A stretch of 64,000 bases of DNA from Segetibacter aerophilus (GTDB lineage: Bacteria > Bacteroidota > Bacteroidia > Chitinophagales > Chitinophagaceae), in the NCBI RefSeq assembly GCF_007991655.1, contig NZ_BJYT01000016.1, positions 1-64,000 on the forward strand, read 5' to 3'. A program made the position numbers and the translations under genes. Below, piece by piece: positions 1 to 64,000 of the stretch. Every line of letters begins with the position of its first letter. Positions within the stretch are counted from its first letter, which is position 1. The notes below the pieces were generated by a model that saw only the letters and a list, made by a program, of their open reading frames with translations, was not told where the DNA came from and ran no database searches.

Positions 1-221
1 AATTAGGCTTTTGTAGTACTGTGGTGAAGGACAATTGTTCCTTGATGCTTTGAATGTTTTTCAGCTCTGTTTCGTTACTAAGTAAAAGAACAGGTAAGGA
101 CTAGGCTTGAATTTGGTCAGATTTGCGACTCAGCTGGTTCAAAAGGTTATTTATAGGATGAAAAATGCTGTCGGCAACATGCTTCTTACTATTGACTTTT
201 TTTAATGAATTTTATAAAAAT

Positions 222-1292
222 ATGAGAAGAGCCTTGCTGCATATATTTTTCTGGGTGGCCTATTTGTTCCAGGATGTTCTGTTGATTTTTCTTTTAAATA
301 CTACCCGGCTTCAAGACTCTACAGAAAGAAATCTTACACTATCCTTTTACAACGGTCTCTTATTGCTTTTGCCCAAACTACTATTCACGTATTTTATTCT
401 TTATACCACACTTAATAAAATGATTAGCGAGGGCTTTCAGAAAAAAGGAGCTATGTATTCTCTTTTTGCCTTGCTGCTAACTCTGCTGCTCTATAGAGCG
501 CTAGTCTTCTTTTTTGTTAATCCTGTTATTTACGGTTGGGATGGCGCTACTACTTCATTTTTTTATCCTCTTGCGTTTCCTGTTGCGTTAATGGATATAG
601 GATTTGTGTCGGCAGCGGCCATTGCTTTGAAACAAATCAGGCAACAATTGCGGAGAGAGAAAGTAGAGCAAAGCCTGGTTAGAGAAAAGCTGGAAACTGA
701 ATTAAAATATCTTCGAAATCAAACCAATCCTCACTTTCTATTCAATACGCTCAATAACATTTATGCCCTTGCAAGGAAAAAGTCTGATGAAACTCCTGAG
801 GTAGTAATGAAGTTGTCAAAGCTGTTGCGCTTTATGTTGTATGACGCCGCTAAACCCCTGATCACATTAGCTGAGGAGATTAAAATGCTTGAAGATTATA
901 TCGATTTGGAAAGAATACGATATAACGACAGGCTTACCTTGAGTTTTTGTAAAGATGTAACAGATGAACAGCAATTAATCTCTCCCTTACTTTTATTGCC
1001 GTTTGTTGAGAATGCATTTAAGCACGGTGCTAGTGAAAGCAGGTTCGCATCGATGATTGATCTCAAAATGAAAGTGCAGGACAGCATGCTTACATTTAGC
1101 GTGAAGAATACAAAAGAAAACAACGAGCATACGCCTGCAGGTGCAACTATTGGTCTGCACAACGTGAAAAGGCAATTGGAGCTGTTGTACACAGAACATG
1201 ACCTACAGGTACGGAATGAGGATGCCCTTTTTATTGTGTTATTGACTGTTAACCTTAAAAGCTATGCAAAAAATAACTTGCCTCATCGTTGA
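222..1292 (+). CDS. LytS/YehU-type sensor histidine kinase
   Basis: This is the membrane sensor of a two-component system. About four hydrophobic segments fill the first 170 residues, followed by a short coiled linker. The histidine-kinase box reads NPHFLFNTLNNIYAL and the ATP-binding N box reads PFVENAFKHG, both typical of the LytS/YehU family (His_kinase domain plus HATPase_c). The frame is open from 165, but the ATG at 222 gives the usual family N-terminus (MRRALLHIFFW), so I prefer it. Its last 29 bases overlap the response-regulator gene that follows, so the two are co-transcribed and probably translationally coupled. The signal sensed cannot be read from the sequence. Confidence 0.9.
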   Translation: MRRALLHIFFWVAYLFQDVLLIFLLNTTRLQDSTERNLTLSFYNGLLLLLPKLLFTYFILYTTLNKMISEGFQKKGAMYSLFALLLTLLLYRALVFFFVNPVIYGWDGATTSFFYPLAFPVALMDIGFVSAAAIALKQIRQQLRREKVEQSLVREKLETELKYLRNQTNPHFLFNTLNNIYALARKKSDETPEVVMKLSKLLRFMLYDAAKPLITLAEEIKMLEDYIDLERIRYNDRLTLSFCKDVTDEQQLISPLLLLPFVENAFKHGASESRFASMIDLKMKVQDSMLTFSVKNTKENNEHTPAGATIGLHNVKRQLELLYTEHDLQVRNEDALFIVLLTVNLKSYAKNNLPHR

Positions 1293-1971
1293 AGACGAAC
1301 CGTTGGCAACAGAAGTACTTGAAGACTATATAAGCCAGGTTCCGTTTTTACAACTAGTAAGTACGTGTCACGATGCAATTTCTGCGCTGGAAGTATTGCA
1401 AAGAGAAAAAGTTACACTCATCTTTTTAGATATTCACCTACCTAAATTAAAAGGTCTCGACTTTATAAAAACACTCGATAATCCTCCAAGAATAATTATT
1501 ACTACTGCGTACCAGGAATATGCGCTGCAAGGCTACGAAATGAATGTAGTGGACTACCTGCTCAAGCCCATTGACTTCAGACGATTTATAAACGCCGTAA
1601 ACAAAGCAAGTCAACTAATCGAAAGTTCCCAACCAATAGCGGATGGGCAAATGGCTGGCGAGAGAGCGTACTTATTTTTTAATGTTGGAAAAAAGAAGGT
1701 GAAAATGTTTCTTGATGAAATCCTCTACATCGAGAGTTTGAAGGAGTACATTAAAATTGTTTCCAGTGAAAAATCAATCCTCACAAAATTCCAGCTGGGA
1801 CAAACTGAAGACCTTCTAAAGAACAAGAATTTCCTTCGCATTCACCGTTCTTTCATTGTTGCAAAAGATAAAGTAGACTCGTTTTCTGCAACCGATATTG
1901 AAATCAAGGGACGCCTTATTCCAATTGGCAGAAGCTATAAAGAACAAGTCTATGCTGATTTAGAGAAATGA
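1264..1971 (+). CDS. LytTR-family response regulator
   Basis: This DNA-binding response regulator is the partner of the kinase that overlaps its start. The N-terminal receiver domain (about residues 1-120) has the acidic pair in VEDEP, the phospho-acceptor aspartate in LIFLDIHLP, and the conserved lysine in YLLKPI. A C-terminal LytTR domain (about 135-235) has the family motifs ILYIESLKEYIKI and FLRIHRSFIV. At 235 residues it is a normal LytR/AlgR-type regulator. Its target is not known; the DoxX-like membrane protein downstream is one candidate from position only. Confidence 0.93.
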   Translation: MQKITCLIVEDEPLATEVLEDYISQVPFLQLVSTCHDAISALEVLQREKVTLIFLDIHLPKLKGLDFIKTLDNPPRIIITTAYQEYALQGYEMNVVDYLLKPIDFRRFINAVNKASQLIESSQPIADGQMAGERAYLFFNVGKKKVKMFLDEILYIESLKEYIKIVSSEKSILTKFQLGQTEDLLKNKNFLRIHRSFIVAKDKVDSFSATDIEIKGRLIPIGRSYKEQVYADLEK

Positions 1972-2133
1972 GTTTTTTATCGTTTAAACTGAGTAATCGG
2001 CGTCTTAAGACCGCAAAGAATTTTGCCGCATTAATTGCTGTTCGTTCTTACAAACATGTTGTTCGTTGATTAGCATCGAAGGTTTTAACCTTTTTGATGA
2101 ACTTAACGCCAGAGCAAATAAAAAACTTCAGAA

Positions 2134-3009
2134 ATGAACAAACTTATAAAAACCGGCCGCTTGTTTTTTAGTGTAGGCATCGTAGCCTATGGAGTACAGC
2201 AAATTATTATCAAAGATTTTCGTCCGCAAATAGTACCGGGATTTCCTACATGGGCTCATACAATAGCTGCGCTACCAATAGTGACCGGAGTAATCATGGT
2301 TGTTGTAGGGCTCATCATTGCAGGAGTGTTTAAAGTGAGTGACGATATCAGAAAAAAGACAGCTCTGTATCTTGGCTTCTACTTTCTGGCTCTCATCATT
2401 GTTAGTCATATTCCGTATCTTCTTTTCGTTTATCCTCATAAGCTAAGCCATCTCGGGTCGTGGGGAGATGTATTGAAAGAATTAGCTTTTACCGGTGGAG
2501 CATTTGTAATTGCAGGATCTTTTTTACACAACTCTTCCGTACCTGGTAAGAATAACTTTTCTACATCTGCTGATCGAAAACTGACCCTGATAGGAAGGAT
2601 ATTTTTTTGCACGACAATCATCTTATTTGGATGCAATCACTTTGCGTACGACATATCGTTTATGGTGCCAAGGTGGTACGGCATGCCTACTTTCTGGAGC
2701 TATTTTGGTGGCGCCGCACTCATTCTATCGGGAATAGCAATATTGTTCAAAATATATTTAAAGCCTGTTGCATTACTTCTGGCTCTTATGCTTTTCCTAT
2801 GGTTTATTTCACTTCATGTGCCCAATGCAATTGCGGACCCTTATGCAGGCCGTGGCAATCGTGTAGTAAGTGCCTTTGATGCATTGCTGTTTTGCGGTGT
2901 AGCGTTGGTACTTTCACAATTTAGAAATCAAACAAGTAGTAAAATTTCAAAAAGTTCTTCAACGCTGAACATGGAATATGAAAGCTCTTTGCGGAACGAA
3001 AGGGTATAG
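2134..3009 (+). CDS. DoxX-like integral membrane protein
   Basis: A 291-residue protein with about eight hydrophobic helices in two similar halves. Each half begins with the same pattern: RLFFSVGIVAYGVQQ near residue 8 and RIFFCTTIILFGCNHF near residue 153. The second half has the features of DoxX-like proteins, with VPRWYG and a later LHVPN near the end of a helix. The family is membrane-bound, sometimes linked to thiol or redox stress, and mostly uncharacterised. It lies 160 bp after a two-component pair and converges with the AraC gene, their stops 12 bp apart. I read it as an internal duplication of a four-helix unit. Confidence 0.7.
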   Translation: MNKLIKTGRLFFSVGIVAYGVQQIIIKDFRPQIVPGFPTWAHTIAALPIVTGVIMVVVGLIIAGVFKVSDDIRKKTALYLGFYFLALIIVSHIPYLLFVYPHKLSHLGSWGDVLKELAFTGGAFVIAGSFLHNSSVPGKNNFSTSADRKLTLIGRIFFCTTIILFGCNHFAYDISFMVPRWYGMPTFWSYFGGAALILSGIAILFKIYLKPVALLLALMLFLWFISLHVPNAIADPYAGRGNRVVSAFDALLFCGVALVLSQFRNQTSSKISKSSSTLNMEYESSLRNERV

Positions 3010-3021
3010 TTCATTCCGACG

Positions 3022-3582
3022 TCATACTTTATCAAGTGGTTTTCTTTTCTGTTCACCCACCTTTTTAAAATGGCTTGGAGTTAGCCCTGTTACTTTTTTA
3101 AATTGGTTGGAAAGATGGGCTACACTGCTATAGTTAAGTTTATAGGCAATTTCGCTTAAGCTCAATTCGTCATAGATAATAAGCTCCTTAACCTTCTCAA
3201 TTTTTTGGTTGATGATATACTTTTCGATCGTAACTCCTTCAACTTCTGAGAACAGGCTGCTTAGGTAAGAGTAATCTTTATGAAGAGCGTTGGAAAGTAC
3301 TTCTGAAAAGTTGTGGTTGCTTGCTTCCTCGCTATGATGGACTTGGTTAATTACTATGTTCTTTATCTTCTCGATTAACTGTTGTTTGCTATTGTCGAGC
3401 AATTCAAAACCGAGTGAAGCCAGGTTGTGGGCGAGTTGCTCAACTGTTTCTTTAGGTAATTCATTTTCGGTCTCTACTTCTCCTAAGGAAACAGTACGAC
3501 TTTCTATATTCAGTTTTTCCAATTCCTGTTTTACAACCAGTATGCATCTGTTGCATACCATGTTTTTTATGTAGAGGTGCAT
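3022..3582 (-). CDS. AraC-type regulator with N-terminal CxxC domain
   Basis: A 186-residue transcription factor. The first 65 residues look like a small ferredoxin-fold head of the heavy-metal-associated type with a MVCNRCI motif, giving a CxxC pair near residues 10-13. The C-terminal hundred residues are an AraC helix-turn-helix domain with SLSEIAYKLNYSSVAHLSNQF and the closing TGLTPSHFK. Such proteins are common in Bacteroidota and often sit beside metal or thiol genes. Whether the CxxC binds a metal or senses redox state cannot be told from sequence. It stands alone here, converging with the DoxX-like gene. Confidence 0.85.
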   Translation of the reverse strand: MHLYIKNMVCNRCILVVKQELEKLNIESRTVSLGEVETENELPKETVEQLAHNLASLGFELLDNSKQQLIEKIKNIVINQVHHSEEASNHNFSEVLSNALHKDYSYLSSLFSEVEGVTIEKYIINQKIEKVKELIIYDELSLSEIAYKLNYSSVAHLSNQFKKVTGLTPSHFKKVGEQKRKPLDKV

Positions 3583-3672
3583 AAGCTCAAATTACAGTAA
3601 GGCAAAAGTACTACTGCAGTTCAACAACTTCATAAACGCATAATAAGTGAATGATTTTGTATAGCTACTTTG

Positions 3673-4170
3673 TTACTTCATCAGCCCTTCTTCCTCGTTT
3701 GATATATCTGCTATTGCATACCTTTTTACGTCATTTATCGTCATCTCGTCCAGCACATTAACCACATCGCGGTACACGCAAGCATTGCCCGGTTTGATGA
3801 TAACGAAAAAGTCTTTTTCCGAAGTTCTCCTCTTTTTGATGAGGATGAGATTACGTATTTCTTCAAGGTTGGATACCTTGAACTTGCCCTTCTCCAAGGC
3901 TCCTTCGTAAAAATATACAGACCCATTAGAAGAGGGTAGTAAAGTCAATGCTCCGCTTTCTTTAGTAGGCATTGCTTCACCTGTATCATCAGGCAACACT
4001 AGTCTCATAGTAGTTGGCTGACTCATAGTCGTAGTAAATATAAAAAAGGTAATTAAAAGGAACCCGAGATCTACCATTGGAGTAAGGTCGACTCTCGTTG
4101 ATAACTTTTTTGTTTTAGGAGTACCAGCCGTTTGTTTTTTGTGGCTTTCGCCGGAAGAAATATCTGCCAT
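3673..4170 (-). CDS. exbD: ExbD/TolR family protein
   Basis: A 165-residue biopolymer-transport protein. A basic N-terminus is followed by a single transmembrane helix (about residues 28-50) that contains the conserved aspartate in RVDLTPMVDLGFLLITFF; this residue carries protons in the ExbB-ExbD-TonB motor. A periplasmic domain follows. No exbB or tonB lies beside it in this window, so it is an orphan that probably works with ExbB/TonB encoded elsewhere to energise TonB-dependent receptors such as those at 6.2, 13.3, 21.0 and 33.0 kb. Confidence 0.88.
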   Translation of the reverse strand: MADISSGESHKKQTAGTPKTKKLSTRVDLTPMVDLGFLLITFFIFTTTMSQPTTMRLVLPDDTGEAMPTKESGALTLLPSSNGSVYFYEGALEKGKFKVSNLEEIRNLILIKKRRTSEKDFFVIIKPGNACVYRDVVNVLDEMTINDVKRYAIADISNEEEGLMK

Positions 4171-4241
4171 AGTGTAAGGTTTCTTCTAAGATGCCTGGTT
4201 AGAAGAATTCCATATTCCGTTCCTTAATAAACCACTTTCAA

Positions 4242-5006
4242 TCAATTCATGCTCTTTTTCCGGAAATCCCTAAAGCCAATGAAGAGAAACAAAAGTGTGT
4301 AAGCAACGGAGGTAAAGCGGATGGTGTTAAGATGCTTTAGCTGGAATTCCTTAAAGCTGACAAACATGTGAAAGCTATACGGGAAGTATTCAGTGAAGAG
4401 GAGCTTAGTTTGCATCACTAAGATGGAGCCAATGAACCAAAAGGCTATACCAATGGCTACAGGAATAATGAAGTTTTTATATCGTATTCCTAACCAAAAA
4501 TGTATAGCACTCATAGCAAGTAGAGCAACATAACCGTTTGCGAGTGTAGCAAACATTGCCGACACATTTAGCGGCTGATTTAATACATGCAACGATGGCT
4601 CCATAAAATGAAGGATAACTGCATCTGCAAACATGAGTAACTGGTTGGTGACGATGAATAGAAATATGAGCAACTGGATGTTTACAAACTTTGCGAAGAA
4701 TACATTGGGTTTGAGTTGGGGTGAAGCAAGCACTTGCTTCCACGTGTTATTTTTATACTCGATTTGCGGCAATAGGGTACAAATAAGTATTATAAACATG
4801 GGAAGCACCACCGCGCTTGTCATCTGAAACTTCGTTGTAAACATCTCGTTGAAGATGTCTTTTTGATGATCCTTATCGACACCATCAAAAATGAGATCCA
4901 GCATAGACATAAGAGGACCAAATGCCGCAGCGGCAAGAGTAAAATATAGCGAGACGGTCCGTTTAGTTTTAAAAACTTCAGACCGCAGTGATATCAGTAG
5001 GCTCAT
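4242..5006 (-). CDS. ABC-2 type transporter permease
   Basis: A 254-residue membrane subunit with six predicted helices, opening with the usual short cytosolic MSLLISLRSEVFKTKRT before the first helix. It overlaps the upstream ATPase gene by four bases (start and stop overlap at 5003-5006), so the two form one ABC transporter. Proteins of this size and layout belong to the NatB/bacitracin/lantibiotic-exporter type. The substrate is unknown. Confidence 0.85.
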   Translation of the reverse strand: MSLLISLRSEVFKTKRTVSLYFTLAAAAFGPLMSMLDLIFDGVDKDHQKDIFNEMFTTKFQMTSAVVLPMFIILICTLLPQIEYKNNTWKQVLASPQLKPNVFFAKFVNIQLLIFLFIVTNQLLMFADAVILHFMEPSLHVLNQPLNVSAMFATLANGYVALLAMSAIHFWLGIRYKNFIIPVAIGIAFWFIGSILVMQTKLLFTEYFPYSFHMFVSFKEFQLKHLNTIRFTSVAYTLLFLFIGFRDFRKKSMN

Positions 5007-5917
5007 GATTTCGTTGATGTAAGGTCAATAAATAATTGTTCGAGATTATTCTCCTTCGGGTGAAGAAGATATACATCAAGGTTGTTTTGGGTAAGGGTTC
5101 TGTTTATGCATGCTATCTGTTCCCTATCCTTTAAGGGGAGAGCTAGTGTATTACCAACCCATTCAGGATGATGCTCCTGCAACAGCTTTAACGCCGCCTC
5201 GTTATCAGATGTATCGACTAACAGCTTTGAACCTTTTTGCTCGAATAAATGCAATTCTGCCAAAGAGCCCTGGAATAACATTTTTCCCTTGAAAATAATT
5301 CCAACATGACTTACCATTTTCTCTACTTCAATCAACAAGTGGCTCGAGATAAGTATTGTCATGCCGTAGTCTTTGTTCAATCTTTTAATTAGTTCCCGAA
5401 GCTCAATAATGCCGGCAGGATCTAAACCGTTTGAAGGTTCATCGAGTATTAAAAGTTCAGGGTTAGGCAAAAGGGCCAATGCAATTGATAGCCGTTGCTT
5501 CATCCCTAATGAGAACTTTTTTACTGTCTTCTGGCCCGTCCCTTCAATACCGGTAATTTTCAAAACTTCATTCACTCGTTCTTTTGACGCACCGTATACC
5601 GTCCGATAAATTTCGAGATTTTCCTTTGCTGTAAGGTGAGCATATAGGGAAGGTGTTTCAACCAATGAACCGATCTTTTTTAGAATATCAATCCTGTTAG
5701 AATGTAAGTGTTGGCCAAAGATTTCAATATCTCCTTGTTGGTTGCCTAGCAGGCCAAGCAGGAGACTTAGCGTGGTTGTTTTCCCGGATCCATTAGGACC
5801 AAGAAAGCCGTAAATGCTTCCTTTTTCAACATGTAGATTAATGTCGAATAAGGTTTGCGCTTCCTTCGAATAGTGATAGGAGAGGCCCGTCGTTTTTATT
5901 ACTGGCGCATTAGCCAT
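5003..5917 (-). CDS. ABC transporter ATP-binding protein
   Basis: This is the ATPase partner of the permease that follows. All nucleotide-binding motifs are intact: Walker A GPNGSGKTT near residue 40, signature FSLGMKQRLS near 140, Walker B LLILDEPSNGLDP near 160, and the switch histidine in ILISSHLL. The 304 residues include a C-terminal extension typical of antibiotic or bacteriocin self-protection exporters (BcrA/CcmA-like). It is first in a two-gene operon read leftward. The window gives no hint of the cargo. Confidence 0.92.
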   Translation of the reverse strand: MANAPVIKTTGLSYHYSKEAQTLFDINLHVEKGSIYGFLGPNGSGKTTTLSLLLGLLGNQQGDIEIFGQHLHSNRIDILKKIGSLVETPSLYAHLTAKENLEIYRTVYGASKERVNEVLKITGIEGTGQKTVKKFSLGMKQRLSIALALLPNPELLILDEPSNGLDPAGIIELRELIKRLNKDYGMTILISSHLLIEVEKMVSHVGIIFKGKMLFQGSLAELHLFEQKGSKLLVDTSDNEAALKLLQEHHPEWVGNTLALPLKDREQIACINRTLTQNNLDVYLLHPKENNLEQLFIDLTSTKS

Positions 5918-5991
5918 TGCGTTTTTGATTTAAAGGGTGTTATGGTTTTGCTTTCTCTATCCATACAAGCATTTGGAACACGGATAGATCA

Positions 5992-6130
5992 TTGTTGCGT
6001 CGCACATTTCAACATTCGTCATTGCGAGGAACAGAGCTGTTGATAATAGAAAAGCGGGTTGCTTCGTCGTTCCTCCTCCCAAGTCGAAGCATAGAGTGAG
6101 GTACAAGTGTGTGACACAACAATGTTTAAT
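5992..6130. repeat. Dispersed intergenic repeats, including copy 1 of the GTACAAG repeat
   Basis: The gap between the ABC ATPase and the outer-membrane receptor contains TTGTTGCGTCGCAC at 5993-6006, then a GTCATTGCGAGGAAC-type repeat with its inverted partner ending near 6093, and at 6101-6130 the sequence GTACAAGTGTGTGACACAAC followed by AATGTTTAAT. The last unit recurs at 20835 and 25480, and in inverted, diverged form at 19077 and 24616. No protein is encoded. These look like short non-autonomous or REP-like repeats. Confidence 0.7.
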
Positions 6131-6171
6131 AATGATGTTATGCCGGCTACAAACAAATTAACAACATGCTC

Positions 6172-8604
6172 CTATTGACCGATACGGTTTTGCTCCTCGT
6201 TAGCACTGCCTGCAGTTCTTTTTACGGGTGCAATCTTTTTTCCTTTGCTAAAGCTGTACGAGAAGCCAAGGGTTACAACTTGCGTTTCGCTAACCTGGCG
6301 CATTTCAAAGTCTACATTACCATATTGAGTCACGCCTTTTAATCTTTGTGTCCAGAAAATATCGCGTGCTGTTAAGCGCAGCATTCCCTTTGTTTTTAAA
6401 ACCTGTTGACTAAGTCCCGCACCAATAAAACCTACCGGCCTCACTCGCATAATACCTTCCAGCCAACCATTTCTAAACCTGCCATTTACCTCAGCAGTGA
6501 GTGTTTTGTTTACCTTAAACTGCTGCGTTCCGGTGACGGTAAAACTGGTGGCCGCCCTGTTGATGGAAGTGCCGTTAATCGCTCCTTTATAGTTGTCGTT
6601 ATACACATTTAAGTTGATGCTGCTTGTCCACCACTTGGCGATGGGTGTGTTTGCATTTACGGCAATACCAAACTGGTTAAGAGATGAAACATTTGCAGGC
6701 ATATTGTAAGCTTCCTGTCCTTTCTGTTGGATTACTTCCTCTATTACGTCTTTTATATTCGTGTAGTTTATCGTCGTAGTGATTTGATTTTTCCAGGTAT
6801 GTGATAGCTCGAAATTGTTACTGATCGATGGCCTCAGGTTCGGGTTGCCCTGGCTAAAAGTGTAGCGATCTATGAACTTAATAAAAGGGTTTAGGCTTTG
6901 ATAACTCGGGCGGCTAACTCTTCTTCCGAGGTTTGCACCAAAGCTGTTTTTATCATTGATTTTGTACTGCAAATACGCGGTAGGAAATAACTGGGTGTAA
7001 TGCCTGTCGAATTTTTCGCCTGTAGTTCTTTGTCTTCCTTTTGCATTTGTATTTTCTACCCGTAGGCCAAATTGGGCAGTTATTTTTTTAGATAAAGGTG
7101 TGCTGAAATTTGCATAAGCAGCATCGATGTTCTCTTCGTAAACGAAATGGTTGCTACGATTAAAGTCATGCGAGACTCTTCCATATTGTATGCTATCGTA
7201 ATTTGCGTTGTTGTCTGTTTTTACTACGCTACTTTTTATACCCGCTTCAAATCTCGCGTTCTTCTTCAAAGGGTGTAGGTAATCTACCCTCGCACTGTAT
7301 ACATTTATTTGTTGTGGTAATAGTCCTGTTAGGGTGTCTGCTTTTCTATATGGATTACCAGTTGCATCGGTATAAGAATTAACCATAAACAGGTTATTGT
7401 CCATCGTGTGTTTTGCAAAGTCAATATCTGAAGTGATTTCTTTGCCCGTCTTATCAAGCACGGTGCGGAAGTTTACATTGGTGCTGATGCTATTCCAATC
7501 TGTCTCGTTTCCAACTTCGGCCCTTGTTATACTTTGAAGGGTTTTAGCAGCGTTTGAGATATTCGTGATATTTGGGTTGTTTGATGACATCCCCCGTGAA
7601 TTCACATTTACAACCGCGCCCAGTGTTGTTTTCTTAGTGGCAAAAAAATCAACTCCGATTTTTGCGTTATAAGAATTGCCAGCCGAAATTCTATTAGCCT
7701 CCTGGTTGAAGATATTCTCTACAGAATTTGTATTGCTGTCGAAAATGTTTCTATCAATTGAAAGTATCGAAAATCGTTTCTGGTAGTTATGGCTCAGATT
7801 GGTGAAGAGGTTCACTTTGCCTTCTCTATAGTTGAAGTTCATGCCTTCTGTTGTTTTAGGGTATCGGCCCTGGGAATAGGCTACACTTGCAGAACCGTTG
7901 TACCCGGCAGTAACCGTCTTCTTTGTTTTAATATTGATAATGCCTGCATTTCCCGCGGCATCGTACCGTGCGGGTGGGTTTGTCATTATTTCAATTTGAT
8001 CGAGTTGGTTGGAGTTCATAGTACGCAAAAGGTTTGCGAGATCCGCTCCGCCTAGTTGCGTTGGCCTGCCATCAACCATTACCAACACACCTGCCTTTCC
8101 TTTTAAACTAATATTACCATCCCTGTCAACTGAAACACCGGGAGATTTTTCCAATACTTCCAGTGCTGAGGTGCCAACGTTTGTGATCGACGCATCCACA
8201 TTTACTATTGTTCTATCTATGCGTTGTTCTACAAGCGCACGCTTAGTCGTAACATTCACGTCCGCCAGAGCTTTTGGTAAGGCAATGAGGTTGACGGTCG
8301 GCAGCAGAACTCGTGGTGCGCTGGGCGTAATTTCAAAAAGACGCGAGAAACTTTTTCTATGCCCAACGGTCGTTACTGATACCAGGTACTTTCCGTTAGC
8401 TACATTTTCAAAGCTGAAAAGTCCTTCTTTACTGGTGACCGAAAGTTTAATTGTGGCTGAATCTTTTGCTTTTAAAAGCGCAACTGTTGCACCTTCTGCT
8501 GCTTTGTTGTTATTGCTCACATTGCCCGAAACCGTTCCTGCATTTTGAGCGCTTACGTTGGATAGAAAAAGAATAATGCATGATAGTAAAACGTAAAACT
8601 TCAT
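6172..8604 (-). CDS. TonB-dependent receptor-like outer-membrane beta-barrel protein
   Basis: An outer-membrane receptor of about 810 residues. After a signal peptide (MKFYVLLSCIILFLSNVSAQ) comes a carboxypeptidase-regulatory-like beta-sandwich (about 25-110). A plug domain follows, with LEKSPGVSVDRDGNISLKGK and MVDGRPTQLGGADLANLLRT, then IEIMTNPPARYDAAGNAGIINIKTK in two adjoining stretches. The long barrel is of the outer-membrane beta-barrel family 3 type. I start at the ATG at 8604, since the in-frame ATG 30 bases upstream would put charged residues before the signal peptide. It lies head-to-head with a LytS/LytTR pair (261 bp apart) that may control it. The ligand is unknown. It is a paralogue of the protein at 20961. 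Confidence 0.85.
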   Translation of the reverse strand: MKFYVLLSCIILFLSNVSAQNAGTVSGNVSNNNKAAEGATVALLKAKDSATIKLSVTSKEGLFSFENVANGKYLVSVTTVGHRKSFSRLFEITPSAPRVLLPTVNLIALPKALADVNVTTKRALVEQRIDRTIVNVDASITNVGTSALEVLEKSPGVSVDRDGNISLKGKAGVLVMVDGRPTQLGGADLANLLRTMNSNQLDQIEIMTNPPARYDAAGNAGIINIKTKKTVTAGYNGSASVAYSQGRYPKTTEGMNFNYREGKVNLFTNLSHNYQKRFSILSIDRNIFDSNTNSVENIFNQEANRISAGNSYNAKIGVDFFATKKTTLGAVVNVNSRGMSSNNPNITNISNAAKTLQSITRAEVGNETDWNSISTNVNFRTVLDKTGKEITSDIDFAKHTMDNNLFMVNSYTDATGNPYRKADTLTGLLPQQINVYSARVDYLHPLKKNARFEAGIKSSVVKTDNNANYDSIQYGRVSHDFNRSNHFVYEENIDAAYANFSTPLSKKITAQFGLRVENTNAKGRQRTTGEKFDRHYTQLFPTAYLQYKINDKNSFGANLGRRVSRPSYQSLNPFIKFIDRYTFSQGNPNLRPSISNNFELSHTWKNQITTTINYTNIKDVIEEVIQQKGQEAYNMPANVSSLNQFGIAVNANTPIAKWWTSSINLNVYNDNYKGAINGTSINRAATSFTVTGTQQFKVNKTLTAEVNGRFRNGWLEGIMRVRPVGFIGAGLSQQVLKTKGMLRLTARDIFWTQRLKGVTQYGNVDFEMRQVSETQVVTLGFSYSFSKGKKIAPVKRTAGSANEEQNRIGQ

Positions 8605-8864
8605 AATGTTTGATTTGTTTTTTGTAATAATCAAACAAGGTTAGGCTACAATGATGCGTAGCAGGAATGGTATGTGTCGAATGACTTTTATTATGTGACG
8701 GAAAGTGTTTTATGGAAAAAGGAGGTACTGGGGCAGGACTATAAACAGTGGAAAGTTTTGGTTAGCAAACGACACCAGGCACTTGTCACATTTTGTGGGT
8801 GTTTCGTCACTTTTGATATATCTATGTCTTGCCTATAAACTAGCATTGCAGCATAAGACATAGT

Positions 8865-10409
8865 ATGAGAGAATTATTTAAAAAACCTACAACCTTTACC
8901 CGCATCGAATTCTGGGCCATTACTACCATTTTTGCTTTTGTAATATTTTTCTTCGTACGCGATGTCTTCGAGTGGGATGACAGGCAGTTTGCCGATGCAC
9001 CATACCGGGTGTTTTTTGAACAGGTGAAAATGCCATTTGACTTCTACGGAAATTATTTCCTTCCCCAATTGATACGGCATGTGGGGCTTTATATCGCACT
9101 GGTGGCGCTTAATTTTATCATCATTCCATCCCTGCTAAAGAAAGAATTCGTCGTGCGCAATATCGTATTGTTTGTGTTGGTCTTCATAGCCCTGACAATA
9201 ATGTTTGCTGTTACTGCCACCCATTTGCGTGAATACCTGTACGCCTCCGGAAAAAGGGATCAAATTGACCAACGGCTTTTTCTCGATGCAGTTGGGGATG
9301 CATTTACAATCATTTCTATGCTCTTAATTTATACGGCAACAAAGTATGCAGCTATCCGCCTGCTTGCTAAAGCAGAAACGGTCGAAGCTAAATATCGTTT
9401 CCTTAGAAAGGAAGCCATCGTTGCTGCCATGATTTGGGCAGTTGTGCTAATCATGTTTAGGTTTGGACGTGCGGAGATCGATATCATTATTGGCTGGGCC
9501 ATCGTGATCCCATCAGCCATTGCACTCTACCTCTTTTCTTTTTATAGATTAATTCCACGCTCCATGGCCGGCAACAAAGGAAAGTTCTTTTCCTATGTGC
9601 TCAGAAGCGCCTTTATTCTGTTCATTGCTTTCTTCGTGGTATACCTTGCATTTGCACTTCCCTCAGGGGCGGATGATACAGGGTTAGGGTATGCTGCCTT
9701 CAATACATTTTTTCAGCTTTTTGTTACGGTACCAGTCACCTGGGCAGCGTACAAAAGACATTTAAAAGGGAATGAAGAAATAAACGTGTTGCAAAAAGAA
9801 TTGAAGAGATCTAGCGCAAGCGTTGATTTTCTTCGTTCGCAAATAAATCCCCATTTTTTGTTCAATGCTCTAAACACGCTTTACGGAACAGCTATACAAG
9901 AAAATGCAGATAGAACAAGTGAGGGCATCCAAAAGCTTGGCGATATGATGCGGTTTATGCTGCAGGAAAATATGCAGGATAAAATCTCGTTAGCAAGAGA
10001 GATTGATTACCTGAATAATTATATCAGCTTGCAACGGTTGCGTACGGACGCAAATCCAATTGTACAGATACAAACTGAAATACAGGACCGGGAAAACCTG
10101 TTCCAGATCGCGCCCATGTTATTGATACCTTTTGTTGAGAATGCTTTCAAACATGGCATCAGTTTTCGAGAACAATCGCATATAAAAGTGACGTTAGAAA
10201 TAAAAGCAAATACACTCTACTTTGATGTGCACAATAGTAAACATGCTGCTAGAGATAATGATCCCGAGAAAGACAAAAGCGGTATTGGGTTAGAAAACGT
10301 AAAGCAGCGTTTGAAGCTTTTTTATCCTAATAATCATGAATTGATAATTCGGGAAACCAGCAAAGATTTTTTTGTACACCTTACGATAGAATTGGCAAAA
10401 TCATCTTAA
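8865..10409 (+). CDS. LytS-type sensor histidine kinase
   Basis: A 514-residue membrane sensor kinase. Roughly seven to eight hydrophobic helices occupy residues 15-300. A short helix leads to the H box (LRSQINPHFLFNALNTLYG, near residue 325), and the N box FVENAFKHG and the glycine-rich GIGLENVKQRL complete the catalytic part. It is followed after 9 bp by its LytTR regulator. It diverges from the outer-membrane receptor at 6172-8604, which makes that receptor a plausible target. The membrane part differs from that of the first kinase in the window, so the signal is probably different. Confidence 0.9.
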   Translation: MRELFKKPTTFTRIEFWAITTIFAFVIFFFVRDVFEWDDRQFADAPYRVFFEQVKMPFDFYGNYFLPQLIRHVGLYIALVALNFIIIPSLLKKEFVVRNIVLFVLVFIALTIMFAVTATHLREYLYASGKRDQIDQRLFLDAVGDAFTIISMLLIYTATKYAAIRLLAKAETVEAKYRFLRKEAIVAAMIWAVVLIMFRFGRAEIDIIIGWAIVIPSAIALYLFSFYRLIPRSMAGNKGKFFSYVLRSAFILFIAFFVVYLAFALPSGADDTGLGYAAFNTFFQLFVTVPVTWAAYKRHLKGNEEINVLQKELKRSSASVDFLRSQINPHFLFNALNTLYGTAIQENADRTSEGIQKLGDMMRFMLQENMQDKISLAREIDYLNNYISLQRLRTDANPIVQIQTEIQDRENLFQIAPMLLIPFVENAFKHGISFREQSHIKVTLEIKANTLYFDVHNSKHAARDNDPEKDKSGIGLENVKQRLKLFYPNNHELIIRETSKDFFVHLTIELAKSS

Positions 10410-10418
10410 TCTTACGAC

Positions 10419-11099
10419 ATGAGAGCTATTGCCATAGACGATGAACCGATAGCGTTGGAGATTATAAAGTCGCATGCTTCAAAGGTTCCTTTCCTTGACT
10501 TGACGGCAACCTTTACAGATGCATTTAAAGCGCTCGAATACTTACAGAAAGAGCAACCGGACCTTTTATTTCTCGACATAAAAATGCCCGACATCTCCGG
10601 CCTGGAATTCTTTAATAGCCTAAGCAAAAAGCCGCTTGTAATTTTTACCACAGCTTATAGCGAGTATGCAGTTACCAGCTTTGAAATGGATGCGGTTGAC
10701 TACCTCTTAAAACCTTTTTCGTTATCCAGGTTTTTGAAGGGATGCAACAAAGCTTACGAACTTTATAATTTTAGAAATGGCACCGAAACTGTAGATCACC
10801 TATATATAAAAAATGGTTACGAACAGGTAAAAGTGATGTACGATGAGATACTTTACCTGGAAGCAACCGGGAACTATGTAACGTTTGTTTTGAAGGATAA
10901 GACCATACTTTCACGCAGCACCTTTATTGAGGCAATTGGTCTGCTTCCTGCTGAAAAGTTTGTAAGGGTTCACAGATCGTTTGTCGTAGCAGTTAATAAG
11001 ATTGACAAAGTGGAACGCCAACAGGTGACTATAAACAAGACTGTTATCCCCGTAAGTGAGGCGTATAGCGATCATCTTTCTGCAGCCCTTAAGAAATGA
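10419..11099 (+). CDS. LytTR-family response regulator
   Basis: A 226-residue response regulator paired with the upstream kinase. The receiver domain has IDDEPIALEII, the phospho-acceptor aspartate in LLFLDIKMPD, and YLLKPFSL. The LytTR DNA-binding domain has ILYLEATGNYVTFVL and FVRVHRSFVVAVNKI. It is similar in layout to the 1264-1971 protein, so the window holds two separate kinase/regulator pairs of the same class. Confidence 0.93.
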   Translation: MRAIAIDDEPIALEIIKSHASKVPFLDLTATFTDAFKALEYLQKEQPDLLFLDIKMPDISGLEFFNSLSKKPLVIFTTAYSEYAVTSFEMDAVDYLLKPFSLSRFLKGCNKAYELYNFRNGTETVDHLYIKNGYEQVKVMYDEILYLEATGNYVTFVLKDKTILSRSTFIEAIGLLPAEKFVRVHRSFVVAVNKIDKVERQQVTINKTVIPVSEAYSDHLSAALKK

Positions 11100-11198
11100 T
11101 GATAGAGCGAGCACGTTACCTGTGGTATGTAGGAATTTTAGCCTCTTTTTGAAATTACCGAAAAATCATCAAAAGCATTCGACGGTTTCTTACTGCAA

Positions 11199-11636
11199 TT
11201 AGTTCTCGCGGCAAGCACATTCATGGTGTTCATTGAGATACTCAATCGACGCTTTGCATAACTTCTCGAGGGTTGGTATATCGATGTCAGAGAGTTTCTT
11301 CATGTATATGCAGGCTTTCCCCATTTTGAACTTTCCTAAGTTGTCCAACAGGTGTTTGTTATCTTTTGCCGGAGTATATACATAGAGGGAGAATTCAGGT
11401 TTTCGGGGGGAGAAACCAAGGAGAGGAGCATCTCCCTCATGTCCACTCGTATACTTGTAATGATAGCTACCAAAGCCAATAATTGTTGGGCCCCACATTC
11501 TTGGCTCAAAGCCTGACCATTCCTGCATTAACTCGATCAATCGAAAACTATCTGCTTTCTTTTGTTCATTGTCTACATACGAGTTAATAAAATCAACTAC
11601 ACTTACTTCAGTTTCGGTTGTCTTATTTTTTGCCAT
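11199..11636 (-). CDS. DUF1801 domain protein (YdhG-like)
   Basis: A small cytoplasmic protein of 145 residues of the DUF1801/YdhG group: MWGPTIIGFGSYHYKY, then a conserved FSPRKPEFSLYVY stretch and a C-terminal helix after KKLSDIDIPTLEKL. The family fold resembles frataxin-like or iron-chaperone domains, but its role is unproven. The ATG at 11636 is preferred to the one 9 bases earlier because it gives the family's usual MAKNKTTE start. The tail HHECACREN is cysteine-containing. Confidence 0.8.
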   Translation of the reverse strand: MAKNKTTETEVSVVDFINSYVDNEQKKADSFRLIELMQEWSGFEPRMWGPTIIGFGSYHYKYTSGHEGDAPLLGFSPRKPEFSLYVYTPAKDNKHLLDNLGKFKMGKACIYMKKLSDIDIPTLEKLCKASIEYLNEHHECACREN

Positions 11637-11729
11637 AAGAAGCAATTTAAACTAACGATTGTTTTGAGGCCTAGCTGTTTTAATTTGTCACGTACGAGCA
11701 CTTTTTAAAACTACTTTTTATTTAAGGAA

Positions 11730-11771
11730 ATTAAAGCAGGTTGGCTGCTTTTAAAGACAACCGGCTTTAAT
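11730..11771 (-). terminator. Stem-loop after the susC/susD operon
   Basis: ATTAAAGC-A-GGTTG at 11730-11743 pairs with CAACC-G-GCTTTAAT at 11758-11771, leaving a 14-base loop. It sits just past the stop of the SusD-like gene, which is read leftward. The following T tract is weak (AATTTCC), so it may be an mRNA 3'-end stabiliser rather than a strong terminator. Confidence 0.6.
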
Positions 11772-11788
11772 CTGACTATAAGAAAAAT

Positions 11789-13285
11789 TTACCTCTTGTC
11801 CCACCAGACTTTGGAAACATAAGTATCTCCGTTCGACATTCTTGCTGAAGCGGCTTTATAATTTTCTGCATTTAACAAAGCTTCGCGGGAAGAATAAATC
11901 GTGCGACGGGGAATAGTTCCGTTTGTTGATCCGGCAAATGGGCCGGGCTTCAACGCAGGATAACCCATTCTTCTCCATTCAGTAAATGCCTCATAAGAAC
12001 GTCCAAACAACTGGATCCATTTCTGAGTGCCGATCTTTTCAAGTTTCTGTTCTTTCGTTAACCCGGTAAAAGAAAGTTCGGTGAAGCTGGCGGGAACAGT
12101 GGTTATGTTATAAGGCTCTTGCGCCAATGCGGCTCTAACACCAGCCTGGTAGAAACCTTCTGCCTGCTCAACAGTGGCACCCCAACCTTCCAAAGCGGCT
12201 TCCGCTTTATAAAAAGAAACATCAGAGAATGACATTACAATACAGGGAATAGCAGGACTATAGCTCCTATTGAAAAATGTAAGTGTTGATGCGGTAGAGT
12301 AATCGTCTTTGATAACATTCTTCAATAGTGCATCAGTAAGCGCCACACCAATGCCTTTGTAACCCGGCGTTCCTGCTTTTACTGAATTTACAGTTGGCTG
12401 CGCTATGCGTGGAAGACGAGGATCGTTCGTCGTTACAAGTTTCGTAACAAAGGCATCAGCTAAATATTTAAGGTCAGGGCTACCCGCCAGGAAATGGTTT
12501 AGCAACGGATGCACGTTAGCGTTGGTCGCGTTATTATAAGTCGGTATAGTTGCATTGTCACTATTGCTTTCCATTAAAGGCTGAGCCATTGCTTCTGTAA
12601 CTGTTTTTTGAGCCAAGGCGGGGTCTGCATAACGAATACGCATCCCCAATCTTAACTTGATAGAGTTCGCATACTTTTTCCATTTGGCAACATCGCCTTT
12701 ATAGTAAAAGTCCGCTGCCCCATAGCTTGCATCGGATGCATTTAGTTGCCCCATTGCTGTATTGATATTAGCTATCAATGATTTATAAATAGATTCTTGT
12801 GTATCGAAAGCAGGCTTTGAATTGACCTCCTCAGCGCCAAGTCCGGTTTGTGAATAAGGTACATCTCCAAACAAATCGGTAAGTCTTTGCCAGACAGTTA
12901 TCTCAACAATTTTGGCCATTGCCAGTTTTGTTCGTCCGGCCGGATCGTTCTCCATACCTTTTAAAATCTCGTTGCGGATCTGGCTGATGTTCCTGATTAA
13001 GGTGTAATGTGCGGCCCACGTGTCATTATCACTTTGTTCAACATACCTCGAACTTGAAATCAAAACACCACCTGCCCATTGTTGTATCCATGAGCCAAAC
13101 TGGTTATTAGGATATTCGTATCCTTCTGCAAAAGCGGCATCTTTCTGCACTTTGCTAAACACAAGGCCGGGATCAATAACAGTAACCGAAGTGGGTGGGG
13201 TATTAATTTTTTCGAAGTCTTTAGTGCAACCTTGCAGGAAGCTGATAGCAGCCGTAAGTATGAATAATTTATAGGTACTTTTCAT
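11789..13285 (-). CDS. SusD/RagB-like outer-membrane lipoprotein
   Basis: A 498-residue surface lipoprotein that would cap its SusC partner and bind the nutrient. The N-terminus has a lipobox (MKSTYKLFILTAAISFLQGC, cysteine at 20). The body fits the SusD-like_2 subfamily: the WAAHYTLIRNISQIRNEIL region, helical repeats with KMAIAKI-like segments, and the late KIGTQKWIQLFGRSYEAFTEWRRMGYP motif. It follows the SusC gene after 24 bp in the same operon. This subfamily is not tied to glycans only; peptides and other ligands are also possible. No glycoside hydrolase lies nearby. Confidence 0.9.
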   Translation of the reverse strand: MKSTYKLFILTAAISFLQGCTKDFEKINTPPTSVTVIDPGLVFSKVQKDAAFAEGYEYPNNQFGSWIQQWAGGVLISSSRYVEQSDNDTWAAHYTLIRNISQIRNEILKGMENDPAGRTKLAMAKIVEITVWQRLTDLFGDVPYSQTGLGAEEVNSKPAFDTQESIYKSLIANINTAMGQLNASDASYGAADFYYKGDVAKWKKYANSIKLRLGMRIRYADPALAQKTVTEAMAQPLMESNSDNATIPTYNNATNANVHPLLNHFLAGSPDLKYLADAFVTKLVTTNDPRLPRIAQPTVNSVKAGTPGYKGIGVALTDALLKNVIKDDYSTASTLTFFNRSYSPAIPCIVMSFSDVSFYKAEAALEGWGATVEQAEGFYQAGVRAALAQEPYNITTVPASFTELSFTGLTKEQKLEKIGTQKWIQLFGRSYEAFTEWRRMGYPALKPGPFAGSTNGTIPRRTIYSSREALLNAENYKAASARMSNGDTYVSKVWWDKR

Positions 13286-13309
13286 TTTTATAATAATTTC
13301 AGTTAAAGA

Positions 13310-16300
13310 TTAAAGCTCCACATTGAGGCTCACTCCAAAATATCGAAGCAATGGCAAAGCCGTTGATTCAAGACCAAGCGAAGAATTATTTACGTTGAAT
13401 GCAGATGCTTCAGGAGCAAAACCTTCTGTTTTTCTTTGCAGATAAAATAGGTTGCGTCCATAAAAACCGGCGCGAATTCCTTTGAAGGGAGTATGGCCAA
13501 CGAGCTTTGCAGGAAGCTGGTAGTTAAGCGTGAATTCACGGAAAATAACGTAGCTCGCATCGTTCAACATCTCTTCCGGGATAACATTGTCCTTATCGGG
13601 TGCTACCACGTTCCAGTAGTCTTGTGCCTTAATTTGTTTTGTATTTGCCTGCCCTGTGCCTTTCCAAATTCCATCTGCTCCTTTTGAAGCTACCACACCG
13701 TCGGCTACATATGTTCCATCGCGACCGGGTAATGTTTTTTTGATGGTTCCGTATACCAGTTCTTCTCTCAAGCTTTGTGAGTAAATCTTACCACCCTGGC
13801 TTACGTCTATCAAGCCTGATAGTGTTATTCCTTTAAATCGAAAACTGTTATTAAAACCTCCAATCCAATCAGGTAGCGCATTGCCAAGTGGGTAAAGAAC
13901 TTTACCATTTGATTTTAGAGGAAGGCCCGTGGTTGGATCGATCAGGCGGTTGCCTTGTTCATCGCGCAGCCATTGAAAACCGTTTCCTACAATCGTTCCA
14001 AATGGCTTTCCCGGTTCTGCAACTACGTTTACTCCGCGGTCGGTTCCAAGCACATAAGTATCTACACCTTCAGCAAGCGCAACCACCTCGTTTTTGTTTT
14101 TTGAGAAATTGACCGTTGCATCCCATCTAAATCCTGAAGCTGTTTTAACAGGCGTAGCGTTTAGACTTAGTTCGATACCATGGTTGCGAATTTCTCCTGC
14201 ATTGATACGTCTTGAAGTAAACGTGCTTGATGGAGGCAACGGCACATCAAGAATTTGATTCTTCGTACTTGCATTGTAGTATGACACTGAAAGACCTGCA
14301 CGATTTTTAAAGAACCTTGCTTCCAAACCAAATTCGGTTGAGGTGGTTAACTCATTTTTTAAGTTAGGATCAGGAATGGTCGAAGAAAAAGATGCTAACG
14401 GAACTCCACCGTGAGCATTCTGATCCAACGAATAAGTTCCTGTTAGCTGGTAAGGAGAACCAGAACTACCTGCCTGAGCTACCGATCCCCTGACTTTTAA
14501 GAAGCTAAGAGCATCACTCTTAATTTTAAATGCATCAGTAATAACATAACTGGCACTTACTGCCGGGTAGAAAAATGAATTATTTGCCGGTGATAGGGTA
14601 GAGGACCAGTCATTTCTTGCTGAGAAATCAAGGAATAGATATTCTTTATAACCGACCTGGCCTGAGAGATAGGCCGAGTTGATTGACGACTGGCTCAAAC
14701 CAAATACATACGAATTGGTCAGGGTATTATTTACTGCATATAAGTTAGGAACAATAAATTCACTGCCTGTATTACCTGTTGTTCTTGCATAAAACTTTTG
14801 GTGGTTCGCACCGAGGTTTAGGCCAAATGAAACATTTCCGGGCAATTTTGGTGAAAGCGATAAAAGTACATCGCTGTTGTCCTCACGAACTCGTGTAACC
14901 TGTTCGGTTATATCACCATTTTTGTTTGCACTTTGGTAAGTGCCTTTTTCTCTGTAGCGGAAACGCTGGTCGGTATAAAAATCGGTTCCTGTTTTAGCGG
15001 TTAGCCTGATCCAGTCGTTGAATTGGTAGCTCAGCCTTACCATTCCAAGTACACGTTGGCGATCGTCAGAGTTATAAGTATGGTCCCTTGTCCATGCCGG
15101 ATTAGCAGTGGAAGAATTGGTAGCGTAAGTTTTCTCCATTCCAATAAATGGTACCGTTCCGTAACCTAACTGTTTGCTTAAGTCTGCAGCGGTCCAGGCA
15201 GAATTTTCAAGAATGCTCATAGGAATACTGCGCGGTTGGCTGATAAAAATGTAAGCGGGGTTATCGCTTGCATCAGAAACAGTAGGTCGGTTTGCTCCTT
15301 TCTGATCGATGTAATTCACCTTGGCGTCCAGCTCTAGTTTCGGCGTTAGCTTGGCAACCGTTCTCAGGCTTATGTTATTTCGACCTAGCGTATTACCGGG
15401 GGTGTAGCCGTTAATGTTTGTATTACCATAAGACAACCTATAGTTGATATTGTCGCTGCCACCTTCCAAACTTAGGTTGTTCATCAGCTGCCTTTCAGTT
15501 TTGAAATATTGCTGGAAAGTATTTGGTTGAGGTGTGAAGCTTAAAACATTCCCCCACTGGTCCTCGTATTGCTGGCCTTGCATCCTTGCTCCCCAGCTTG
15601 CCCTGGTGAACCTGTCGCGGCCGCCACTTGTTTTAGGCATGCCCTGGATGTTCGCCGCTTGTGCTGCTGACCAGGTATAAATCTTACCATCTGTTCCCCT
15701 GAAATTGGTAAACGTGCCATCGAGCCCTTGCCCATACTCATCCTGGAAATCGGGTAAAACAAGCGCTTTACCCAAAGAGTAATCAACGCCGTATTTTATA
15801 CCGATACCTCTGCGTGCTCTACCGGATTTTGTGGTAATCAAGACAACCCCGTTGCTTCCACGCTGGCCATATAGTGCTGCAGCATTTGGTCCCTTTAAGA
15901 CAGAAATAGACTCTACATCCTCAGGATTTATGTTCGAAATCCCATCGCCATAGTCTATACCGCCACTGCTTCCAGGCGAATTCAGGTTGCTGTTATCCAT
16001 TGGAATTCCATCGATGACATATAGAGGCTGGCTGTTTCCTACAAGTGAATTGGTTCCCCTGATTACCACGCGTGAAGAACCGCCTGCTCCATTTGCAGAA
16101 CGGGTTACTTGCACGCCGGCCATTTTTCCGGCCAGCGCATTGGCAAGGTTTGCTTCCTTTGCTGTGGATACTTGCTCACCGGCAATTTCCTGTACAGAGT
16201 ATCCCAGTGCTTTTTTATCGCGTTTTATACCAAGGGCTGTAACAACCACTTCGTTGTAGTTCTGGGTACCTGGTTCGAGAGTCACGTTGATTACCGACTG

Positions 16301-16576
16301 GTTGCCCACCAGCACTTCCTTAGGGGCATATCCTACAAAGGAGAATACGAGGGTAGACTGCGGACCTGCTGCAATCTCAAATTTCCCTGCGCCATCTGTA
16401 GAGCCGCCGCGATTGGTACCTTTTACAAGTACACTAACTCCATTGAGTACTTCGCCGGACGCTCCTGACACGGTACCTCGTACCGTTTGTTGGGCCGCCG
16501 CCCAGCCTGGGATGAGGCAAAGCAGGAAAAAAGATCCTGCCATTCGTAGGAGAAACGAAAAGTAACTTTTCTTCAT
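13310..16576 (-). CDS. SusC/RagA TonB-linked outer-membrane transporter
   Basis: A 1088-residue TonB-dependent channel. The signal peptide ends near AAAQQ (residue 30). A carboxypeptidase-D-like domain follows (VRGTVSGASGEVLNGVSVLV), then the SusC signature VVVTALGIKRDKKALGYSVQ, the plug with LYVIDGIPMDNSNLNSPG and VLKGPNAAALYGQRGSNGV, and a 22-strand barrel. It is the first gene of a two-gene operon with the SusD-like lipoprotein. Energy would come from TonB/ExbB/ExbD encoded elsewhere. The substrate cannot be read from sequence. Confidence 0.93.
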   Translation of the reverse strand: MKKSYFSFLLRMAGSFFLLCLIPGWAAAQQTVRGTVSGASGEVLNGVSVLVKGTNRGGSTDGAGKFEIAAGPQSTLVFSFVGYAPKEVLVGNQSVINVTLEPGTQNYNEVVVTALGIKRDKKALGYSVQEIAGEQVSTAKEANLANALAGKMAGVQVTRSANGAGGSSRVVIRGTNSLVGNSQPLYVIDGIPMDNSNLNSPGSSGGIDYGDGISNINPEDVESISVLKGPNAAALYGQRGSNGVVLITTKSGRARRGIGIKYGVDYSLGKALVLPDFQDEYGQGLDGTFTNFRGTDGKIYTWSAAQAANIQGMPKTSGGRDRFTRASWGARMQGQQYEDQWGNVLSFTPQPNTFQQYFKTERQLMNNLSLEGGSDNINYRLSYGNTNINGYTPGNTLGRNNISLRTVAKLTPKLELDAKVNYIDQKGANRPTVSDASDNPAYIFISQPRSIPMSILENSAWTAADLSKQLGYGTVPFIGMEKTYATNSSTANPAWTRDHTYNSDDRQRVLGMVRLSYQFNDWIRLTAKTGTDFYTDQRFRYREKGTYQSANKNGDITEQVTRVREDNSDVLLSLSPKLPGNVSFGLNLGANHQKFYARTTGNTGSEFIVPNLYAVNNTLTNSYVFGLSQSSINSAYLSGQVGYKEYLFLDFSARNDWSSTLSPANNSFFYPAVSASYVITDAFKIKSDALSFLKVRGSVAQAGSSGSPYQLTGTYSLDQNAHGGVPLASFSSTIPDPNLKNELTTSTEFGLEARFFKNRAGLSVSYYNASTKNQILDVPLPPSSTFTSRRINAGEIRNHGIELSLNATPVKTASGFRWDATVNFSKNKNEVVALAEGVDTYVLGTDRGVNVVAEPGKPFGTIVGNGFQWLRDEQGNRLIDPTTGLPLKSNGKVLYPLGNALPDWIGGFNNSFRFKGITLSGLIDVSQGGKIYSQSLREELVYGTIKKTLPGRDGTYVADGVVASKGADGIWKGTGQANTKQIKAQDYWNVVAPDKDNVIPEEMLNDASYVIFREFTLNYQLPAKLVGHTPFKGIRAGFYGRNLFYLQRKTEGFAPEASAFNVNNSSLGLESTALPLLRYFGVSLNVEL

Positions 16577-16847
16577 AAGGGTGTAGTTTTAGCTAATAAT
16601 AATAGTCCGGTAAAATAACAAAAATTGATACGAAGGCATTGACAATCGGCTGGTCTTACACTATGTCGGCATGTTGTAATAGTTTGGTATCGGCCGGTTT
16701 TAGGTAACAACCAATAGCTAGACAAACTTCCTTTACAGTTCGTCCCAAAGTTGCCTAAAATGTTTTTCGAACCATGTCAGTTCAGCAAATATTGTGGCAG
16801 CCTGTAGTACAGGGTCAAAGGTTTTAAGCTTATTCCGGCATTTTTCC

Positions 16848-17294
16848 TCAATCCTCTATTGCTTCAATACCGAGCTGTTTCAGGCGCTCGAGGTGATCCT
16901 TCATAACCTTGAGTTGTTCATCAGAATGTCCTTGCCAATCTATAATCTCGCCGCAAATACGAAGGGGATGTTGAGAGCGATATGACTTGGTTGGATTGCC
17001 GGGAAACTTCTTGTCGGTTAAGTTGGGATCATCTTCAAAAGGGCCCGTTGGCTCTACTATATAAATTCTTCCGCGTCCCTCACCCAGAGCAAGTTCTGCT
17101 CCCCATGTAGCTGCTTCCAACGTAGCAGTAAGGTAGACATACGAAGCCTTCTTCCTCTTACCATAGTTTGAATTAAAGCCCGGTTCAATTAAGTCTCCCG
17201 GTTTCAAATCGGCCTTAGTGCCATGATAGAATTCCTCTGAACTTTGGTTGTCACTTGCCCGGGTTGGGTCGTGCCCGCTTATGTTTGTGTTCAT
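16848..17294 (-). CDS. arr: Rifampin ADP-ribosyltransferase
   Basis: A 148-residue enzyme that transfers ADP-ribose from NAD+ to rifamycins and so inactivates them. The chain matches the Arr family almost end to end: FYHGTKADLKPGDLI at the start, SNYGKRKKASYVYLTATLEA in the middle, and IYIVEPTGPFEDDPNLTDKK then YRSQHPLRICGEI near the end, including the conserved histidine of YHGT and the aspartates of EDDPN. Length is normal for the family. It is a single gene with its own spacing, flanked by a SusC gene and an amidohydrolase, with no integron or transposon signs next to it. It is therefore probably a resident chromosomal copy, and the host may have intrinsic rifampin resistance. Confidence 0.92.
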   Translation of the reverse strand: MNTNISGHDPTRASDNQSSEEFYHGTKADLKPGDLIEPGFNSNYGKRKKASYVYLTATLEAATWGAELALGEGRGRIYIVEPTGPFEDDPNLTDKKFPGNPTKSYRSQHPLRICGEIIDWQGHSDEQLKVMKDHLERLKQLGIEAIED

Positions 17295-17423
17295 GGTCCT
17301 GGTAATATGATTTTAAACAAAGGTTAAAAATTTGCTCTAATCTTTAAAAGCCTTGTTTTTCGTTTAAACCTATGCCGATGGTATAACCGCTGATTTCCCT
17401 AACTTTCACTAAACCACAACTGC

Positions 17424-19040
17424 ATGAGATCAACGCTTCTTCTCGTAATAGCCACCCTTTCTTGTACAGCCATCTTCTGTCAAACGGCCGACATTATTCT
17501 TACCAATGGAAAAATCTTTACGTCCAATACTACACAACTATATGCAGAGGCAATTGCAATTAAAGGCAATAGGGTAGTAGGGGTTGGCAGTACACAAACG
17601 ATAAACAAGCTAAGGAAACCAACAACAAAAGTGATTGACCTGAAAGGCAAAACTGTTGTTCCCGGTTTTAATGATGCACATTATCATCATGAGCCTTATA
17701 CACTTGGTTACAATATTCCTTTTCCACAGGACGGAAGCGAACCCTCATGGCAACAATTAAAAGACTCTATCGCAGCAGCGATTAGGCAACAACCAAAGGG
17801 AACCTTTATCAATGCAACGATGGGCAACGATGTAGGAACGGATACAAGTATCAATCGCTGGGTGCTCGATCAACTTGCGCCGGATCATCCTTTAATGATC
17901 AATGCTTATTGGGGCCATGTCACTTACTTTAATACTGCGGCAATTAAAGTCTTTGGAATATCAGAAACGGAACCCGATCAAAAAGGAGGTTTCTTTGGCA
18001 GGTTTCCTGGAACACAAAAACTGGATGGAAGAGCGTATGAAAATGCCTGCAATTACCTCCGCTTAAAACGACCAACCAGCCAGCAATTATTCCTGGCAAG
18101 CCTGAACGATCTTGGTAAACAAGCTTTGTTTTTTGGAGTAACTTCTATTCAAAACATGTGTACCGGCGCCTCGCCACAACAATTTATCGCAACGCTTCAA
18201 AAGCAGTCGCTACCTATACGTCTCCGGCTCATTCAATGGGGAAAGATGAACCAGGATGGAAGCCTTGCATTACCCTCTAAGAACCTGTCACCAAAAATAA
18301 AAGAGCTGCCAATGGTCAATGTATCCGGCACCAAGTGGATGTTAGACGGAACACCGATAGAACGGTCAGCATGGTATTCAGTGGACTATAAGGACCAGCC
18401 GGGGTGGAAGGGACGTCTCAACTTTACAAAAGCAGAAACACGATCAATATTAGATGAACTAGAAAGTCGAAGAGATCAACCAATGTTTCATGCCGTGGGC
18501 GACAGTACAATTGATTTCCTATTGAATGAACTTGGCGAAAAGCCTGGTACATGGTCAGTCCGACGGGTACGCTTTGAGCATGGAGATGGGTTATTACCTG
18601 CTTCTTATGCCGCTGCTGAAAAGCTTCAGATTATTGTAGTTCAAAACCCCACACACTTTTCTATTGCGGGGCTATTGAACCAGCGATATACACCCAAGCT
18701 CCTGCAAAACGCCGCACCTATGAAATCGCTTTTACAAGCCGGTATTCCTGTTGCGTTGGGTTCTGACGGGCCCTTAAATCCTTATCTTAATATCATGTTT
18801 GCCTGCATGCATCCCTTCCGGCCAGCCGAAGCTTTAACCGTAGGGCAAGCAGTGATTGCATATACCAAAACATCCGCGTACGCGGAAATGCAGGACGATA
18901 AAGGCATGCTCGCCCCCGGCCAGCTAGCCGATCTTGTTGTGCTCTCACAGGATATATTTACCATTCCCTTGCCACAACTACCCGCAACAAATAGTGTCTT
19001 AACGATGGTAAATGGAAAGATCGTTTTGAATAAATTGTAG
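17424..19040 (+). CDS. Secreted amidohydrolase (Amidohydro_3/YtcJ-like)
   Basis: A 538-residue metal-dependent hydrolase with a signal peptide (MRSTLLLVIATLSCTAIFCQ). The N-terminal beta-sandwich half (ADIILTNGKIFT) leads into the barrel, whose first metal ligands lie in PGFNDAHYHHEP. Later motifs are RFEHGDGLLPAS and the C-terminal PVALGSDGPLNPYLN, then LAPGQLADLVVLSQDIF. Family members cleave amides, N-acyl amino acids or related substrates; the substrate here is unknown. The N-terminal signal suggests a periplasmic or secreted location. It is a single gene. Confidence 0.88.
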   Translation: MRSTLLLVIATLSCTAIFCQTADIILTNGKIFTSNTTQLYAEAIAIKGNRVVGVGSTQTINKLRKPTTKVIDLKGKTVVPGFNDAHYHHEPYTLGYNIPFPQDGSEPSWQQLKDSIAAAIRQQPKGTFINATMGNDVGTDTSINRWVLDQLAPDHPLMINAYWGHVTYFNTAAIKVFGISETEPDQKGGFFGRFPGTQKLDGRAYENACNYLRLKRPTSQQLFLASLNDLGKQALFFGVTSIQNMCTGASPQQFIATLQKQSLPIRLRLIQWGKMNQDGSLALPSKNLSPKIKELPMVNVSGTKWMLDGTPIERSAWYSVDYKDQPGWKGRLNFTKAETRSILDELESRRDQPMFHAVGDSTIDFLLNELGEKPGTWSVRRVRFEHGDGLLPASYAAAEKLQIIVVQNPTHFSIAGLLNQRYTPKLLQNAAPMKSLLQAGIPVALGSDGPLNPYLNIMFACMHPFRPAEALTVGQAVIAYTKTSAYAEMQDDKGMLAPGQLADLVVLSQDIFTIPLPQLPATNSVLTMVNGKIVLNKL

Positions 19041-19484
19041 CGTTCGCCAGGTAGTTGATTTTGTACCCCGCTCAAGTGCTACTATAAACTTTTGTTGCGT
19101 CGCACTCGTGTACACCAGAGCTTGCTTAGCAGCTCGGCCCTACAGCTGTCGTTGTGTCTCTTGACCAACAACTATAGCGCTAGCCACTTCAGCGAATGTA
19201 TTAGTGATGAACACTAACGCAAGAGCCTACAGTTGTACATCTATTTCTACAATACATAGTAATAATAAATTATGTGTATATAATTTCTGCGCAATTCATT
19301 TTTACTTCAATTTCTAATTTGCTGATTTTTAGAACGGTTACAACTTGTCTCAGATTTATGAGATAGCGGAGAAGGATTTGTAACAGTTATCTGAGTGGTG
19401 AAAGATGTAAACAGATTATTGCCACAACGAAAAGCACAAATGTTACGAGTGCGACAGATCCGTGAACCTGCGAAATAGATAGCA
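19041..19484. repeat. 443-bp intergenic gap with an inverted copy of the dispersed repeat
   Basis: No gene is visible. GTGCTACTATAAACTTTTGT at 19077 continues into TGCGTCGCACTCGTGTAC up to 19113. This is the reverse-complement form of the repeat found at 6101, 20835 and 25480. The following stretch to about 19230 (TTGTGTCTCTTGACCAACAA, then GATGAACACTAACGCAAG) is matched by a diverged second copy at 24616-24775, so the repeat unit is about 150 bp long in these two places. The rest is AT-rich and may hold the promoter of the next small gene. Confidence 0.65.
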
Positions 19485-19733
19485 ATGAAAAAGTTAATTA
19501 CCCCTGCGATTGCACTTATTGCAACAGGATTGTTAGGATGCGGTGCATCTAGAGAAATACAGGCAGATTTTGTATCTGCGCAAGTGATCAAAGTTGATAC
19601 AGTTTACCGCTACCCCAGGCCGGAAAAGGTACTAACCTGGCAATGCCAAAACAAAGTGACCTTTTTCTCATTCGTACCCATGAGTTCCACTTATGCAGTC
19701 GGTACCTATCATAGTGTACAACTTACCAAATAA
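19485..19733 (+). CDS. Small putative lipoprotein
   Basis: An 82-residue protein with a clear lipoprotein signal (MKKLITPAIALIATGLLGCG, cysteine at 19). The short mature part has no family I recognise. A lipid-anchored envelope protein is the most that can be said. The good signal peptide supports a real gene despite its size. Confidence 0.55.
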   Translation: MKKLITPAIALIATGLLGCGASREIQADFVSAQVIKVDTVYRYPRPEKVLTWQCQNKVTFFSFVPMSSTYAVGTYHSVQLTK

Positions 19734-19795
19734 GAACTAGTCTCCGAAAACTTAGAGAGTTTTGTGTCTTTTGCCTGGCCAGGAATTACTTAGCA

Positions 19796-19870
19796 AAGTA
19801 AGTTTACCCCAGTGGGCAATAATGCGAATTAAAATAAAGCTGTCAGGCTGAGCTTGTCCAAGCCTTAGGA
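19796..19870. repeat. GTCAGGCTGAGC-type repeat, copy A
   Basis: AGTAAGTTTACCCCAGTGGG, then AAAGCTGTCAGGCTGAGCTT and GTCCAAGCC. A closely similar 75-bp block lies at 20667-20740, on the other side of the lipoprotein gene 19913-20536. The core GTCAGGCTGAGCxTGTCGAAGCC is, to my knowledge, a widely scattered intergenic repeat in Bacteroidota. Confidence 0.7.
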
Positions 19871-19912
19871 AGGCCATGTAAAGAGCGAGATTTATTGTGG
19901 GAATACAGTAAA

Positions 19913-20536
19913 TTATCCGTGCCTTAATAGAAGAAAGGTGGTGACAGTCGAGCCCATTTTAAATTGCCATTTTATGAGCCCAATATTCTTTGCCCAGTAT
20001 GTTGTAGAAGCTGTGCCGCTAAAATTCGCTGTTGATACATTTACCTCGTTATAAGTTTTGCCTTCTATTGCCATCGAAGGTAAAATAGTCGAAGTTCCAG
20101 GGTATGAAAATAATAATATGTTTTTATAGTCTCTCAAACTAATAGCTGACCTGTCGCTTGTAATGAAATTACCTATTAAATCTCCTGTTGTTGCGTTGAG
20201 CCACGTCGTTTGATCACGCCCGCTTGTAAGTGTCAAAGAAAATCTTTCATAGTGATAAGCAGGATGATTTCCAAAACAAGAAGGTCCGCAGTAATATGCG
20301 GCCACGTCTACCTGCTCCAAATTGCTCTTTGTTACAATCACCGAGTCCTCATTGCCAGTCGCCGAATCTTTATAGATGAAATATTTCCCTATAGGTATTT
20401 GAATAAACTTCAATCCCTCCCGGTCAAAACTTTGCCTTGCTTCTTCTACGGAACTTGTAGATGACTTTTCGCAGCCAGCGAAAATAATTACAGTAAGTAC
20501 TACAACAACAAGTTTATTATATCCATGCCAATACAT
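19913..20536 (-). CDS. Putative lipoprotein of unknown function
   Basis: A 207-residue protein with a lipobox (VVVLTVIIFAGC near residue 22), so anchored in the outer or inner membrane. The mature part is beta-rich with a CGPSCFG pair of cysteines near residue 83, possibly a disulfide. I do not recognise a family. It is flanked on both sides by copies of the same 75-bp repeat. Confidence 0.7.
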   Translation of the reverse strand: MYWHGYNKLVVVVLTVIIFAGCEKSSTSSVEEARQSFDREGLKFIQIPIGKYFIYKDSATGNEDSVIVTKSNLEQVDVAAYYCGPSCFGNHPAYHYERFSLTLTSGRDQTTWLNATTGDLIGNFITSDRSAISLRDYKNILLFSYPGTSTILPSMAIEGKTYNEVNVSTANFSGTASTTYWAKNIGLIKWQFKMGSTVTTFLLLRHG

Positions 20537-20960
20537 TTATAAACTTTTTTAATCGTGAAAATTATCATCATCAATAAACAAATTAATAAAAATTCCCAGC
20601 GCTCCCAATAGGCAAAACCAACAATATTAGTAGATCAAGTAAAGGACTTAATAGGATGCCTAAAAGTAAGTTTACATCAGTGGGCAATAACGCGAATTAA
20701 AGTAAAGCTGTCAGGTTGAGCCTGTCGAAGCCTTGGTGAATAACGATCATAAGATAAGCAATACTTCGACGCTTAAACGTAGCAGCCAAGGCAAAGAAAA
20801 ACACTGGTCCTCTAGGTCGAATAATATTACAAGAGTACAAGTGAGTGACACAACAATGTTTAATGGCACTACAAAAGCTGGCTTATTAATATTATCAACT
20901 TTTTTAAAAAGTCTTCAAAAAACGTTCGTTGCTTTAAATGGGATGAAACTATCGATAGTA
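20537..20960. repeat. 424-bp intergenic gap with two repeat types
   Basis: It contains copy B of the GTCAGGCTGAGC repeat (20667-20740) and copy 2 of the GTACAAG repeat (20835-20883, running into GGCACTACAAAAGCTGGCT). Both are matched elsewhere in the window. No plausible gene is present; the short + strand frame at 20733-21002 is made of repeat sequence. Confidence 0.65.
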
Positions 20961-23375
20961 TTACAACCTGTTCAGTTCATCCGGACCGCTGCGCTGCCGT
21001 AATTCTGCTTTTTGTCCCTTACTGAATTTGTAGCGCAAGCTAATACCGAAGGTGCGCCACCTTAAGTACTGGTCAAATTCATTTACGTTACCGCCATAAT
21101 TAGCGGCCCATCTAAACCGCCATCCCTTAGTAAGATCATTGATGTTAACAGCTACCTCTATTTTCTTCTTCCATAAAGATTTACTGAATGCCAGGTCTAT
21201 GCGATACATCGCCTGTTGATGGTAGAGGCCGGCTGCTGCAGGACCTCTATATAAAAAAGTAGCCTCGGTACGAAAATCTTTAGGCAGTAAAATGGTATGG
21301 GCTGATTGGATGTAGTAAAACAGTTGCTCGTTCAAAACCGGTTCATTATTCTGCACGGTAGAGTACTTGCTGTATGAGACCTGCGCCGTATTTCGTGTAT
21401 CCCACTTTTTTGCCAGCTTTACGGGAATAATCGCTGAAACCCCCGTGCTGTAGCTGTCATCTACATTACCGGTGGTGTAAACGGTAACACTGTTAACAGG
21501 ATCAGCCATTGGCAGCTCTATCATTACATCTTTCGTATACTGGTAAAAAAGCTGTAGAATATAAAGCTTTTTAAATGTTTGGGTAACGTTGAACAGGTCT
21601 GTATACTGGGGACGCAGCGAAGGGTTTCCAACGGTCCAGGTGTATGGATCACGGTAGCTACGGAACGGATTTAAATTGCTGTAGTTAGGCCTGTTGAGCC
21701 GACGACTATAGTTAGCAGTTACATTATAACTTTCGGATGCCTTGTGTTGCAGAAAAACAGACGGGAAAAAGTCGAGGTACTTGCGGTCTGTTATTTCCCC
21801 CGTTGTCAAGGAATGACCACGTGACACAGTTTGCTCCGTGCGTAAACCAAGCTGCACAGAAGTCTTCTTTGTTAATGTGCCTGTCCAGTTTACATAACCC
21901 GCATAAATGGATTCTTTATACTTAAAATAATTGGTGCGTTGTGGATCTATCACCTTGCCATTATTATTGAAGTAAAACCGGAAATCATTATCAGAATCCA
22001 CCTGGCTAACGCGGCCACCCATCTCTGCCTTATGATTTTTATTGAGTACATAGCTGAAGTCTATTTTCCCTGAAAAAATATCAAAACCATTCGGAGTAAG
22101 GGTGTAAAGATTGTCTGTTGTTTTTTGCCCGTCGCTTAAACGCGTAAAGCTGTTGTAGAAATTTCCGTCACCCTTATTACTAACACGAGCAAAATCTACA
22201 TCGGCAGAAAGCGTAGAGCCAAGTGTATCAAGCTTACCGGAATAATGAATATTTGCTATCGCATTCTTCAGCGTGTTGCTATTGTAATTATCTGCGTCAA
22301 TAAATTGCGCGGGCTTTTTCGGCTCGGGGCCTATAAAGGTTTCAGTTAGAAATTCAGCTTTAGCGGTATTGGTAAAATAAGAGGCGATAAAGCCTACGCT
22401 ATGCTTCTCATTAATAGTAAAATCAGAGCCAATACGCAAAGAAGGTGGACCAATGTTAGCCCAACTTCCAACCGCAGTCTGGTCAAAATAGGTGCTTGTG
22501 TTATTATTGCGGAAAACCCTTGTGAAAGTTGCTTCACGTCCACTGCCTCTTCGGTTAAAGTCCGATACGAGGAATGAATTAAACCTGCTGCTTTTATGAT
22601 TAAGTGTTAGACCGGCACCATAAAAATTTTGCTTCAGGTTAGTACCGTATGTAACATTAACGGTACCGTTAGTTCCCTGTAGTACATTCTTTTTAAACAC
22701 GATATTAATGATGCCGGAAGTGCCTTCAGCATCGTATTTTGAAGATGGATTGCTTATTATTTCGATGCTTTTAATGTTTTCGGCTGGCGTACTTTCCAGT
22801 AAGTTGCGAAGGTCACGTGCGGAAAGATAGGTGAGGCGCCCATCAATCATTACAGTTACACCACCCCTTCCGTTTAGTTGTATGGCTCCTTCAGGATCTA
22901 CAAATACTCCCGGAGCTTTTGATAGCACCCCGAAGGCATTATTGCCGGCTGCCATAGCCGTGCCCTGTACAGTTATTACCAAGCGGTCAGGGAGCTGGGT
23001 GATGGTTGGTCGGATGGCAAGTACGTCTACATTTTCCAACTGCTTCCATTCAGGCTGTAGAGTGATTGTGCCCAACTGGACTGGGGTTCCCAAACTATCC
23101 GTTGCGGTAGTAGTATCCTTCTTTGTAAAACCGATAACAGTAAACTGCAACCTCCACCGCCCCACTGTTGGTGTCGACAAAGAAAACATCCCGAAGGAGT
23201 CCGTTAATGCCGCACCAACAGATGCTGCGTTTTTTTGAACGGGCAGCATCGTAACATTTACAAAAGCAATAGGGTTGCCTTTTTCATCTGCTACCTTACC
23301 TGTAATCGCGCTTTTTTGTGCCGCACCTGCTGTACAAAGCAGAGTGGTTGCCAGGATAACTAGAAGTCTAATCAT
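20961..23375 (-). CDS. TonB-dependent receptor-like outer-membrane beta-barrel protein
   Basis: An outer-membrane protein of about 804 residues, with signal peptide (MIRLLVILATTLLCTAGAAQ), carboxypeptidase-like domain (SAITGKVADEKGNPIAFVNV), plug (VLSKAPGVFVDPEGAIQLNG, MIDGRLTYLSARDLRNLLES, IEIISNPSSKYDAEGTSGII) and a long barrel with repeated aromatic strand ends. It is a clear paralogue of the 6172-8604 protein. The ATG at 23375 starts the signal peptide exactly; the frame is open 72 bases further upstream but that would bury the signal. The ligand is unknown. It diverges from the nucleoside hydrolase gene (220 bp apart). Confidence 0.85.
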   Translation of the reverse strand: MIRLLVILATTLLCTAGAAQKSAITGKVADEKGNPIAFVNVTMLPVQKNAASVGAALTDSFGMFSLSTPTVGRWRLQFTVIGFTKKDTTTATDSLGTPVQLGTITLQPEWKQLENVDVLAIRPTITQLPDRLVITVQGTAMAAGNNAFGVLSKAPGVFVDPEGAIQLNGRGGVTVMIDGRLTYLSARDLRNLLESTPAENIKSIEIISNPSSKYDAEGTSGIINIVFKKNVLQGTNGTVNVTYGTNLKQNFYGAGLTLNHKSSRFNSFLVSDFNRRGSGREATFTRVFRNNNTSTYFDQTAVGSWANIGPPSLRIGSDFTINEKHSVGFIASYFTNTAKAEFLTETFIGPEPKKPAQFIDADNYNSNTLKNAIANIHYSGKLDTLGSTLSADVDFARVSNKGDGNFYNSFTRLSDGQKTTDNLYTLTPNGFDIFSGKIDFSYVLNKNHKAEMGGRVSQVDSDNDFRFYFNNNGKVIDPQRTNYFKYKESIYAGYVNWTGTLTKKTSVQLGLRTEQTVSRGHSLTTGEITDRKYLDFFPSVFLQHKASESYNVTANYSRRLNRPNYSNLNPFRSYRDPYTWTVGNPSLRPQYTDLFNVTQTFKKLYILQLFYQYTKDVMIELPMADPVNSVTVYTTGNVDDSYSTGVSAIIPVKLAKKWDTRNTAQVSYSKYSTVQNNEPVLNEQLFYYIQSAHTILLPKDFRTEATFLYRGPAAAGLYHQQAMYRIDLAFSKSLWKKKIEVAVNINDLTKGWRFRWAANYGGNVNEFDQYLRWRTFGISLRYKFSKGQKAELRQRSGPDELNRL

Positions 23376-23594
23376 GAAAGAGTTTATGTGCTGTTTATGC
23401 GAAAACATAAAGGTTACGAAATGTTTCGTTTTTTGCGAACCGTTCATCCTTTTTTACTACCATCTAACCAATGCACGGGCACCTCTTTTAAAAACATGTG
23501 AGCAATCGGGAATTATGAAGGGTGGAAACGAGATCTTTAAGAACGCATAGCAGTAGATTAAATTTGGAAATCATTTAGATTGAAACACCCCTTG

Positions 23595-24569
23595 ATGAAA
23601 AGAAATATTGCGATGATCATTTTGTTCTGTAGCCTAAGTGTATCATCCGTTGCACAACCTCGAATAATCCTTGATACTGATATAGACTCTGACGTTGATG
23701 ATGTGGAAGCAGTAGCAATGGTGCACGCACTAGCTGACCAGCATAAAGCCCAACTATTAGGAATTATTGTAACAAGCGACGACCCTTATGCGCCCACTTG
23801 CGTGAGTGCCCTAAATAAGTATTTTGGACGGCCACGCCTGCCCGTTGGATTTCTTACGAATCAGAAGGAGATAGTTCACAAGGAGCGATACAAATACACA
23901 AAACAAATAAGCGAGGAGTTTCCGGGCAAACTAAAGTCTTACCAACAAGCACAGGATGCTGTGTCGCTATATCGGAAGCTACTTAGCAAAAGCCCTGATG
24001 GCTCTGTGGTTATTATTACAATTGGCCATCTTACTAGTTTACAGAATTTATTGAAATCCACACCTGATAAAATTTCTTCACTAACGGGGCAGGAATTGGT
24101 AGAAAAAAAAGTATCAAAATGGCTTTGTATGGGTGGCTATTTTCCAGCAGGAAAGGAAGCAAACTTTTTTAATCCCGACCCTTTGTCGACTGTCTATTGT
24201 TTACAACAGTGGAATAAGCCAGTAGTGTTTAGCGGGTGGGAAATAGGTAAAGATGTGATTACAGGTGGACAATACCTGCGCGACAATATCTCGAAAAAGA
24301 GCCCCGTATATCGCGCTTACCAGCTTTATAACAATTTTGCCGGCCGTTCAAGTTGGGACCAAACTGCCATCATTCTCCTCCTCGACGAATGGAAAAAGTT
24401 TTTTGATACAGTCAAACAAGGGTATTGTTATGTAAGTGCTGACGGAAGCAATAAATGGATGACCGACAAAGACAGTCCGTACCAGGAATACCTTGTATTT
24501 AAACCAGATGCAGACGGGAAAAAATTAGCTAAGATGTTAGATGACCTGGTTATCACTGTGTCTAAATAG
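23595..24569 (+). CDS. Secreted nucleoside hydrolase-like protein
   Basis: A protein of 324 residues that begins with a signal peptide (MKRNIAMIILFCSLSVSSVAQ) and then the calcium-binding aspartate cluster RIILDTDIDSDVDDVEAVAM of inosine-uridine nucleoside hydrolases. Later family positions include VVIITIGHLTSLQNLL and the C-terminal SSWDQTAIILLLDEW aspartate. It probably cleaves the N-glycosidic bond of ribonucleosides outside the cytoplasm, though distant relatives have other substrates. The frame is open from a TTG at 23580, but the ATG at 23595 gives the better signal peptide. Confidence 0.85.
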   Translation: MKRNIAMIILFCSLSVSSVAQPRIILDTDIDSDVDDVEAVAMVHALADQHKAQLLGIIVTSDDPYAPTCVSALNKYFGRPRLPVGFLTNQKEIVHKERYKYTKQISEEFPGKLKSYQQAQDAVSLYRKLLSKSPDGSVVIITIGHLTSLQNLLKSTPDKISSLTGQELVEKKVSKWLCMGGYFPAGKEANFFNPDPLSTVYCLQQWNKPVVFSGWEIGKDVITGGQYLRDNISKKSPVYRAYQLYNNFAGRSSWDQTAIILLLDEWKKFFDTVKQGYCYVSADGSNKWMTDKDSPYQEYLVFKPDADGKKLAKMLDDLVITVSK

Positions 24570-24793
24570 CTATTGTCGCAGTGATAGGGAAGGACGCTTT
24601 TGTGCCCAGTCGAAGTGCTACTATAAAGCCTTTCTTGCGTCGCACGCTTGTACAGTTGTGGTTGGTTCAGCAAGTTCAGCAGCAAAGTAGTAGTTGTGTC
24701 TTTTGACCAACAACTTCAGTGTTGTTATTGCTTCGAGGAATGTGTCGGTGGAGAACACCAACAAAGCGGAACATTAACACAAGCGGAAAGGCA
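24570..24793. repeat. Second copy of the 150-bp dispersed repeat
   Basis: GTGCTACTATAAAGCCTTTC at 24615, continuing TTGCGTCGCACGCTTGTAC, then TTGTGTCTTTTGACCAACAA and GGAGAACACCAACAAAGC up to about 24773. This matches 19077-19230 in the same orientation. No gene is visible in this gap. Confidence 0.65.
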
Positions 24794-25375
24794 CTATTTT
24801 GCTGCAAATTTCAGAAGCTGTGAAACCATTTTTTCAGCAGTAGATGTATACTCTTGTTCGTACTTTTTCCATAGTTCTTCTCTGCTCGTTTTAGTCCCTT
24901 TTGCTTGTCCTTCGTACATTACCGAAAGCGTTGAATAAGGTGGAAGTATAATGCCAATAGCATTAAAGAAATTGGCCACGTCTGCGATGATATGTTGGGC
25001 CCCATCACTATCACCTGTTATTACAATTCCGCCAACTTTGTTTTCAAGTCTTGATGGTTTGCCTTCCAGTATTTCATCGTGTATATTATCGAGCCGTTCT
25101 ATCACTTTTTGCATTTCCGAAGACATATTGCTCCACCAAATAGGTGTGGCAAATATGATGATATCAGCAGCAATTATCTTTGCAAGAATAGCAGGCCATT
25201 CATCACCGGCTCCCATGTTATCATAAGTTCCCGGTAGGATATTATGTTGAACAAGTTTGATTATTTCGACTTCTACTTTTTGTTTCCGCAAATGCTCTCC
25301 CAAAAATTCCGACAGGACTTGTGTATTAGACAGACCTTCTTTTTTTAACGTAGCAAGTAAAATGATTGCTTTCAT
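24794..25375 (-). CDS. Flavodoxin-like NAD(P)H-dependent FMN reductase
   Basis: A 193-residue cytoplasmic flavoprotein. The opening AIILLATLKKEGLSNTQVLS is the phosphate-binding loop of the flavodoxin-like family. ADIIIFATPIWWSNMSSEMQ and VGGIVITGDSDGAQHII are the second and third loops that hold FMN. The usual substrate of such enzymes is a quinone, azo dye or iron chelate; which applies here is unknown. It is a single gene between repeat-containing gaps. Confidence 0.85.
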   Translation of the reverse strand: MKAIILLATLKKEGLSNTQVLSEFLGEHLRKQKVEVEIIKLVQHNILPGTYDNMGAGDEWPAILAKIIAADIIIFATPIWWSNMSSEMQKVIERLDNIHDEILEGKPSRLENKVGGIVITGDSDGAQHIIADVANFFNAIGIILPPYSTLSVMYEGQAKGTKTSREELWKKYEQEYTSTAEKMVSQLLKFAAK

Positions 25376-25479
25376 AAAATTTGTTTAAAGTAATTGAGCT
25401 TCGTTTGTATTGGTCAACAACTGGCCGCAATAATTAGTCGGCTGATGAAAGTTGCAGCTTAGTTGAATAGAAAACAAAG

Positions 25480-25529
25480 GTACAAGAGTGTGACACAACA
25501 ATGTTTAATAGCACCACAAAAGCCTGCTC
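25480..25529. repeat. GTACAAG dispersed repeat, copy 3
   Basis: GTACAAGAGTGTGACACAAC followed by AATGTTTAATAGCACCACAA and AAGCCTGCTC. It is nearly identical to the copies at 6101 and 20835. It lies beyond the 3' end of the NHL-repeat gene and upstream of the flavodoxin-like gene. Confidence 0.75.
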
Positions 25530-25559
25530 AATAATTATTATTACTCCTCCTAATAATCA

Positions 25560-28500
25560 TCATCGCATCAGCAACACCGATCCTTTTACGAAGACTTCTT
25601 TGCCTTGCAGATCTGTTCCGCTAATGATGTAGATATAGACGCCCATGTCGGAAAGATTACCCTTATACTTTCCATTCCACCCGGTTTGTTGGTCGCGCGT
25701 TGTGAAGACTTTTGCGCCCCACCTGTTAAAGACAGTAAACTCCTTTAAAGTAATGGAAGTAGCAGGGGGTATCCTGAACACATCGTTTTTACCGTCGTCG
25801 TTTGGGGTGAAGGCAGTGGGCATATACAGGTCAGTAACTACTCTTAAAACGGCTTCTTTACTTGTAGTGCATCCATTTGCAGATACGGCATTGAGTTTAT
25901 AAGTAGTAGTCGCGAGAACAGGAAGCGTAAGAGGTGAAAGGTTTTGCGAATTAGTGAATGCATTAGCGGGGCTCCACGTATACGAGGCAACATTACCAAT
26001 AATGCTCACCCTCATTTGAACCTGTGCACCTGGCTGTACAATCGTATCAACAGGGCTAACGATGATTTCGGGAACGGGCTTTACCACGAGCGTAATCGTG
26101 TTCGACGAATCTGCAGAGAGGGTAGCGCACGATGAATTTGCAGCCGCAACAACCAATTGTATGTTGTCTTTATTGACAGGTGTGTTGTAAGTAAAAGTTG
26201 GATTGCCGGTTGCAAGTGTATTACCATTTACCAGCCAGTTATAGGTTGAGGTGCTACCGGCATTTTGTGTGCGGGCAGTGAAAGTTATTGGCTTAGTTCC
26301 GCAGATATCATTAACGGATGCTGTAATGTTAACAGTAGCTCTGACGGGTGTGGTTACTTTAATCGTTATGCTGTTAGAAGTGGTATTGGAACTACTGAAA
26401 CATTTCGTTGCATCAACAATTACTACGCAAGTAACTACGTCGCCATCGTTTAGATTTTGAGTCGTAAAGCTTTTACTATTTGTGCCTGCGTTGGTGCCGT
26501 TGATCTTCCATTGGTAAACAGGATTCACCCCGACTTCTGCAGTCGTAGCTTTGAATGTTACCGGAGCATTTTTACAAATGTTCGTAAAATCTGACGAGAT
26601 ACTAATCGACGGATTCAGGGCAGTATTTACAACTATCTTAATGGGATCAGAATAGTCTTTTGTACTTCCTCCCCCGCATTGTGGCACGGTCATACGGCAT
26701 TGTACTTCAGATCCATTAGTAAGTGTAGTGGTAGAATAGATAGTGCTGTAGGCGCCCACCTCTTTTCCATCTACGAACCATGTATAAATAGGGGTGGGGT
26801 TGCCACTTTTATTTGTAGCTGTAAAAGTCACAAGGTCACCGGTACAAATACTGATTGAAGTAGCAGCGACGGTTACTTCGGGTGTAGGCCCCTGGTCGAG
26901 AATGATCGTAATGCTGTTGCTTGTTGCCGAAGAAGGTGGGCCGCAATCGCCCCTGGTCATTACCGTACAGGTGATGACCTCGTTATTTAAAAACATATTA
27001 GAAGAATAAGTTGGGCTATTTGTTCCAACCGGCAAGCCATTTTTTTTCCATTGGTAAACAGGATTATTGCCGGCGCCTGTAGCGGTTGCGGTGAGCGTAA
27101 TAGGTGCACCATAACAAACGCTATTTGTAGAAGAGGTGATGCTTATCGCAGGAGCTTCTACGGGATTAACGGCAATCGTGATGGCATTACTTGTGGCTGT
27201 ATTTATAGGGAGACAATTATAGATGGAAGTTATGGTACAAGTGATGATGTCGCCTGTAACAGGGTTCTCATGGATATAGCCTCTTGAGTTCTGTCCAACG
27301 TTTACTCCATTTTTTTTCCATTGATAGGTAGGATTTGTGCCTGCATTAGCCGGGGTGGCAAAAAAACTTATACTATAGTTACTGCAAAATGTTGTTGAGG
27401 TTGTATAAATGGAAACGGTTGGTGGAACGGTAGGCGCAATAGACAAAGTAGCAACGGCTGAATAGCTAACTCCACACGCATTAGCAACTGCACAGCGATA
27501 GGTATAAGCGTTCATGGAAGGAGTAGCGCCGGTGATTTGTAAAGTATTTGTTTTGGCGCCTGTATAGGTTACATTATTAGGAACATCCACCCATCCAGCA
27601 CCTGTGTTCACGAGCCACTGATAGGTTGCAGTATTAACTGCCTCGATGGTAAAGCTTGTTGCGCTATTGCTGCAAACAATTACGTCTTTAGGCTGAACGG
27701 TTACGGTAGCTGAGGAGGATGAACTTATTTTTCTTACCAGCTGGTTATAAGTGTCTGTTATGTACAGGTTATTACATGCATCTACTGTAACGGCTGTAGG
27801 AAACCATAGTCTTGCCGCCAGGGCAGGTCCGCCATCTCCTGAAGTTCCTGCGTGTTGTCCAAGGCCGGCAATGGTTATAATTATTCCTGTGGGATCGATC
27901 TTTCTGATTACGTGATTTTGATAATCGGCAGCATAAATATTGCCTGCGTTATCGACTGCCAAATCATTGGGGGAGTTGACCGTAAATTGCGCCGCTGTCG
28001 CCGGACCGCCATCGCCTGTGAAACCATAGGTGCCATTTCCTGCAATGGTGATTATTATTCCTGCAGTGTTTACTTTCCTGATGACTGCGTTTTGTCCGTC
28101 AGCTATCAGAAGGTTACCAAGGTTATCAACGGCGACACCATCAGGCGATGTGAGTTGGGCGGCAGTAGCCGGACCGCCATCGCCGCTATAGCCTGCAACG
28201 CCGCTTCCGGCAATCGTAGTGATAATGCCTGCTGCGTTTACTTTTCTAACAACCTTATTGTATTTATCTGCGATGTAAATATTGTCGAGGGCATCAATGG
28301 CCATGTCTACCGGGTTATCAAGTTGTGCAGCTGTTGCAGCACCACCATCACCGCTATAGCCTTTTGTGCCATTGCCCGCTACAGTAGTAATCTTGCCTGC
28401 TGCATCGACCTTTCGTACAACAGAGTTAACAGCTTCAAGAATAAACAAATTGCCTTTGCTGTCAATTGCCACACTATTGGGAAACCAAAGCCTTGCTGCC

Positions 28501-28841
28501 GTTGCCAGACCGCCATCGCCGCTGTACCCAAAAGCACCTGTTCCGGCAACCGTGCTAATTATTCCTGAAGCCGAGACTTTTCTGACAACATGATTGTTGC
28601 CATCCGGGATATACAGGTTGCCAAACTGATCGACTGTTGTTCTTCCCGGGTAACTCAACCTTGCTGAAATGGCATAGCCTCCGTCACCCGAATAGCCGGC
28701 ACCTCCAGGTTGTCCTGCATAGGTGTCGATAGTTTGAGCATTAATTTGTGCAAATAAGAAAAGAAAGAAAAGAGATAATAGTAGAGTAGGATAGGAGCTT
28801 CTTTGAATGATTATTGTGCTTTTTTTTAAAACGTCGAACAT
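25560..28841 (-). CDS. Secreted NHL-repeat/Ig-like protein with T9SS sorting domain
   Basis: A 1093-residue surface or extracellular protein. A signal peptide ends near residue 36 (LFAQINAQ). Residues 37-390 hold six to seven NHL-type beta-propeller blades, each carrying the phrase GYSGDGGxATAARL and ending VRKV. About residues 395-1000 carry repeated Ig-like/PKD-like domains with phrases such as NPVYQWKKNG. The last 90 residues are the gliding-motility-associated domain (YMPTAFTPNDDGKNDVFRIP, FNRWGAKVF, WNGKYKGN, GVYIYII), which directs export by the type IX system and cell-surface attachment. Its partner or ligand is unknown. The long opposite-strand frames inside it come from its repetitive codons. 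Confidence 0.9.
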   Translation of the reverse strand: MFDVLKKSTIIIQRSSYPTLLLSLFFLFLFAQINAQTIDTYAGQPGGAGYSGDGGYAISARLSYPGRTTVDQFGNLYIPDGNNHVVRKVSASGIISTVAGTGAFGYSGDGGLATAARLWFPNSVAIDSKGNLFILEAVNSVVRKVDAAGKITTVAGNGTKGYSGDGGAATAAQLDNPVDMAIDALDNIYIADKYNKVVRKVNAAGIITTIAGSGVAGYSGDGGPATAAQLTSPDGVAVDNLGNLLIADGQNAVIRKVNTAGIIITIAGNGTYGFTGDGGPATAAQFTVNSPNDLAVDNAGNIYAADYQNHVIRKIDPTGIIITIAGLGQHAGTSGDGGPALAARLWFPTAVTVDACNNLYITDTYNQLVRKISSSSSATVTVQPKDVIVCSNSATSFTIEAVNTATYQWLVNTGAGWVDVPNNVTYTGAKTNTLQITGATPSMNAYTYRCAVANACGVSYSAVATLSIAPTVPPTVSIYTTSTTFCSNYSISFFATPANAGTNPTYQWKKNGVNVGQNSRGYIHENPVTGDIITCTITSIYNCLPINTATSNAITIAVNPVEAPAISITSSTNSVCYGAPITLTATATGAGNNPVYQWKKNGLPVGTNSPTYSSNMFLNNEVITCTVMTRGDCGPPSSATSNSITIILDQGPTPEVTVAATSISICTGDLVTFTATNKSGNPTPIYTWFVDGKEVGAYSTIYSTTTLTNGSEVQCRMTVPQCGGGSTKDYSDPIKIVVNTALNPSISISSDFTNICKNAPVTFKATTAEVGVNPVYQWKINGTNAGTNSKSFTTQNLNDGDVVTCVVIVDATKCFSSSNTTSNSITIKVTTPVRATVNITASVNDICGTKPITFTARTQNAGSTSTYNWLVNGNTLATGNPTFTYNTPVNKDNIQLVVAAANSSCATLSADSSNTITLVVKPVPEIIVSPVDTIVQPGAQVQMRVSIIGNVASYTWSPANAFTNSQNLSPLTLPVLATTTYKLNAVSANGCTTSKEAVLRVVTDLYMPTAFTPNDDGKNDVFRIPPATSITLKEFTVFNRWGAKVFTTRDQQTGWNGKYKGNLSDMGVYIYIISGTDLQGKEVFVKGSVLLMR

Positions 28842-29069
28842 TGCTTTACCGTGGCTTTATAGGTCGCCGCAAGCGTTGATGCAAGTTTGTGTTGCACGAT
28901 ACCAACTGCTGCGATAATATGACATCAGCATAAAAACGCTGTTTCTTTTGTATTAGTATACATGAGGGGCAACTTGCAGCAGCGGCTAACGGTGTAGATT
29001 GATGAATAGAAAAAGATCGTGGCCGAATTTTAAGAATAACGGAAATAGGCATCAAAAACATACAAACCG

Positions 29070-29729
29070 CTATTTTGTCTTTTGGAACCTCATGATTTTA
29101 TTCTTGTTTAGATTGGCCCATGTAACTACCCTTTCCTTCGATTCGATTGCATCCATAAAAGATGCAGCTGTCGACCTTCCTTTTACACCTCCATCAATTG
29201 AATATAAAACCAGGTAATTTTCAATATCGGGAAGTACCCCTAAGATGGTACCTGTCTTTGAAACAAGTAGTCGGGTAGGAAAGGTGTTGATCTTTTGTTT
29301 GTAGAAATTATTTCCGGACTTCAAAGCTTTGTCTTTAGCCATGAATAATTGAATGCCGGGCAGTTTGTATTTACTGATCATGTTTTTCCATCGCGGCTTG
29401 TTCGCGATATTATCGATACAGACACTTACAAAAACCACATTGCCGGAAGGCTTATAAGCTGAGTAAAGATTTTTAAAAGCTGGTATTTCATTAATGCAAG
29501 GAGCGCAAGTGGTAAACCAAAAGTCTAAGATTACAACTTTGTTGTTTACACTCTTTAGATTGAAGACATTTTCGGCAGTGTCTGGTAAAGCAAAATTTGG
29601 GGCAAGCTTACCGTTCAGAAACTTCAGTTGCTGTAAGTATTCATCAACATCTTCTTTGTCAAGAACCTGGCCGAGAGAAAATAGCGGTGATAGTAAAATA
29701 AACAGCAGGATAGTTTTAAATCTTTTCAT
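29070..29729 (-). CDS. TlpA-like thioredoxin-fold protein
   Basis: A protein of 219 residues with a signal peptide (MKRFKTILLFILLSPLFSLG) and a thioredoxin fold of the TlpA/ResA/AhpC-TSA type. The redox motif is WFTTCAPCINEIP, giving a CAPC active site near residue 83, preceded by NKVVILDF. It should act as a periplasmic thiol-disulfide reductase. The ATG at 29729 fits better than the TTG two codons earlier. No cytochrome-maturation genes are adjacent. Upstream, 29736-30043 contains no gene I can support. Confidence 0.85.
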   Translation of the reverse strand: MKRFKTILLFILLSPLFSLGQVLDKEDVDEYLQQLKFLNGKLAPNFALPDTAENVFNLKSVNNKVVILDFWFTTCAPCINEIPAFKNLYSAYKPSGNVVFVSVCIDNIANKPRWKNMISKYKLPGIQLFMAKDKALKSGNNFYKQKINTFPTRLLVSKTGTILGVLPDIENYLVLYSIDGGVKGRSTAASFMDAIESKERVVTWANLNKNKIMRFQKTK

Positions 29730-29735
29730 AAGCAA

Positions 29736-30043
29736 GGTTGCATCTTAAACATTTAGTTTTCAGTATGAACTTATCACTAATAGCCTGCTCTAACAAATCT
29801 TAAAAAGTTCTATCAATATTATCGCTGTTGATCTTCATAATGATGCATGTGCCGTGAATTCGAGAAACATATAAAATGTCAAAAGCTTTAAAGATGATTA
29901 TCGCGAGCTATGTCAAAACGCATTAAGACACGGAGCTATGAAAGCCCTTCGACTTAGACAAGGTCAGCGTTTTGCATTATTAGGATTAAGCTTTTTAAGC
30001 ACTAATTTTAAATATTCTTATAACACAACTAAAATCAATTTTT
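29736..30043. other. 308-bp intergenic region, nothing recognised
   Basis: This is the shared upstream region of the divergent TlpA-like gene and the EF-hand gene. I see no repeat, RNA gene or clear operator. An AT-rich stretch before 30044 probably holds the promoter of the EF-hand gene. Confidence 0.4.
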
Positions 30044-30595
30044 ATGGTAGAAAATCTGAACAACCTTGTAAAACAAAACGCAGATGCTGTCATCATCAAC
30101 AACACTGCTATCCCCAACGAGCGAAACGAAGAAGCGGTGCAGGAAGCAAGTTCCGCAATAGAAAATTCTTTGAAAACTTCCTTATCAAGCGGCAACGTGA
30201 AGGAAGTCGCTAACCTTTTTAATAGCGCGGGAGAAAACGTCGCTTCAAGTCCAGTAACTCAGGAGGCGACCGGCAATTTTATTGACAGACTTCAAAGCAA
30301 GTTTGGCCTGAACATCACGCAGGCCGCCAACATTGCAAACAACCTGATACCTACGGTATTTAAGAAATTGGTTCAACAAACATCCGATCCTGCAGACAAA
30401 AGCTTTGATCTTCAAAAGATTTTTAACGAGGTAAGTGGCGGAAAAACTGATGGGCTAAATGTTCAGGGAATGATGAATAAACTTAAAGGAAGCATGGATA
30501 AGGATGGCGATGGCGACGTTGATCTCCAGGATTTAAAAGCGTTCTTTACCGGAAGCGGTGGGGTAGTAGATAAGGTAAAAGGATTGTTTAAGTAG
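30044..30595 (+). CDS. Conserved cytoplasmic protein with C-terminal EF-hand
   Basis: A 183-residue protein without a signal peptide. The first 140 residues are helical and polar, with QSKFGLNITQAANIANNLIP recalling DUF937-type proteins. The C-terminal part has one calcium-binding loop, DKDGDGDVDLQDL (about residues 149-161), with the alternating acidic residues of an EF-hand or dockerin-type loop. Function is unknown; calcium binding is likely from the loop alone. A strong terminator follows at 30669. Confidence 0.75.
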   Translation: MVENLNNLVKQNADAVIINNTAIPNERNEEAVQEASSAIENSLKTSLSSGNVKEVANLFNSAGENVASSPVTQEATGNFIDRLQSKFGLNITQAANIANNLIPTVFKKLVQQTSDPADKSFDLQKIFNEVSGGKTDGLNVQGMMNKLKGSMDKDGDGDVDLQDLKAFFTGSGGVVDKVKGLFK

Positions 30596-30668
30596 AGCCG
30601 GACTTGTTAGATAGATAGTTGTAATGGTTGTCTGAAGATTGTTATTGCATTTGCAGGAATGCATTCAT

Positions 30669-30713
30669 AAAAATGGCCCGCTATAGGTTTAATCCTTTAG
30701 CGGGCCATTTTTT
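30669..30713. terminator. Bidirectional rho-independent terminator
   Basis: AAAAATGGCCCGCT at 30669-30682 pairs perfectly with AGCGGGCCATTTTT at 30699-30712, and A and T tracts lie on both flanks. It serves the EF-hand gene on + and the SusE-like operon end on -, which converge here. Confidence 0.9.
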
Positions 30714-30742
30714 AAATACCCAAAATCTCTTTAAAAATTCTT

Positions 30743-31207
30743 TTACTGTTTCTGGAAATCGACCGTCAAACTCTTTGTATTTAAAGTGACTTTATAAGTA
30801 CCTGCTTCGGCACTTGTCAGCTTCCATTTTACATCGGGGTTGCCGCCGGGGCTAAGCTGAGCTTTGTTGTTACTAATAGATTGCGCAGCAGTAGCAGCCC
30901 CAAACGTATCGGAGCTGAAGTTTAAAGCAGTAGGAAATTTTATTTCACCTGCAGTCAAAGGACCGGTCCACGTGAAAACGTTCGCTTCTGTGCCTTTTGT
31001 CATCGGTAGGGCGTTTGCAATCGTCCATCCGGCAGTGGTTGCATCGCCGATCAGGTAGGCTTTATCGTAGTCCAATGTTATCGGATCGCCTGCCTTCAGC
31101 TCCTTGCTGCAAGATGCAACTAAGACTACACATAGTATTAGCAAAAGTGAATTCACCGCTCTGAATGTTCGTCTGCTTCGTGAGGCGGCTGTTAGAATAA
31201 ATTTCAT
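30743..31207 (-). CDS. SusE/SusF-like outer-membrane lipoprotein
   Basis: A 154-residue lipoprotein (LLLILCVVLVASC, cysteine near residue 33). The mature part has a domain resembling the starch-binding SusE/SusF repeat: DKAYLIGDATTAGWTIANAL, then a WTGPLTAGEIKFPT strand and TYKVTLNTKSLTVDF at the end. Classical SusE and SusF carry two or three such domains; this one has a single unit. It is third in the SusC-SusD-SusE-like operon read leftward, 64 bp after the SusD gene. It probably helps hold a glycan at the cell surface. Confidence 0.75.
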   Translation of the reverse strand: MKFILTAASRSRRTFRAVNSLLLILCVVLVASCSKELKAGDPITLDYDKAYLIGDATTAGWTIANALPMTKGTEANVFTWTGPLTAGEIKFPTALNFSSDTFGAATAAQSISNNKAQLSPGGNPDVKWKLTSAEAGTYKVTLNTKSLTVDFQKQ

Positions 31208-31271
31208 CTTTTTTATGTTTGATATTTTTTAATTGACAGCTTCTACGTCTGTCACAGAAATTGAACAGCTA

Positions 31272-32984
31272 TTAATATCCCGGGTTTTGTTTTAACTGCG
31301 GAGACAGGTTAAGGATGGCCTGGCCGATTGGAAAAATCTGTGTGTGATTATCCGGATCCGGCGTCTTATCCCACCATGTACCAGTATTAAATACTCCCCA
31401 GCGGATCAAGTCTGTACGTCTGCGTCTTTCCACCAAAAATTCACGCATCCATTCGTCCAGCATTTCGTTGTCGTTTAATTCGCTTCCTGAAACGCTGTAC
31501 AAACTTGGAGAACCTGCAGGATAATTTCTCTTGCGTACTGCATTTAACAGGCTTGCTGCCCCGGCCTTATCACCTGCTCTGTACTTACATTCTGCAAGTG
31601 AATAATAGATTTCTGCGTACCTGATTTCAGCATAAGCAGATGTAATTTTATTAGGATCATCAGAAGGATAGATTGGATATTTAACCGGCCACACTCCCGA
31701 GTTATCGTCTGCGTGATTCATGTTAGACTCTTTGTCGGCAGGCACCTGTCCCGGAGGGGTAGCTTTAAATAATCCTACCTGGTCACGCGCGAAGATTGTA
31801 TAACCCCGGTTGCTTTTAACGAACTGGTTAGGGTTATTGTAGTAGGGGAGGTAGCCGTACATGAACATCCCTTCACGTTTACTTCCACCCAAATTCTTAT
31901 ACTTTTTCAGACGCAGGTCATCACTGTATTTCTGAAACTTTACAAAGGGTTTTCCAAGTGCAAACGGATATTCTACGCTGTCAACATTTCTTCCGGGTTG
32001 CAGTGCATATCTTGTATTCATACCTCCAAAGTCGGTGAAGCCAAAATAGTTCTGCGCCTGGTGAGGACCCATCCACCAATACATATCACCCGTGTACTGC
32101 CAGTGTGTAAGTGCGAAGCTTCCGGGGAAGCCAAAAATAACTTCAGGAGAAGTAGAGTTTGTATAATCGAACGGAGCATCCCAACGACTCTCTAAAGCAT
32201 AGGTGCCATATTTGCCATTGATGATGTCCTGGCAAACTGCTGCACACTGGGTAAATTTATCCTGCCCGATGTACACCTTTGCATTGAGGTATAGACGTAC
32301 TAACAAAGACGCAGCTCCTGCTTTTGTCCAGCGTCCAATAGAGCTTGTCCCTAAGGCTTGTCTTGTAGGAAGTCCGGGAATTGCATCCAGCAATTCTTTT
32401 TCAATGAAATCGAAAACCTCCTGCGGTGTAGCCTGAGGCGGCATAGTTCCCTCTCCTTTGATCTTTGTAACAATGGGAATATTTCTATAGAGATCAAATG
32501 CGCGAAGGTTGAACCAGGCGCGTAAAGTTTTCAATTCTGCAACATAATCTGCCTTCTCTGCTTCTGCCAGGTTAAACTTAGCAGGGTCAATTGCCTGGAT
32601 GTCCTCAAGAGAGTTAGTCGCTAAACTGATACCTTGGAACAGACCGGTCCACATATCACTTGTGTAATTGTCCTGTATGGTCCAGGTGTGATAATGCAAC
32701 CGCTGGTATAGTCCACCATCAAACCAGTCGCCTTCCCTGTTTGGCGTCATCAACTCATCAGAGGGTAATTCTTGTGCATAGAAGTTTCCACCTCCCTGGA
32801 TTGTCCAGTAACCATGTTCAAATGCCCTTAGAAAATCCCGAACAACATCATCTTTCGTTTGAAGAAAGTTGGCTGAAGTAATACGATCATACAAGGTTTC
32901 ATCGAGTTTCGTACAACTATTAGAAAATGCCATAATGAAGCAACTGATGGCAATCGTGTACTTGTATTTATTAATGAGTTTCAT
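31272..32984 (-). CDS. SusD/RagB-family nutrient-binding lipoprotein
   Basis: A 570-residue surface lipoprotein with lipobox ISCFIMAFSNSC near residue 24. It has the RagB/SusD plan: an N-terminal SusD-like helical part (YVAELKTLRAWFNLRAFDLYRNIPIV) and the C-terminal RagB region with YAEIRYAEIYYSLAECKYRA, then WMREFLVERRRRTDLIRWG. It lies 19 bp after the SusC-type gene in the same operon. It should form the lid of the SusC channel and select the ligand. The ligand class is probably a glycan, because a SusE-like protein follows. Confidence 0.92.
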   Translation of the reverse strand: MKLINKYKYTIAISCFIMAFSNSCTKLDETLYDRITSANFLQTKDDVVRDFLRAFEHGYWTIQGGGNFYAQELPSDELMTPNREGDWFDGGLYQRLHYHTWTIQDNYTSDMWTGLFQGISLATNSLEDIQAIDPAKFNLAEAEKADYVAELKTLRAWFNLRAFDLYRNIPIVTKIKGEGTMPPQATPQEVFDFIEKELLDAIPGLPTRQALGTSSIGRWTKAGAASLLVRLYLNAKVYIGQDKFTQCAAVCQDIINGKYGTYALESRWDAPFDYTNSTSPEVIFGFPGSFALTHWQYTGDMYWWMGPHQAQNYFGFTDFGGMNTRYALQPGRNVDSVEYPFALGKPFVKFQKYSDDLRLKKYKNLGGSKREGMFMYGYLPYYNNPNQFVKSNRGYTIFARDQVGLFKATPPGQVPADKESNMNHADDNSGVWPVKYPIYPSDDPNKITSAYAEIRYAEIYYSLAECKYRAGDKAGAASLLNAVRKRNYPAGSPSLYSVSGSELNDNEMLDEWMREFLVERRRRTDLIRWGVFNTGTWWDKTPDPDNHTQIFPIGQAILNLSPQLKQNPGY

Positions 32985-33003
32985 CTTATTAATTCGTTAA
33001 GCG

Positions 33004-35955
33004 TTAAAATTTAAATTGTAATCCCACAAGCAACTGCAATGATGAAGGGTAGTAGGACAATGATGAGTTGATACCCGGTGTTAATCCATTAACCTGTACT
33101 GACTCAGGATCGCCTGTTGTGAACTTAGTGAATGTGTACAGGTTTCTTCCTGTTAAGTAAAGCCTGCCTGAATTCACAAATTTTATCGGTGACTTAAAGT
33201 TGTATCCCAGGGTTACGTTGTCAATTTTTACATAGCTACCTTCTTCCAAAAAGTAATCAGACAAGCTGGAATAAGTTGCAGGGCTGGTCAACGCTGCATA
33301 TTTACCATCGCCATAGGCTGTAGTAAGCACATTAGCACCTGACTGTGTTACCGGAGTTCCTGCATAAAAGGCAGTAGTATTAAAGATTTTGTACCCAAAA
33401 GTTCCTCTCAGGTAAATATTAAGATCGAGGTTTTTATAAGTCAGGGTATTACCAAGACTTGCAGTATACCTTGGCAACCCATTACCTACGTATTGTTTGT
33501 CAGCAGCAGAAGCCTGGTTTCCGGGAATAATTTTTCCGTCTTTATTATACACTAACAATCTTCCGACAGCATCTCTTCCTGCAGACCGCAGCATATAAAA
33601 ACTACCGATTCTTCTTCCTTCTTCCAAACGTTGCGCTGTTCCTGGTGAACCCGGGCTTGGCATACCAACCATGTCAACAAACTTTTGTCCGCGGTAAGTT
33701 TCGTTTGAAAATGATACGAACTTATTTTCATTGGTAGATCCTGCGAAAGAAAGGGAATAATTAAAGTCTTTACCTCTTATTGCCTGCGCTGTCAACTGAA
33801 CTTCAAATCCTGTATTTTTCATTGTACCAACGTTCGCAAAAGTGGTTCCCTGCACGTTAGGGGGAACGGGAACGTTATAACTTCCCAACAAATCTTTATT
33901 GGTTCTAACATAATAATTTAAGCTACCTGAAAGAACACTCTTCAAAATGTCGAAATCTACACCAAGGTTGAAGTTTTGTGATTTCTCCCATCTTAGCTCG
34001 TAGTTTGTATTCTGGCTAGGCCCCCATACCTGGTAAGAAGTTCCGTTGTACAGGTAGTAACCATAACCAGAATAAGTATCAAGGGAAAGGTAATTTCCAA
34101 AATCCTGGTTACCTGTTTCGCCATAGTCGGCACGTAATTTCAACTCGCTGATCCAGGGAACGGAAAAGAAGTTTTCGTTGCTAATTCTCCAACCAACCGA
34201 AGCGGCCGGAAAGTAACCCCACTTGTTAGCAATACCGAATTTGGATGAACCCTCTCTTCTTACGCTCGCAGACATAAAATACTTCTTACCGAAGTCATAG
34301 TTTAATCGGCCAAAAAAGGAAATCAGCTTTGAGTCATTTTTGAAAGATCCAACCCCATTTTGCCCCACCAGAAGATTGTAGGCACCAGTTCCAAGATTGT
34401 TATAGGTTAACACATCTGAAGGAAATCCCTGGTTTGAAGCGTTCAGGCCGGAGCTATTTGCATAAAAGTAAGAATACCCTCCTAAAAGCTTGAAAGCGTG
34501 AGGACCGAGGTTGAGCGAATAATTGGCGATCCACTCAAGGCTTTTCTGGTCATTTTTATTGTAATCTCTGCCGGCAGTATTTCTACCACCATTCGAATTG
34601 ATCAGGCTTGTATTATACGAAGGCGTAAAGTTGAAGCCAAAGAAATCCTGTGTTTGCTCACCTACCGTAAGCTGAGTGTAAAGATCTTTCGAGATGTTGA
34701 GCCTGAATGAGCTGCTCATATCCAGGTATTTGCCTTCTGTTCCACTCAATACTGTATTGAGTTCTTCAATCGGGTTGTATGATCCCGAAAAACCTGTGCG
34801 GATGTTATAGTACCTGTTAGGATTTGCCGTGTCTCTTATAGGAATTGTAGGGTTAAGTGTAATCCCCTGGTTAAATGCTCCGTAACTCGCATTGCTTGTT
34901 TTAAGATAACGGGGAGCTATGGTAACAGCCACCGTATATAAGTTATTAGCTGAAGTATGGTTTAGATTTAAACGCGCACCATATTCCCTTTTGGCCGATC
35001 TTAAATCTAAACCTTGTGCATTACGGTAGTCCAACGAAAGCAAGTAATTTGTCTTTGAACTTCCCCCTGAAAACTGGACTGTATGTTTTGTAGAGGTTGC
35101 ATGATCCCTGCTAACTGCTTTAAACCAGTTCGTATTTCCGCCATAGTCAACCCCTCTACCACGTTTTACAAACTCGTCGCGTGAAAGTACTTTCAGCTGG
35201 TTGGTAGCAAAATCAAAACTCGTGTAACCGTCATAAAAAGCTTGTGGCTGGCCTGTGCCTTTTTTAGTAGTAATGATAATAACACCATTTCCACCACGGG
35301 TACCATAAATAGCAGAAGCTGCGCCACCCTTCAATACATCAATTGACTCGATATCATTCTGGTTTATGTTATCGATGTTTCCGCCGGGTATTCCATTTAC
35401 AACATATAAAGGTCCCAGTCCTGCATTACGAGACGAGGCACCGCGAAGTTGAATATTAGGTGATGAGTTAGGATCTGCAGGAGCAGTATTTACAACGGAC
35501 AATCCTGCCACTTTACCTTGCATTGACATTAAGGCGCCATTTCCACCTACGGTCAGTAAGTCTTTAGAAGAAAGATGGGTAACCGCGCTGGTAACTTCTC
35601 TTTTTTCCAAGGTTCCGTATCCGACCGAAACTACTACTACGCTGGTGAGCGAGTTGGCGGATGAACTAAGCGTAACATTAACAGGCCCATTTCCTATCGG
35701 CACTTCCTGGGTTACAAAGTTTACAGAACTAATAACCAGGGTAGTGGCATTCGATGACACGCGCAACGAAAAAGCTCCATTAGAAGAAGTTTGTGTTCCC
35801 GTCGTGGCACCTTTTACTAATACAGACGCATTAGCTACCGGTGAACCCGTAGAATCGGTTACCCTTCCGGTAACTTGTCTGTCTTGTGCAACCGCTCTTC
35901 CTGCTAAAAGGAACAAAGGCAGGACGATCGCTAAGAGTAATTGTTTAAACATCAT
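33004..35955 (-). CDS. SusC/RagA TonB-linked outer-membrane transporter
   Basis: A 983-residue channel, first gene of the three-gene operon. The signal peptide ends at AVAQD (residue 25). The carboxypeptidase-like domain is QVTGRVTDSTGSPVANASVL. The SusC signature region reads VVVSVGYGTLEKREVTSAVT, and the plug has LYVVNGIPGGNIDNINQNDI and VLKGGAASAIYGTRGGNGVI. The barrel follows to the terminal strand LLVGLQFKF. It imports its ligand with TonB energy. No degradative enzymes lie in the locus. Confidence 0.93.
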   Translation of the reverse strand: MMFKQLLLAIVLPLFLLAGRAVAQDRQVTGRVTDSTGSPVANASVLVKGATTGTQTSSNGAFSLRVSSNATTLVISSVNFVTQEVPIGNGPVNVTLSSSANSLTSVVVVSVGYGTLEKREVTSAVTHLSSKDLLTVGGNGALMSMQGKVAGLSVVNTAPADPNSSPNIQLRGASSRNAGLGPLYVVNGIPGGNIDNINQNDIESIDVLKGGAASAIYGTRGGNGVIIITTKKGTGQPQAFYDGYTSFDFATNQLKVLSRDEFVKRGRGVDYGGNTNWFKAVSRDHATSTKHTVQFSGGSSKTNYLLSLDYRNAQGLDLRSAKREYGARLNLNHTSANNLYTVAVTIAPRYLKTSNASYGAFNQGITLNPTIPIRDTANPNRYYNIRTGFSGSYNPIEELNTVLSGTEGKYLDMSSSFRLNISKDLYTQLTVGEQTQDFFGFNFTPSYNTSLINSNGGRNTAGRDYNKNDQKSLEWIANYSLNLGPHAFKLLGGYSYFYANSSGLNASNQGFPSDVLTYNNLGTGAYNLLVGQNGVGSFKNDSKLISFFGRLNYDFGKKYFMSASVRREGSSKFGIANKWGYFPAASVGWRISNENFFSVPWISELKLRADYGETGNQDFGNYLSLDTYSGYGYYLYNGTSYQVWGPSQNTNYELRWEKSQNFNLGVDFDILKSVLSGSLNYYVRTNKDLLGSYNVPVPPNVQGTTFANVGTMKNTGFEVQLTAQAIRGKDFNYSLSFAGSTNENKFVSFSNETYRGQKFVDMVGMPSPGSPGTAQRLEEGRRIGSFYMLRSAGRDAVGRLLVYNKDGKIIPGNQASAADKQYVGNGLPRYTASLGNTLTYKNLDLNIYLRGTFGYKIFNTTAFYAGTPVTQSGANVLTTAYGDGKYAALTSPATYSSLSDYFLEEGSYVKIDNVTLGYNFKSPIKFVNSGRLYLTGRNLYTFTKFTTGDPESVQVNGLTPGINSSLSYYPSSLQLLVGLQFKF

Positions 35956-36581
35956 TTGTTTTAAAATTTAATAAAAAGGTTATGGTGATGTCAGAATTGG
36001 CTGAAGAGTCTGCAGGTAAAGTACTAGGACAAGATCACTTGCTTATTAAAAAGAATACAAGAAGGCGGTGAAAAATGTAAGAGAAACAAATTTTGAGAAG
36101 ACCGGTCTACATACAATTTCATACGGCTTTCGTTTATCAAACTTGCTAGAAGCAGCTTTAAGGCGATGCAATATTATGAAACATTAAAAAGCAAAAACAC
36201 AAGTGAAGAAAAAAAATTTTCACCGATTCTAACCGACCATTCGTCGTCGAATTTGTAGATTTTTATAGCCTGCAGTGATGATAGTTTAAGTGGTGGTGTG
36301 TGATCATGTTAAGCTGTTAAGTGATTGCAGGAATGAGTTTTATTTATTATAATTGAGGTAAGAGGCATTGCGGCGATGCAAGAGGAGAGATCGGGAAACA
36401 ATAGGTTTTATAAGACAAGAACTTTCCTTCCATTGCGTCGTCCTAAAAGCTTCTTTTAGCTGACTGTGTTTTGCTTTCCTTTCTTCCGCAACGGTTTGCC
36501 ATGTCCCGATAAGTAGTGTGTAAATTTTAGGTTCTGTGGATTTTAAAAATTATTTTTCTTCTATAACCAAATCTAATTAAG
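35956..36581. other. 626-bp divergent intergenic region
   Basis: It separates the leftward susCDE-like operon from the rightward VOC/cytochrome c gene and should hold both promoters. I see no gene, long repeat or riboswitch. Before the rightward gene, TTTG near 36494 and TAAATTTT about 22 bases later resemble a Bacteroidota -33/-7 pair, but the match is weak. Confidence 0.4.
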
Positions 36582-38657
36582 ATGAAAGCAGCCTTCCCTG
36601 CAGTAGCGTTTATTCTTGTCGGACTTATTTCATCTTGTGTTTCTAAACAGGAAAAAGAACTTGGCAGAAATTTGTTACTGGGTGCAGGATTTGGCATTAA
36701 CAGCGCTACATTAATTGTCCAAAACTTAGATAGCGCCCGAAATTATTACACGAATGTTCTAGGGTTTAATTTGCCGCGGCCAAAAAAGTTCAATCAGGGA
36801 AGCTATGATGGAACAGTGGGTCTTTCTGTTTATTTTCCTGACCTTTCGTTTATAGAACTTCTTTCAGTTAAGGATACAGGACTGGTTGAAACGAAGCATC
36901 CATTTATTACTTCTTTTGCCCAGCACCAGGAAGGCGTGCGCGTATACTCGCTATCCACGTCTTCGGCTGATACAACATACAGTTGGATGAGTTCACAAGG
37001 AATTAAAACAGAGGCAGTCAAGGCCGGCCGTGCCACAGCAGAAATGCCAAAGGGCTGGAATTGGGATGATGGCGGACCTCAATACCGCACTATAGAGTTT
37101 AGCAGTAAAAACCCTCCCGGTTATCTCCCCAGCTTTACAGAATGGATTGGTTATCCTTACCAGGAAATGCAGGAAGGATGGAAACCTTACTCCTGGCGCA
37201 AATACTATCCGGAACAGCCTAACGGCGTAGTGGGAATATCTTCTTTGCTTGTTGTTGTTAACAATCTTGACTCTGCGCGTAAGGAGTTTTTAAAAATAGG
37301 ACTGACAGAATTGGAAGCAACTAACACCTCTGCCGGTTTTAAAATAGCACACAGCCAAAAGTTGCTTTTGATGGCCCCTAAGTCTCCAAACAATGAGCTT
37401 AGTAACTTTTTGAAAACACGCGGACCAGGTGTGTATGCTATACGTTTTGAAGTAAAAAAACTTAAAGACACGCAGGAGTTTCTGAAAAAGAAATTGCCGG
37501 CTGGAGCTTTGCGGTTTGACACGTCATTGAAACAACTGACAGTACCAAAGGAATATGCATACGGTGTTCAACTTGAATTTATAGAAGAACCGAAAGAGCA
37601 GGCAGAACTAGCTAAAATATACAACTTTAAGGAAGGTTCGAAACTGGATAGCGCATCGTCGCGGCATGCCTTGGGCATCTACACAAAGTACTGCGCCTTG
37701 TGTCATGGCAAAAATCGTGAAGGCTACGCGGCAGACTTTGCGCCTTCATTACGTTCCCATTCCTTAATGGCGACAACTCTCTTACCCAGATACAGTTACA
37801 ATTATCTCAGTCATACTATTGCTTATGGGCGTTCAGGCACCGCTATGGCACCCTATGCAAAAAGCCAGGGCGGACCGTTGGATGAGGATGACATCGATTT
37901 ATTGTTACAATGGCTCCATGAGTTGAGCGGCGTAAAAAAACCTATTGAAATGTCAACCAAACCTGTCATAGGCAATGCAACGCTCGGAAAAGCACTGTAC
38001 GCAAAATATTGTGCATCCTGCCATGGTATCAAGGGAGAAGGAATTCGTGCACCTGCACTAGGAAACCCGATGCTGTTAGCTACAGCCAGCGATGCGTTTT
38101 TACGCTACACCATTTCAGAAGGGAGAGACAGCACTCCAATGCCTGCATTTAAAGACAGCCTGAGCAAAGTTGAAATCAATGCGGTTACAGCTTATATCAG
38201 AAGTCGGGCTTCAGGCTGGAACGCTCCTGAAGCAGTTACTATGACACAACCCCTTTCTAAAAATTATGTATTAAACCCAAACAAGAAGGCACCGAAGTTT
38301 ACATTACGTGACGACCGCTACATATCTGCGCAACAACTTCTAAAGGCATTAAAAGACAGTTCGCGTATGATTTTACTGGATGCCAGATCGGAGGCGGCAT
38401 GGCATCAGACACATATTCCAGGTGCTATTTCTGTGCCTTACTACGAAGAGCCTGATACCTTTGTTAAGCGTATACCCAAAGACAGCACATGGATTGTTGC
38501 TTATTGTGCTTGTCCTCACGCTGCCTCCAACAGAGTTGTAAACACATTGCGGCGCTTTGGATATAAGCATACAGCAATTCTTGACGAAGGGATTCTTGTA
38601 TGGGCGCAGCGCGGGTATCCCGTGCAATACGGACAAGGCAATATGACTAAAAAGTAA
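36582..38657 (+). CDS. VOC-VOC-cytochrome c-cytochrome c-rhodanese lipoprotein
   Basis: A 691-residue multidomain protein. Its lipoprotein signal (LVGLISSC, cysteine 19) places it in the periplasm or outer membrane. About residues 40-195 and 210-345 are two glyoxalase/VOC-like units (NSATLIVQNLDSARNYYTNV; SSLLVVVNNLDSARKEFLKI). Two class-I cytochrome c domains follow with heme motifs CALCH (about 372-376) and CASCH (about 477-481), each with a later methionine. The last 110 residues are rhodanese-like (MILLDARSEAAWHQTHIPGA) with a cysteine loop YCACPHAAS. Each domain is recognisable, but I do not know this combination. The cytochromes suggest electron transfer and the rhodanese suggests sulfur handling; the joint role is inference. 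It is a single gene. Confidence 0.85.
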   Translation: MKAAFPAVAFILVGLISSCVSKQEKELGRNLLLGAGFGINSATLIVQNLDSARNYYTNVLGFNLPRPKKFNQGSYDGTVGLSVYFPDLSFIELLSVKDTGLVETKHPFITSFAQHQEGVRVYSLSTSSADTTYSWMSSQGIKTEAVKAGRATAEMPKGWNWDDGGPQYRTIEFSSKNPPGYLPSFTEWIGYPYQEMQEGWKPYSWRKYYPEQPNGVVGISSLLVVVNNLDSARKEFLKIGLTELEATNTSAGFKIAHSQKLLLMAPKSPNNELSNFLKTRGPGVYAIRFEVKKLKDTQEFLKKKLPAGALRFDTSLKQLTVPKEYAYGVQLEFIEEPKEQAELAKIYNFKEGSKLDSASSRHALGIYTKYCALCHGKNREGYAADFAPSLRSHSLMATTLLPRYSYNYLSHTIAYGRSGTAMAPYAKSQGGPLDEDDIDLLLQWLHELSGVKKPIEMSTKPVIGNATLGKALYAKYCASCHGIKGEGIRAPALGNPMLLATASDAFLRYTISEGRDSTPMPAFKDSLSKVEINAVTAYIRSRASGWNAPEAVTMTQPLSKNYVLNPNKKAPKFTLRDDRYISAQQLLKALKDSSRMILLDARSEAAWHQTHIPGAISVPYYEEPDTFVKRIPKDSTWIVAYCACPHAASNRVVNTLRRFGYKHTAILDEGILVWAQRGYPVQYGQGNMTKK

Positions 38658-38765
38658 AGCAAAGGAACTATTACCACCTATAAGTTCCAAAAGCTATTGC
38701 TGGTAATGGGCGAAACAAGAAGTGGTATCAGTAAGAATTGAACGAAGCTTTATTGGTTTAATTAT

Positions 38766-39428
38766 TTATCCCTTGGCGTAACTTGCCCATAACTCGTCTA
38801 AAGTTTTCCCGGTCAAATTTTTCCAGCTTTCTGCACTATAAGTATGTTGGCGCAATTGCGAGTCTAATTTTTTTACGATCCCCTTATGTTGATTTGTTTC
38901 AAGCCAATTAAAAAAAGCAGCAGTTATGCGATAACTATTCGTATAGCTTTGTCCCGCTTTATATGCAGGTAGTGCCCATTTTGCTCCTTCATTATTTACC
39001 CCAAACTTAAACCTCGCATAATCTGCGATTCCTTCTGTAAGCCAACCCGGACCGCCGCTTCTCCCATAGTTCTGAACGATATGCATTACTTCGTGCGTAA
39101 CTACATCAATATCCTGTGGATGCTTTTCCATATAGTTCGAACTAAATACTACTTTTCCGCCGCCGGTTGCCGCTACCCCTTTATAAGCAGTATCGATCAA
39201 AAATTTTACCTCCTTGCTTGTATTCTTATTGTATTCTTTCGCCAGCTTAGGATAAACTTTAAAAAAAGTTTTGATAAGTACTTCCTTCAGAGCTGGATCA
39301 AATGAAGAGTTATTGCTTTCGAACGTTAGGGTGTACCCTTTTTTCGAAATGATATCTTGTCCCTTCACTTTTGAAGAAGAAAAACAAACAGAGAAAACTG
39401 TGGCGGCTAGTAGAATTAATTTTTTCAC
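38766..39428 (-). CDS. Secreted basic-secretory-protein-like metallopeptidase
   Basis: A 220-residue protein with a signal peptide ending near SSKVKGQD (residue 24). The zinc motif HEVMHIVQNYG (about residues 111-115 for HEVMH) with the downstream WLTEGIADYARF matches the plant/bacterial basic secretory protein family (peptidase-like, PF04450 type). The C-terminal part is helical. Family members are thought to be peptidases, but evidence is limited. It is the last chromosomal gene before the integrated element. Confidence 0.8.
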   Translation of the reverse strand: MKKLILLAATVFSVCFSSSKVKGQDIISKKGYTLTFESNNSSFDPALKEVLIKTFFKVYPKLAKEYNKNTSKEVKFLIDTAYKGVAATGGGKVVFSSNYMEKHPQDIDVVTHEVMHIVQNYGRSGGPGWLTEGIADYARFKFGVNNEGAKWALPAYKAGQSYTNSYRITAAFFNWLETNQHKGIVKKLDSQLRQHTYSAESWKNLTGKTLDELWASYAKG

Positions 39429-39600
39429 TAAGGGGTGTTTTTATAGATGATAATGTTTGCAACAATACTAAGTTTTGTTGTTACATTTTTCATAGTCATC
39501 CAACTTATTTGTTCGAGTATAATTGCATCGAGACTATTTCGTCCTGCTAGTGCTATTAAAGAATTTCTAAGAGGCAGATACAGCGTATGTATTGAAATTA

Positions 39601-39646
39601 AAAAACCCTTGTAAGTCATTGCAAAAAATGAAGTACAAGGGTTATT
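39601..39646 (-). terminator. Original terminator of the tRNA-Leu gene, now stranded
   Basis: AACCCTTGTA at 39604-39613 pairs perfectly with TACAAGGGTT at 39634-39643. Read on the minus strand, a run of five T follows the stem. It lies directly beyond the left copy of the tRNA 3' half, exactly where a terminator for the tRNA transcript would be before insertion of the 23.4-kb element. Confidence 0.8.
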
Positions 39647-39701
39647 AAGTGCCCAAGACTGGATTCGAACCAGCACATCCTTGCGAACGCTGCGACCTGA
39701 A
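39647..39701. repeat. att direct repeat, left copy
   Basis: 55 bp identical to 63061-63115, starting AAGTGCCCAAGACTGGATTC and ending GCTGCGACCTGAA. Read on the minus strand it is the tRNA-Leu 3' half. Identity stops at T/A on the outer side and G/C on the inner side. It lies in a 494-bp gap (39429-39922) that also holds the old tRNA terminator and the inverted repeat and hairpin before the integrase. Confidence 0.95.
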
Positions 39702-39737
39702 GACGAAAAGTGCGTGTCTTTAATCGCCAATATTTAT
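39702..39737 (-). pseudogene. Degenerate tRNA-Leu 5' half (possible)
   Basis: Just inside the left att copy, the minus strand reads TTGGCGATTAAAGACACGCA followed by CTTTTCGTC and the intact TTCAGG. The real gene reads GTGGCGAAATTGGTAGACGC then ACTGTGTTCAGG. The D-arm words TGGCGA and GAC..GCACT are kept, but the acceptor stem is lost. It may be the remains of a tRNA copy carried in the element's attP. The similarity is short, so chance is possible. Confidence 0.35.
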
Positions 39738-39883
39738 GGCAGCAACTAAATGAGTCGTTTTATATGGGATGTTGTTTTTATTTTCTTAAAAGATGTAAAT
39801 GGCTGAAAATGAGCACAAAAGTTTTATAGCGTAATCTTTGATGTGCTGCTCCTTATCCAGTCGGGGCACTTGAAGAAGGGCAT

Positions 39884-39916
39884 TTCCTCGGTTTTAAGTG
39901 TGCTACTTAAAAACCG
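39884..39916. promoter_or_regulatory. Inverted repeat and hairpin before the integrase gene
   Basis: TTCCTCGGTTTTAA at 39884-39897 is the exact reverse complement of 62980-62993 at the other end of the element. CGGTTTTAAGT at 39889-39899 also pairs locally with ACTTAAAAACCG at 39905-39916, 7 bases before the integrase start. It is probably part of the recombination end or a control site for integrase expression. Confidence 0.55.
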
Positions 39917-39922
39917 AAAAAA

Positions 39923-41140
39923 ATGAGTTTAGGTACAAAAAGATCGAAATTAGGTACAAAAAGTAGAGCATCTAATGGCAGTGTTTCAATCCAGAATTTG
40001 CAGAACACAACCAGGCTCAAGTACACCTATAAAGGTAGCAGCTGCTATCTTACTATCCCTGCCAAAAGTGAACTCCAATCGACAATGGTTGAGTTGATTA
40101 AAAAGGGAATTGAAAAGGATCTTTATTTGGGTGTATACGATGAATCTCAATTGAAGTATAAGAAGTGGATAACCGAAAGAACTGTAGCTGAACAGCTTCA
40201 GCCAAAGTGCCAAGAATTACCCTTTGATGAGCATTTAATGCTTTGGATGGATGCAACGGACAGAAACGATTCAAAGGATGTTTATCACTACACTTATACT
40301 ATGGTGAGAAATTGGGTAAGAGATGGTCGAGATGTTCAGGCAATGAGGTTGCCTGGTCTTTTAGGTTCCATGAACTATGCCGCAAAAACGTATAATAACA
40401 GACGATTTGTTTTAAATTTATTCTGCAATTGGTTAGTTAAAAGAAAATTTATTGAATATAATCCTTTTGATGATGTTGCTATCAAAAGAAGAAAGGTTGG
40501 CAAAGATCCTAAAAGAAAAAGACTAACCGATAGTGAAATAAGCAATATTTTGGTTGCAATTAAAGATGATCGATTCCAAAAGCCAAACAACCGTGGATAC
40601 ACCCACAGTCATTATTATTCCATTTTTTGTTTTCTGATCTTTACAGGATGTAGACCTGCTGAGGCAATTGGTTTAACGGTTAAAAAGGTGGATTTTAATA
40701 GAAAAGCTATTACCATTGACTCTGCGTTCGCAAGAACCAGGAAAGGAACATCTTTTGCCTGTAGGAGAATGAAGGGAACTAAAACCGAGGAAATTAGGGA
40801 ATTGCCATTTGAGGAAAACAGTATGTTATATGCCGTACTTAAGAAAGAATGTGAAGGTAAAAAGGCAAACGATTTCGTTTTTAAAGGTCCTGACGGTCCG
40901 ACATGTGACGATAGGAAAATGAATGACACGGTTTTGAAGAATGTACTGGAAGGACTGAACATACCACCACGTGTGCTTTACTGTTTTAGGCATTCCTTCT
41001 GTTCACGTTGCTTTGAACAAGGTATGGATATTAAATCTGTTCAAGCATTGACTGGGCATAGAGATGTAACAGTGTTATTAAATATCTATGCAGAGGTAAC
41101 GCATAAAAAAGTATGTATACCTGAACTAAATATCGTCTGA
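39923..41140 (+). CDS. int: Tyrosine recombinase/integrase
   Basis: A 405-residue site-specific recombinase that should insert and excise the element at tRNA-Leu. A SAM-like core-binding domain fills about residues 95-190. The catalytic domain has the first arginine in FTGCRPAEAIGL (R244), the second in YCFRHSFCSR (R356), the histidine in LTGHRDVT (H379) and the nucleophile in LLNIYAEV (Y389). The usual histidine three residues before the second arginine is replaced by tyrosine (Y353). There is no extra helix insert of the integron-integrase kind. Its first codons overlap two TTAGGTACAA repeats, which encode SLGTKRSKLGTKS, so coding sequence and a likely arm-binding site coincide. Confidence 0.92.
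   Translation: MSLGTKRSKLGTKSRASNGSVSIQNLQNTTRLKYTYKGSSCYLTIPAKSELQSTMVELIKKGIEKDLYLGVYDESQLKYKKWITERTVAEQLQPKCQELPFDEHLMLWMDATDRNDSKDVYHYTYTMVRNWVRDGRDVQAMRLPGLLGSMNYAAKTYNNRRFVLNLFCNWLVKRKFIEYNPFDDVAIKRRKVGKDPKRKRLTDSEISNILVAIKDDRFQKPNNRGYTHSHYYSIFCFLIFTGCRPAEAIGLTVKKVDFNRKAITIDSAFARTRKGTSFACRRMKGTKTEEIRELPFEENSMLYAVLKKECEGKKANDFVFKGPDGPTCDDRKMNDTVLKNVLEGLNIPPRVLYCFRHSFCSRCFEQGMDIKSVQALTGHRDVTVLLNIYAEVTHKKVCIPELNIV
39929..39959 (+). repeat. Paired TTAGGTACAA repeats, left end
   Basis: Two exact copies of TTAGGTACAA at 39929-39938 and 39950-39959, 21 bp start to start. The right end has two more with the same 21-bp spacing and orientation (62947 and 62968). Two helical turns put both on one DNA face, as for integrase arm-type sites. 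Confidence 0.75.
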
Positions 41141-41167
41141 CAGTTTCAAATCCTACTAATTTGGTTT

Positions 41168-41194
41168 GCTCTAACGTTGTTGTTAGGGCTTTTT
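41168..41194 (+). terminator. Terminator after the integrase gene
   Basis: GCTCTAAC at 41168-41175 pairs with GTTAGGGC at 41182-41189 (one G-T pair), loop GTTGTT, followed by five T. It lies 28 bp past the integrase stop. Confidence 0.75.
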
Positions 41195-41494
41195 AGTTTA
41201 TTCCCCTTTTAGTTATTACAAATAAGAAATTTATGCATAACTGAGCATATTGTAAAGACACGTTAAAACAGGTCAAAATTGTAATGTTAGTGGGACGTTT
41301 CAACCGTTTTTAAAAGAGATATTTTAGTTTTTGCCGAGAACAGGAATGGCATGTATTTGTGTTTCTTCCTGACAAGCCAAGCTTTAAGGCCGTAAGATTG
41401 ACCCTTAAAGCAATCTAACCATTCAATTCGGCAACTTTTTTGTTTTATTCTGGCTTTAGCATCTTCTGGCTACTATTTATAACTAAATGAGAAT
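41195..41494. other. 300-bp AT-rich gap, nothing recognised
   Basis: This lies between the integrase terminator and the winged-helix gene. It is AT-rich and I see no gene or repeat. It presumably carries the promoter of the regulator gene. Confidence 0.4.
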
Positions 41495-41803
41495 ATGCGA
41501 AAAAAGAACGAGCAAGTAGCTCCACCTACAGCAAACGAGCTGCAAGCAGCAGCAACACAGCTATCTAACCCTACTTCATTAACGCTACTCAGTTACTTGT
41601 ACAAATCAGGTTTTGGATTACAAAGCAGCATTATCAAAGCAACAGCGTTTAGCCAATCAACAGTAAGCAAGCAACTAAAGGCGTTATTGACTGCAGGGTT
41701 GGTGTCAAAGGAAAAGTTCCGAACATGTAATATCTACAGCTTGAATCGGCCGCAATTTGTACGGTTCGGATTAGCCATTGACGTATGGTTAAAAGAAAAT
41801 TAG
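41495..41803 (+). CDS. Small winged-helix (ArsR-like) regulator
   Basis: A 102-residue DNA-binding protein. LSNPTSLTLLSYLYKSG is the first helix pair, and IKATAFSQSTVSKQLKALLTA is the helix-turn-helix with the recognition helix (about residues 45-65). GLVSKEKFRTCNIYSLN is the wing. It resembles ArsR-type regulators without metal-binding cysteines. As the only regulator in the element, it may control excision or the downstream genes. Confidence 0.75.
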   Translation: MRKKNEQVAPPTANELQAAATQLSNPTSLTLLSYLYKSGFGLQSSIIKATAFSQSTVSKQLKALLTAGLVSKEKFRTCNIYSLNRPQFVRFGLAIDVWLKEN

Positions 41804-42185
41804 GTGAAGGACTTACTCTGTTAGTAAGTTTAATTTGTTAGTTATTTATTTTTATTCTAATACTCATAGCCTTTATTTATTGCTAAGTACATTTAAAAAG
41901 GACTGATTTAGTCACTAAAAATTTAGTAACTAAATTATAAATAAATATAATGTATAAATTCTTGAAAAACAATTTTTTCTTCTTGATTTGCTGCCACATT
42001 TTTGCCAAGCCAAGAGTGGGGGCGCCCTCACTTTTAGCTTTAAAGCAAGTTACCTATTATGAGGTGAACGCTACTTAGCAGCTCTAAGAGGTAAATCAAC
42101 AAAATTTAAGCGTAGAGATGTAATAAGCATCTCAATTTTTTTAAACCTAAAAAAAGGTAGGGGGAATGCCTTTGCCTAAAAAAAT
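41804..42185. other. 382-bp AT-rich gap with a GC-rich palindrome
   Basis: No gene is visible. AGTGGGGGCGCCCTCACTTT at 42015 contains the palindrome GGGCGCCC in an otherwise very AT-rich stretch and is followed by T residues, so it may be a terminator or a protein-binding site. A second weak hairpin, AGGTAGGGGGAATGCCTTTG, lies just before the next gene. Confidence 0.5.
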
Positions 42186-42554
42186 ATGAAGAACATTAAG
42201 AATTTTAATAAGATGAGTAATAATAGTGAGAAGTTAGAAATTACAGTGTTTACCGACTGGTTATATTTTCAACCTCAACACTTGAGCAACTTGATTGATG
42301 TGCTTGAGTTTGTTGAGTGTACTGTGTTGTATTATCATATCAAAAGGGGCAAGCAGGAAATTTATTTATGCATCGAGGAAAAGATGGAACTGAACATTAG
42401 AGAGGATATAAAAACGAATATTAAAAAGATGAACGATGATGAAACGAAAAAACAGGTGGTTATCGTAAAAGTAAGAGGTATTGACCTGGAAGGTCATAAA
42501 GTTCAAACGGTTACTGTCAAGGAATATGCAGTTGAAATAATGGATGCAGAGTAA
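42186..42554 (+). CDS. Element protein of unknown function
   Basis: A 122-residue soluble, charged protein. A second in-frame ATG ten codons in (MSNNSEKLEI) is an equally good start. The protein has alternating strands and helices (VFTDWLYFQPQHLSNLIDVL; KKQVVIVKVRGIDLEGHKV) but no family I recognise. It ends 16 bp before the next gene, with which it probably forms an operon. Confidence 0.55.
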   Translation: MKNIKNFNKMSNNSEKLEITVFTDWLYFQPQHLSNLIDVLEFVECTVLYYHIKRGKQEIYLCIEEKMELNIREDIKTNIKKMNDDETKKQVVIVKVRGIDLEGHKVQTVTVKEYAVEIMDAE

Positions 42555-42570
42555 TTTAAAAATTCAAGAA

Positions 42571-43460
42571 ATGAAAAAGGTAAAGGAAGATACAACAGGT
42601 AAGATGATACATGTACGCTTAGCTGATTTGAATAGACTAATTGGGGTATCCGACAAAAATGGTATTAAGGTGTTGATGTACTTCGTTGACAACTACAATG
42701 CAATGATATTAATACCTGAAGAAATGTACATCAATGTGCTCAGAGATGTTACCGAAAGGAAGCTGGCAGCTTGCTTAAAATATAATGGTTTCAATGGCGC
42801 TGAGACCATTGAGTTTCTGGTGAGATTCGATGAAGAGAGAAAAGAGGAAATTCTACACGCACAGAGTTATCTGGTAACGTTGGATGATACCGTGGATACT
42901 GGAGTTAAGAATGAAGAGTTGGTTGAACCGATTGAAGTACCAGAGCATACAGACCCGCAAAAAGGCGATGGAGTTATACCAGTACCAGTGGATGTACTCG
43001 TAGACATGCAGAACGGGTTACAGTACGCTGTGGAGTTGTTGTTGACCATTGGTGAAGAGTTTTACAACAACAACTATGATGGCTTCCAATATTTAATTAC
43101 GATACAGAAAAAGGTTAGGCTATTTCAAGACTTTCACATGGGTAAAGGGAAAAAGGACTGTGGAGTTTCCAACGAAGAAGAAGTGGTGGATAAGTTCAAA
43201 GACAAGATTTTCACGTCTAAAGGTGACATAAATCTGCGAACGGTAAAACAGATAGCTTTTGCAGCTGGATGGATAGACCAGACGTACATAGGGGTGATAC
43301 ATCTAATCTATATGTTAACGGTGAAATGATCGACCATTACGGTGGTAATGCTGCTGAAGAAGTTGCTTCAGTATATAAGTTCTGTTTATACCTAAAAAAT
43401 AAAGAAGAGTACGCAGTACTGAAAAGGGCAGATATTCGACAGTATCACTATTCAGCCTGA
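42571..43460 (+). pseudogene. Element protein of unknown function, frameshifted near its end
   Basis: The first frame runs from 42571 to a stop at 43329 (252 residues). From about 43291 a second frame continues sensibly: after AGWIDQTYIG it reads GDTSNLYVNGEMIDHYGGNA to a stop at 43460. Adding one G to the GGGG run at 43291-43294 joins the two into a protein of about 296 residues. So either one base has been lost, or the run is variable, or the sequence has an error. The protein is soluble, with an acidic middle (VEPIEVPEHTDPQKGDG); I know no family for it. Confidence 0.6.
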
Positions 43461-43484
43461 CATTATTAATTGAAAAAGATATTG

Positions 43485-43565
43485 ATGAAACAAAAGAGTA
43501 AGCATTCAGAGCAAACACGTAACATATTTTTAGAACTAAGACGGGCAATTGAAGATGAGCTTTAA
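43485..43565 (+). CDS. Possible 26-residue peptide
   Basis: A short frame, MKQKSKHSEQTRNIFLELRR plus six residues, in the gap between the frameshifted gene and the first cassette gene. It is strongly charged and helical and looks like the N-terminus of a longer, lost protein. Support is weak. Confidence 0.25.
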   Translation: MKQKSKHSEQTRNIFLELRRAIEDEL

Positions 43566-43581
43566 GGTGCATCTTCTAAGC

Positions 43582-44049
43582 ATGAGAAGACTTTTAATAC
43601 TTATACTGCTTGTACCAACACTTACCTTATCACAAAAAGTGACGACGACAGAGTTTGGTGGAGCTAATAACATTTATAATGATGGGATAAAACGTTACTT
43701 AATTCTATCGGTACAGAATAAAAAACACAACCAAGACACGTTCTATGTTCAGCAGGACAACGTTATTACTGATAGCTTAATGACGAGAATTTATGGTAGT
43801 AAGGTGGTGGTTGCTGATAGCAGCGTTATTGAAGAGAAGCTTAGGCAAAATGGCTCTTTTATGCTACACAAGTTGTTTCCACTGAGCTTTGATAAAGGTG
43901 TGTTTTACGTTAGCCTTGTGCTCTTTAGTGTAACAAAGACAAATGGTGAAGTTTACTTTGCAAATACAGCGACTTTCAAACTGGAATACCTATTCTATAC
44001 CAGAATGAAAGCGTTTCAATTTACCAAAGGTAGAAGCTACGGTCACTAA
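43582..44049 (+). CDS. Cassette gene: secreted protein of unknown function
   Basis: A protein of 155 residues with a signal peptide (MRRLLILILLVPTLTLSQ). Its stop lies one base before the first attC-like site. The frame is open from 43549, but the ATG at 43582 starts the signal peptide. I recognise no family. The mature part is beta-rich (RYLILSVQNKKHNQDTFYVQ). Confidence 0.65.
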   Translation: MRRLLILILLVPTLTLSQKVTTTEFGGANNIYNDGIKRYLILSVQNKKHNQDTFYVQQDNVITDSLMTRIYGSKVVVADSSVIEEKLRQNGSFMLHKLFPLSFDKGVFYVSLVLFSVTKTNGEVYFANTATFKLEYLFYTRMKAFQFTKGRSYGH

Positions 44050-44050
44050 A

Positions 44051-44192
44051 GCAGCGTACAACAAAGGCTTATGTTCAAGTTGGGCTGAAGGACGTATATT
44101 AACCATTGAAACAATAATTAACGGCAGTGGTGGTTTGAAGCGTTAGCTTTCCAAATAACCAACCTGCGCAAAGCCATCCACGTTGGCTGCAA
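44051..44192 (+). repeat. attC-like site 1
   Basis: The left box is GCAGCGTACAAC with AAAGGCTT after it; the right box is AAGCCATCCACGTTGGCTGC. GCAGC and GGCTT pair with GCTGC and AAGCC across a middle of about 100 bp. The right end GTTGGCTGCAA begins the next unit. It shares its left half with site 12 (AAAGGCTT.TG..CAAGT.GGGCTGAAGGA). Confidence 0.7.
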
Positions 44193-44196
44193 AATT

Positions 44197-44862
44197 GTGA
44201 GACACTTTCTATCCATATTGGCAATATTTTTCACTGCTTCTTGTTTAACAGCAACCGACAAGACAATTCAAGGAAACACAAGATTTGACACGTTGCCTTT
44301 GCCTGCTGATAGTGCGACATTCTACTTCAAAATAAAAACTAACTGGCAAGACACAACACGAGATGCACTTGACACATTTGTCAATACATGGTATTCTAAG
44401 ATGTTATTTGCACTAAAAGAGCCAGTTTTAAAAGATTATAAAGCTGGCAAAGAAGTTTATCGTTTCACCTGGCTGCGCACTTTTAATCATCCTGTTGTTA
44501 TTAGACTTGAAAAGCAAGGAGACATTGTTCGACTGTTCAGCAAAGTAAGTGATGGTGCTGGCGGTTACGAGCCAGGAAAGATTATTTTTGACACGACCGT
44601 TAATTTAACTTCAAAGCAGATTGACACCATTAATTCCAGGCTTGATACTGCAAAGTTTTGGTTGCTTCAAACAGAAGCAAATAATAACAATGGTAACGAT
44701 GGCTCAGAATGGATCATTGAAGTCTACAAAGACAAACATTATCACATGGCAGTTCGTTGGACACCAGACAAGGGAACAGCCTTTAGAAGTATTGGGGAAT
44801 ATCTGCTTTCTATTTTGCAAATTAAAAATGAAATGACAGGTAGAGACCAAGGGGACTATTAA
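44197..44862 (+). CDS. Cassette gene: putative lipoprotein
   Basis: A 221-residue protein starting with GTG only 5 bases after the recombination site. The GTG start gives a good lipoprotein signal (MRHFLSILAIFFTASC, cysteine 16), which is why I accept it. The mature part has FYFKIKTNWQDTTRDALDTF and later SEWIIEVYKDKHYHMAVRW; I know no family. It is the sole gene of its unit. Confidence 0.7.
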   Translation: MRHFLSILAIFFTASCLTATDKTIQGNTRFDTLPLPADSATFYFKIKTNWQDTTRDALDTFVNTWYSKMLFALKEPVLKDYKAGKEVYRFTWLRTFNHPVVIRLEKQGDIVRLFSKVSDGAGGYEPGKIIFDTTVNLTSKQIDTINSRLDTAKFWLLQTEANNNNGNDGSEWIIEVYKDKHYHMAVRWTPDKGTAFRSIGEYLLSILQIKNEMTGRDQGDY

Positions 44863-44997
44863 TTGCCAAAATCAGCTTTATGGAAGCAGGGCAGAAGAAT
44901 ATAAATTCAACAAACTTTATTGAACAACATCAAGCAAGTGAAGCGACAGAACATTAATTCCCTGCCTTCATAAAGCTGAAAAATGTTATAGGCAATT
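44861..44997 (+). repeat. attC-like site 2
   Basis: AGCTTTATGGAAGCAGGG on the left pairs with CCCTGCCTTCATAAAGCT on the right, and the outer TTGCC pairs with GGCAA. The end GTTATAGGCA begins the next unit. The arms resemble those of site 8. Confidence 0.75.
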
Positions 44998-45008
44998 TTT
45001 TTCAACAC

Positions 45009-45590
45009 ATGAACTTCACCAATCGTCGATACTTCCTTACGCAAACCTTCCAGATTAAAGGAAGCTCAATACTTGTTAACAGAAAGACGCTGTTTGAAGA
45101 AGTTGAATTTGAGATTTTGTTTGAGCGGTTAGCAAGTAAGAAAAGAACAGAGGCAAAAACTAACAGTAATCTTTTCTTTACAGGAATTATCTTCTTTATA
45201 ATGAATATGTTTTTCTTATCAGGCTCTATAATTGAAATGGCAGGAATTTGTATTGTGGTTGCTTTGATTTTAATTATTACATCTTTCATAGACAAAAAGA
45301 GAACGATAACAATTGCTGGCTATGACGGAAACAATATTGTACTATATTTTACAAAATCTAACAAAGGAGAAGTTTCAGGTTTTGTGGACCAATTATTCAA
45401 AGCAGCCAACGACTTCCTGCTCAATAAGTATAAGAAGATAGATAAGGCTCTTCCTACTGAACCGCAACTTGACAACATTCAGTTTCTTAGGAACAGAGAA
45501 ATTATTTCGGAAGAGGAGTACGAAGCTCTTAAAGACAGGTTATATGGACGTGATAATATTTCCAACATTGGATTTGGCAACAGTAATTAA
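45009..45590 (+). CDS. Cassette gene: membrane protein with SHOCT-like tail
   Basis: A 193-residue protein with two hydrophobic helices (about 53-72 and 76-94: FFTGIIFFIMNMFFLSGSII and ICIVVALILIITSFI) between a cytosolic N-terminus and a C-terminal half. The end, NIQFLRNREIISEEEYEALK followed by DRLYG, has the pattern of the short SHOCT domain. It is one of the few cassette products without an export signal. Function is unknown. Confidence 0.7.
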   Translation: MNFTNRRYFLTQTFQIKGSSILVNRKTLFEEVEFEILFERLASKKRTEAKTNSNLFFTGIIFFIMNMFFLSGSIIEMAGICIVVALILIITSFIDKKRTITIAGYDGNNIVLYFTKSNKGEVSGFVDQLFKAANDFLLNKYKKIDKALPTEPQLDNIQFLRNREIISEEEYEALKDRLYGRDNISNIGFGNSN

Positions 45591-45593
45591 AAC

Positions 45594-45794
45594 TGCCTAT
45601 AACAAGGGTATTGATGCAAGTGTGGCATGACGTTGTTACTTCAGCTATGTGCAACCATAAGCTGTAGTTCAAGCGTAACGATTAACATTCAGCAATCGAA
45701 CAAACAATGAACTTTTAACTATAAATTGAGCAGCGGTTATCAGCAGACGGAATGCTATTTACCCACCTGCACAAAGCCCTCTTCGTTGTAAGCA
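45594..45794 (+). repeat. attC-like site 3
   Basis: A long site of about 200 bp. Its left box TGCCTATAAC is the exact complement of GTTATAGGCA, the start of its own unit (in site 2). Its right end is GTTGTAAGCA. GGGTATTGATGCAAGTGTGG on the left faces CCCACCTGCACAAAGCCC on the right. Confidence 0.65.
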
Positions 45795-45799
45795 ACTTT

Positions 45800-46141
45800 A
45801 TGACACCACACTTGGAAAACAAACTAAAGGCTGAAATAAGAAAACTTGTTTCAAATGCAAAAGCCATCTTGACTAACCAAATTGGTTTTCCATTAGGTGT
45901 AAGCAAAATGCACACACTAATCGTTTATATCAATCAGATTGAGCCGATAACAAACATTAATTTTTCTGTTGTTAACGAATACCTGTCGAAGATTGATGGA
46001 TGTCCAATAGGTTCAGAAAGACTTCAATGGGAAAAGGAAGCACTTAAAAAGCAAGATAAAATTATTGACGAAGCTACTTATTACTATAAAGATAGAATAG
46101 TGGATACTTGCTTTCACATCATTAATCTTCTTAATAATTAA
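45800..46141 (+). CDS. Cassette gene: soluble protein of unknown function
   Basis: A protein of 113 residues with no export signal and largely helical sequence (MTPHLENKLKAEIRKLVSNA). The ATG at 45800 lies 5 bases after the site-3 end; the longer frame from 45752 would run through the recombination site and is rejected. The motif GFPLGVSKMHTLIVYI and a PIGSERLQWEKEAL stretch look conserved-domain-like, but I cannot name the family. Confidence 0.65.
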   Translation: MTPHLENKLKAEIRKLVSNAKAILTNQIGFPLGVSKMHTLIVYINQIEPITNINFSVVNEYLSKIDGCPIGSERLQWEKEALKKQDKIIDEATYYYKDRIVDTCFHIINLLNN

Positions 46142-46150
46142 AACGGAAAA

Positions 46151-46289
46151 GCTGCTTACAACATCAGCTTCTATGCAATAGTGGCTTAGGAACAGCGTTA
46201 AACAGAATATCTTTAATAAGCTTTAGAACAGTAGTTAAAATTAAAACATGAATACCACTACTGCATAAAGCTGAAAAACGTTGTGCGTC
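46151..46289 (+). repeat. attC-like site 4
   Basis: The left box TGCTTACAAC is the exact complement of GTTGTAAGCA, the start of its own unit. The arms AGCTTCTATGCAATAGTGG and CCACTACTGCATAAAGCT pair with few mismatches. The right end is GTTGTGCGTC. It is the type member of the common arm family. Confidence 0.85.
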
Positions 46290-46321
46290 ATGCTAAAGCG
46301 AAGAAAATTCCCCTAATCTTT

Positions 46322-46813
46322 ATGAAAGACAGGAAAGTTGATATTGACCAAATGATGATAGATGAATGGAGACAGCTTGGTTTCTATTATGACTTTGACG
46401 ACCGCCTTTCGGTAAATCAGTGGAGATTTTACGGAAGCAAACAAGGACTTTTAAACTTTGTAAAGCTGCTGGGCGATTATGTAAATAACAAAAACAACGA
46501 CCAGTTTTCAGAACATGAACACTACGGACCATATATGTATCTGAAAATTATTACACTGGAGAACCAATGTGTAATAAATGAAAATGCTATTGGTGGGACA
46601 ATTGAGGACTTGAAAAGACTAAGAAATCTACTTGCTGACAAAATCGAAAAAAGTTTACCTGGACAAACGTTTTCAATTGACAAAGACTTTGGAGAAGACA
46701 ATACTGTCACCGCAAAATTCTTTGTTATGGCTAAAGACTTTGACCCAGTGACAATGGATGAATTAATAATGTCTGGTAGACAAAAAATAGTAAACGAGCA
46801 AAACATAAAGTAA
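46322..46813 (+). CDS. Cassette gene: conserved soluble protein of unknown function
   Basis: A protein of 163 residues with no export signal. The ATG at 46322 is preferred to the GTG at 46283, which is inside the recombination site. Distinct phrases are DEWRQLGFYYDFDDR, WRFYGSKQGLLNFVKLL and SEHEHYGPYMYLKI. I recall similar strings in hypothetical proteins of several phyla, so the family is likely widespread, but it is uncharacterised. Confidence 0.7.
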   Translation: MKDRKVDIDQMMIDEWRQLGFYYDFDDRLSVNQWRFYGSKQGLLNFVKLLGDYVNNKNNDQFSEHEHYGPYMYLKIITLENQCVINENAIGGTIEDLKRLRNLLADKIEKSLPGQTFSIDKDFGEDNTVTAKFFVMAKDFDPVTMDELIMSGRQKIVNEQNIK

Positions 46814-46842
46814 GAGCTTTTAGGTGCTGAAAGAAGCACGAA

Positions 46843-46978
46843 CGCACAACAGTGTGTTTATAAAATTGTGGCGGCACATTAAGCATTCAACTTTTTATCT
46901 CTATTTTGCTTGTGTGGTTATTGTAACTGACGTTTTTCAATTGCCACAACTTCATTAACACTTTAACGTTAGGCGCAA
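46843..46978 (+). repeat. attC-like site 5
   Basis: The left box ACGCACAAC complements GTTGTGCGT, the start of its own unit. The arms GTGTTTATAAAATTGTGGC and GCCACAACTTCATTAACAC pair. The right end is GTTAGGCGCAA. The right arm closely resembles that of site 14. Confidence 0.8.
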
Positions 46979-47015
46979 ATATGGAAAACTCTTCAATTAA
47001 CATCTTATAGTCTGA

Positions 47016-47432
47016 ATGACAAGATTATTTTACTTCTTACTTATTTCTTTGTGCTGTGCGTGTAGTTCATCTACAAATTCAAATCAGGGTACAGCTCCTA
47101 AGCCTGAAACTATTTCAACAGACCATTCCATTCTTGGGGAAGAAAATGCAAGAAAGCAGTTAAATGATTGCCTAAAAGGAAAAGGTCAGCCCTTTACTTG
47201 GGACACCTTAATTAAAACTCCTGCAACTGCAATAGCCATTGCTGAACCAATATTATTTGATGTTTTTGGCAAAGAGCAGATACTCCAAGAGAAGCCTTAT
47301 GAAATTTATCAGATGGAAGGATACTGGTACATTGCAGGAACGTTACCAAAGAGCTATAACAAAGGTGGAGCATTTGAAATAATTTTTAGCGCAAAAGATG
47401 GACGGATTATAAGGTTAACGCACTACAAATAA
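47016..47432 (+). CDS. Cassette gene: lipoprotein with NTF2-fold-immunity-like region
   Basis: A 138-residue lipoprotein (FYFLLISLCCAC, cysteine near 15). The mature part contains TPATAIAIAEPILFDVFGKE, YEIYQMEGYWYIAGTLP and FEIIFSAKDGRIIRLTHYK. This order resembles the YbbC/NTF2-fold immunity-type domain seen in toxin-immunity proteins. The match is from memory of motifs and is uncertain. If right, the cassette would protect against a polymorphic toxin. Confidence 0.6.
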   Translation: MTRLFYFLLISLCCACSSSTNSNQGTAPKPETISTDHSILGEENARKQLNDCLKGKGQPFTWDTLIKTPATAIAIAEPILFDVFGKEQILQEKPYEIYQMEGYWYIAGTLPKSYNKGGAFEIIFSAKDGRIIRLTHYK

Positions 47433-47438
47433 CAAACA

Positions 47439-47578
47439 TGCGCCTAACAACAGCTTGTATGCAATAGTGGCTTTAGTAATAACCTTAAACACAATATCTT
47501 TAATCAGCTTCAGCACAATGGTATACTTCATAACAATGACTACCACTACTGCATAAAGCTGAAAACCGTTAGGCGCAA
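47439..47578 (+). repeat. attC-like site 6
   Basis: The outer boxes TGCGCCTAAC and GTTAGGCGCA are exact complements. The arms AGCTTGTATGCAATAGTGG and CCACTACTGCATAAAGCT pair. At 140 bp it is the most regular site of the array, and it has the classical GTTAGGC end. Confidence 0.88.
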
Positions 47579-47583
47579 TTCAT

Positions 47584-47976
47584 ATGAATAAGTATTCTTC
47601 TATTAAATACCGTCCTTCAATTCTCCTAATTGTTTGCTGTCTTCTTTCTTCATGTAGGGGGTCCAAGACTAAAAGCCTCTCGTTCGAAGGGTGCCGAGCA
47701 ACATATGTTGAGTACTTAGGCGGTAAAAAAGAATTGTATGCAGGTCACTTTATCACTAATGCGATGGAGTTAGAAGCTGCACAACGAAAGTTGGGTGATT
47801 GCCTTTGTGAGGAGTACTTGAAAACAAGAGACAGCACAATACGTAATAAAATTATCGAACTCTACAATGAAAAGGAAACGTACTTCACTCCTTCTACTGA
47901 AATCACTACCAATAATTTTGATTCTATTATCAAGCATAGAAAAGAGGTTTTTGACACTACGATGTTGATTGACTAA
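47584..47976 (+). CDS. Cassette gene: lipoprotein of unknown function
   Basis: A 130-residue lipoprotein (LLIVCCLLSSC, cysteine near 24), with its ATG 5 bases after site 6. The mature part is helical and charged (MELEAAQRKLGDCLCEEYLK). No family recognised. Confidence 0.7.
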   Translation: MNKYSSIKYRPSILLIVCCLLSSCRGSKTKSLSFEGCRATYVEYLGGKKELYAGHFITNAMELEAAQRKLGDCLCEEYLKTRDSTIRNKIIELYNEKETYFTPSTEITTNNFDSIIKHRKEVFDTTMLID

Positions 47977-47978
47977 CA

Positions 47979-48118
47979 TGCGTCTAACAACAGCTTCTAT
48001 GCAATAGTGGCTTTAGTAATAATTTTAAACAGAATATCTTTAATTAGCTTTAGTAAGGTGGCAAACATTAGAACAACGAATACCACCACTGCATAAAGCT
48101 GAAAAACGTTGGCTGCAA
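47979..48118 (+). repeat. attC-like site 7
   Basis: The left box TGCGTCTAAC matches the complement of its own unit start (GTTAGGCGCA) except at one base. The arms AGCTTCTATGCAATAGTGG and CCACCACTGCATAAAGCT pair. The right end is GTTGGCTGCA and does not match the left box, as expected when neighbours have different origins. Confidence 0.85.
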
Positions 48119-48161
48119 CTTATGGAACCAGCCTTAAAATGCGTCTTACTGAAAAGACTTT

Positions 48162-48668
48162 ATGCGATTACCCATTCAACTTATTATCTGCTTTTGTACT
48201 GTGACAACATTTGTTTCGTGTTCACCTAAAGCTGAGAATACTGAAGATGAACTAAGTAGACAGAATAACACTTTTGACACCTCGAAAATTGCACTGATCT
48301 CCTTCAAGCAGACTTCGAATTGGCCTTTTCCTAATGAATACATACCTACAACTCTAAATGCGCTGGAAATTATTCAGCTGGATAGCCTAATCAATTCATG
48401 CGCCCTAAGCTACAACAGTAGGCTGTCAGAGGACAATAGGGATGCTTATGGAATAAATTTTAGCAAACGTCATTACAAAAGACAGTATGTGCCAGTTCTC
48501 AATTCAAAAGGCGAAAAAGAGGTGTGGGCAAACTTCTTCTGCAAAGAATGGGAGAATTGGAAACAAGAAATTGTCTTTATAAAAGATGGTGGAAACTGTT
48601 TTTTTGAACTCAAAATTAACTTGACCACCAAGGCCTGTTCTGCGGTACATGTGAATGGTTATGCTTGA
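48162..48668 (+). CDS. Cassette gene: lipoprotein of unknown function
   Basis: A 168-residue lipoprotein (LIICFCTVTTFVSC, cysteine near 20). The mature part includes DAYGINFSKRHYKRQYVPVL and NLTTKACSAVHVNGYA. No family recognised. There is a 43-base leader between site 7 and the start. Confidence 0.7.
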   Translation: MRLPIQLIICFCTVTTFVSCSPKAENTEDELSRQNNTFDTSKIALISFKQTSNWPFPNEYIPTTLNALEIIQLDSLINSCALSYNSRLSEDNRDAYGINFSKRHYKRQYVPVLNSKGEKEVWANFFCKEWENWKQEIVFIKDGGNCFFELKINLTTKACSAVHVNGYA

Positions 48669-48672
48669 CACG

Positions 48673-48814
48673 CTGCAACCAACATAGGCTTCATGCAATA
48701 CAGGCAAAAGAATAAATTCTCAACAAAAGAATTACTATTTTGCTTCAGAAAGCGTATGAGGCAACAGAACATAAATTTCCTGTACTGCATGAAGCCATTT
48801 CAACGTTAGCTGAT
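48673..48814 (+). repeat. attC-like site 8
   Basis: The left box TGCAACCAAC matches the complement of its own unit start (GTTGGCTGCA) except at one base. The arms GGCTTCATGCAATACAGG and CCTGTACTGCATGAAGCC pair almost perfectly. The right end is GTTAGCTGAT. Confidence 0.85.
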
Positions 48815-48851
48815 ATGTTAGGAGAGAGGTGGTAAGCCCGAAAACTATTTG

Positions 48852-49451
48852 ATGAAGGAAAAATTTACTGTCTTTTTTATGGTTGTCCTTATTGTAGGTA
48901 TAGCCGTCTACTTTAGTTATACAAATGGATGGTACGAGTTTCGGAGAAACACTGATACTCCTAAAGAATTTTTAAACCCGACAAGTACAAGTAAAGAAAA
49001 TTATAGTAGAGACAGCATAGAGATAAACAATCAGGTTAAAACGCTGATAGCAAGACACAAAGATTTTTTTTATAGTAAAGAGTACTTTGAAGGAACTAAC
49101 ATACTTATTGACACCATCGTTTATAGCCCCCGTTTAGACAAATTAGCCGTTTTAGTAATCACAAAAAATCCAGCATCACGACAGTTGCAGCCAGCCAAGG
49201 ACAAGCATTATTATTATAACGGGACAAGTTACTTAGGTGTTAGAAAAGGCGATACAATAAGTCTAAGTTGGCTTGGCCCCGTTTTTACTAATTCAATGGA
49301 CAAAAGTGAATTATCTAATGAGCTAAGAGAGGCTTGCTTCAGAACTTTTGTTTCTAAAGACACCACTAAAGAATATTCTTATAAGTACAATCTTAACGAC
49401 ATACGGTTTTGGACAAGCAGCGTATGGCGGTTAATTGATGAAACAAATTAA
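48852..49451 (+). CDS. Cassette gene: membrane-anchored protein of unknown function
   Basis: A protein of 199 residues with one N-terminal hydrophobic helix (FTVFFMVVLIVGIAVYFSY) and no cleavage site I can see, so it is anchored with a periplasmic domain. The ATG at 48852 is preferred to the TTG just before. The domain is unknown; YNGTSYLGVRKGDTISLSWL is its most distinctive stretch. Confidence 0.65.
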   Translation: MKEKFTVFFMVVLIVGIAVYFSYTNGWYEFRRNTDTPKEFLNPTSTSKENYSRDSIEINNQVKTLIARHKDFFYSKEYFEGTNILIDTIVYSPRLDKLAVLVITKNPASRQLQPAKDKHYYYNGTSYLGVRKGDTISLSWLGPVFTNSMDKSELSNELREACFRTFVSKDTTKEYSYKYNLNDIRFWTSSVWRLIDETN

Positions 49452-49521
49452 AACAGAAGAATCAAAAGACGACAAAGTGAAATTCCCTGAAAATGGTTTA
49501 CGAACCCATTTTATAGAAAAC

Positions 49522-49662
49522 ACATCAGCTAACAACAGCTTTATGCAATAGTGGCTTTAGGAATACTTTAAACAGAATATCTTTAATGAGCTTTAGAAAG
49601 TAGTCAGACGGTGAAGCGAATGAACACCACTACTGCATAAAGCTGAAAACCGTGACTTGCAA
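49522..49662 (+). repeat. attC-like site 9
   Basis: The left sequence ACACATCAGCTAAC complements its own unit start GTTAGCTGATATGT at 13 of 14 positions. The arms AGCTTTATGCAATAGTGG and CCACTACTGCATAAAGCT pair. The right end is GTGACTTGCA instead of GTT..., a T-to-G change at an invariant position. Confidence 0.85.
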
Positions 49663-49667
49663 GCACA

Positions 49668-50237
49668 ATGACAACTCGGTACTTAATTATCTTCTTCTTA
49701 CTTGTAGCTTCTTGTAATTCTGGTAGGGACACAAATTCTTTAGGTAAACCCACATCTTTTGAAGCACCAGAGCTTTCTGTTGCCTGTTCGAAAGTCATCA
49801 AGACATTACGTAATGAATTTCATGGAGTTGCGATTATAAGCACTGCTGGTAACATCGAGAAAGACAGCCTTATATCACACCTTAATCGCCTTAAGTCGTA
49901 TGGCGTGGTAGAGAACAGCGGGTTTGAGACATTCGTCAAGAGATGTAATAATTTGAGGTTTGTTACTTGGAAGTCAAATAACCGTGAACAGATTATAACA
50001 CGGATAGAGAAAGTAACTTACAAAACTGATGTAAGTGGAAATACAATTAAAGTAACAGACTTTGACGTTTATTCTACTAACAAACCAAATCATTTTGCAT
50101 TGAGAATAATCAACGACTACCAATTTGAATATTTAATACTGGACCATGAGAAATACACAAGAGTATCAGAAAGTGTTTTAGTAGGAGTTGATGAAGCAAT
50201 GGCGGGCTTAGATGCGACCAGGAATGCCTGCAAGTAA
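49668..50237 (+). CDS. Cassette gene: lipoprotein of unknown function
   Basis: A 189-residue lipoprotein (LIIFFLLVASC, cysteine near 16), with its ATG a few bases after site 9. No family recognised; the C-terminal half has LRIINDYQFEYLILDHEKYT. Its stop codon lies inside the left box of site 10. Confidence 0.7.
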   Translation: MTTRYLIIFFLLVASCNSGRDTNSLGKPTSFEAPELSVACSKVIKTLRNEFHGVAIISTAGNIEKDSLISHLNRLKSYGVVENSGFETFVKRCNNLRFVTWKSNNREQIITRIEKVTYKTDVSGNTIKVTDFDVYSTNKPNHFALRIINDYQFEYLILDHEKYTRVSESVLVGVDEAMAGLDATRNACK

Positions 50238-50301
50238 CAATAGCTTATATGCAATAGTGGCTTTAGGGCCTGCCTTCATAAAGGTGTAAACGTTGTGCGT
50301 C
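50229..50301 (+). repeat. attC-like site 10, short hybrid
   Basis: Only 73 bp. The left box TGCAAGTAAC complements its own unit start (GTGACTTGCA) with one change. The left arm TATGCAATAGTGG is of the common family, but the right part GCCTGCCTTCATAAAGG is of the site-2 family, so the two arms no longer pair well. The end is GTTGTGCGTC. It may be a recombination or deletion product. Confidence 0.7.
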
Positions 50302-50328
50302 ATTTTACAGGGACTCCAATTTCAAAGA

Positions 50329-50790
50329 ATGGTAAGACTCAAATTAACTTTTTTATTTTTCATCGGATTGCTTTTTAGTAACTGTTGGGAACAACTGTGG
50401 GGCGACAATGACCTGGGTGATAATTTCTCATTACTGGAAGGCGATAGAACTGAAGACAGGATAATAGTATACTGTAGTGGACGAAGTGCTGGTGCTTGTA
50501 TGGCTGGTACCCCTATCGTACCTGTTTACTCAAGGCACATGGACAGCGAAGGACAGTATGCGGAATATGTAGAAACCGCTAACTCAAATGACAATTTTAT
50601 TATTGCCAAGACTGTACAGCTAAAGGACAAAAGAACAAACTATTGGATTATCACAAAAGGTTACGGTATTGACAATTGCGACAAGATAAACTGTGACAGT
50701 ATTATTCAATCTCATGTCCTTGGACCTCTGGACCAAAACCAGTTTCAAAAAGAGGCTTCCAAACTTAAAATAAATTTAAGGTTTCAATAA
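50329..50790 (+). CDS. Cassette gene: putative lipoprotein
   Basis: A protein of 153 residues. The start MVRLKLTFLFFIGLLFSNCW gives a lipoprotein-type signal (cysteine 19); the longer frame from 50293 begins in the recombination site. The mature part has paired cysteines (YCSGRSAGACMAG and DNCDKINCDS). Function is unknown. Confidence 0.65.
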   Translation: MVRLKLTFLFFIGLLFSNCWEQLWGDNDLGDNFSLLEGDRTEDRIIVYCSGRSAGACMAGTPIVPVYSRHMDSEGQYAEYVETANSNDNFIIAKTVQLKDKRTNYWIITKGYGIDNCDKINCDSIIQSHVLGPLDQNQFQKEASKLKINLRFQ

Positions 50791-50807
50791 CTGCGTGACA
50801 AAAACGA

Positions 50808-50884
50808 ACGCACAACAGCAGCTTCTATGCAATAGTGGCTTGAGGAATAACTCTAAACAAAAAGCTAAAAAACGTTAGCCGCAA
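50808..50884 (+). repeat. attC-like site 11, short
   Basis: The left box CGCACAAC complements its own unit start GTTGTGCG. The left arm AGCTTCTATGCAATAGTGG is complete, but the right arm is reduced to AAAGCTAAAAAACGTTAGCC, so the site has lost the CCACTACTGCATA part. Confidence 0.7.
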
Positions 50885-50887
50885 CTG

Positions 50888-51286
50888 ATGAAGCAGATAA
50901 TCATTACAACTCTTTTCTTAATAATCGGACTTGCTGCATTCAGTCAGAAAGACTCCGTTCGTGGAAAGCAATTTCACCTAAAAGGCAAGTTAACAGAGAC
51001 GGTTCAGATTACACCATCTTGTGGTTATATCGCTTTTGGAACCGTTGTAGAATTTGAAGTGAAAGACCTTTTAGGCATGCGGTACAAAAATAAAAACATA
51101 GGAATTATTGTTACCTGTCCAGACATGTATAAAGAGGGATTTTTTAAAAAAGGGAAAATGTATGAGGTATCGTTTTCCGACACCAATCCAGCAGACTTCG
51201 GGTGGACTGTTGGGAATAGAAATCTGCTGAAAAAGAATGGTCTTGCTTTTGACCCCTATGTAGTATCCCTGAAAAGAATACAGTGA
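50888..51286 (+). CDS. Cassette gene: secreted protein of unknown function
   Basis: A 132-residue protein with a signal peptide (MKQIIITTLFLIIGLAAFSQ), its ATG a few bases after site 11. The mature part is a small beta-rich domain (LTETVQITPSCGYIAFGTVV). No family recognised. Confidence 0.7.
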   Translation: MKQIIITTLFLIIGLAAFSQKDSVRGKQFHLKGKLTETVQITPSCGYIAFGTVVEFEVKDLLGMRYKNKNIGIIVTCPDMYKEGFFKKGKMYEVSFSDTNPADFGWTVGNRNLLKKNGLAFDPYVVSLKRIQ

Positions 51287-51935
51287 TGCGGCTAACAAAG
51301 GCTTCTGTGCAAGTCGGGCTGAAGGAAGTATATTTAAACTGTAAAACAATCATTAACGGTATTGGTGGTGTGAGGTTCGGGCGTACTGTACAACTTTACC
51401 ATCCACAGCTCCCCTAAGCCCGCTTAGCCCCTTCAAATGACATGTTTAACCTTGGTGATGCTGGGAAGTTATAACCGTATTTTCTTTGGATGTTGAGCGA
51501 CATGTTGAGCACGCCAGAGTCTTGCCTAATCCTGCACCTTCCCCAGCTTTAAAACTGTACAATCCACAATCTCCACCAGACCAATAGACAGAAGGAAGCA
51601 GAACAGTTATTCGAATAGCTGTGAGGAGCGTCTGGCTGGCCCTTTGGTTGACTCTGGTCACGGTATCATCTTCAACCTTTACAAGTCATGCAAGCCTTTA
51701 TGGCCCTTGATCTAAATGGTGAACTGAGCTTAATCTTGGGTATTACCAACGGTAACCTGATGTCTCTGGCTGCTTCCCGTAGAACAGGTCCAGTACCAGC
51801 AGCGAGCTGAAATGGTAGCAAATCTCCAATGTTTGGTAAATGATCATTGGTAAATGAGTAATAACTTCAGTAGTCCAGTGGAGAAAGTAATATGTGCTTT
51901 ACCTGAAAGGTTATCTTCACTTCAAACGTTAATGA
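51287..51935 (+). repeat. Degenerate site 12 and an ORF-less unit, site-13 remnant at its end
   Basis: The left box TGCGGCTAAC at 51287 is the exact complement of its own unit start (GTTAGCCGCA). The following 90 bp resemble site 1 (AAAGGCTTCTGTGCAAGTCG). No matching right arm is found nearby. The next GTT-type end, AAACGTTAATGAG, is at 51925-51935. The 500 bp between contain no gene I can support and may be an ORF-less or decayed cassette. Confidence 0.55.
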
Positions 51936-51948
51936 GTAACAGCAAGCT

Positions 51949-52545
51949 ATGATCAAACAACTGAAGTTTACCTGTATCACTTCTACAGTTCTAATATTAG
52001 CTTTTATTGTGACACGTGCTAATGCTTGCTCATGCTTGGGGAAAGAAAAGCAAACGCTTTCGGTCACAGGCGATAGACAAGTTGATACTTATTCAATTGA
52101 TAGTTTATTCAAGAGAGTTCCTGAGCTTACTATCGAAACTACACTGCCTGATAGTGTTTTTTCCAGTTATTTCAAAATAATTAGGCTTGAGCAAAGTGAC
52201 GGAATTACGCTACGTGCAGACTCCACTTTTGAAAGTGTTATTAGAAGTTCTTTTTCTAAAAGCGGTAAATGGCGAATTGACAAGAGAGAGAAGCAGATCG
52301 TTTTCAATTCTAACCAAAAGAAACAAGAACGGTTTTATGTTGTTAAGTACTGGGGTTGGCTTTACTTAGTTCGTCCGCAGGAAATAAGAGATTTTGTTAA
52401 TCGCTTTAACGTTAGTAGAAAAAAACATAAAAACGCAAAACCCTTTGAACTGGAAACAGGGGGCAAGCTATACACATGGGAGTTCTTGGTAGCTTCTGAT
52501 TTAGCTAATAAAACTTACGTCATGAATTGGTCGGATGATTATTAA
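51949..52545 (+). CDS. Cassette gene: secreted protein of unknown function
   Basis: A 198-residue protein with an N-terminal signal (MIKQLKFTCITSTVLILAFI, cleavage near ANACSC; a lipoprotein site is possible). The mature part is beta-rich with WRIDKREKQIVFNSNQKKQE and RFYVVKYWGWLYLV. No family recognised. It starts 14 bp after the site-13 remnant. Confidence 0.65.
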   Translation: MIKQLKFTCITSTVLILAFIVTRANACSCLGKEKQTLSVTGDRQVDTYSIDSLFKRVPELTIETTLPDSVFSSYFKIIRLEQSDGITLRADSTFESVIRSSFSKSGKWRIDKREKQIVFNSNQKKQERFYVVKYWGWLYLVRPQEIRDFVNRFNVSRKKHKNAKPFELETGGKLYTWEFLVASDLANKTYVMNWSDDY

Positions 52546-52981
52546 CAACACCCAACCCAAACCTACCGTTGACGTAGCTAAAATAAATATTTATACTTTG
52601 ACGGCATCTGTGGTTCCCAATATAAAGAAAGCTTGGAATAGCCTTTACAGCTCTTTCAATCATGCTATCTCGTGCTGCAACGACAACTACCAGCAAACCA
52701 CGGAACCTGTCCTCACCAAAGCCCATCAAAATGCGAAGCTAACCTTATCAAACGAGCAGGGTTATCCTGCAATTTTCATACGGCCCGTATCGTTATAGAA
52801 GTGCACAAGTTTCAAGGTTCGACTGGACAGGAAAGTTGCATACAGCATCAGTCGTTGTGATTCGACCTTTGACCGATTATATTTAAACAGTAAATATACA
52901 CCAACAGTATCCATTCATCGAATACGCAACATTCAGTAAGCGGAAACCGTCGTCAGTCATACTAAACTGACACCTCACCAT
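52546..52981. other. 436-bp gap with decayed sequence
   Basis: No regular site or convincing gene. TGATTATTAACAACACCCAA at 52535 could be a left box (TTAAC) for the preceding unit, and GATTATATTTAAACAGTAAA at 52877 resembles part of sites 1 and 12. The region probably contains worn recombination sites. Confidence 0.4.
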
Positions 52982-53691
52982 ATGAAAAACTTAACGCTAA
53001 CTGCTTTTTTTTTCTTACATGTCTCGCTGGACAATCGCAGACAAAGAATTTTCTTGACCAGCCTTATTTAGAGGTTACTGGAAGTGCAGACACATTGGTA
53101 ACACCGAATGAAATCTTAATCAAAATTTTCATTTCGGAGAAAGATAGGAAGGACAAAACATCAGTTGAACAATTAGAAATAAAAATGTTCAACACCCTTA
53201 AGACATTAGGTATAGACGTTGAAAACAACTTAACGACAAGCGACATGTCGAGCAATTTCAAATTCTACTTTTTAAAAAGTAAGGATGTAATTAAGACAAA
53301 ACAGTATCTTTTAAAAGTAGGTGATGCTGTGACAGCCAGCAAAGTGTTCATCCAACTCGAAGATTTAGGCATTTCAAATACATCTATTGACCATGTTGAC
53401 CACTCGGAATTGGAGAACATAAGAAATATTATCCGAACTAAAGCGGTGGCTAATGCAAGAACAAGAGCATTGGCCTTAATAAAACCATTAAATCAGAATA
53501 TCGGACCCGCTATTCATATTGCTGACAATGAAGCATACAATGTAAACCAACAGCTTCAAGGACGAGTAGCAGGAGTTGTTGTGACAGGATATTCGATAAG
53601 AGGAAAAGCTTCTGATGAATTACCAAAAATTGAGTTTGAAAAGATTAACGTCACTACGAACATCAATGTGAAGTTCATTCTTAAACCATAA
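52982..53691 (+). pseudogene. SIMPL-domain (DUF541) protein, frameshifted in a T9 run
   Basis: The ATG at 52982 starts a signal peptide (MKNLTLTAFFF) that runs into nine T residues at 53005-53013. Adding one T joins it to the open frame ending at 53691 and yields LTCLAGQSQTKNFLDQPYLE then VTGSADTLVTPNEILIKIFI. This is the start of a SIMPL domain, and the rest continues to NVTTNINVKFILKP. Without the extra T the protein stops after about 30 residues. It could be phase-variable, decayed, or a sequencing error. SIMPL proteins are periplasmic or outer-membrane proteins of unclear role. Confidence 0.75.
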
Positions 53692-53696
53692 GCACC

Positions 53697-53790
53697 AATG
53701 CACAGCATGCCGCTTTGTAGAAATTGGACGGAAGGCAGCATATTCAACAGTAAAAAGAGCCAATTGTTATTTTACCTTCCACAATAGAAA
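53697..53790 (+). repeat. Possible degenerate attC-like site
   Basis: Between the SIMPL gene and the next unit, TAGAAATTGGACGGAAGG faces CCTTCCACAATAGAAATTA, and the middle resembles sites 1 and 12 (GGAAGGCAGCATATTCAACA). The outer boxes are not recognisable. Confidence 0.4.
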
Positions 53791-53808
53791 TTACTAATAA
53801 ACAATTAT

Positions 53809-54333
53809 ATGAGAAAAGTATTTTTTTTAATAGTCCAAACACTGCTTTTTAATACTTGCTACAGCCAGCATCAAGAAGATTTAAAAATTTTGTGGCCTGA
53901 AGAATTTAAATGGAAATTGGCGTTAAACCAAGAGGACTCATTTTCGCATACAATTACTTTGATTCCTGAAAATGAAAGCTTAACAAAGTGGACCGTTTTA
54001 GGGCAGATGATGGCAATTAAAAATAATTTTAAAGCAAACAATATAGATCAGGTTGTCAGTACATTTACGCAAGCGTCACTACAAGAATCTCCGAAAGCAA
54101 AATACTTGGTTTTAGAAAAAGATGAAACGACAAAGAATTTTTGGGCAATTTTTAAAGTTGAGACCCCTAACTATCCAAACGACCCTATCCCTGAGTCGCA
54201 ACTGTGGTATGCAATACAAGGAAACTCTACTTTATACGTGAATTTTGTTGCAATCAAGGAAAAGACGTTAAGCAAAGCATTTGTTGAAAAGTGGATAAAG
54301 GTTTTTAAAAGCAGTCACCTGATCAACAAATAA
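53809..54333 (+). CDS. Cassette gene: secreted protein of unknown function
   Basis: A 174-residue protein with a signal peptide (MRKVFFLIVQTLLFNTCYSQ). The mature part, with LWPEEFKWKLALNQEDSFSH and LYVNFVAIKEKTLSKAFVEK, has no family I can name. It is followed by an attC-like site. Confidence 0.65.
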   Translation: MRKVFFLIVQTLLFNTCYSQHQEDLKILWPEEFKWKLALNQEDSFSHTITLIPENESLTKWTVLGQMMAIKNNFKANNIDQVVSTFTQASLQESPKAKYLVLEKDETTKNFWAIFKVETPNYPNDPIPESQLWYAIQGNSTLYVNFVAIKEKTLSKAFVEKWIKVFKSSHLINK

Positions 54334-54344
54334 TTATCTTTCAA

Positions 54345-54467
54345 TATCATTTTGCAGTGTTTCTATTGTAAATAGTAAAGCTTTCAAAAGATGATTTGCT
54401 TTTGTGGTCAATTGAACTCGACGTTTTTTTAATTGCCACCACTTCATAGACTCTGTAACGTTGTCAC
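54345..54467 (+). repeat. attC-like site 14
   Basis: The right part AATTGCCACCACTTCATAGA, ending CTGTAACGTTGTCAC, is nearly the same as in site 5. The middle CTTTTGTGGTCAATTGAACTCG also corresponds to site 5. The left box is not clear. It is the last recognisable site of the array. Confidence 0.6.
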
Positions 54468-54510
54468 AGACGTGTTTGCCAAACAACTGGTTATAGGAAA
54501 AAAAATCTTG

Positions 54511-55068
54511 ATGTATTTGATTGACGATACGGAAGCAAGTCTTTTAATTGATGACTTTACACAAAATAAATCGATTCAGATTACTAAAGTTGCTGGTAAT
54601 AGACTAAATCTTTTTGTAGATACTTTTGAATTCCCTGAAAGAGATTGCTCCATAGAAAGTTTAAGAAAAGTTAGTTTTCAATTTGCTTATCATGAGAGAC
54701 AATTCTACATACGTTTGAAAGGATCTATTAACAAAGGAGACACCATTTATTTCTTGTTTGAAAATGGTAAAGTAATCGAAAAGACTATAACTAAGGCTCT
54801 TCCTTTTCATAGGGCAGAATACGCAGAAGCAGTTCAAATAAGTGTCGAAGAAACAAAAGTATTTGCCACTACTTTATTAAAAAAATGGAAGGTAACAACG
54901 AGCCGAACGAATACTTTCATTATCGGTGGATTTATTGATAACAAATACCTGGAACAATACCCAACCAGTGAGGAAGGCCAATATCTTTTATTGCTTACTG
55001 CACGACAATTAATCAAACAGGTAATTTTTCATTATCCTAACTTGGAATATCAACAGCTACTGGGGTAA
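54511..55068 (+). CDS. Soluble protein of unknown function
   Basis: A protein of 185 residues without an export signal. The ATG at 54511 follows an AGGAAAA stretch; the longer frame from 54433 starts inside site 14. Sequence features are an acidic start (MYLIDDTEASLLIDDF) and a helical C-terminus (LLLLTARQLIKQVIFHYP). It is 22 bp before the next gene, so these two are probably one transcript, unlike the single-gene cassettes upstream. Confidence 0.6.
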   Translation: MYLIDDTEASLLIDDFTQNKSIQITKVAGNRLNLFVDTFEFPERDCSIESLRKVSFQFAYHERQFYIRLKGSINKGDTIYFLFENGKVIEKTITKALPFHRAEYAEAVQISVEETKVFATTLLKKWKVTTSRTNTFIIGGFIDNKYLEQYPTSEEGQYLLLLTARQLIKQVIFHYPNLEYQQLLG

Positions 55069-55090
55069 AGCTTGAGAACCAAACTAAGAA

Positions 55091-55567
55091 ATGACTACAA
55101 TAGAACTTTACACCTATATCAAAGCTCCAATTACCGTTTGCTTCAACCTCTCCAGAAGTGCTGAACTTCATATGATTTCCACTTCAAAAACAGATGAAAA
55201 AGTCATTGCAGGAAGATCATCAGGTTTATTTGAAAAGGGTGATACTGTTACCTGGAAAGCAAGACATTTCGGGGTATACCACACCCTGCAAATGGAAATA
55301 TCGGCTTTGTCATTTCCTTACAGCTTTGAAGATAGAATGGTCAGGGGTCCTTTTAAATCCATTTGTCACAACCATCATTTTCAGGAAGCGAATGGACTAA
55401 CGGTAATGAAGGACGTATTCCAGTACGAAGTTCCTTTTAGCTTGTTTGGTCAATTGTTCAACCAAATGATTTTAAGGAAGCACATGAGAAATCTGCTTGA
55501 AGAAAGGAACAGAACGATAAAGGAATATGCTGAGTCGAATAGATGGAGAGAGGTATTACCTGTTTAA
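55091..55567 (+). CDS. SRPBCC-fold protein
   Basis: A 158-residue cytoplasmic protein. It opens with the pattern of SRPBCC/START-like proteins (FNLSRSAELHMIST) and continues GDTVTWKARHFGVYHTLQME and FKSICHNHHFQEANGLTVMK, similar to the family of cell-division-inhibitor-annotated proteins in Bacteroidota. It probably binds a hydrophobic small molecule; the ligand is unknown. Confidence 0.75.
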   Translation: MTTIELYTYIKAPITVCFNLSRSAELHMISTSKTDEKVIAGRSSGLFEKGDTVTWKARHFGVYHTLQMEISALSFPYSFEDRMVRGPFKSICHNHHFQEANGLTVMKDVFQYEVPFSLFGQLFNQMILRKHMRNLLEERNRTIKEYAESNRWREVLPV

Positions 55568-55630
55568 TTCCTTGTCTTTAAATCTTATTAAAAAGCCTTA
55601 TAGATCGCTAATAACTTCAACTTAACCCAC

Positions 55631-56272
55631 ATGTTCAAAAACACCGTTTTTATCCTCACTGTTGCCCTCATTATTTTTACAGGCTGTCGCAGCAAAATGT
55701 TAGCGCAAGTCCCAAAAACAGCTTCTAATGCAGAAGTAGAGGCAAAGTTTCTCGATTCGATTGAAAGAGTGGCTCAGGCAATAAAATTTGAACCACCTGG
55801 AGAACTGATAGCAACCATAGAATTTAGAATCAGGGCGACAGGGGAAGACTTGAAAAACTTCAAAGAAGGTTTTATTCCCTGGGTTAGCCTGGAACATCCA
55901 GAGAAGCAATTGCCCAACTTAATAAATCCAGAGCAAGTGGCTTTGCCTTACCAGCATGTATTCTTAATCATTGGTTATCCTTTGAACCATCCTGATACTT
56001 CTCAGCTCACTGGGGCTGTTGCTGGTTTTACAAATAAAATGTTGATACAAAAGATAAGCGAACGTTATCGTCAGATTTATCAAGAGGAAGAAGCAGGAGC
56101 AAAAGTCAAGACCATCCCAATTGAAAAAAGAACGGGTTTAATCAACAGGAATCAAACTGATGGGAAATACGAGGTATGGGGACATGACTTGGGCGATTTG
56201 GATTTAAGCAGCGTAGAGGTGTATAGAACTGCTGAAGGTAAAATCGTATTAATGTTAGGGGTGGAGTCTTAA
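55631..56272 (+). CDS. Lipoprotein of unknown function
   Basis: A 213-residue lipoprotein (TVALIIFTGC, cysteine near 19). The mature part is mixed alpha/beta (LIATIEFRIRATGEDLKNFK; YQHVFLIIGYPLNHPDTSQL). No family recognised. No attC-like site separates it from its neighbours. Confidence 0.65.
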   Translation: MFKNTVFILTVALIIFTGCRSKMLAQVPKTASNAEVEAKFLDSIERVAQAIKFEPPGELIATIEFRIRATGEDLKNFKEGFIPWVSLEHPEKQLPNLINPEQVALPYQHVFLIIGYPLNHPDTSQLTGAVAGFTNKMLIQKISERYRQIYQEEEAGAKVKTIPIEKRTGLINRNQTDGKYEVWGHDLGDLDLSSVEVYRTAEGKIVLMLGVES

Positions 56273-56313
56273 CAGCCTTCATGCTGTCAGGACTATTTGA
56301 ATATTTTTAAGTT

Positions 56314-56738
56314 ATGGTAGTTTCCAAATGGCATATTTATCTGGCGGTTCTACTTCTGTTGACCTCACCGTTTGTGATATACCGATTCATATGGTTACAT
56401 CGGTCATTGCCGACAAAGGCAGTAGTGTTGTACGTAGAGGGGACAAGGTTGGTTCGTCCTCAACAAACTTTTCCAGTCTTTAGATACACTGTCGATGGAC
56501 GCACCATATTGTCCTCTGGTAACTATAATTCACCCTTTGTTGCTGGTGATTCTATTTTTATAAGATACAATCCCTAAAAACAACTGAATTTAAAATAGAT
56601 AACACCTGGGATTGTTGGAAGGATCTCATTTTTTATTTCAGTCTCCCGTTAATTTTCATTACGATGATATTTGCTGCAAGAGATATATTTCCAGGCAATA
56701 TCAAATTAGGTCCAAAACAGAAAGGAGTTGTTAGCTAA
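56314..56738 (+). pseudogene. DUF3592-like membrane protein, frameshifted
   Basis: The first frame (56314-56577, 87 residues) has one helix and then VFRYTVDGRTILSSGNYNSP and DSIFIRYNP, the typical shape of the DUF3592 ectodomain, and stops at 56577. From 56577 another frame continues as KTTEFKIDNTWDCWKDLIFY, then FSLPLIFITMIFAARDIFPG, a second helix, to a stop at 56738. One missing base near CCCTAAAAACA (56572-56582) explains the break. Restored, it would be about 140 residues with two helices. Confidence 0.65.
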
Positions 56739-56982
56739 GAGGCATTCAGATGACATTAACGATGGCATGAATGGTGAATAAAGCTGCTGCTTCCCGTAAT
56801 TTAAGGCATAATAAAGACGTTATTAGAGATGTGAGTGTAATGTTGGCCTTAAAAGGAAATTTCCGTTGTAGGTATATTCATTTGCTACGAGAAACACTAA
56901 GGGTGTTTGCTGGAGTAGATTAACCTAATTTTTTTGAATTTTTAAACTGCATACATTAGCAGAAATAACCCTGAAACAAAAT

Positions 56983-57519
56983 ATGCACTTTTTCAAAATT
57001 GCTATTATTTCCTTTGTCTACCACGTAACTTTTATTAATGCATCAAGTGCACAGAAAGCAACCTCTCCAGCAACTAACCTTAAAAGGCAGGCTGAACAGA
57101 TGGTGAACTTTTTCAGTACTGGTGACCTCGATAAGTTCAGCAAATTCACCTATCCAAAAGTTATTCAAATGATTGGTGGAGAAACAAAAATGATTTCAGT
57201 TTTAAAAAAAGAAATGGACAGTTGGGAGAGCCAGGGAATAAGGATAGATTCAGTAAGTGTGGGAGATGTATCCAAAATTGTAAAAGCTGGGAACGAATTA
57301 CATTCTTTGATTACACAGCGTCTGGTAATGAAGGTTCCAGGCGGCAGGATGGTGAAAAATTCATTTTTACTTGCCATATCACCAAATAATGGTGCTAATT
57401 GGTATTTTCTCGATACAGCTCCATTAACCCCTGATATTTTGAAAAAGCTTTTTCCAAACTTTAATAAAGAAATTGTCATTCCAACTAAGGAAGAGCCAGT
57501 GATGATACCTAACGAATAA
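56983..57519 (+). CDS. Secreted protein of unknown function
   Basis: A 178-residue protein with a signal peptide (MHFFKIAIISFVYHVTFINA, cleavage near SSAQ). The mature part (AEQMVNFFSTGDLDKFSKFT, then LFLDTAPLTPDIL-like WYFLDTAPL) resembles small NTF2-like or DUF4440-type proteins in length and layout, but I cannot assign it firmly. Confidence 0.65.
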   Translation: MHFFKIAIISFVYHVTFINASSAQKATSPATNLKRQAEQMVNFFSTGDLDKFSKFTYPKVIQMIGGETKMISVLKKEMDSWESQGIRIDSVSVGDVSKIVKAGNELHSLITQRLVMKVPGGRMVKNSFLLAISPNNGANWYFLDTAPLTPDILKKLFPNFNKEIVIPTKEEPVMIPNE

Positions 57520-57762
57520 CCTCTTTTCATTTCAGCTATAACAAATCTATTAACCTGGATAGAAGTGTATGAACAGTGTTAGAAGAAATGTATTTTCAAT
57601 GCTGCGGAAAGTATTTTTAACTAATAAGTTTCTCACAGCCACCTCTTATGTTCGTCATTTTTCAATTCAAGTAAACCTGAGTACCTAAATTATAACGGGG
57701 ATTTAAAATAAAAAAAGATGAAAGCTTTGTAATATGGGGGCCGTTTCCTATGATTGTTACAT

Positions 57763-58221
57763 ATGGATAACGCTATGAAAAAAGAACCAAAAGCACTTGA
57801 AGGAGTTAAGCGCATTTACATGGATTTCACGTATTACAGAGCTGAAAGCTTACAGGATGAAATTTTAGTAAGTGAAATGACAGAGTTTTTTAAACTACAA
57901 AGTTTTGAACACCGTTTTTTTGAAGACAATTCATTTACTACAGAAGAAAATTTGATTCTTTTCGAAAGAGATATACATGCTACTATATTCTTTTCATTAA
58001 AACCATTTAGAGAGGCTTGTAAAAGCAACGAAGCATTAAATAGCTCTTTTTTCACTTTTTTCATGTCCACTGTAAAAACTTTCAAAAGTTTATATGAAGT
58101 TGATTTCTTTAAAATTTCTAAGGAAAGTTTAAACCTTTTTTCTCGTCAAAGACACTTGCGTTTAAGACATTCAGGTAAATTTTGTCAACTTTTACTGAGG
58201 AAGAATTTGACTAACAAGTAA
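57763..58221 (+). CDS. Protein of unknown function
   Basis: A protein of 152 residues (MDNAMKKEPKALEGVKRIYM), soluble, rich in Phe and Glu, ending in a very basic tail (RQRHLRLRHSGKFCQLLLRK). The ATG at 57763 is chosen; another in-frame ATG lies four codons later. A hairpin terminator follows at 58299. No family recognised. Confidence 0.55.
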   Translation: MDNAMKKEPKALEGVKRIYMDFTYYRAESLQDEILVSEMTEFFKLQSFEHRFFEDNSFTTEENLILFERDIHATIFFSLKPFREACKSNEALNSSFFTFFMSTVKTFKSLYEVDFFKISKESLNLFSRQRHLRLRHSGKFCQLLLRKNLTNK

Positions 58222-58298
58222 TATCTTCCCACCCTCTTATGTTAGTCAAATTTCTTCTAAGTCACTTGGTGATCCCACTTAATTTTCCTATTATTATT

Positions 58299-58334
58299 AA
58301 AAAGCTTCCAACCGTTTTATCTGGAAGTGCTTTA
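58299..58334 (+). terminator. Stem-loop terminator
   Basis: AAAAGCTTCCA pairs with TGGAAG-T-GCTTT around the loop ACCGTTTTATC, 78 bp after the preceding stop and before the polymerase-like gene. Confidence 0.55.
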
Positions 58335-58462
58335 GTTTTCTGTTGAACTTAACCAACAGATAATGCAGGTGTGTTTTCACCCTTCACCTTCCACTTGCGT
58401 TACTACACTCTCTTCATTTGAAGAATATAATAAAAAGGAGTCAAAAGGGAAATGCATAAGAA

Positions 58463-60055
58463 ATGCATTATAAGAGAATGTACCTGTTCGATGACAATTC
58501 AGAGCTGGACAGGTTGATAGAAGAAAACTGTGAAGGAAACCTTAGGATTAAAAAGGTTAAGTTCAAGTTTATAATAAGCAAAGGACTTACGGTTAAAGCT
58601 CACCACAAAAAACAGTATGAGCAGAGTGGATTTGGACTACGTATTCAAGCTGGTCCTGGCGCATTAGCAAATGATCCAAACGCAAATATTGGTACTCTTC
58701 AATATCTTTTTGGCGGTTCGACCAAGCAAATCACCGAAATTATTAATCAGCTAAAAAGCTGGGGCATTATTTATGTCTTTAAGGAAGCTGTCAGAGGAGA
58801 ATCTTCACGAAAGTATAAGTTTACCCCACACTACGAAGGCCAGGACATGACCATGAGATGGTTCTCACGGAAGGATGCAAAGTTCATTGAAAAGTGGCAT
58901 AACCTCTGGCAGGAGAGACTAAAAGACCCTCTTTACCAAAGGACCCAGGACATTTTGGACGACAACATAAAGCTTAGCGACGAAGGATTGGAATTTTTGA
59001 AAAACAAATACCAGGGACATAAGGGAGTCTCAGACTTGGTGGAAGCGTACAGGCTCGGCTGCGTAAGGGACAACTGGATACATTTGAATGAGATTCTAAA
59101 AGGTATTCTCATAAAAGATGAGGACATTGTTCTCTTTCAGTTTCTATTGATGAACGCTCAAGTTTATCCAAGAAAGAAGACCAAAAGGTTGTTTCATACC
59201 TTCTGCAACCTAAAAAGATGTTATCGAAAATTTATACTACTGGATGGAAGGCCGTTATTAGAAACTGATATTTCCAATAGCCAGCCAACTTTCTCAGTGG
59301 CTTTAATCAACAGTTATTTAAAGGAGAAAAAACCACAGCTTTATGGCAAGCACGACATGAGGGTTTATGAGAAGCATTGCAGAGAAGGGAACTTTTATGA
59401 GGTAATTGCTGGAAAGGCTGGTGTTGATATTACAGATGGTGAACAGCGTGATCAGTTTAAAGAAGATTTTTATAAGCAGATATTCTTTGCTGTTAACTCA
59501 GGCCGTTCAACTCCCATAATGGAAGCCTTTACACAGCTGTTTCCGACTGCTGCAAGAGCCATTTCTGGATTAAAGAAAGGGAACTATAAAAGGTTTGCAC
59601 TGGAGTTACAAGGGTTGGAAGCTGAGCTAATGGTTTACACAGTATATAAGCAGCTTTTGGATGAGGGGCACGTTGTTTTACCGTTGCATGATGCCATCTA
59701 CAGCAACAACGAGGAGACTAAGCAAAGGGCAGAGGAATTAATCAAGCTCCAGTTCCAGGTTAAGCACGGAATGCAGGTAGCTGTTAAAAACAAAAAAAAT
59801 GATGGCATGGGAACAAGCGTGTGTAAAGCTACCGTTGGAACAGGAGAGGCTGCTAACGAAGTATTTCAACAACAACCTTTAACTGTGATAGAATCTCGGC
59901 AAGAAGTTTCATCGGTTGCAGTTAATGAAACGCCAATCAACTTGGAAGCAATGGTTGATGGACAATCTCTGACTCCAGATCAATTGGCAAAAGTGGTAGC
60001 TTTTATACGAAAGGAAGTCATAAACGGAAAAACGGATATAAAGAACGCTGCCTAA
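58463..60055 (+). CDS. Replicase-like protein with family-A-polymerase-like motifs
   Basis: A 530-residue protein and the largest of the element. The first half is basic and helical and contains IGTLQYLFGGSTKQITEIIN, a possible helix-turn-helix. The second half has three motifs in the order of family A DNA polymerases: RPLLETDISNSQPTFSVALI (motif-A-like, aspartate 269), FKEDFYKQIFFAVNSGRSTP (motif-B-like, lysine 338) and VVLPLHDAIYSN (motif-C-like, His409-Asp410). A tail of about 100 residues follows. I infer a polymerase or primer-synthesising replication protein of the element. No exonuclease domain is seen. A terminator follows. Confidence 0.6.
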   Translation: MHYKRMYLFDDNSELDRLIEENCEGNLRIKKVKFKFIISKGLTVKAHHKKQYEQSGFGLRIQAGPGALANDPNANIGTLQYLFGGSTKQITEIINQLKSWGIIYVFKEAVRGESSRKYKFTPHYEGQDMTMRWFSRKDAKFIEKWHNLWQERLKDPLYQRTQDILDDNIKLSDEGLEFLKNKYQGHKGVSDLVEAYRLGCVRDNWIHLNEILKGILIKDEDIVLFQFLLMNAQVYPRKKTKRLFHTFCNLKRCYRKFILLDGRPLLETDISNSQPTFSVALINSYLKEKKPQLYGKHDMRVYEKHCREGNFYEVIAGKAGVDITDGEQRDQFKEDFYKQIFFAVNSGRSTPIMEAFTQLFPTAARAISGLKKGNYKRFALELQGLEAELMVYTVYKQLLDEGHVVLPLHDAIYSNNEETKQRAEELIKLQFQVKHGMQVAVKNKKNDGMGTSVCKATVGTGEAANEVFQQQPLTVIESRQEVSSVAVNETPINLEAMVDGQSLTPDQLAKVVAFIRKEVINGKTDIKNAA

Positions 60056-60077
60056 AAGCGTTTAATGTAATATTATT

Positions 60078-60108
60078 AAAGCCTGGAGTTCAATCCAGGC
60101 TTTATCAT
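60078..60108. terminator. Rho-independent terminator
   Basis: AAAGCCTGGA at 60078-60087 pairs perfectly with TCCAGGCTTT at 60094-60103, followed by a T-rich stretch. It separates the polymerase-like gene from the convergent GIY-YIG gene. Confidence 0.85.
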
Positions 60109-60155
60109 TTCAGGATAGTAGCAGTGCGACTTCTTGCATTAGCAAATGGCTTCTT

Positions 60156-60686
60156 TTACGCAACCAGTTTCTCCTGGCACATTTGAACCACTCTTCTCTC
60201 TTCCACCTTTCTCAATCTGGCTTGTCTCTGCTTTTCTTTTGTCTCTGCTTTATGTGCTAATCCGTCCGTTCCCACACCACCTCTGGTCATGTTAGTTAAC
60301 TCAGCTCCTGCATCCCTGAACCCTTTGATATATGCTCTTTCAGCGTCACAGGCATCTGACTTGGTTTGAATACCATCTTCGATGACGACCATGATTAGTT
60401 TATGTCCATTTGTCAGTATCTCATTGACCCATTTATCCTTATTGCTTTTTCTCTTTCCAGCGTCCACAACATGCCTGATATATCTTAGGTTTAGCTTCAT
60501 ACTGGTGTACCCTACATATCGTATGTTTGTTGGTGCGTCACTTGACACCAGGACATAAATTAAATAAGGGTTTTCATAGGGGAAAGAATGGTTTTCTGCT
60601 TCTTTCTGCATCAGGCTGCGCTTATACCAGCCTTTTTGGTTTCTGCCAGGATAGCGAGGGTTTTTGGTTTGAGTTGTATTCGTCAT
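60156..60686 (-). CDS. GIY-YIG nuclease family protein
   Basis: A protein of 176 residues. The GIY-YIG core is YLIYVLVSSDAPTNIRYVGY followed by T, with the arginine in LRYIRHV and the metal-binding glutamate in CDAERAYIKGF. The C-terminus is basic and helical (KEKQRQARLRKVEERRV), with TRGGVGTDGLAHK before it as in homing-endonuclease-like members. The ATG at 60686 is preferred to the longer frame from 60770. It is the only minus-strand gene of the element. A DNA-cleaving role in transfer or defence is possible but unproven. Confidence 0.8.
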   Translation of the reverse strand: MTNTTQTKNPRYPGRNQKGWYKRSLMQKEAENHSFPYENPYLIYVLVSSDAPTNIRYVGYTSMKLNLRYIRHVVDAGKRKSNKDKWVNEILTNGHKLIMVVIEDGIQTKSDACDAERAYIKGFRDAGAELTNMTRGGVGTDGLAHKAETKEKQRQARLRKVEERRVVQMCQEKLVA

Positions 60687-60933
60687 AACTATTTTAGATA
60701 AATAGTCATGGTCGGGAGCAGAAGTTCTAAAATTCGAAAAGCGACTGTAATCCTTACTTAACAACAGCAACAGCTTCTTCCAGAAAAAAAATTATTTATT
60801 TTTTTGTAAATCCTTTGTAATACTATAGTGGAATCCTATTATTATCACAGTTACAACGAAGAGATACAGGATTTGAAGAGGTGGCCACCATTAATCTAAG
60901 TGAATCGGGAATTGTGCAAAAAATTAATATACT

Positions 60934-61818
60934 ATGAAAAGGAAAACCAGTGGAACGGACACTTCAAAACCGATAAGTTTTAGGCAGCTTAGAAGAAAGC
61001 TGGAACAACAAGAAAACTATGAATTAAACGGAATAATCTTCTCTTTACAAAGGAGTAAAGGTGGCAAAGATGCAATTAGATTTAAAGCCGTTGGGACCAG
61101 TGATCTTGGTGTATTTGCTTGTGATCAGTGGCTAATAAAAGGAGTTTTACGAAAGGAGAACATAAAAGGTAAAGAGCATAACGTGCATCATTACACAGCT
61201 GAAGATCTTTTTGAGATGTCAGAAGGCCGTCAGGTATTTCACTCAGGATTAGCTTTCACTGAGAACTACATAATTGATGATGAATCGGAAAAAGTAACGC
61301 TGGAGTCCCCAATGTCCCTACTTGAAATATTAAGCTATGGAATCGATGACTTTGACGATGCTTTAGTTGACGATGAATTTATTCGGAAAAGCCAGTTGGA
61401 TGAGATAAAGAAAGTTAACTACTGTAACAAGCACGGGTTGAAGTTTTCTTTTCAAGCTGTCCCATTAGCCTCAATCCGAGTAGCTGCGAGCGATTTAAAT
61501 ATGGGTAGCGTTATTAGTATTGGAATGTACCTCAAATTAGTCAAACGTGGAATTGACACGATGGGAGAAGGAATTTTTATTGACTTGTTATCAAAAGGAG
61601 AAGCCATTTATATCAACGACGTTTTTTTTATTCCTGCCATAAGTGACCTACACAACGATGAGGAAAACATATTAGATAAAGAGTTAGTCATACAAGTTGG
61701 AGATGAACACGGCTTGATAGTAGAAAAAAAGTTAGGTATTGATATAGTTTCTACAACCGATCTATTAAAAGCTGCTTTAAACATGAAGAATTTCGCTGAG
61801 ACTCCTATTCTAAATTAA
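60934..61818 (+). CDS. Element protein of unknown function
   Basis: A 294-residue soluble protein with a basic start (MKRKTSGTDTSKPISFRQLR) and an acidic middle (SYGIDDFDDALVDDEFIRKS). No family recognised. It shares style (acidic, soluble, no cysteine motif) with the next gene and with the 42.5-kb protein. Confidence 0.6.
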   Translation: MKRKTSGTDTSKPISFRQLRRKLEQQENYELNGIIFSLQRSKGGKDAIRFKAVGTSDLGVFACDQWLIKGVLRKENIKGKEHNVHHYTAEDLFEMSEGRQVFHSGLAFTENYIIDDESEKVTLESPMSLLEILSYGIDDFDDALVDDEFIRKSQLDEIKKVNYCNKHGLKFSFQAVPLASIRVAASDLNMGSVISIGMYLKLVKRGIDTMGEGIFIDLLSKGEAIYINDVFFIPAISDLHNDEENILDKELVIQVGDEHGLIVEKKLGIDIVSTTDLLKAALNMKNFAETPILN

Positions 61819-61826
61819 AATTACAA

Positions 61827-61881
61827 GGGTAGGATAATTTAAAATGGCTGTGATAGCAGATACAATCACAGCCACCCTACC
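61827..61881 (+). terminator. Two-part stem-loop
   Basis: TGGCTGTGAT at 61845-61854 pairs exactly with ATCACAGCCA at 61865-61874, and the outer GGGTAGG (61827-61833) pairs with CCCTACC (61875-61881). There is no T tract, so it may be an mRNA structure or operator rather than a terminator. Confidence 0.5.
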
Positions 61882-61947
61882 AATTCTAAATTCACAAATA
61901 AAAGAAGATCCAACAGGCATAGCCATGTTTGGAACAAAAACAATCCT

Positions 61948-62769
61948 ATGAAAGATTTACAACAAACAACAACAGAAGGAACAGTCGTGGCAGATGATAC
62001 TACGCAAGAGGAAATAAAGGCAACTGCAACAGTCCCAGAAGAAAAGCGTCACCAGGACAACGAGGACCAACAGTATATTGATTACCTGATTGGCGAATCG
62101 GAAAGGGAAGAGCAGGTAATCGAAGATTATTATCAGACCTTTAGTGAGGAAGCTTTGGCCCAGGAAAATGGCTTAATTGATTACGGCTATTATGATGAGC
62201 CGATTGAACAAGATCAGGTTTATTCCACCTATTGGTGCAGCCTAAATGGTACACATGAAGTTTTGGACCAACGGAATGAAGCACAGAAAAGGACCATCGG
62301 AATTGCGATAAACGTTGAGACGATGAATGGTTTTCTTTTTAAAAACAGTAAAACGTATCAAAATGAAATCGAAGTTGAGACTTATTTGAATGGCAGAAAG
62401 CTGGTGACCCGTATCTCACTGAACAAGTACAATGAATTATGCAGGGTAGGGCTTAACACAATAGACATTTGGTCGTTTTTTCAGTTATTCTATGACCAAG
62501 GTTCAATCGCAGTTGATAACCTACATTTTAGTCAATGCCCTAATACTTCCAGTCTTAACTATCTGAGCGAAGATGAAGAGAAAGTGGTATATGTGGAGAA
62601 TATCGAGATTTGGAATGACAGCATTTACGACTGCATAACCGTTCCCTGCACGACTTACTTCAATCACCCCACACAGTTTCTGGAGTTTACTGAGCATCAG
62701 TTCTTTGAGGAATACAACAAGAACATTCCTTTTGCTTCGCTGATATTTGGAGAATCAATGGCAGCCTAA
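61948..62769 (+). CDS. Acidic element protein of unknown function
   Basis: A 273-residue very acidic soluble protein. The N-terminal 100 residues are disordered-looking and rich in Glu, Asp, Gln and Thr (ATVPEEKRHQDNEDQQYIDY), followed by a compact part (TYWCSLNGTHEVLDQRNEAQ; VYVENIEIWNDSIYDCITVP). Unknown family. A DNA-mimic or anti-defence role would fit the charge, but that is only a thought. A strong terminator follows. Confidence 0.6.
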   Translation: MKDLQQTTTEGTVVADDTTQEEIKATATVPEEKRHQDNEDQQYIDYLIGESEREEQVIEDYYQTFSEEALAQENGLIDYGYYDEPIEQDQVYSTYWCSLNGTHEVLDQRNEAQKRTIGIAINVETMNGFLFKNSKTYQNEIEVETYLNGRKLVTRISLNKYNELCRVGLNTIDIWSFFQLFYDQGSIAVDNLHFSQCPNTSSLNYLSEDEEKVVYVENIEIWNDSIYDCITVPCTTYFNHPTQFLEFTEHQFFEEYNKNIPFASLIFGESMAA

Positions 62770-62780
62770 AGAGTGTTAAA

Positions 62781-62828
62781 TGAAGAAGAAAGCTTTGTAT
62801 TGTTATTAGGCTTTCTTCTTCATTTTTT
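62781..62828 (+). terminator. Strong rho-independent terminator at the element end
   Basis: TGAAGAAGAAAGC at 62781-62793 pairs perfectly with GCTTTCTTCTTCA at 62810-62822 and is followed by six T. Confidence 0.9.
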
Positions 62829-62946
62829 ACCTCTTTAAAATTTCAAAGACTACCCAATTATCTTGTTACCTGGTGCATTTACATTTTTCGCCCAGATGAT
62901 AGAATTGACAGGTTGGTGAACGTTCTAAACAAAAAACATTCTACAT

Positions 62947-62993
62947 TTAGGTACAATTTATTAAAACTTAGGTACAATTTTAAAACCGAGGAA
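62947..62993 (+). repeat. Paired TTAGGTACAA repeats and inverted repeat, right end
   Basis: TTAGGTACAA at 62947-62956 and 62968-62977, 21 bp apart, in the same orientation and spacing as at the left end. Three bases later, TTAAAACCGAGGAA (62980-62993) is the exact reverse complement of 39884-39897. These are likely recombinase or excision-factor binding sites. Confidence 0.75.
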
Positions 62994-63020
62994 GTTTTGC
63001 TTCAAGATGTTCTAAAACTA

Positions 63021-63056
63021 AAAAAGCCCTGAAAGCTAATGCTATCAAGGCTTTTA
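63021..63056 (-). terminator. Element-supplied terminator for tRNA-Leu
   Basis: AAAAGCCCTGA at 63022-63032 pairs with TCAAGGCTTTT at 63045-63055 (one mismatch). Read on the minus strand it ends in five T. It lies 8 bp beyond the tRNA 3' end, inside the element. Confidence 0.75.
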
Positions 63057-63060
63057 AGAA

Positions 63061-63115
63061 AAGTGCCCAAGACTGGATTCGAACCAGCACATCCTTGCGA
63101 ACGCTGCGACCTGAA
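63061..63115. repeat. att direct repeat, right copy
   Basis: 55 bp identical to 39647-39701. It covers the 3' half of tRNA-Leu from the anticodon loop, so strand exchange probably occurs within this half. Confidence 0.95.
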
Positions 63116-63147
63116 CACAGTGCGTCTACCAATTTCGCCACTTGGGC
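63064..63147 (-). tRNA. tRNA-Leu (anticodon CAG)
   Basis: An 84-nt class II tRNA. Acceptor stem GCCCAAG (63147-63141) pairs with CTTGGGC (63071-63065), discriminator A at 63064. The D arm is TGGCGAAATTGGTAGACGCA, the anticodon stem CTGTG/CGCAG with loop TTCAGGT, the variable arm starts CGTTCGCAAGGATG, and the T loop is GGTTCGAATCC. CCA is not encoded. The anticodon CAG reads CUG codons. The gene is intact despite the element at its 3' side. Confidence 0.95.
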
Positions 63148-63333
63148 ATTAAGGAAAGAGCTTGTCTGGTATCTTGTACTTATACTACGTTAGATATCCG
63201 GTTCCAAAAATAGTCTTATTTGCTATTCGAAGAATATTCAGGATATGAATCCGCCCTAGTTTAAAGAAAAATAAGAGACTTTTCCTAAAACGCTAAAATA
63301 GTAAGTAGTAAATCTCGCTTGCTCTTAACCTCG

Positions 63334-64000
63334 TTACTCTTGTTCGAAAGCTTCTTGCTGTTTTTTGTTTTTCTTGAACCAGAAATACATTGGAACCCCT
63401 GTTAGCATTAGCACTACCCCGATTGCTGCTTCGCGGGGGCGAGCGAAAATGGTATTGATAAAAAGGGCTGCACAGAACAAAATAACTATCGCCGGAACAG
63501 CAGGGTAACCCCAAACTTTATATGGCCGGGGAGTGTCAGGCATTTTTTTACGAAGTATAAAAACGCCTAAGGTAGTTGCACCATAATAAATAAAAACCGC
63601 GAAAATGATCATGTCTGTCAACTGGTCAAACGTTCCTGAAAGTATTAGCAGGCATGCCCAGACACATTGATATAGGAGGGAATTAGCAGGGGCTTTTGCG
63701 TTGTTCAATCTAGCCACACTGGGAAAGAAAAGTTCTTCTCTCGCCATCGCAAAGTAAGTCCTGCTACTGGAGAGAATAGTTGCATTGGTGCAGCCCAAGG
63801 TCGTAACAAGAATAAGAACTGAAATGAATAAAGCGCCGTTTTGTCCCCAAAAGGTCCTTACTGCTTCGATTGCTGCAATCTGGTTTCCGCCTTTATAAAT
63901 TTGCTCAAGGGCTGGAATTGAAAGCAGCGAAAGATAGGTCGCGTTGACAAGCATGTATAAGCCGATGATGATAAAGACTCCTATTGTAATTCCTTTTGGA
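63334..64000 (-). CDS. APC-family amino-acid permease, C-terminal part (cut by window end)
   Basis: The reading frame continues past base 64000, so the N-terminus is missing; about 222 residues are visible. They contain six hydrophobic helices, with GCTNATILSSSRTYFAMARE and the late RKKMPDTPRPYKVWGYPAVP, characteristic of LAT/APC-type amino-acid transporters. The C-terminal tail is charged (WFKKNKKQQEAFEQE). It is the chromosomal gene on the tRNA side of the element. Confidence 0.88.
   Translation of the reverse strand, partial: PKGITIGVFIIIGLYMLVNATYLSLLSIPALEQIYKGGNQIAAIEAVRTFWGQNGALFISVLILVTTLGCTNATILSSSRTYFAMAREELFFPSVARLNNAKAPANSLLYQCVWACLLILSGTFDQLTDMIIFAVFIYYGATTLGVFILRKKMPDTPRPYKVWGYPAVPAIVILFCAALFINTIFARPREAAIGVVLMLTGVPMYFWFKKNKKQQEAFEQE

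Follow-up and report, generated by a model that had tools for sequence, protein, structure and literature searches.

A single reading frame encoding five domains

Does the long reading frame at positions 36582-38657 of the window (the whole 64,000-nucleotide stretch of Segetibacter aerophilus DNA analysed here) encode one genuine protein in which two VOC units, two cytochromes c and a rhodanese are joined, and, if so, what might such a chain do in the cell envelope? On the plus strand these positions hold a single uninterrupted frame of 691 amino acids, and the reverse strand is full of stops. Pfam matches above cut-off were obtained for Cytochrome_CBB3 (two stretches), Cytochrom_C, Rhodanese (residues 584-676) and Glyoxalase_3 (residues 44-235). 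Sequence alone hardly reveals the second VOC unit, which matches the HPPD N-terminal profile below cut-off over residues 212-323 (E 0.034) and was recognised from an AlphaFold2 model of residues 20-351. The parts are as follows:

36582..36638, plus strand: signal peptide with lipobox LISSC; Cys19, found in 12/12 five-domain sequences, is the probable lipid anchor, judged from sequence
36696..37145, plus strand: first VOC domain, residues ~39-188 (PF13468 Glyoxalase_3, 39.2 bits against a cut-off of 25.1; PF00903, 23.9 against 20.6; strands and helices of the model)
37227..37589, plus strand: second VOC domain, residues ~216-336 (AlphaFold2 model; the tandem pair matches HPPD chains)
37650..37928, plus strand: first cytochrome c domain, residues ~357-449 (PF13442, two stretches in the protein)
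37692-37706, plus strand: haem motif CALCH, residues 371-375, first cytochrome c domain
37845-37847, plus strand: probable axial Met422, first cytochrome c domain
37974..38207, plus strand: second cytochrome c domain, residues ~465-542 (PF13442, best stretch 465-539; E 1.9e-20 for the protein)
38010-38024, plus strand: haem motif CASCH, residues 477-481, second cytochrome c domain
38139-38141, plus strand: probable axial Met520, second cytochrome c domain
38316..38627, plus strand: rhodanese domain, residues 579-682 (PF00581, 51 bits against a cut-off of 22.2)
38505-38513, plus strand: CxC loop Cys642/Cys644 within YCACPHAAS (641-649), rhodanese domain

A preliminary description had read the lipobox at residue 19, two VOC-like repeats, the CALCH and CASCH motifs and a C-terminal rhodanese with the cysteine loop YCACPHAAS from the letters, and each of these was recovered. 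Both cytochrome domains combine a CxxCH motif with a distal methionine, and PF13442 and PF00034 score 73.4 and 64.3 bits, above their cut-offs, which places them among class I cytochromes c with predicted haem attachment. The rhodanese assignment follows from PF00581 above its cut-off together with the active-site Cys642, kept in 25/25 core sequences, whilst membership of the VOC superfamily follows from PF13468 above its cut-off and from paired beta-alpha-beta modules in the predicted model.

Conservation and rarity of the fusion

Twelve different sequences, drawn from several families of Bacteroidota, carry the five-domain chain intact from end to end. The 11 other than the window protein are 47-76% identical to it in the alignment, and the arrangement is therefore neither chance nor an assembly artefact. 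The preliminary description had allowed that VOC and cytochrome parts might prove to be separate genes with a stop codon missing here; the parts do occur separately, but the whole chain is intact in all 12 sequences, which rules out a lost stop codon or an assembly fusion. The five-domain protein is thus a real, conserved and rare bacterial cell-envelope architecture made of known parts.

Matches were sparse at every taxonomic level. Within the family of the window, 4 of 294 genomes matched at E <= 1e-40, and within the phylum 6 of 395 matched at E <= 1e-14, its own genome being counted in both cases. A scan of named genomes yielded 15 related loci, comprising four five-domain loci (Adhaeribacter rhizoryzae, two Dyadobacter and one Ferruginibacter MAG), six with the cytochromes and rhodanese only and five (L020-L024) that had cytochrome parts only in common and were left out of further use. 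By eye, L013 duplicates L008 and L019 nearly duplicates L016, and both were omitted. Among 72,556 plasmids, the full protein gave no match at 1e-10, and the core, searched at 1e-5, matched 24 records only in part, with coverage below 80% throughout. A limited look at the literature found no description of the five-domain architecture or of its VOC-free core, and neither appears in the consulted parts of PMC9312934, PMC13188914, PMC13047784, PMC4853749, PMC9774590, PMC4109375, PMC7641849 and PMC8346489; the rhodanese-persulphide dioxygenase fusion in the part of PMC13047784 consulted is a different protein.

A dihaem cytochrome-rhodanese core without the VOC pair

In Proteobacteria, the dihaem cytochrome and rhodanese were found as one gene without the VOC pair, encoding 362-424 amino acids with starts as called here. 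At E <= 1e-30 and with the centre genome counted, the core profile matched 2 of 229 genomes in the class of Arenimonas, 1 of 240 in the class of a Parvularculaceae genome and 9 of 197 in the order of Pseudoalteromonas denitrificans (one cut at a contig end); L050, L052 and L053 are repeats of L014, L017 and L015. These VOC-free proteins include those of Pseudoalteromonas denitrificans (L015) and Arenimonas daejeonensis (L014); five of the group are 43-46% identical to the window core. The haem, methionine and CxC residues are shared by 13/13, but the VOC pair is absent and the leader, by eye, is mostly short and signal-peptide-like.

Residue counts and phylogeny were based on 25 core sequences, L061/L069 (cut at a contig end) having been excluded from both. 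Invariant in 25/25 were C371, C374, H375 and M422 at the first haem site, C477, C480, H481 and M520 at the second, and D600, R602, H611, C642, C644 and P645 in the rhodanese, whose loop reads CAC, CSC or CEC in every case, and both haem sites and the CxC loop are therefore under strong constraint. In the five-domain alignment, invariant cysteines are confined to Cys19, the four in the haem motifs and the CxC pair. A maximum-likelihood tree separated the 12 five-domain from the 13 core-only rows by one branch with support of 100/100. Within it, the nearest row to the window belonged to Adhaeribacter, a member of another family, rather than to a row of its own family; together with the sporadic occurrence of the gene, this suggests lateral transfer, although the inner forks are only partly resolved.

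From this pattern of conservation we tentatively take the C-terminal dihaem cytochrome c and CxC rhodanese to be the working core, to which the VOC pair would have been added in Bacteroidota. In the full-length model (mean pLDDT 68.8, pTM 0.61) the cytochromes are of low confidence, so contacts between domains and distances from the CxC pair to the haems are unreadable.

A putative path for electrons from the rhodanese to an oxidase

Most economically, a protein of this make-up would oxidise a substrate of the sulfane-sulfur or thiol class within the envelope. Our leading reading, held at somewhat short of an even chance, is that the protein is a self-contained periplasmic sulfane-sulfur/thiol:cytochrome c oxidoreductase bearing a VOC receptor added by Bacteroidota. 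As a lipid-anchored envelope protein, it would work through its C-terminal dihaem cytochrome c and CxC rhodanese: Cys642 would take up sulfane sulfur or form a mixed disulfide with a thiol substrate, Cys644 would act as the resolving second cysteine of a CxC redox pair, and electrons would pass singly through the two c haems to a terminal oxidase, for example one of cbb3 or caa3 type. The single path from the CxC of the rhodanese through two haems to an oxidase is drawn from the invariant parts, and from these we infer the substrate class, the direction of the electrons and the oxidase partner; lipidation and haem attachment are likewise predicted. The VOC pair placed in front, which seems to lack the usual metal site, would most likely bind and present an organic substrate, for example a thiol or persulfide adduct; in the Bacteroidota form it is most likely a binder of substrate or of a partner.

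The preliminary description had proposed that oxidation of a small organic or sulfur compound, bound by the VOC part, could be coupled to the respiratory chain. The coupling remains plausible, since both haem sites, with their TxM methionines, are conserved and the CxC of the rhodanese is invariant, whilst the part assigned to the VOC domains in the oxidation is weakened by the lack of conserved metal-site histidines and by the VOC-free core of Proteobacteria. A bolder version, which we regard as rather doubtful, would make the protein an undescribed one-gene periplasmic respiratory dehydrogenase, in which the CxC rhodanese hands electrons from sulfane sulfur or an organic persulfide directly to two c haems of the same chain, the VOC pair having been captured in Bacteroidota as a substrate receptor. 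If true, this would make a rhodanese an electron-donating redox enzyme, beyond its role as a sulfur transferase. If the sulfur/thiol reading is right, one gene would give reduced sulfur or thiols a compact way of feeding the respiratory chain, a gene found sporadically in two phyla and easily overlooked because each part alone resembles an ordinary cytochrome, rhodanese or glyoxalase.

The VOC pair as a probable binding part

The AlphaFold2 model of residues 20-351, built on an 11-row alignment, contains two tandem VOC units (mean pLDDT 79.4, pTM 0.83). Foldseek against solved structures placed HPPD and hydroxymandelate synthase chains best (best E 1.3e-12), and VIA-align gave a best Z of 20.5 (rmsd 3.2, 255 residues aligned, 11% identity). 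Like the window protein, HPPD and hydroxymandelate synthase have two tandem VOC domains per chain; unlike them, it is a predicted exported lipoprotein, lacks conserved metal-binding histidines and shares 11-16% identity in the structural alignments listed. By sequence, the profile of the VOC pair ranked a glyoxalase (E 9.5e-6) and methylmalonyl-CoA epimerases ahead of HPPD (E 7.4e-4) among solved proteins, and the HPPD likeness is therefore one of chain layout.

The predicted fold, close to that of HPPD, and the glyoxalase and epimerase matches would suit a VOC pair that is itself an enzyme, either an HPPD-like dioxygenase or a glyoxalase, with the core disposing of its electrons or sulfur product. 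We consider this very improbable. The metal site of HPPD consists of two histidines and one glutamate, whereas no position anywhere in residues 20-350 holds a histidine in more than 7 of the 12 sequences, an argument that concerns the absence of any conserved histidine and not a residue-by-residue mapping of the triad. The HPPD model TIGR01263 gives 23.3 bits here against a cut-off of 277, compared with 455 bits for the true HPPD of the same genome, and together with the histidine count this disfavours a metalloenzyme. A profile comparison of A3 with the HPPD of that genome aligned only 66 columns, with a probability of 1.3. The usual VOC metal site thus seems to be absent, and the pair is probably an accessory, binding part, since the core exists without it in Proteobacteria and no metal histidine is conserved.

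Relatives of the VOC pair were equally scarce. At E <= 1e-8 its profile matched 14 of 296 phylum genomes, namely six with the five-domain protein (E 9e-141 or better), G526 (E 4.3e-14) and seven weak cases, mostly to one unit. The G526 protein (L042:1108-2244; PF13468 and PF13669) is a stand-alone two-VOC protein and a distant relative of the VOC part; like the window protein, it has a lipobox-like leader by eye, two VOC units and a PNG motif before the second unit, at 26% identity, but it has no cytochrome or rhodanese. A separate gene that might partner the VOC-free core was sought at E <= 1e-5, and a two-VOC relative was found in 0/11 core-only genomes (those of L016 and L018 excluded), which rejects that candidate, and in 0/15 gammaproteobacterial non-carriers; in the same search, a match in each of the 12 five-domain carriers follows from how the query was built, and G526, the 39th genome, supplied one of its rows. 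VOC pair and core are therefore separable parts, joined, in this sample, in Bacteroidota only. Upstream of one five-domain gene, 292 bp away and on the same strand, lies a 122-residue frame that looks single-VOC-like by eye (L011:5322-5690).

Comparison with known systems and a possible link to cbb3 oxidase

According to the consulted sections of PMC9774590, the thiosulfate dehydrogenase TsdA uses a dihaem cytochrome c as electron acceptor, which is sometimes fused to the enzyme, and the layout proposed here, which shares with TsdA/TsdB a sulfur-active unit, a dihaem cytochrome c and the possibility of fusion, therefore has precedent. The active site of TsdA is a His/Cys-ligated haem (same sections), whereas Met422 and Met520 are invariant here, no spare cysteine is invariant, and the sulfur-active part would be the rhodanese, both haems having TxM methionines. 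The two successive haem c domains of CcoP offer a second likeness, the TIGR00782 profile aligning over both domains (E 8.3e-16) but scoring 58.1 bits against a cut-off of 179.95; unlike CcoP, the window protein is fused to a rhodanese and is not encoded with ccoN.

For the rhodanese, the best pure rhodanese profile in NCBIfam was NF041203, a rhodanese-related (seleno)protein, at 52 bits against a cut-off of 115. In the part of a 2026 review consulted (PMC13188914), NF041203 is listed as a rhodanese form with CxU selenoprotein members; cysteine at the first motif position is common to both, whilst here a second cysteine replaces the selenocysteine of CxU and the domain is fused to cytochromes. 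According to the consulted part of a 2022 review (PMC9312934), a redox role is likely for most selenoproteins that are still uncharacterised, and the present protein offers a clear test case for CxC/CxU rhodaneses as redox enzymes.

CcoN of the cbb3 oxidase was present in 23/23 carrier genomes (22 above cut-off; in the 23rd, G675, it was split over two matches) and in 57 of 70 non-carriers (56 above cut-off), the latter being genomes of at least 3 Mb hand-picked from earlier listings. As the difference (one-sided Fisher p 0.018) is uncorrected for kinship and the controls were chosen, the contrast is weak and only compatible with a cbb3 oxidase link, which it does not establish. In none of the 23 carriers did ccoN lie beside the gene, the best ccoN being on another contig or at least ~42 kb away.

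Gene neighbourhoods and alternative roles

The gene environment was compared across 26 loci, comprising the window and 25 fetched loci; neighbours were searched with profiles in the window, L032 and L035, whilst those beyond the next gene in L062-L071 were compared by BLAST. No constant or widely recurring neighbour of specific function emerged from the 26 loci, in the GC-rich members of which neighbours may escape a longest-ORF caller that missed the core gene of L070. With naming partly by eye, the groups found in at least three loci were two-component-type proteins (seven loci), ABC ATPases (six) and a dehydrogenase family, an RlmN-like protein and ArsR-type regulators (three each). No sulfur-oxidation cluster was recognised by eye in the neighbourhoods viewed, which counts against the sulfur reading, most neighbours having been viewed without a profile search. 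The occurrence of the core alone in Proteobacteria and the lack of a constant partner fit a self-contained enzyme feeding a general acceptor.

Rarity and the lack of a constant partner would also suit a reversed flow of electrons or a maintenance role, in which the haems would set the redox state of the CxC rhodanese, oxidised or reduced, so that it could repair or detoxify sulfur, cyanide or arsenic-type envelope stress while respiration gained nothing. Near one copy, in locus L033, frames resembling ArsR, aquaporin and ArsC were recognised by eye. As no stress gene is constantly linked in the 26 loci and two intact haem domains would seem better suited to electron export, we judge this role unlikely.

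Close same-strand neighbours, within 100 bp, were found in 5 of 12 core-only loci (L015, L017, L018, L062 and L067), where they differ except in the related pair L017/L018, and in 2 of 12 five-domain loci. These two, the only operon-like five-domain placements, adjoin metal-uptake genes, which speaks against the sulfur reading and is the only departure from it that recurs. In L032 (G539; L032:612-13585) the gene has two GTPase genes, one ZigA-like (597 bits; cut-off 600) and one CobW-like, on one side and a FecCD-type ABC system on the other, and in L035 (G477; L035:2308-10227) it lies 50 bp behind such a system; the permeases of the two loci share 66% identity although the genomes belong to different families. 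The protein could accordingly be a factor of metal or haem limitation, its VOC pair binding a metal chelate or siderophore-like molecule that the redox core reduces or releases for uptake. With only two of 12 five-domain loci so placed, no permease grouped with these in the other loci and the CxC rhodanese left unexplained, we hold this to be decidedly unlikely. L032 also encodes a TonB receptor whose best resemblance, at scores under the cut-offs, is to haem receptors. Proteins 71% identical to each other follow the five-domain gene in two f24 genomes (L035:10262-11875 and L071:5111-6883), the former matching the e(P4) phosphatase profile below its cut-off.

Metal-free VOC domains can be pure binders, as in bleomycin-resistance-type proteins, and ligand binding by the VOC pair might gate a core that signals rather than metabolises. 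The two-component-type proteins found in seven of the 26 loci, which could be read in favour of such a sensor or redox switch, are loosely grouped, form a broad paralogue group and lie at differing places, and no signalling gene is a constant neighbour; the chance that the protein is a switch appears slight, and a sulfane-sulfur/thiol oxidoreductase remains our preferred reading.

In the window itself, the adjoining genes on both sides lie on the opposite strand. One side holds a SusC/SusD/SusE-type locus (30743-35955, minus strand), in which a SusE-like protein accompanies a SusC/SusD-type pair, the usual make-up of a polymer-uptake locus in Bacteroidota, and the other a BSP-type peptidase and then a phage-type integrase (39923-41140), which begins ~1.3 kb downstream of the gene. 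G+C content, taken per 4 kb, drops from 0.39-0.44 before 40 kb to 0.36-0.39 beyond that point, resembling the edge of an integrated element. At 25560-28841 on the minus strand, the window also encodes a 1093-residue protein that combines NHL repeats and Ig-like domains with a CHU_C tail for type IX secretion.
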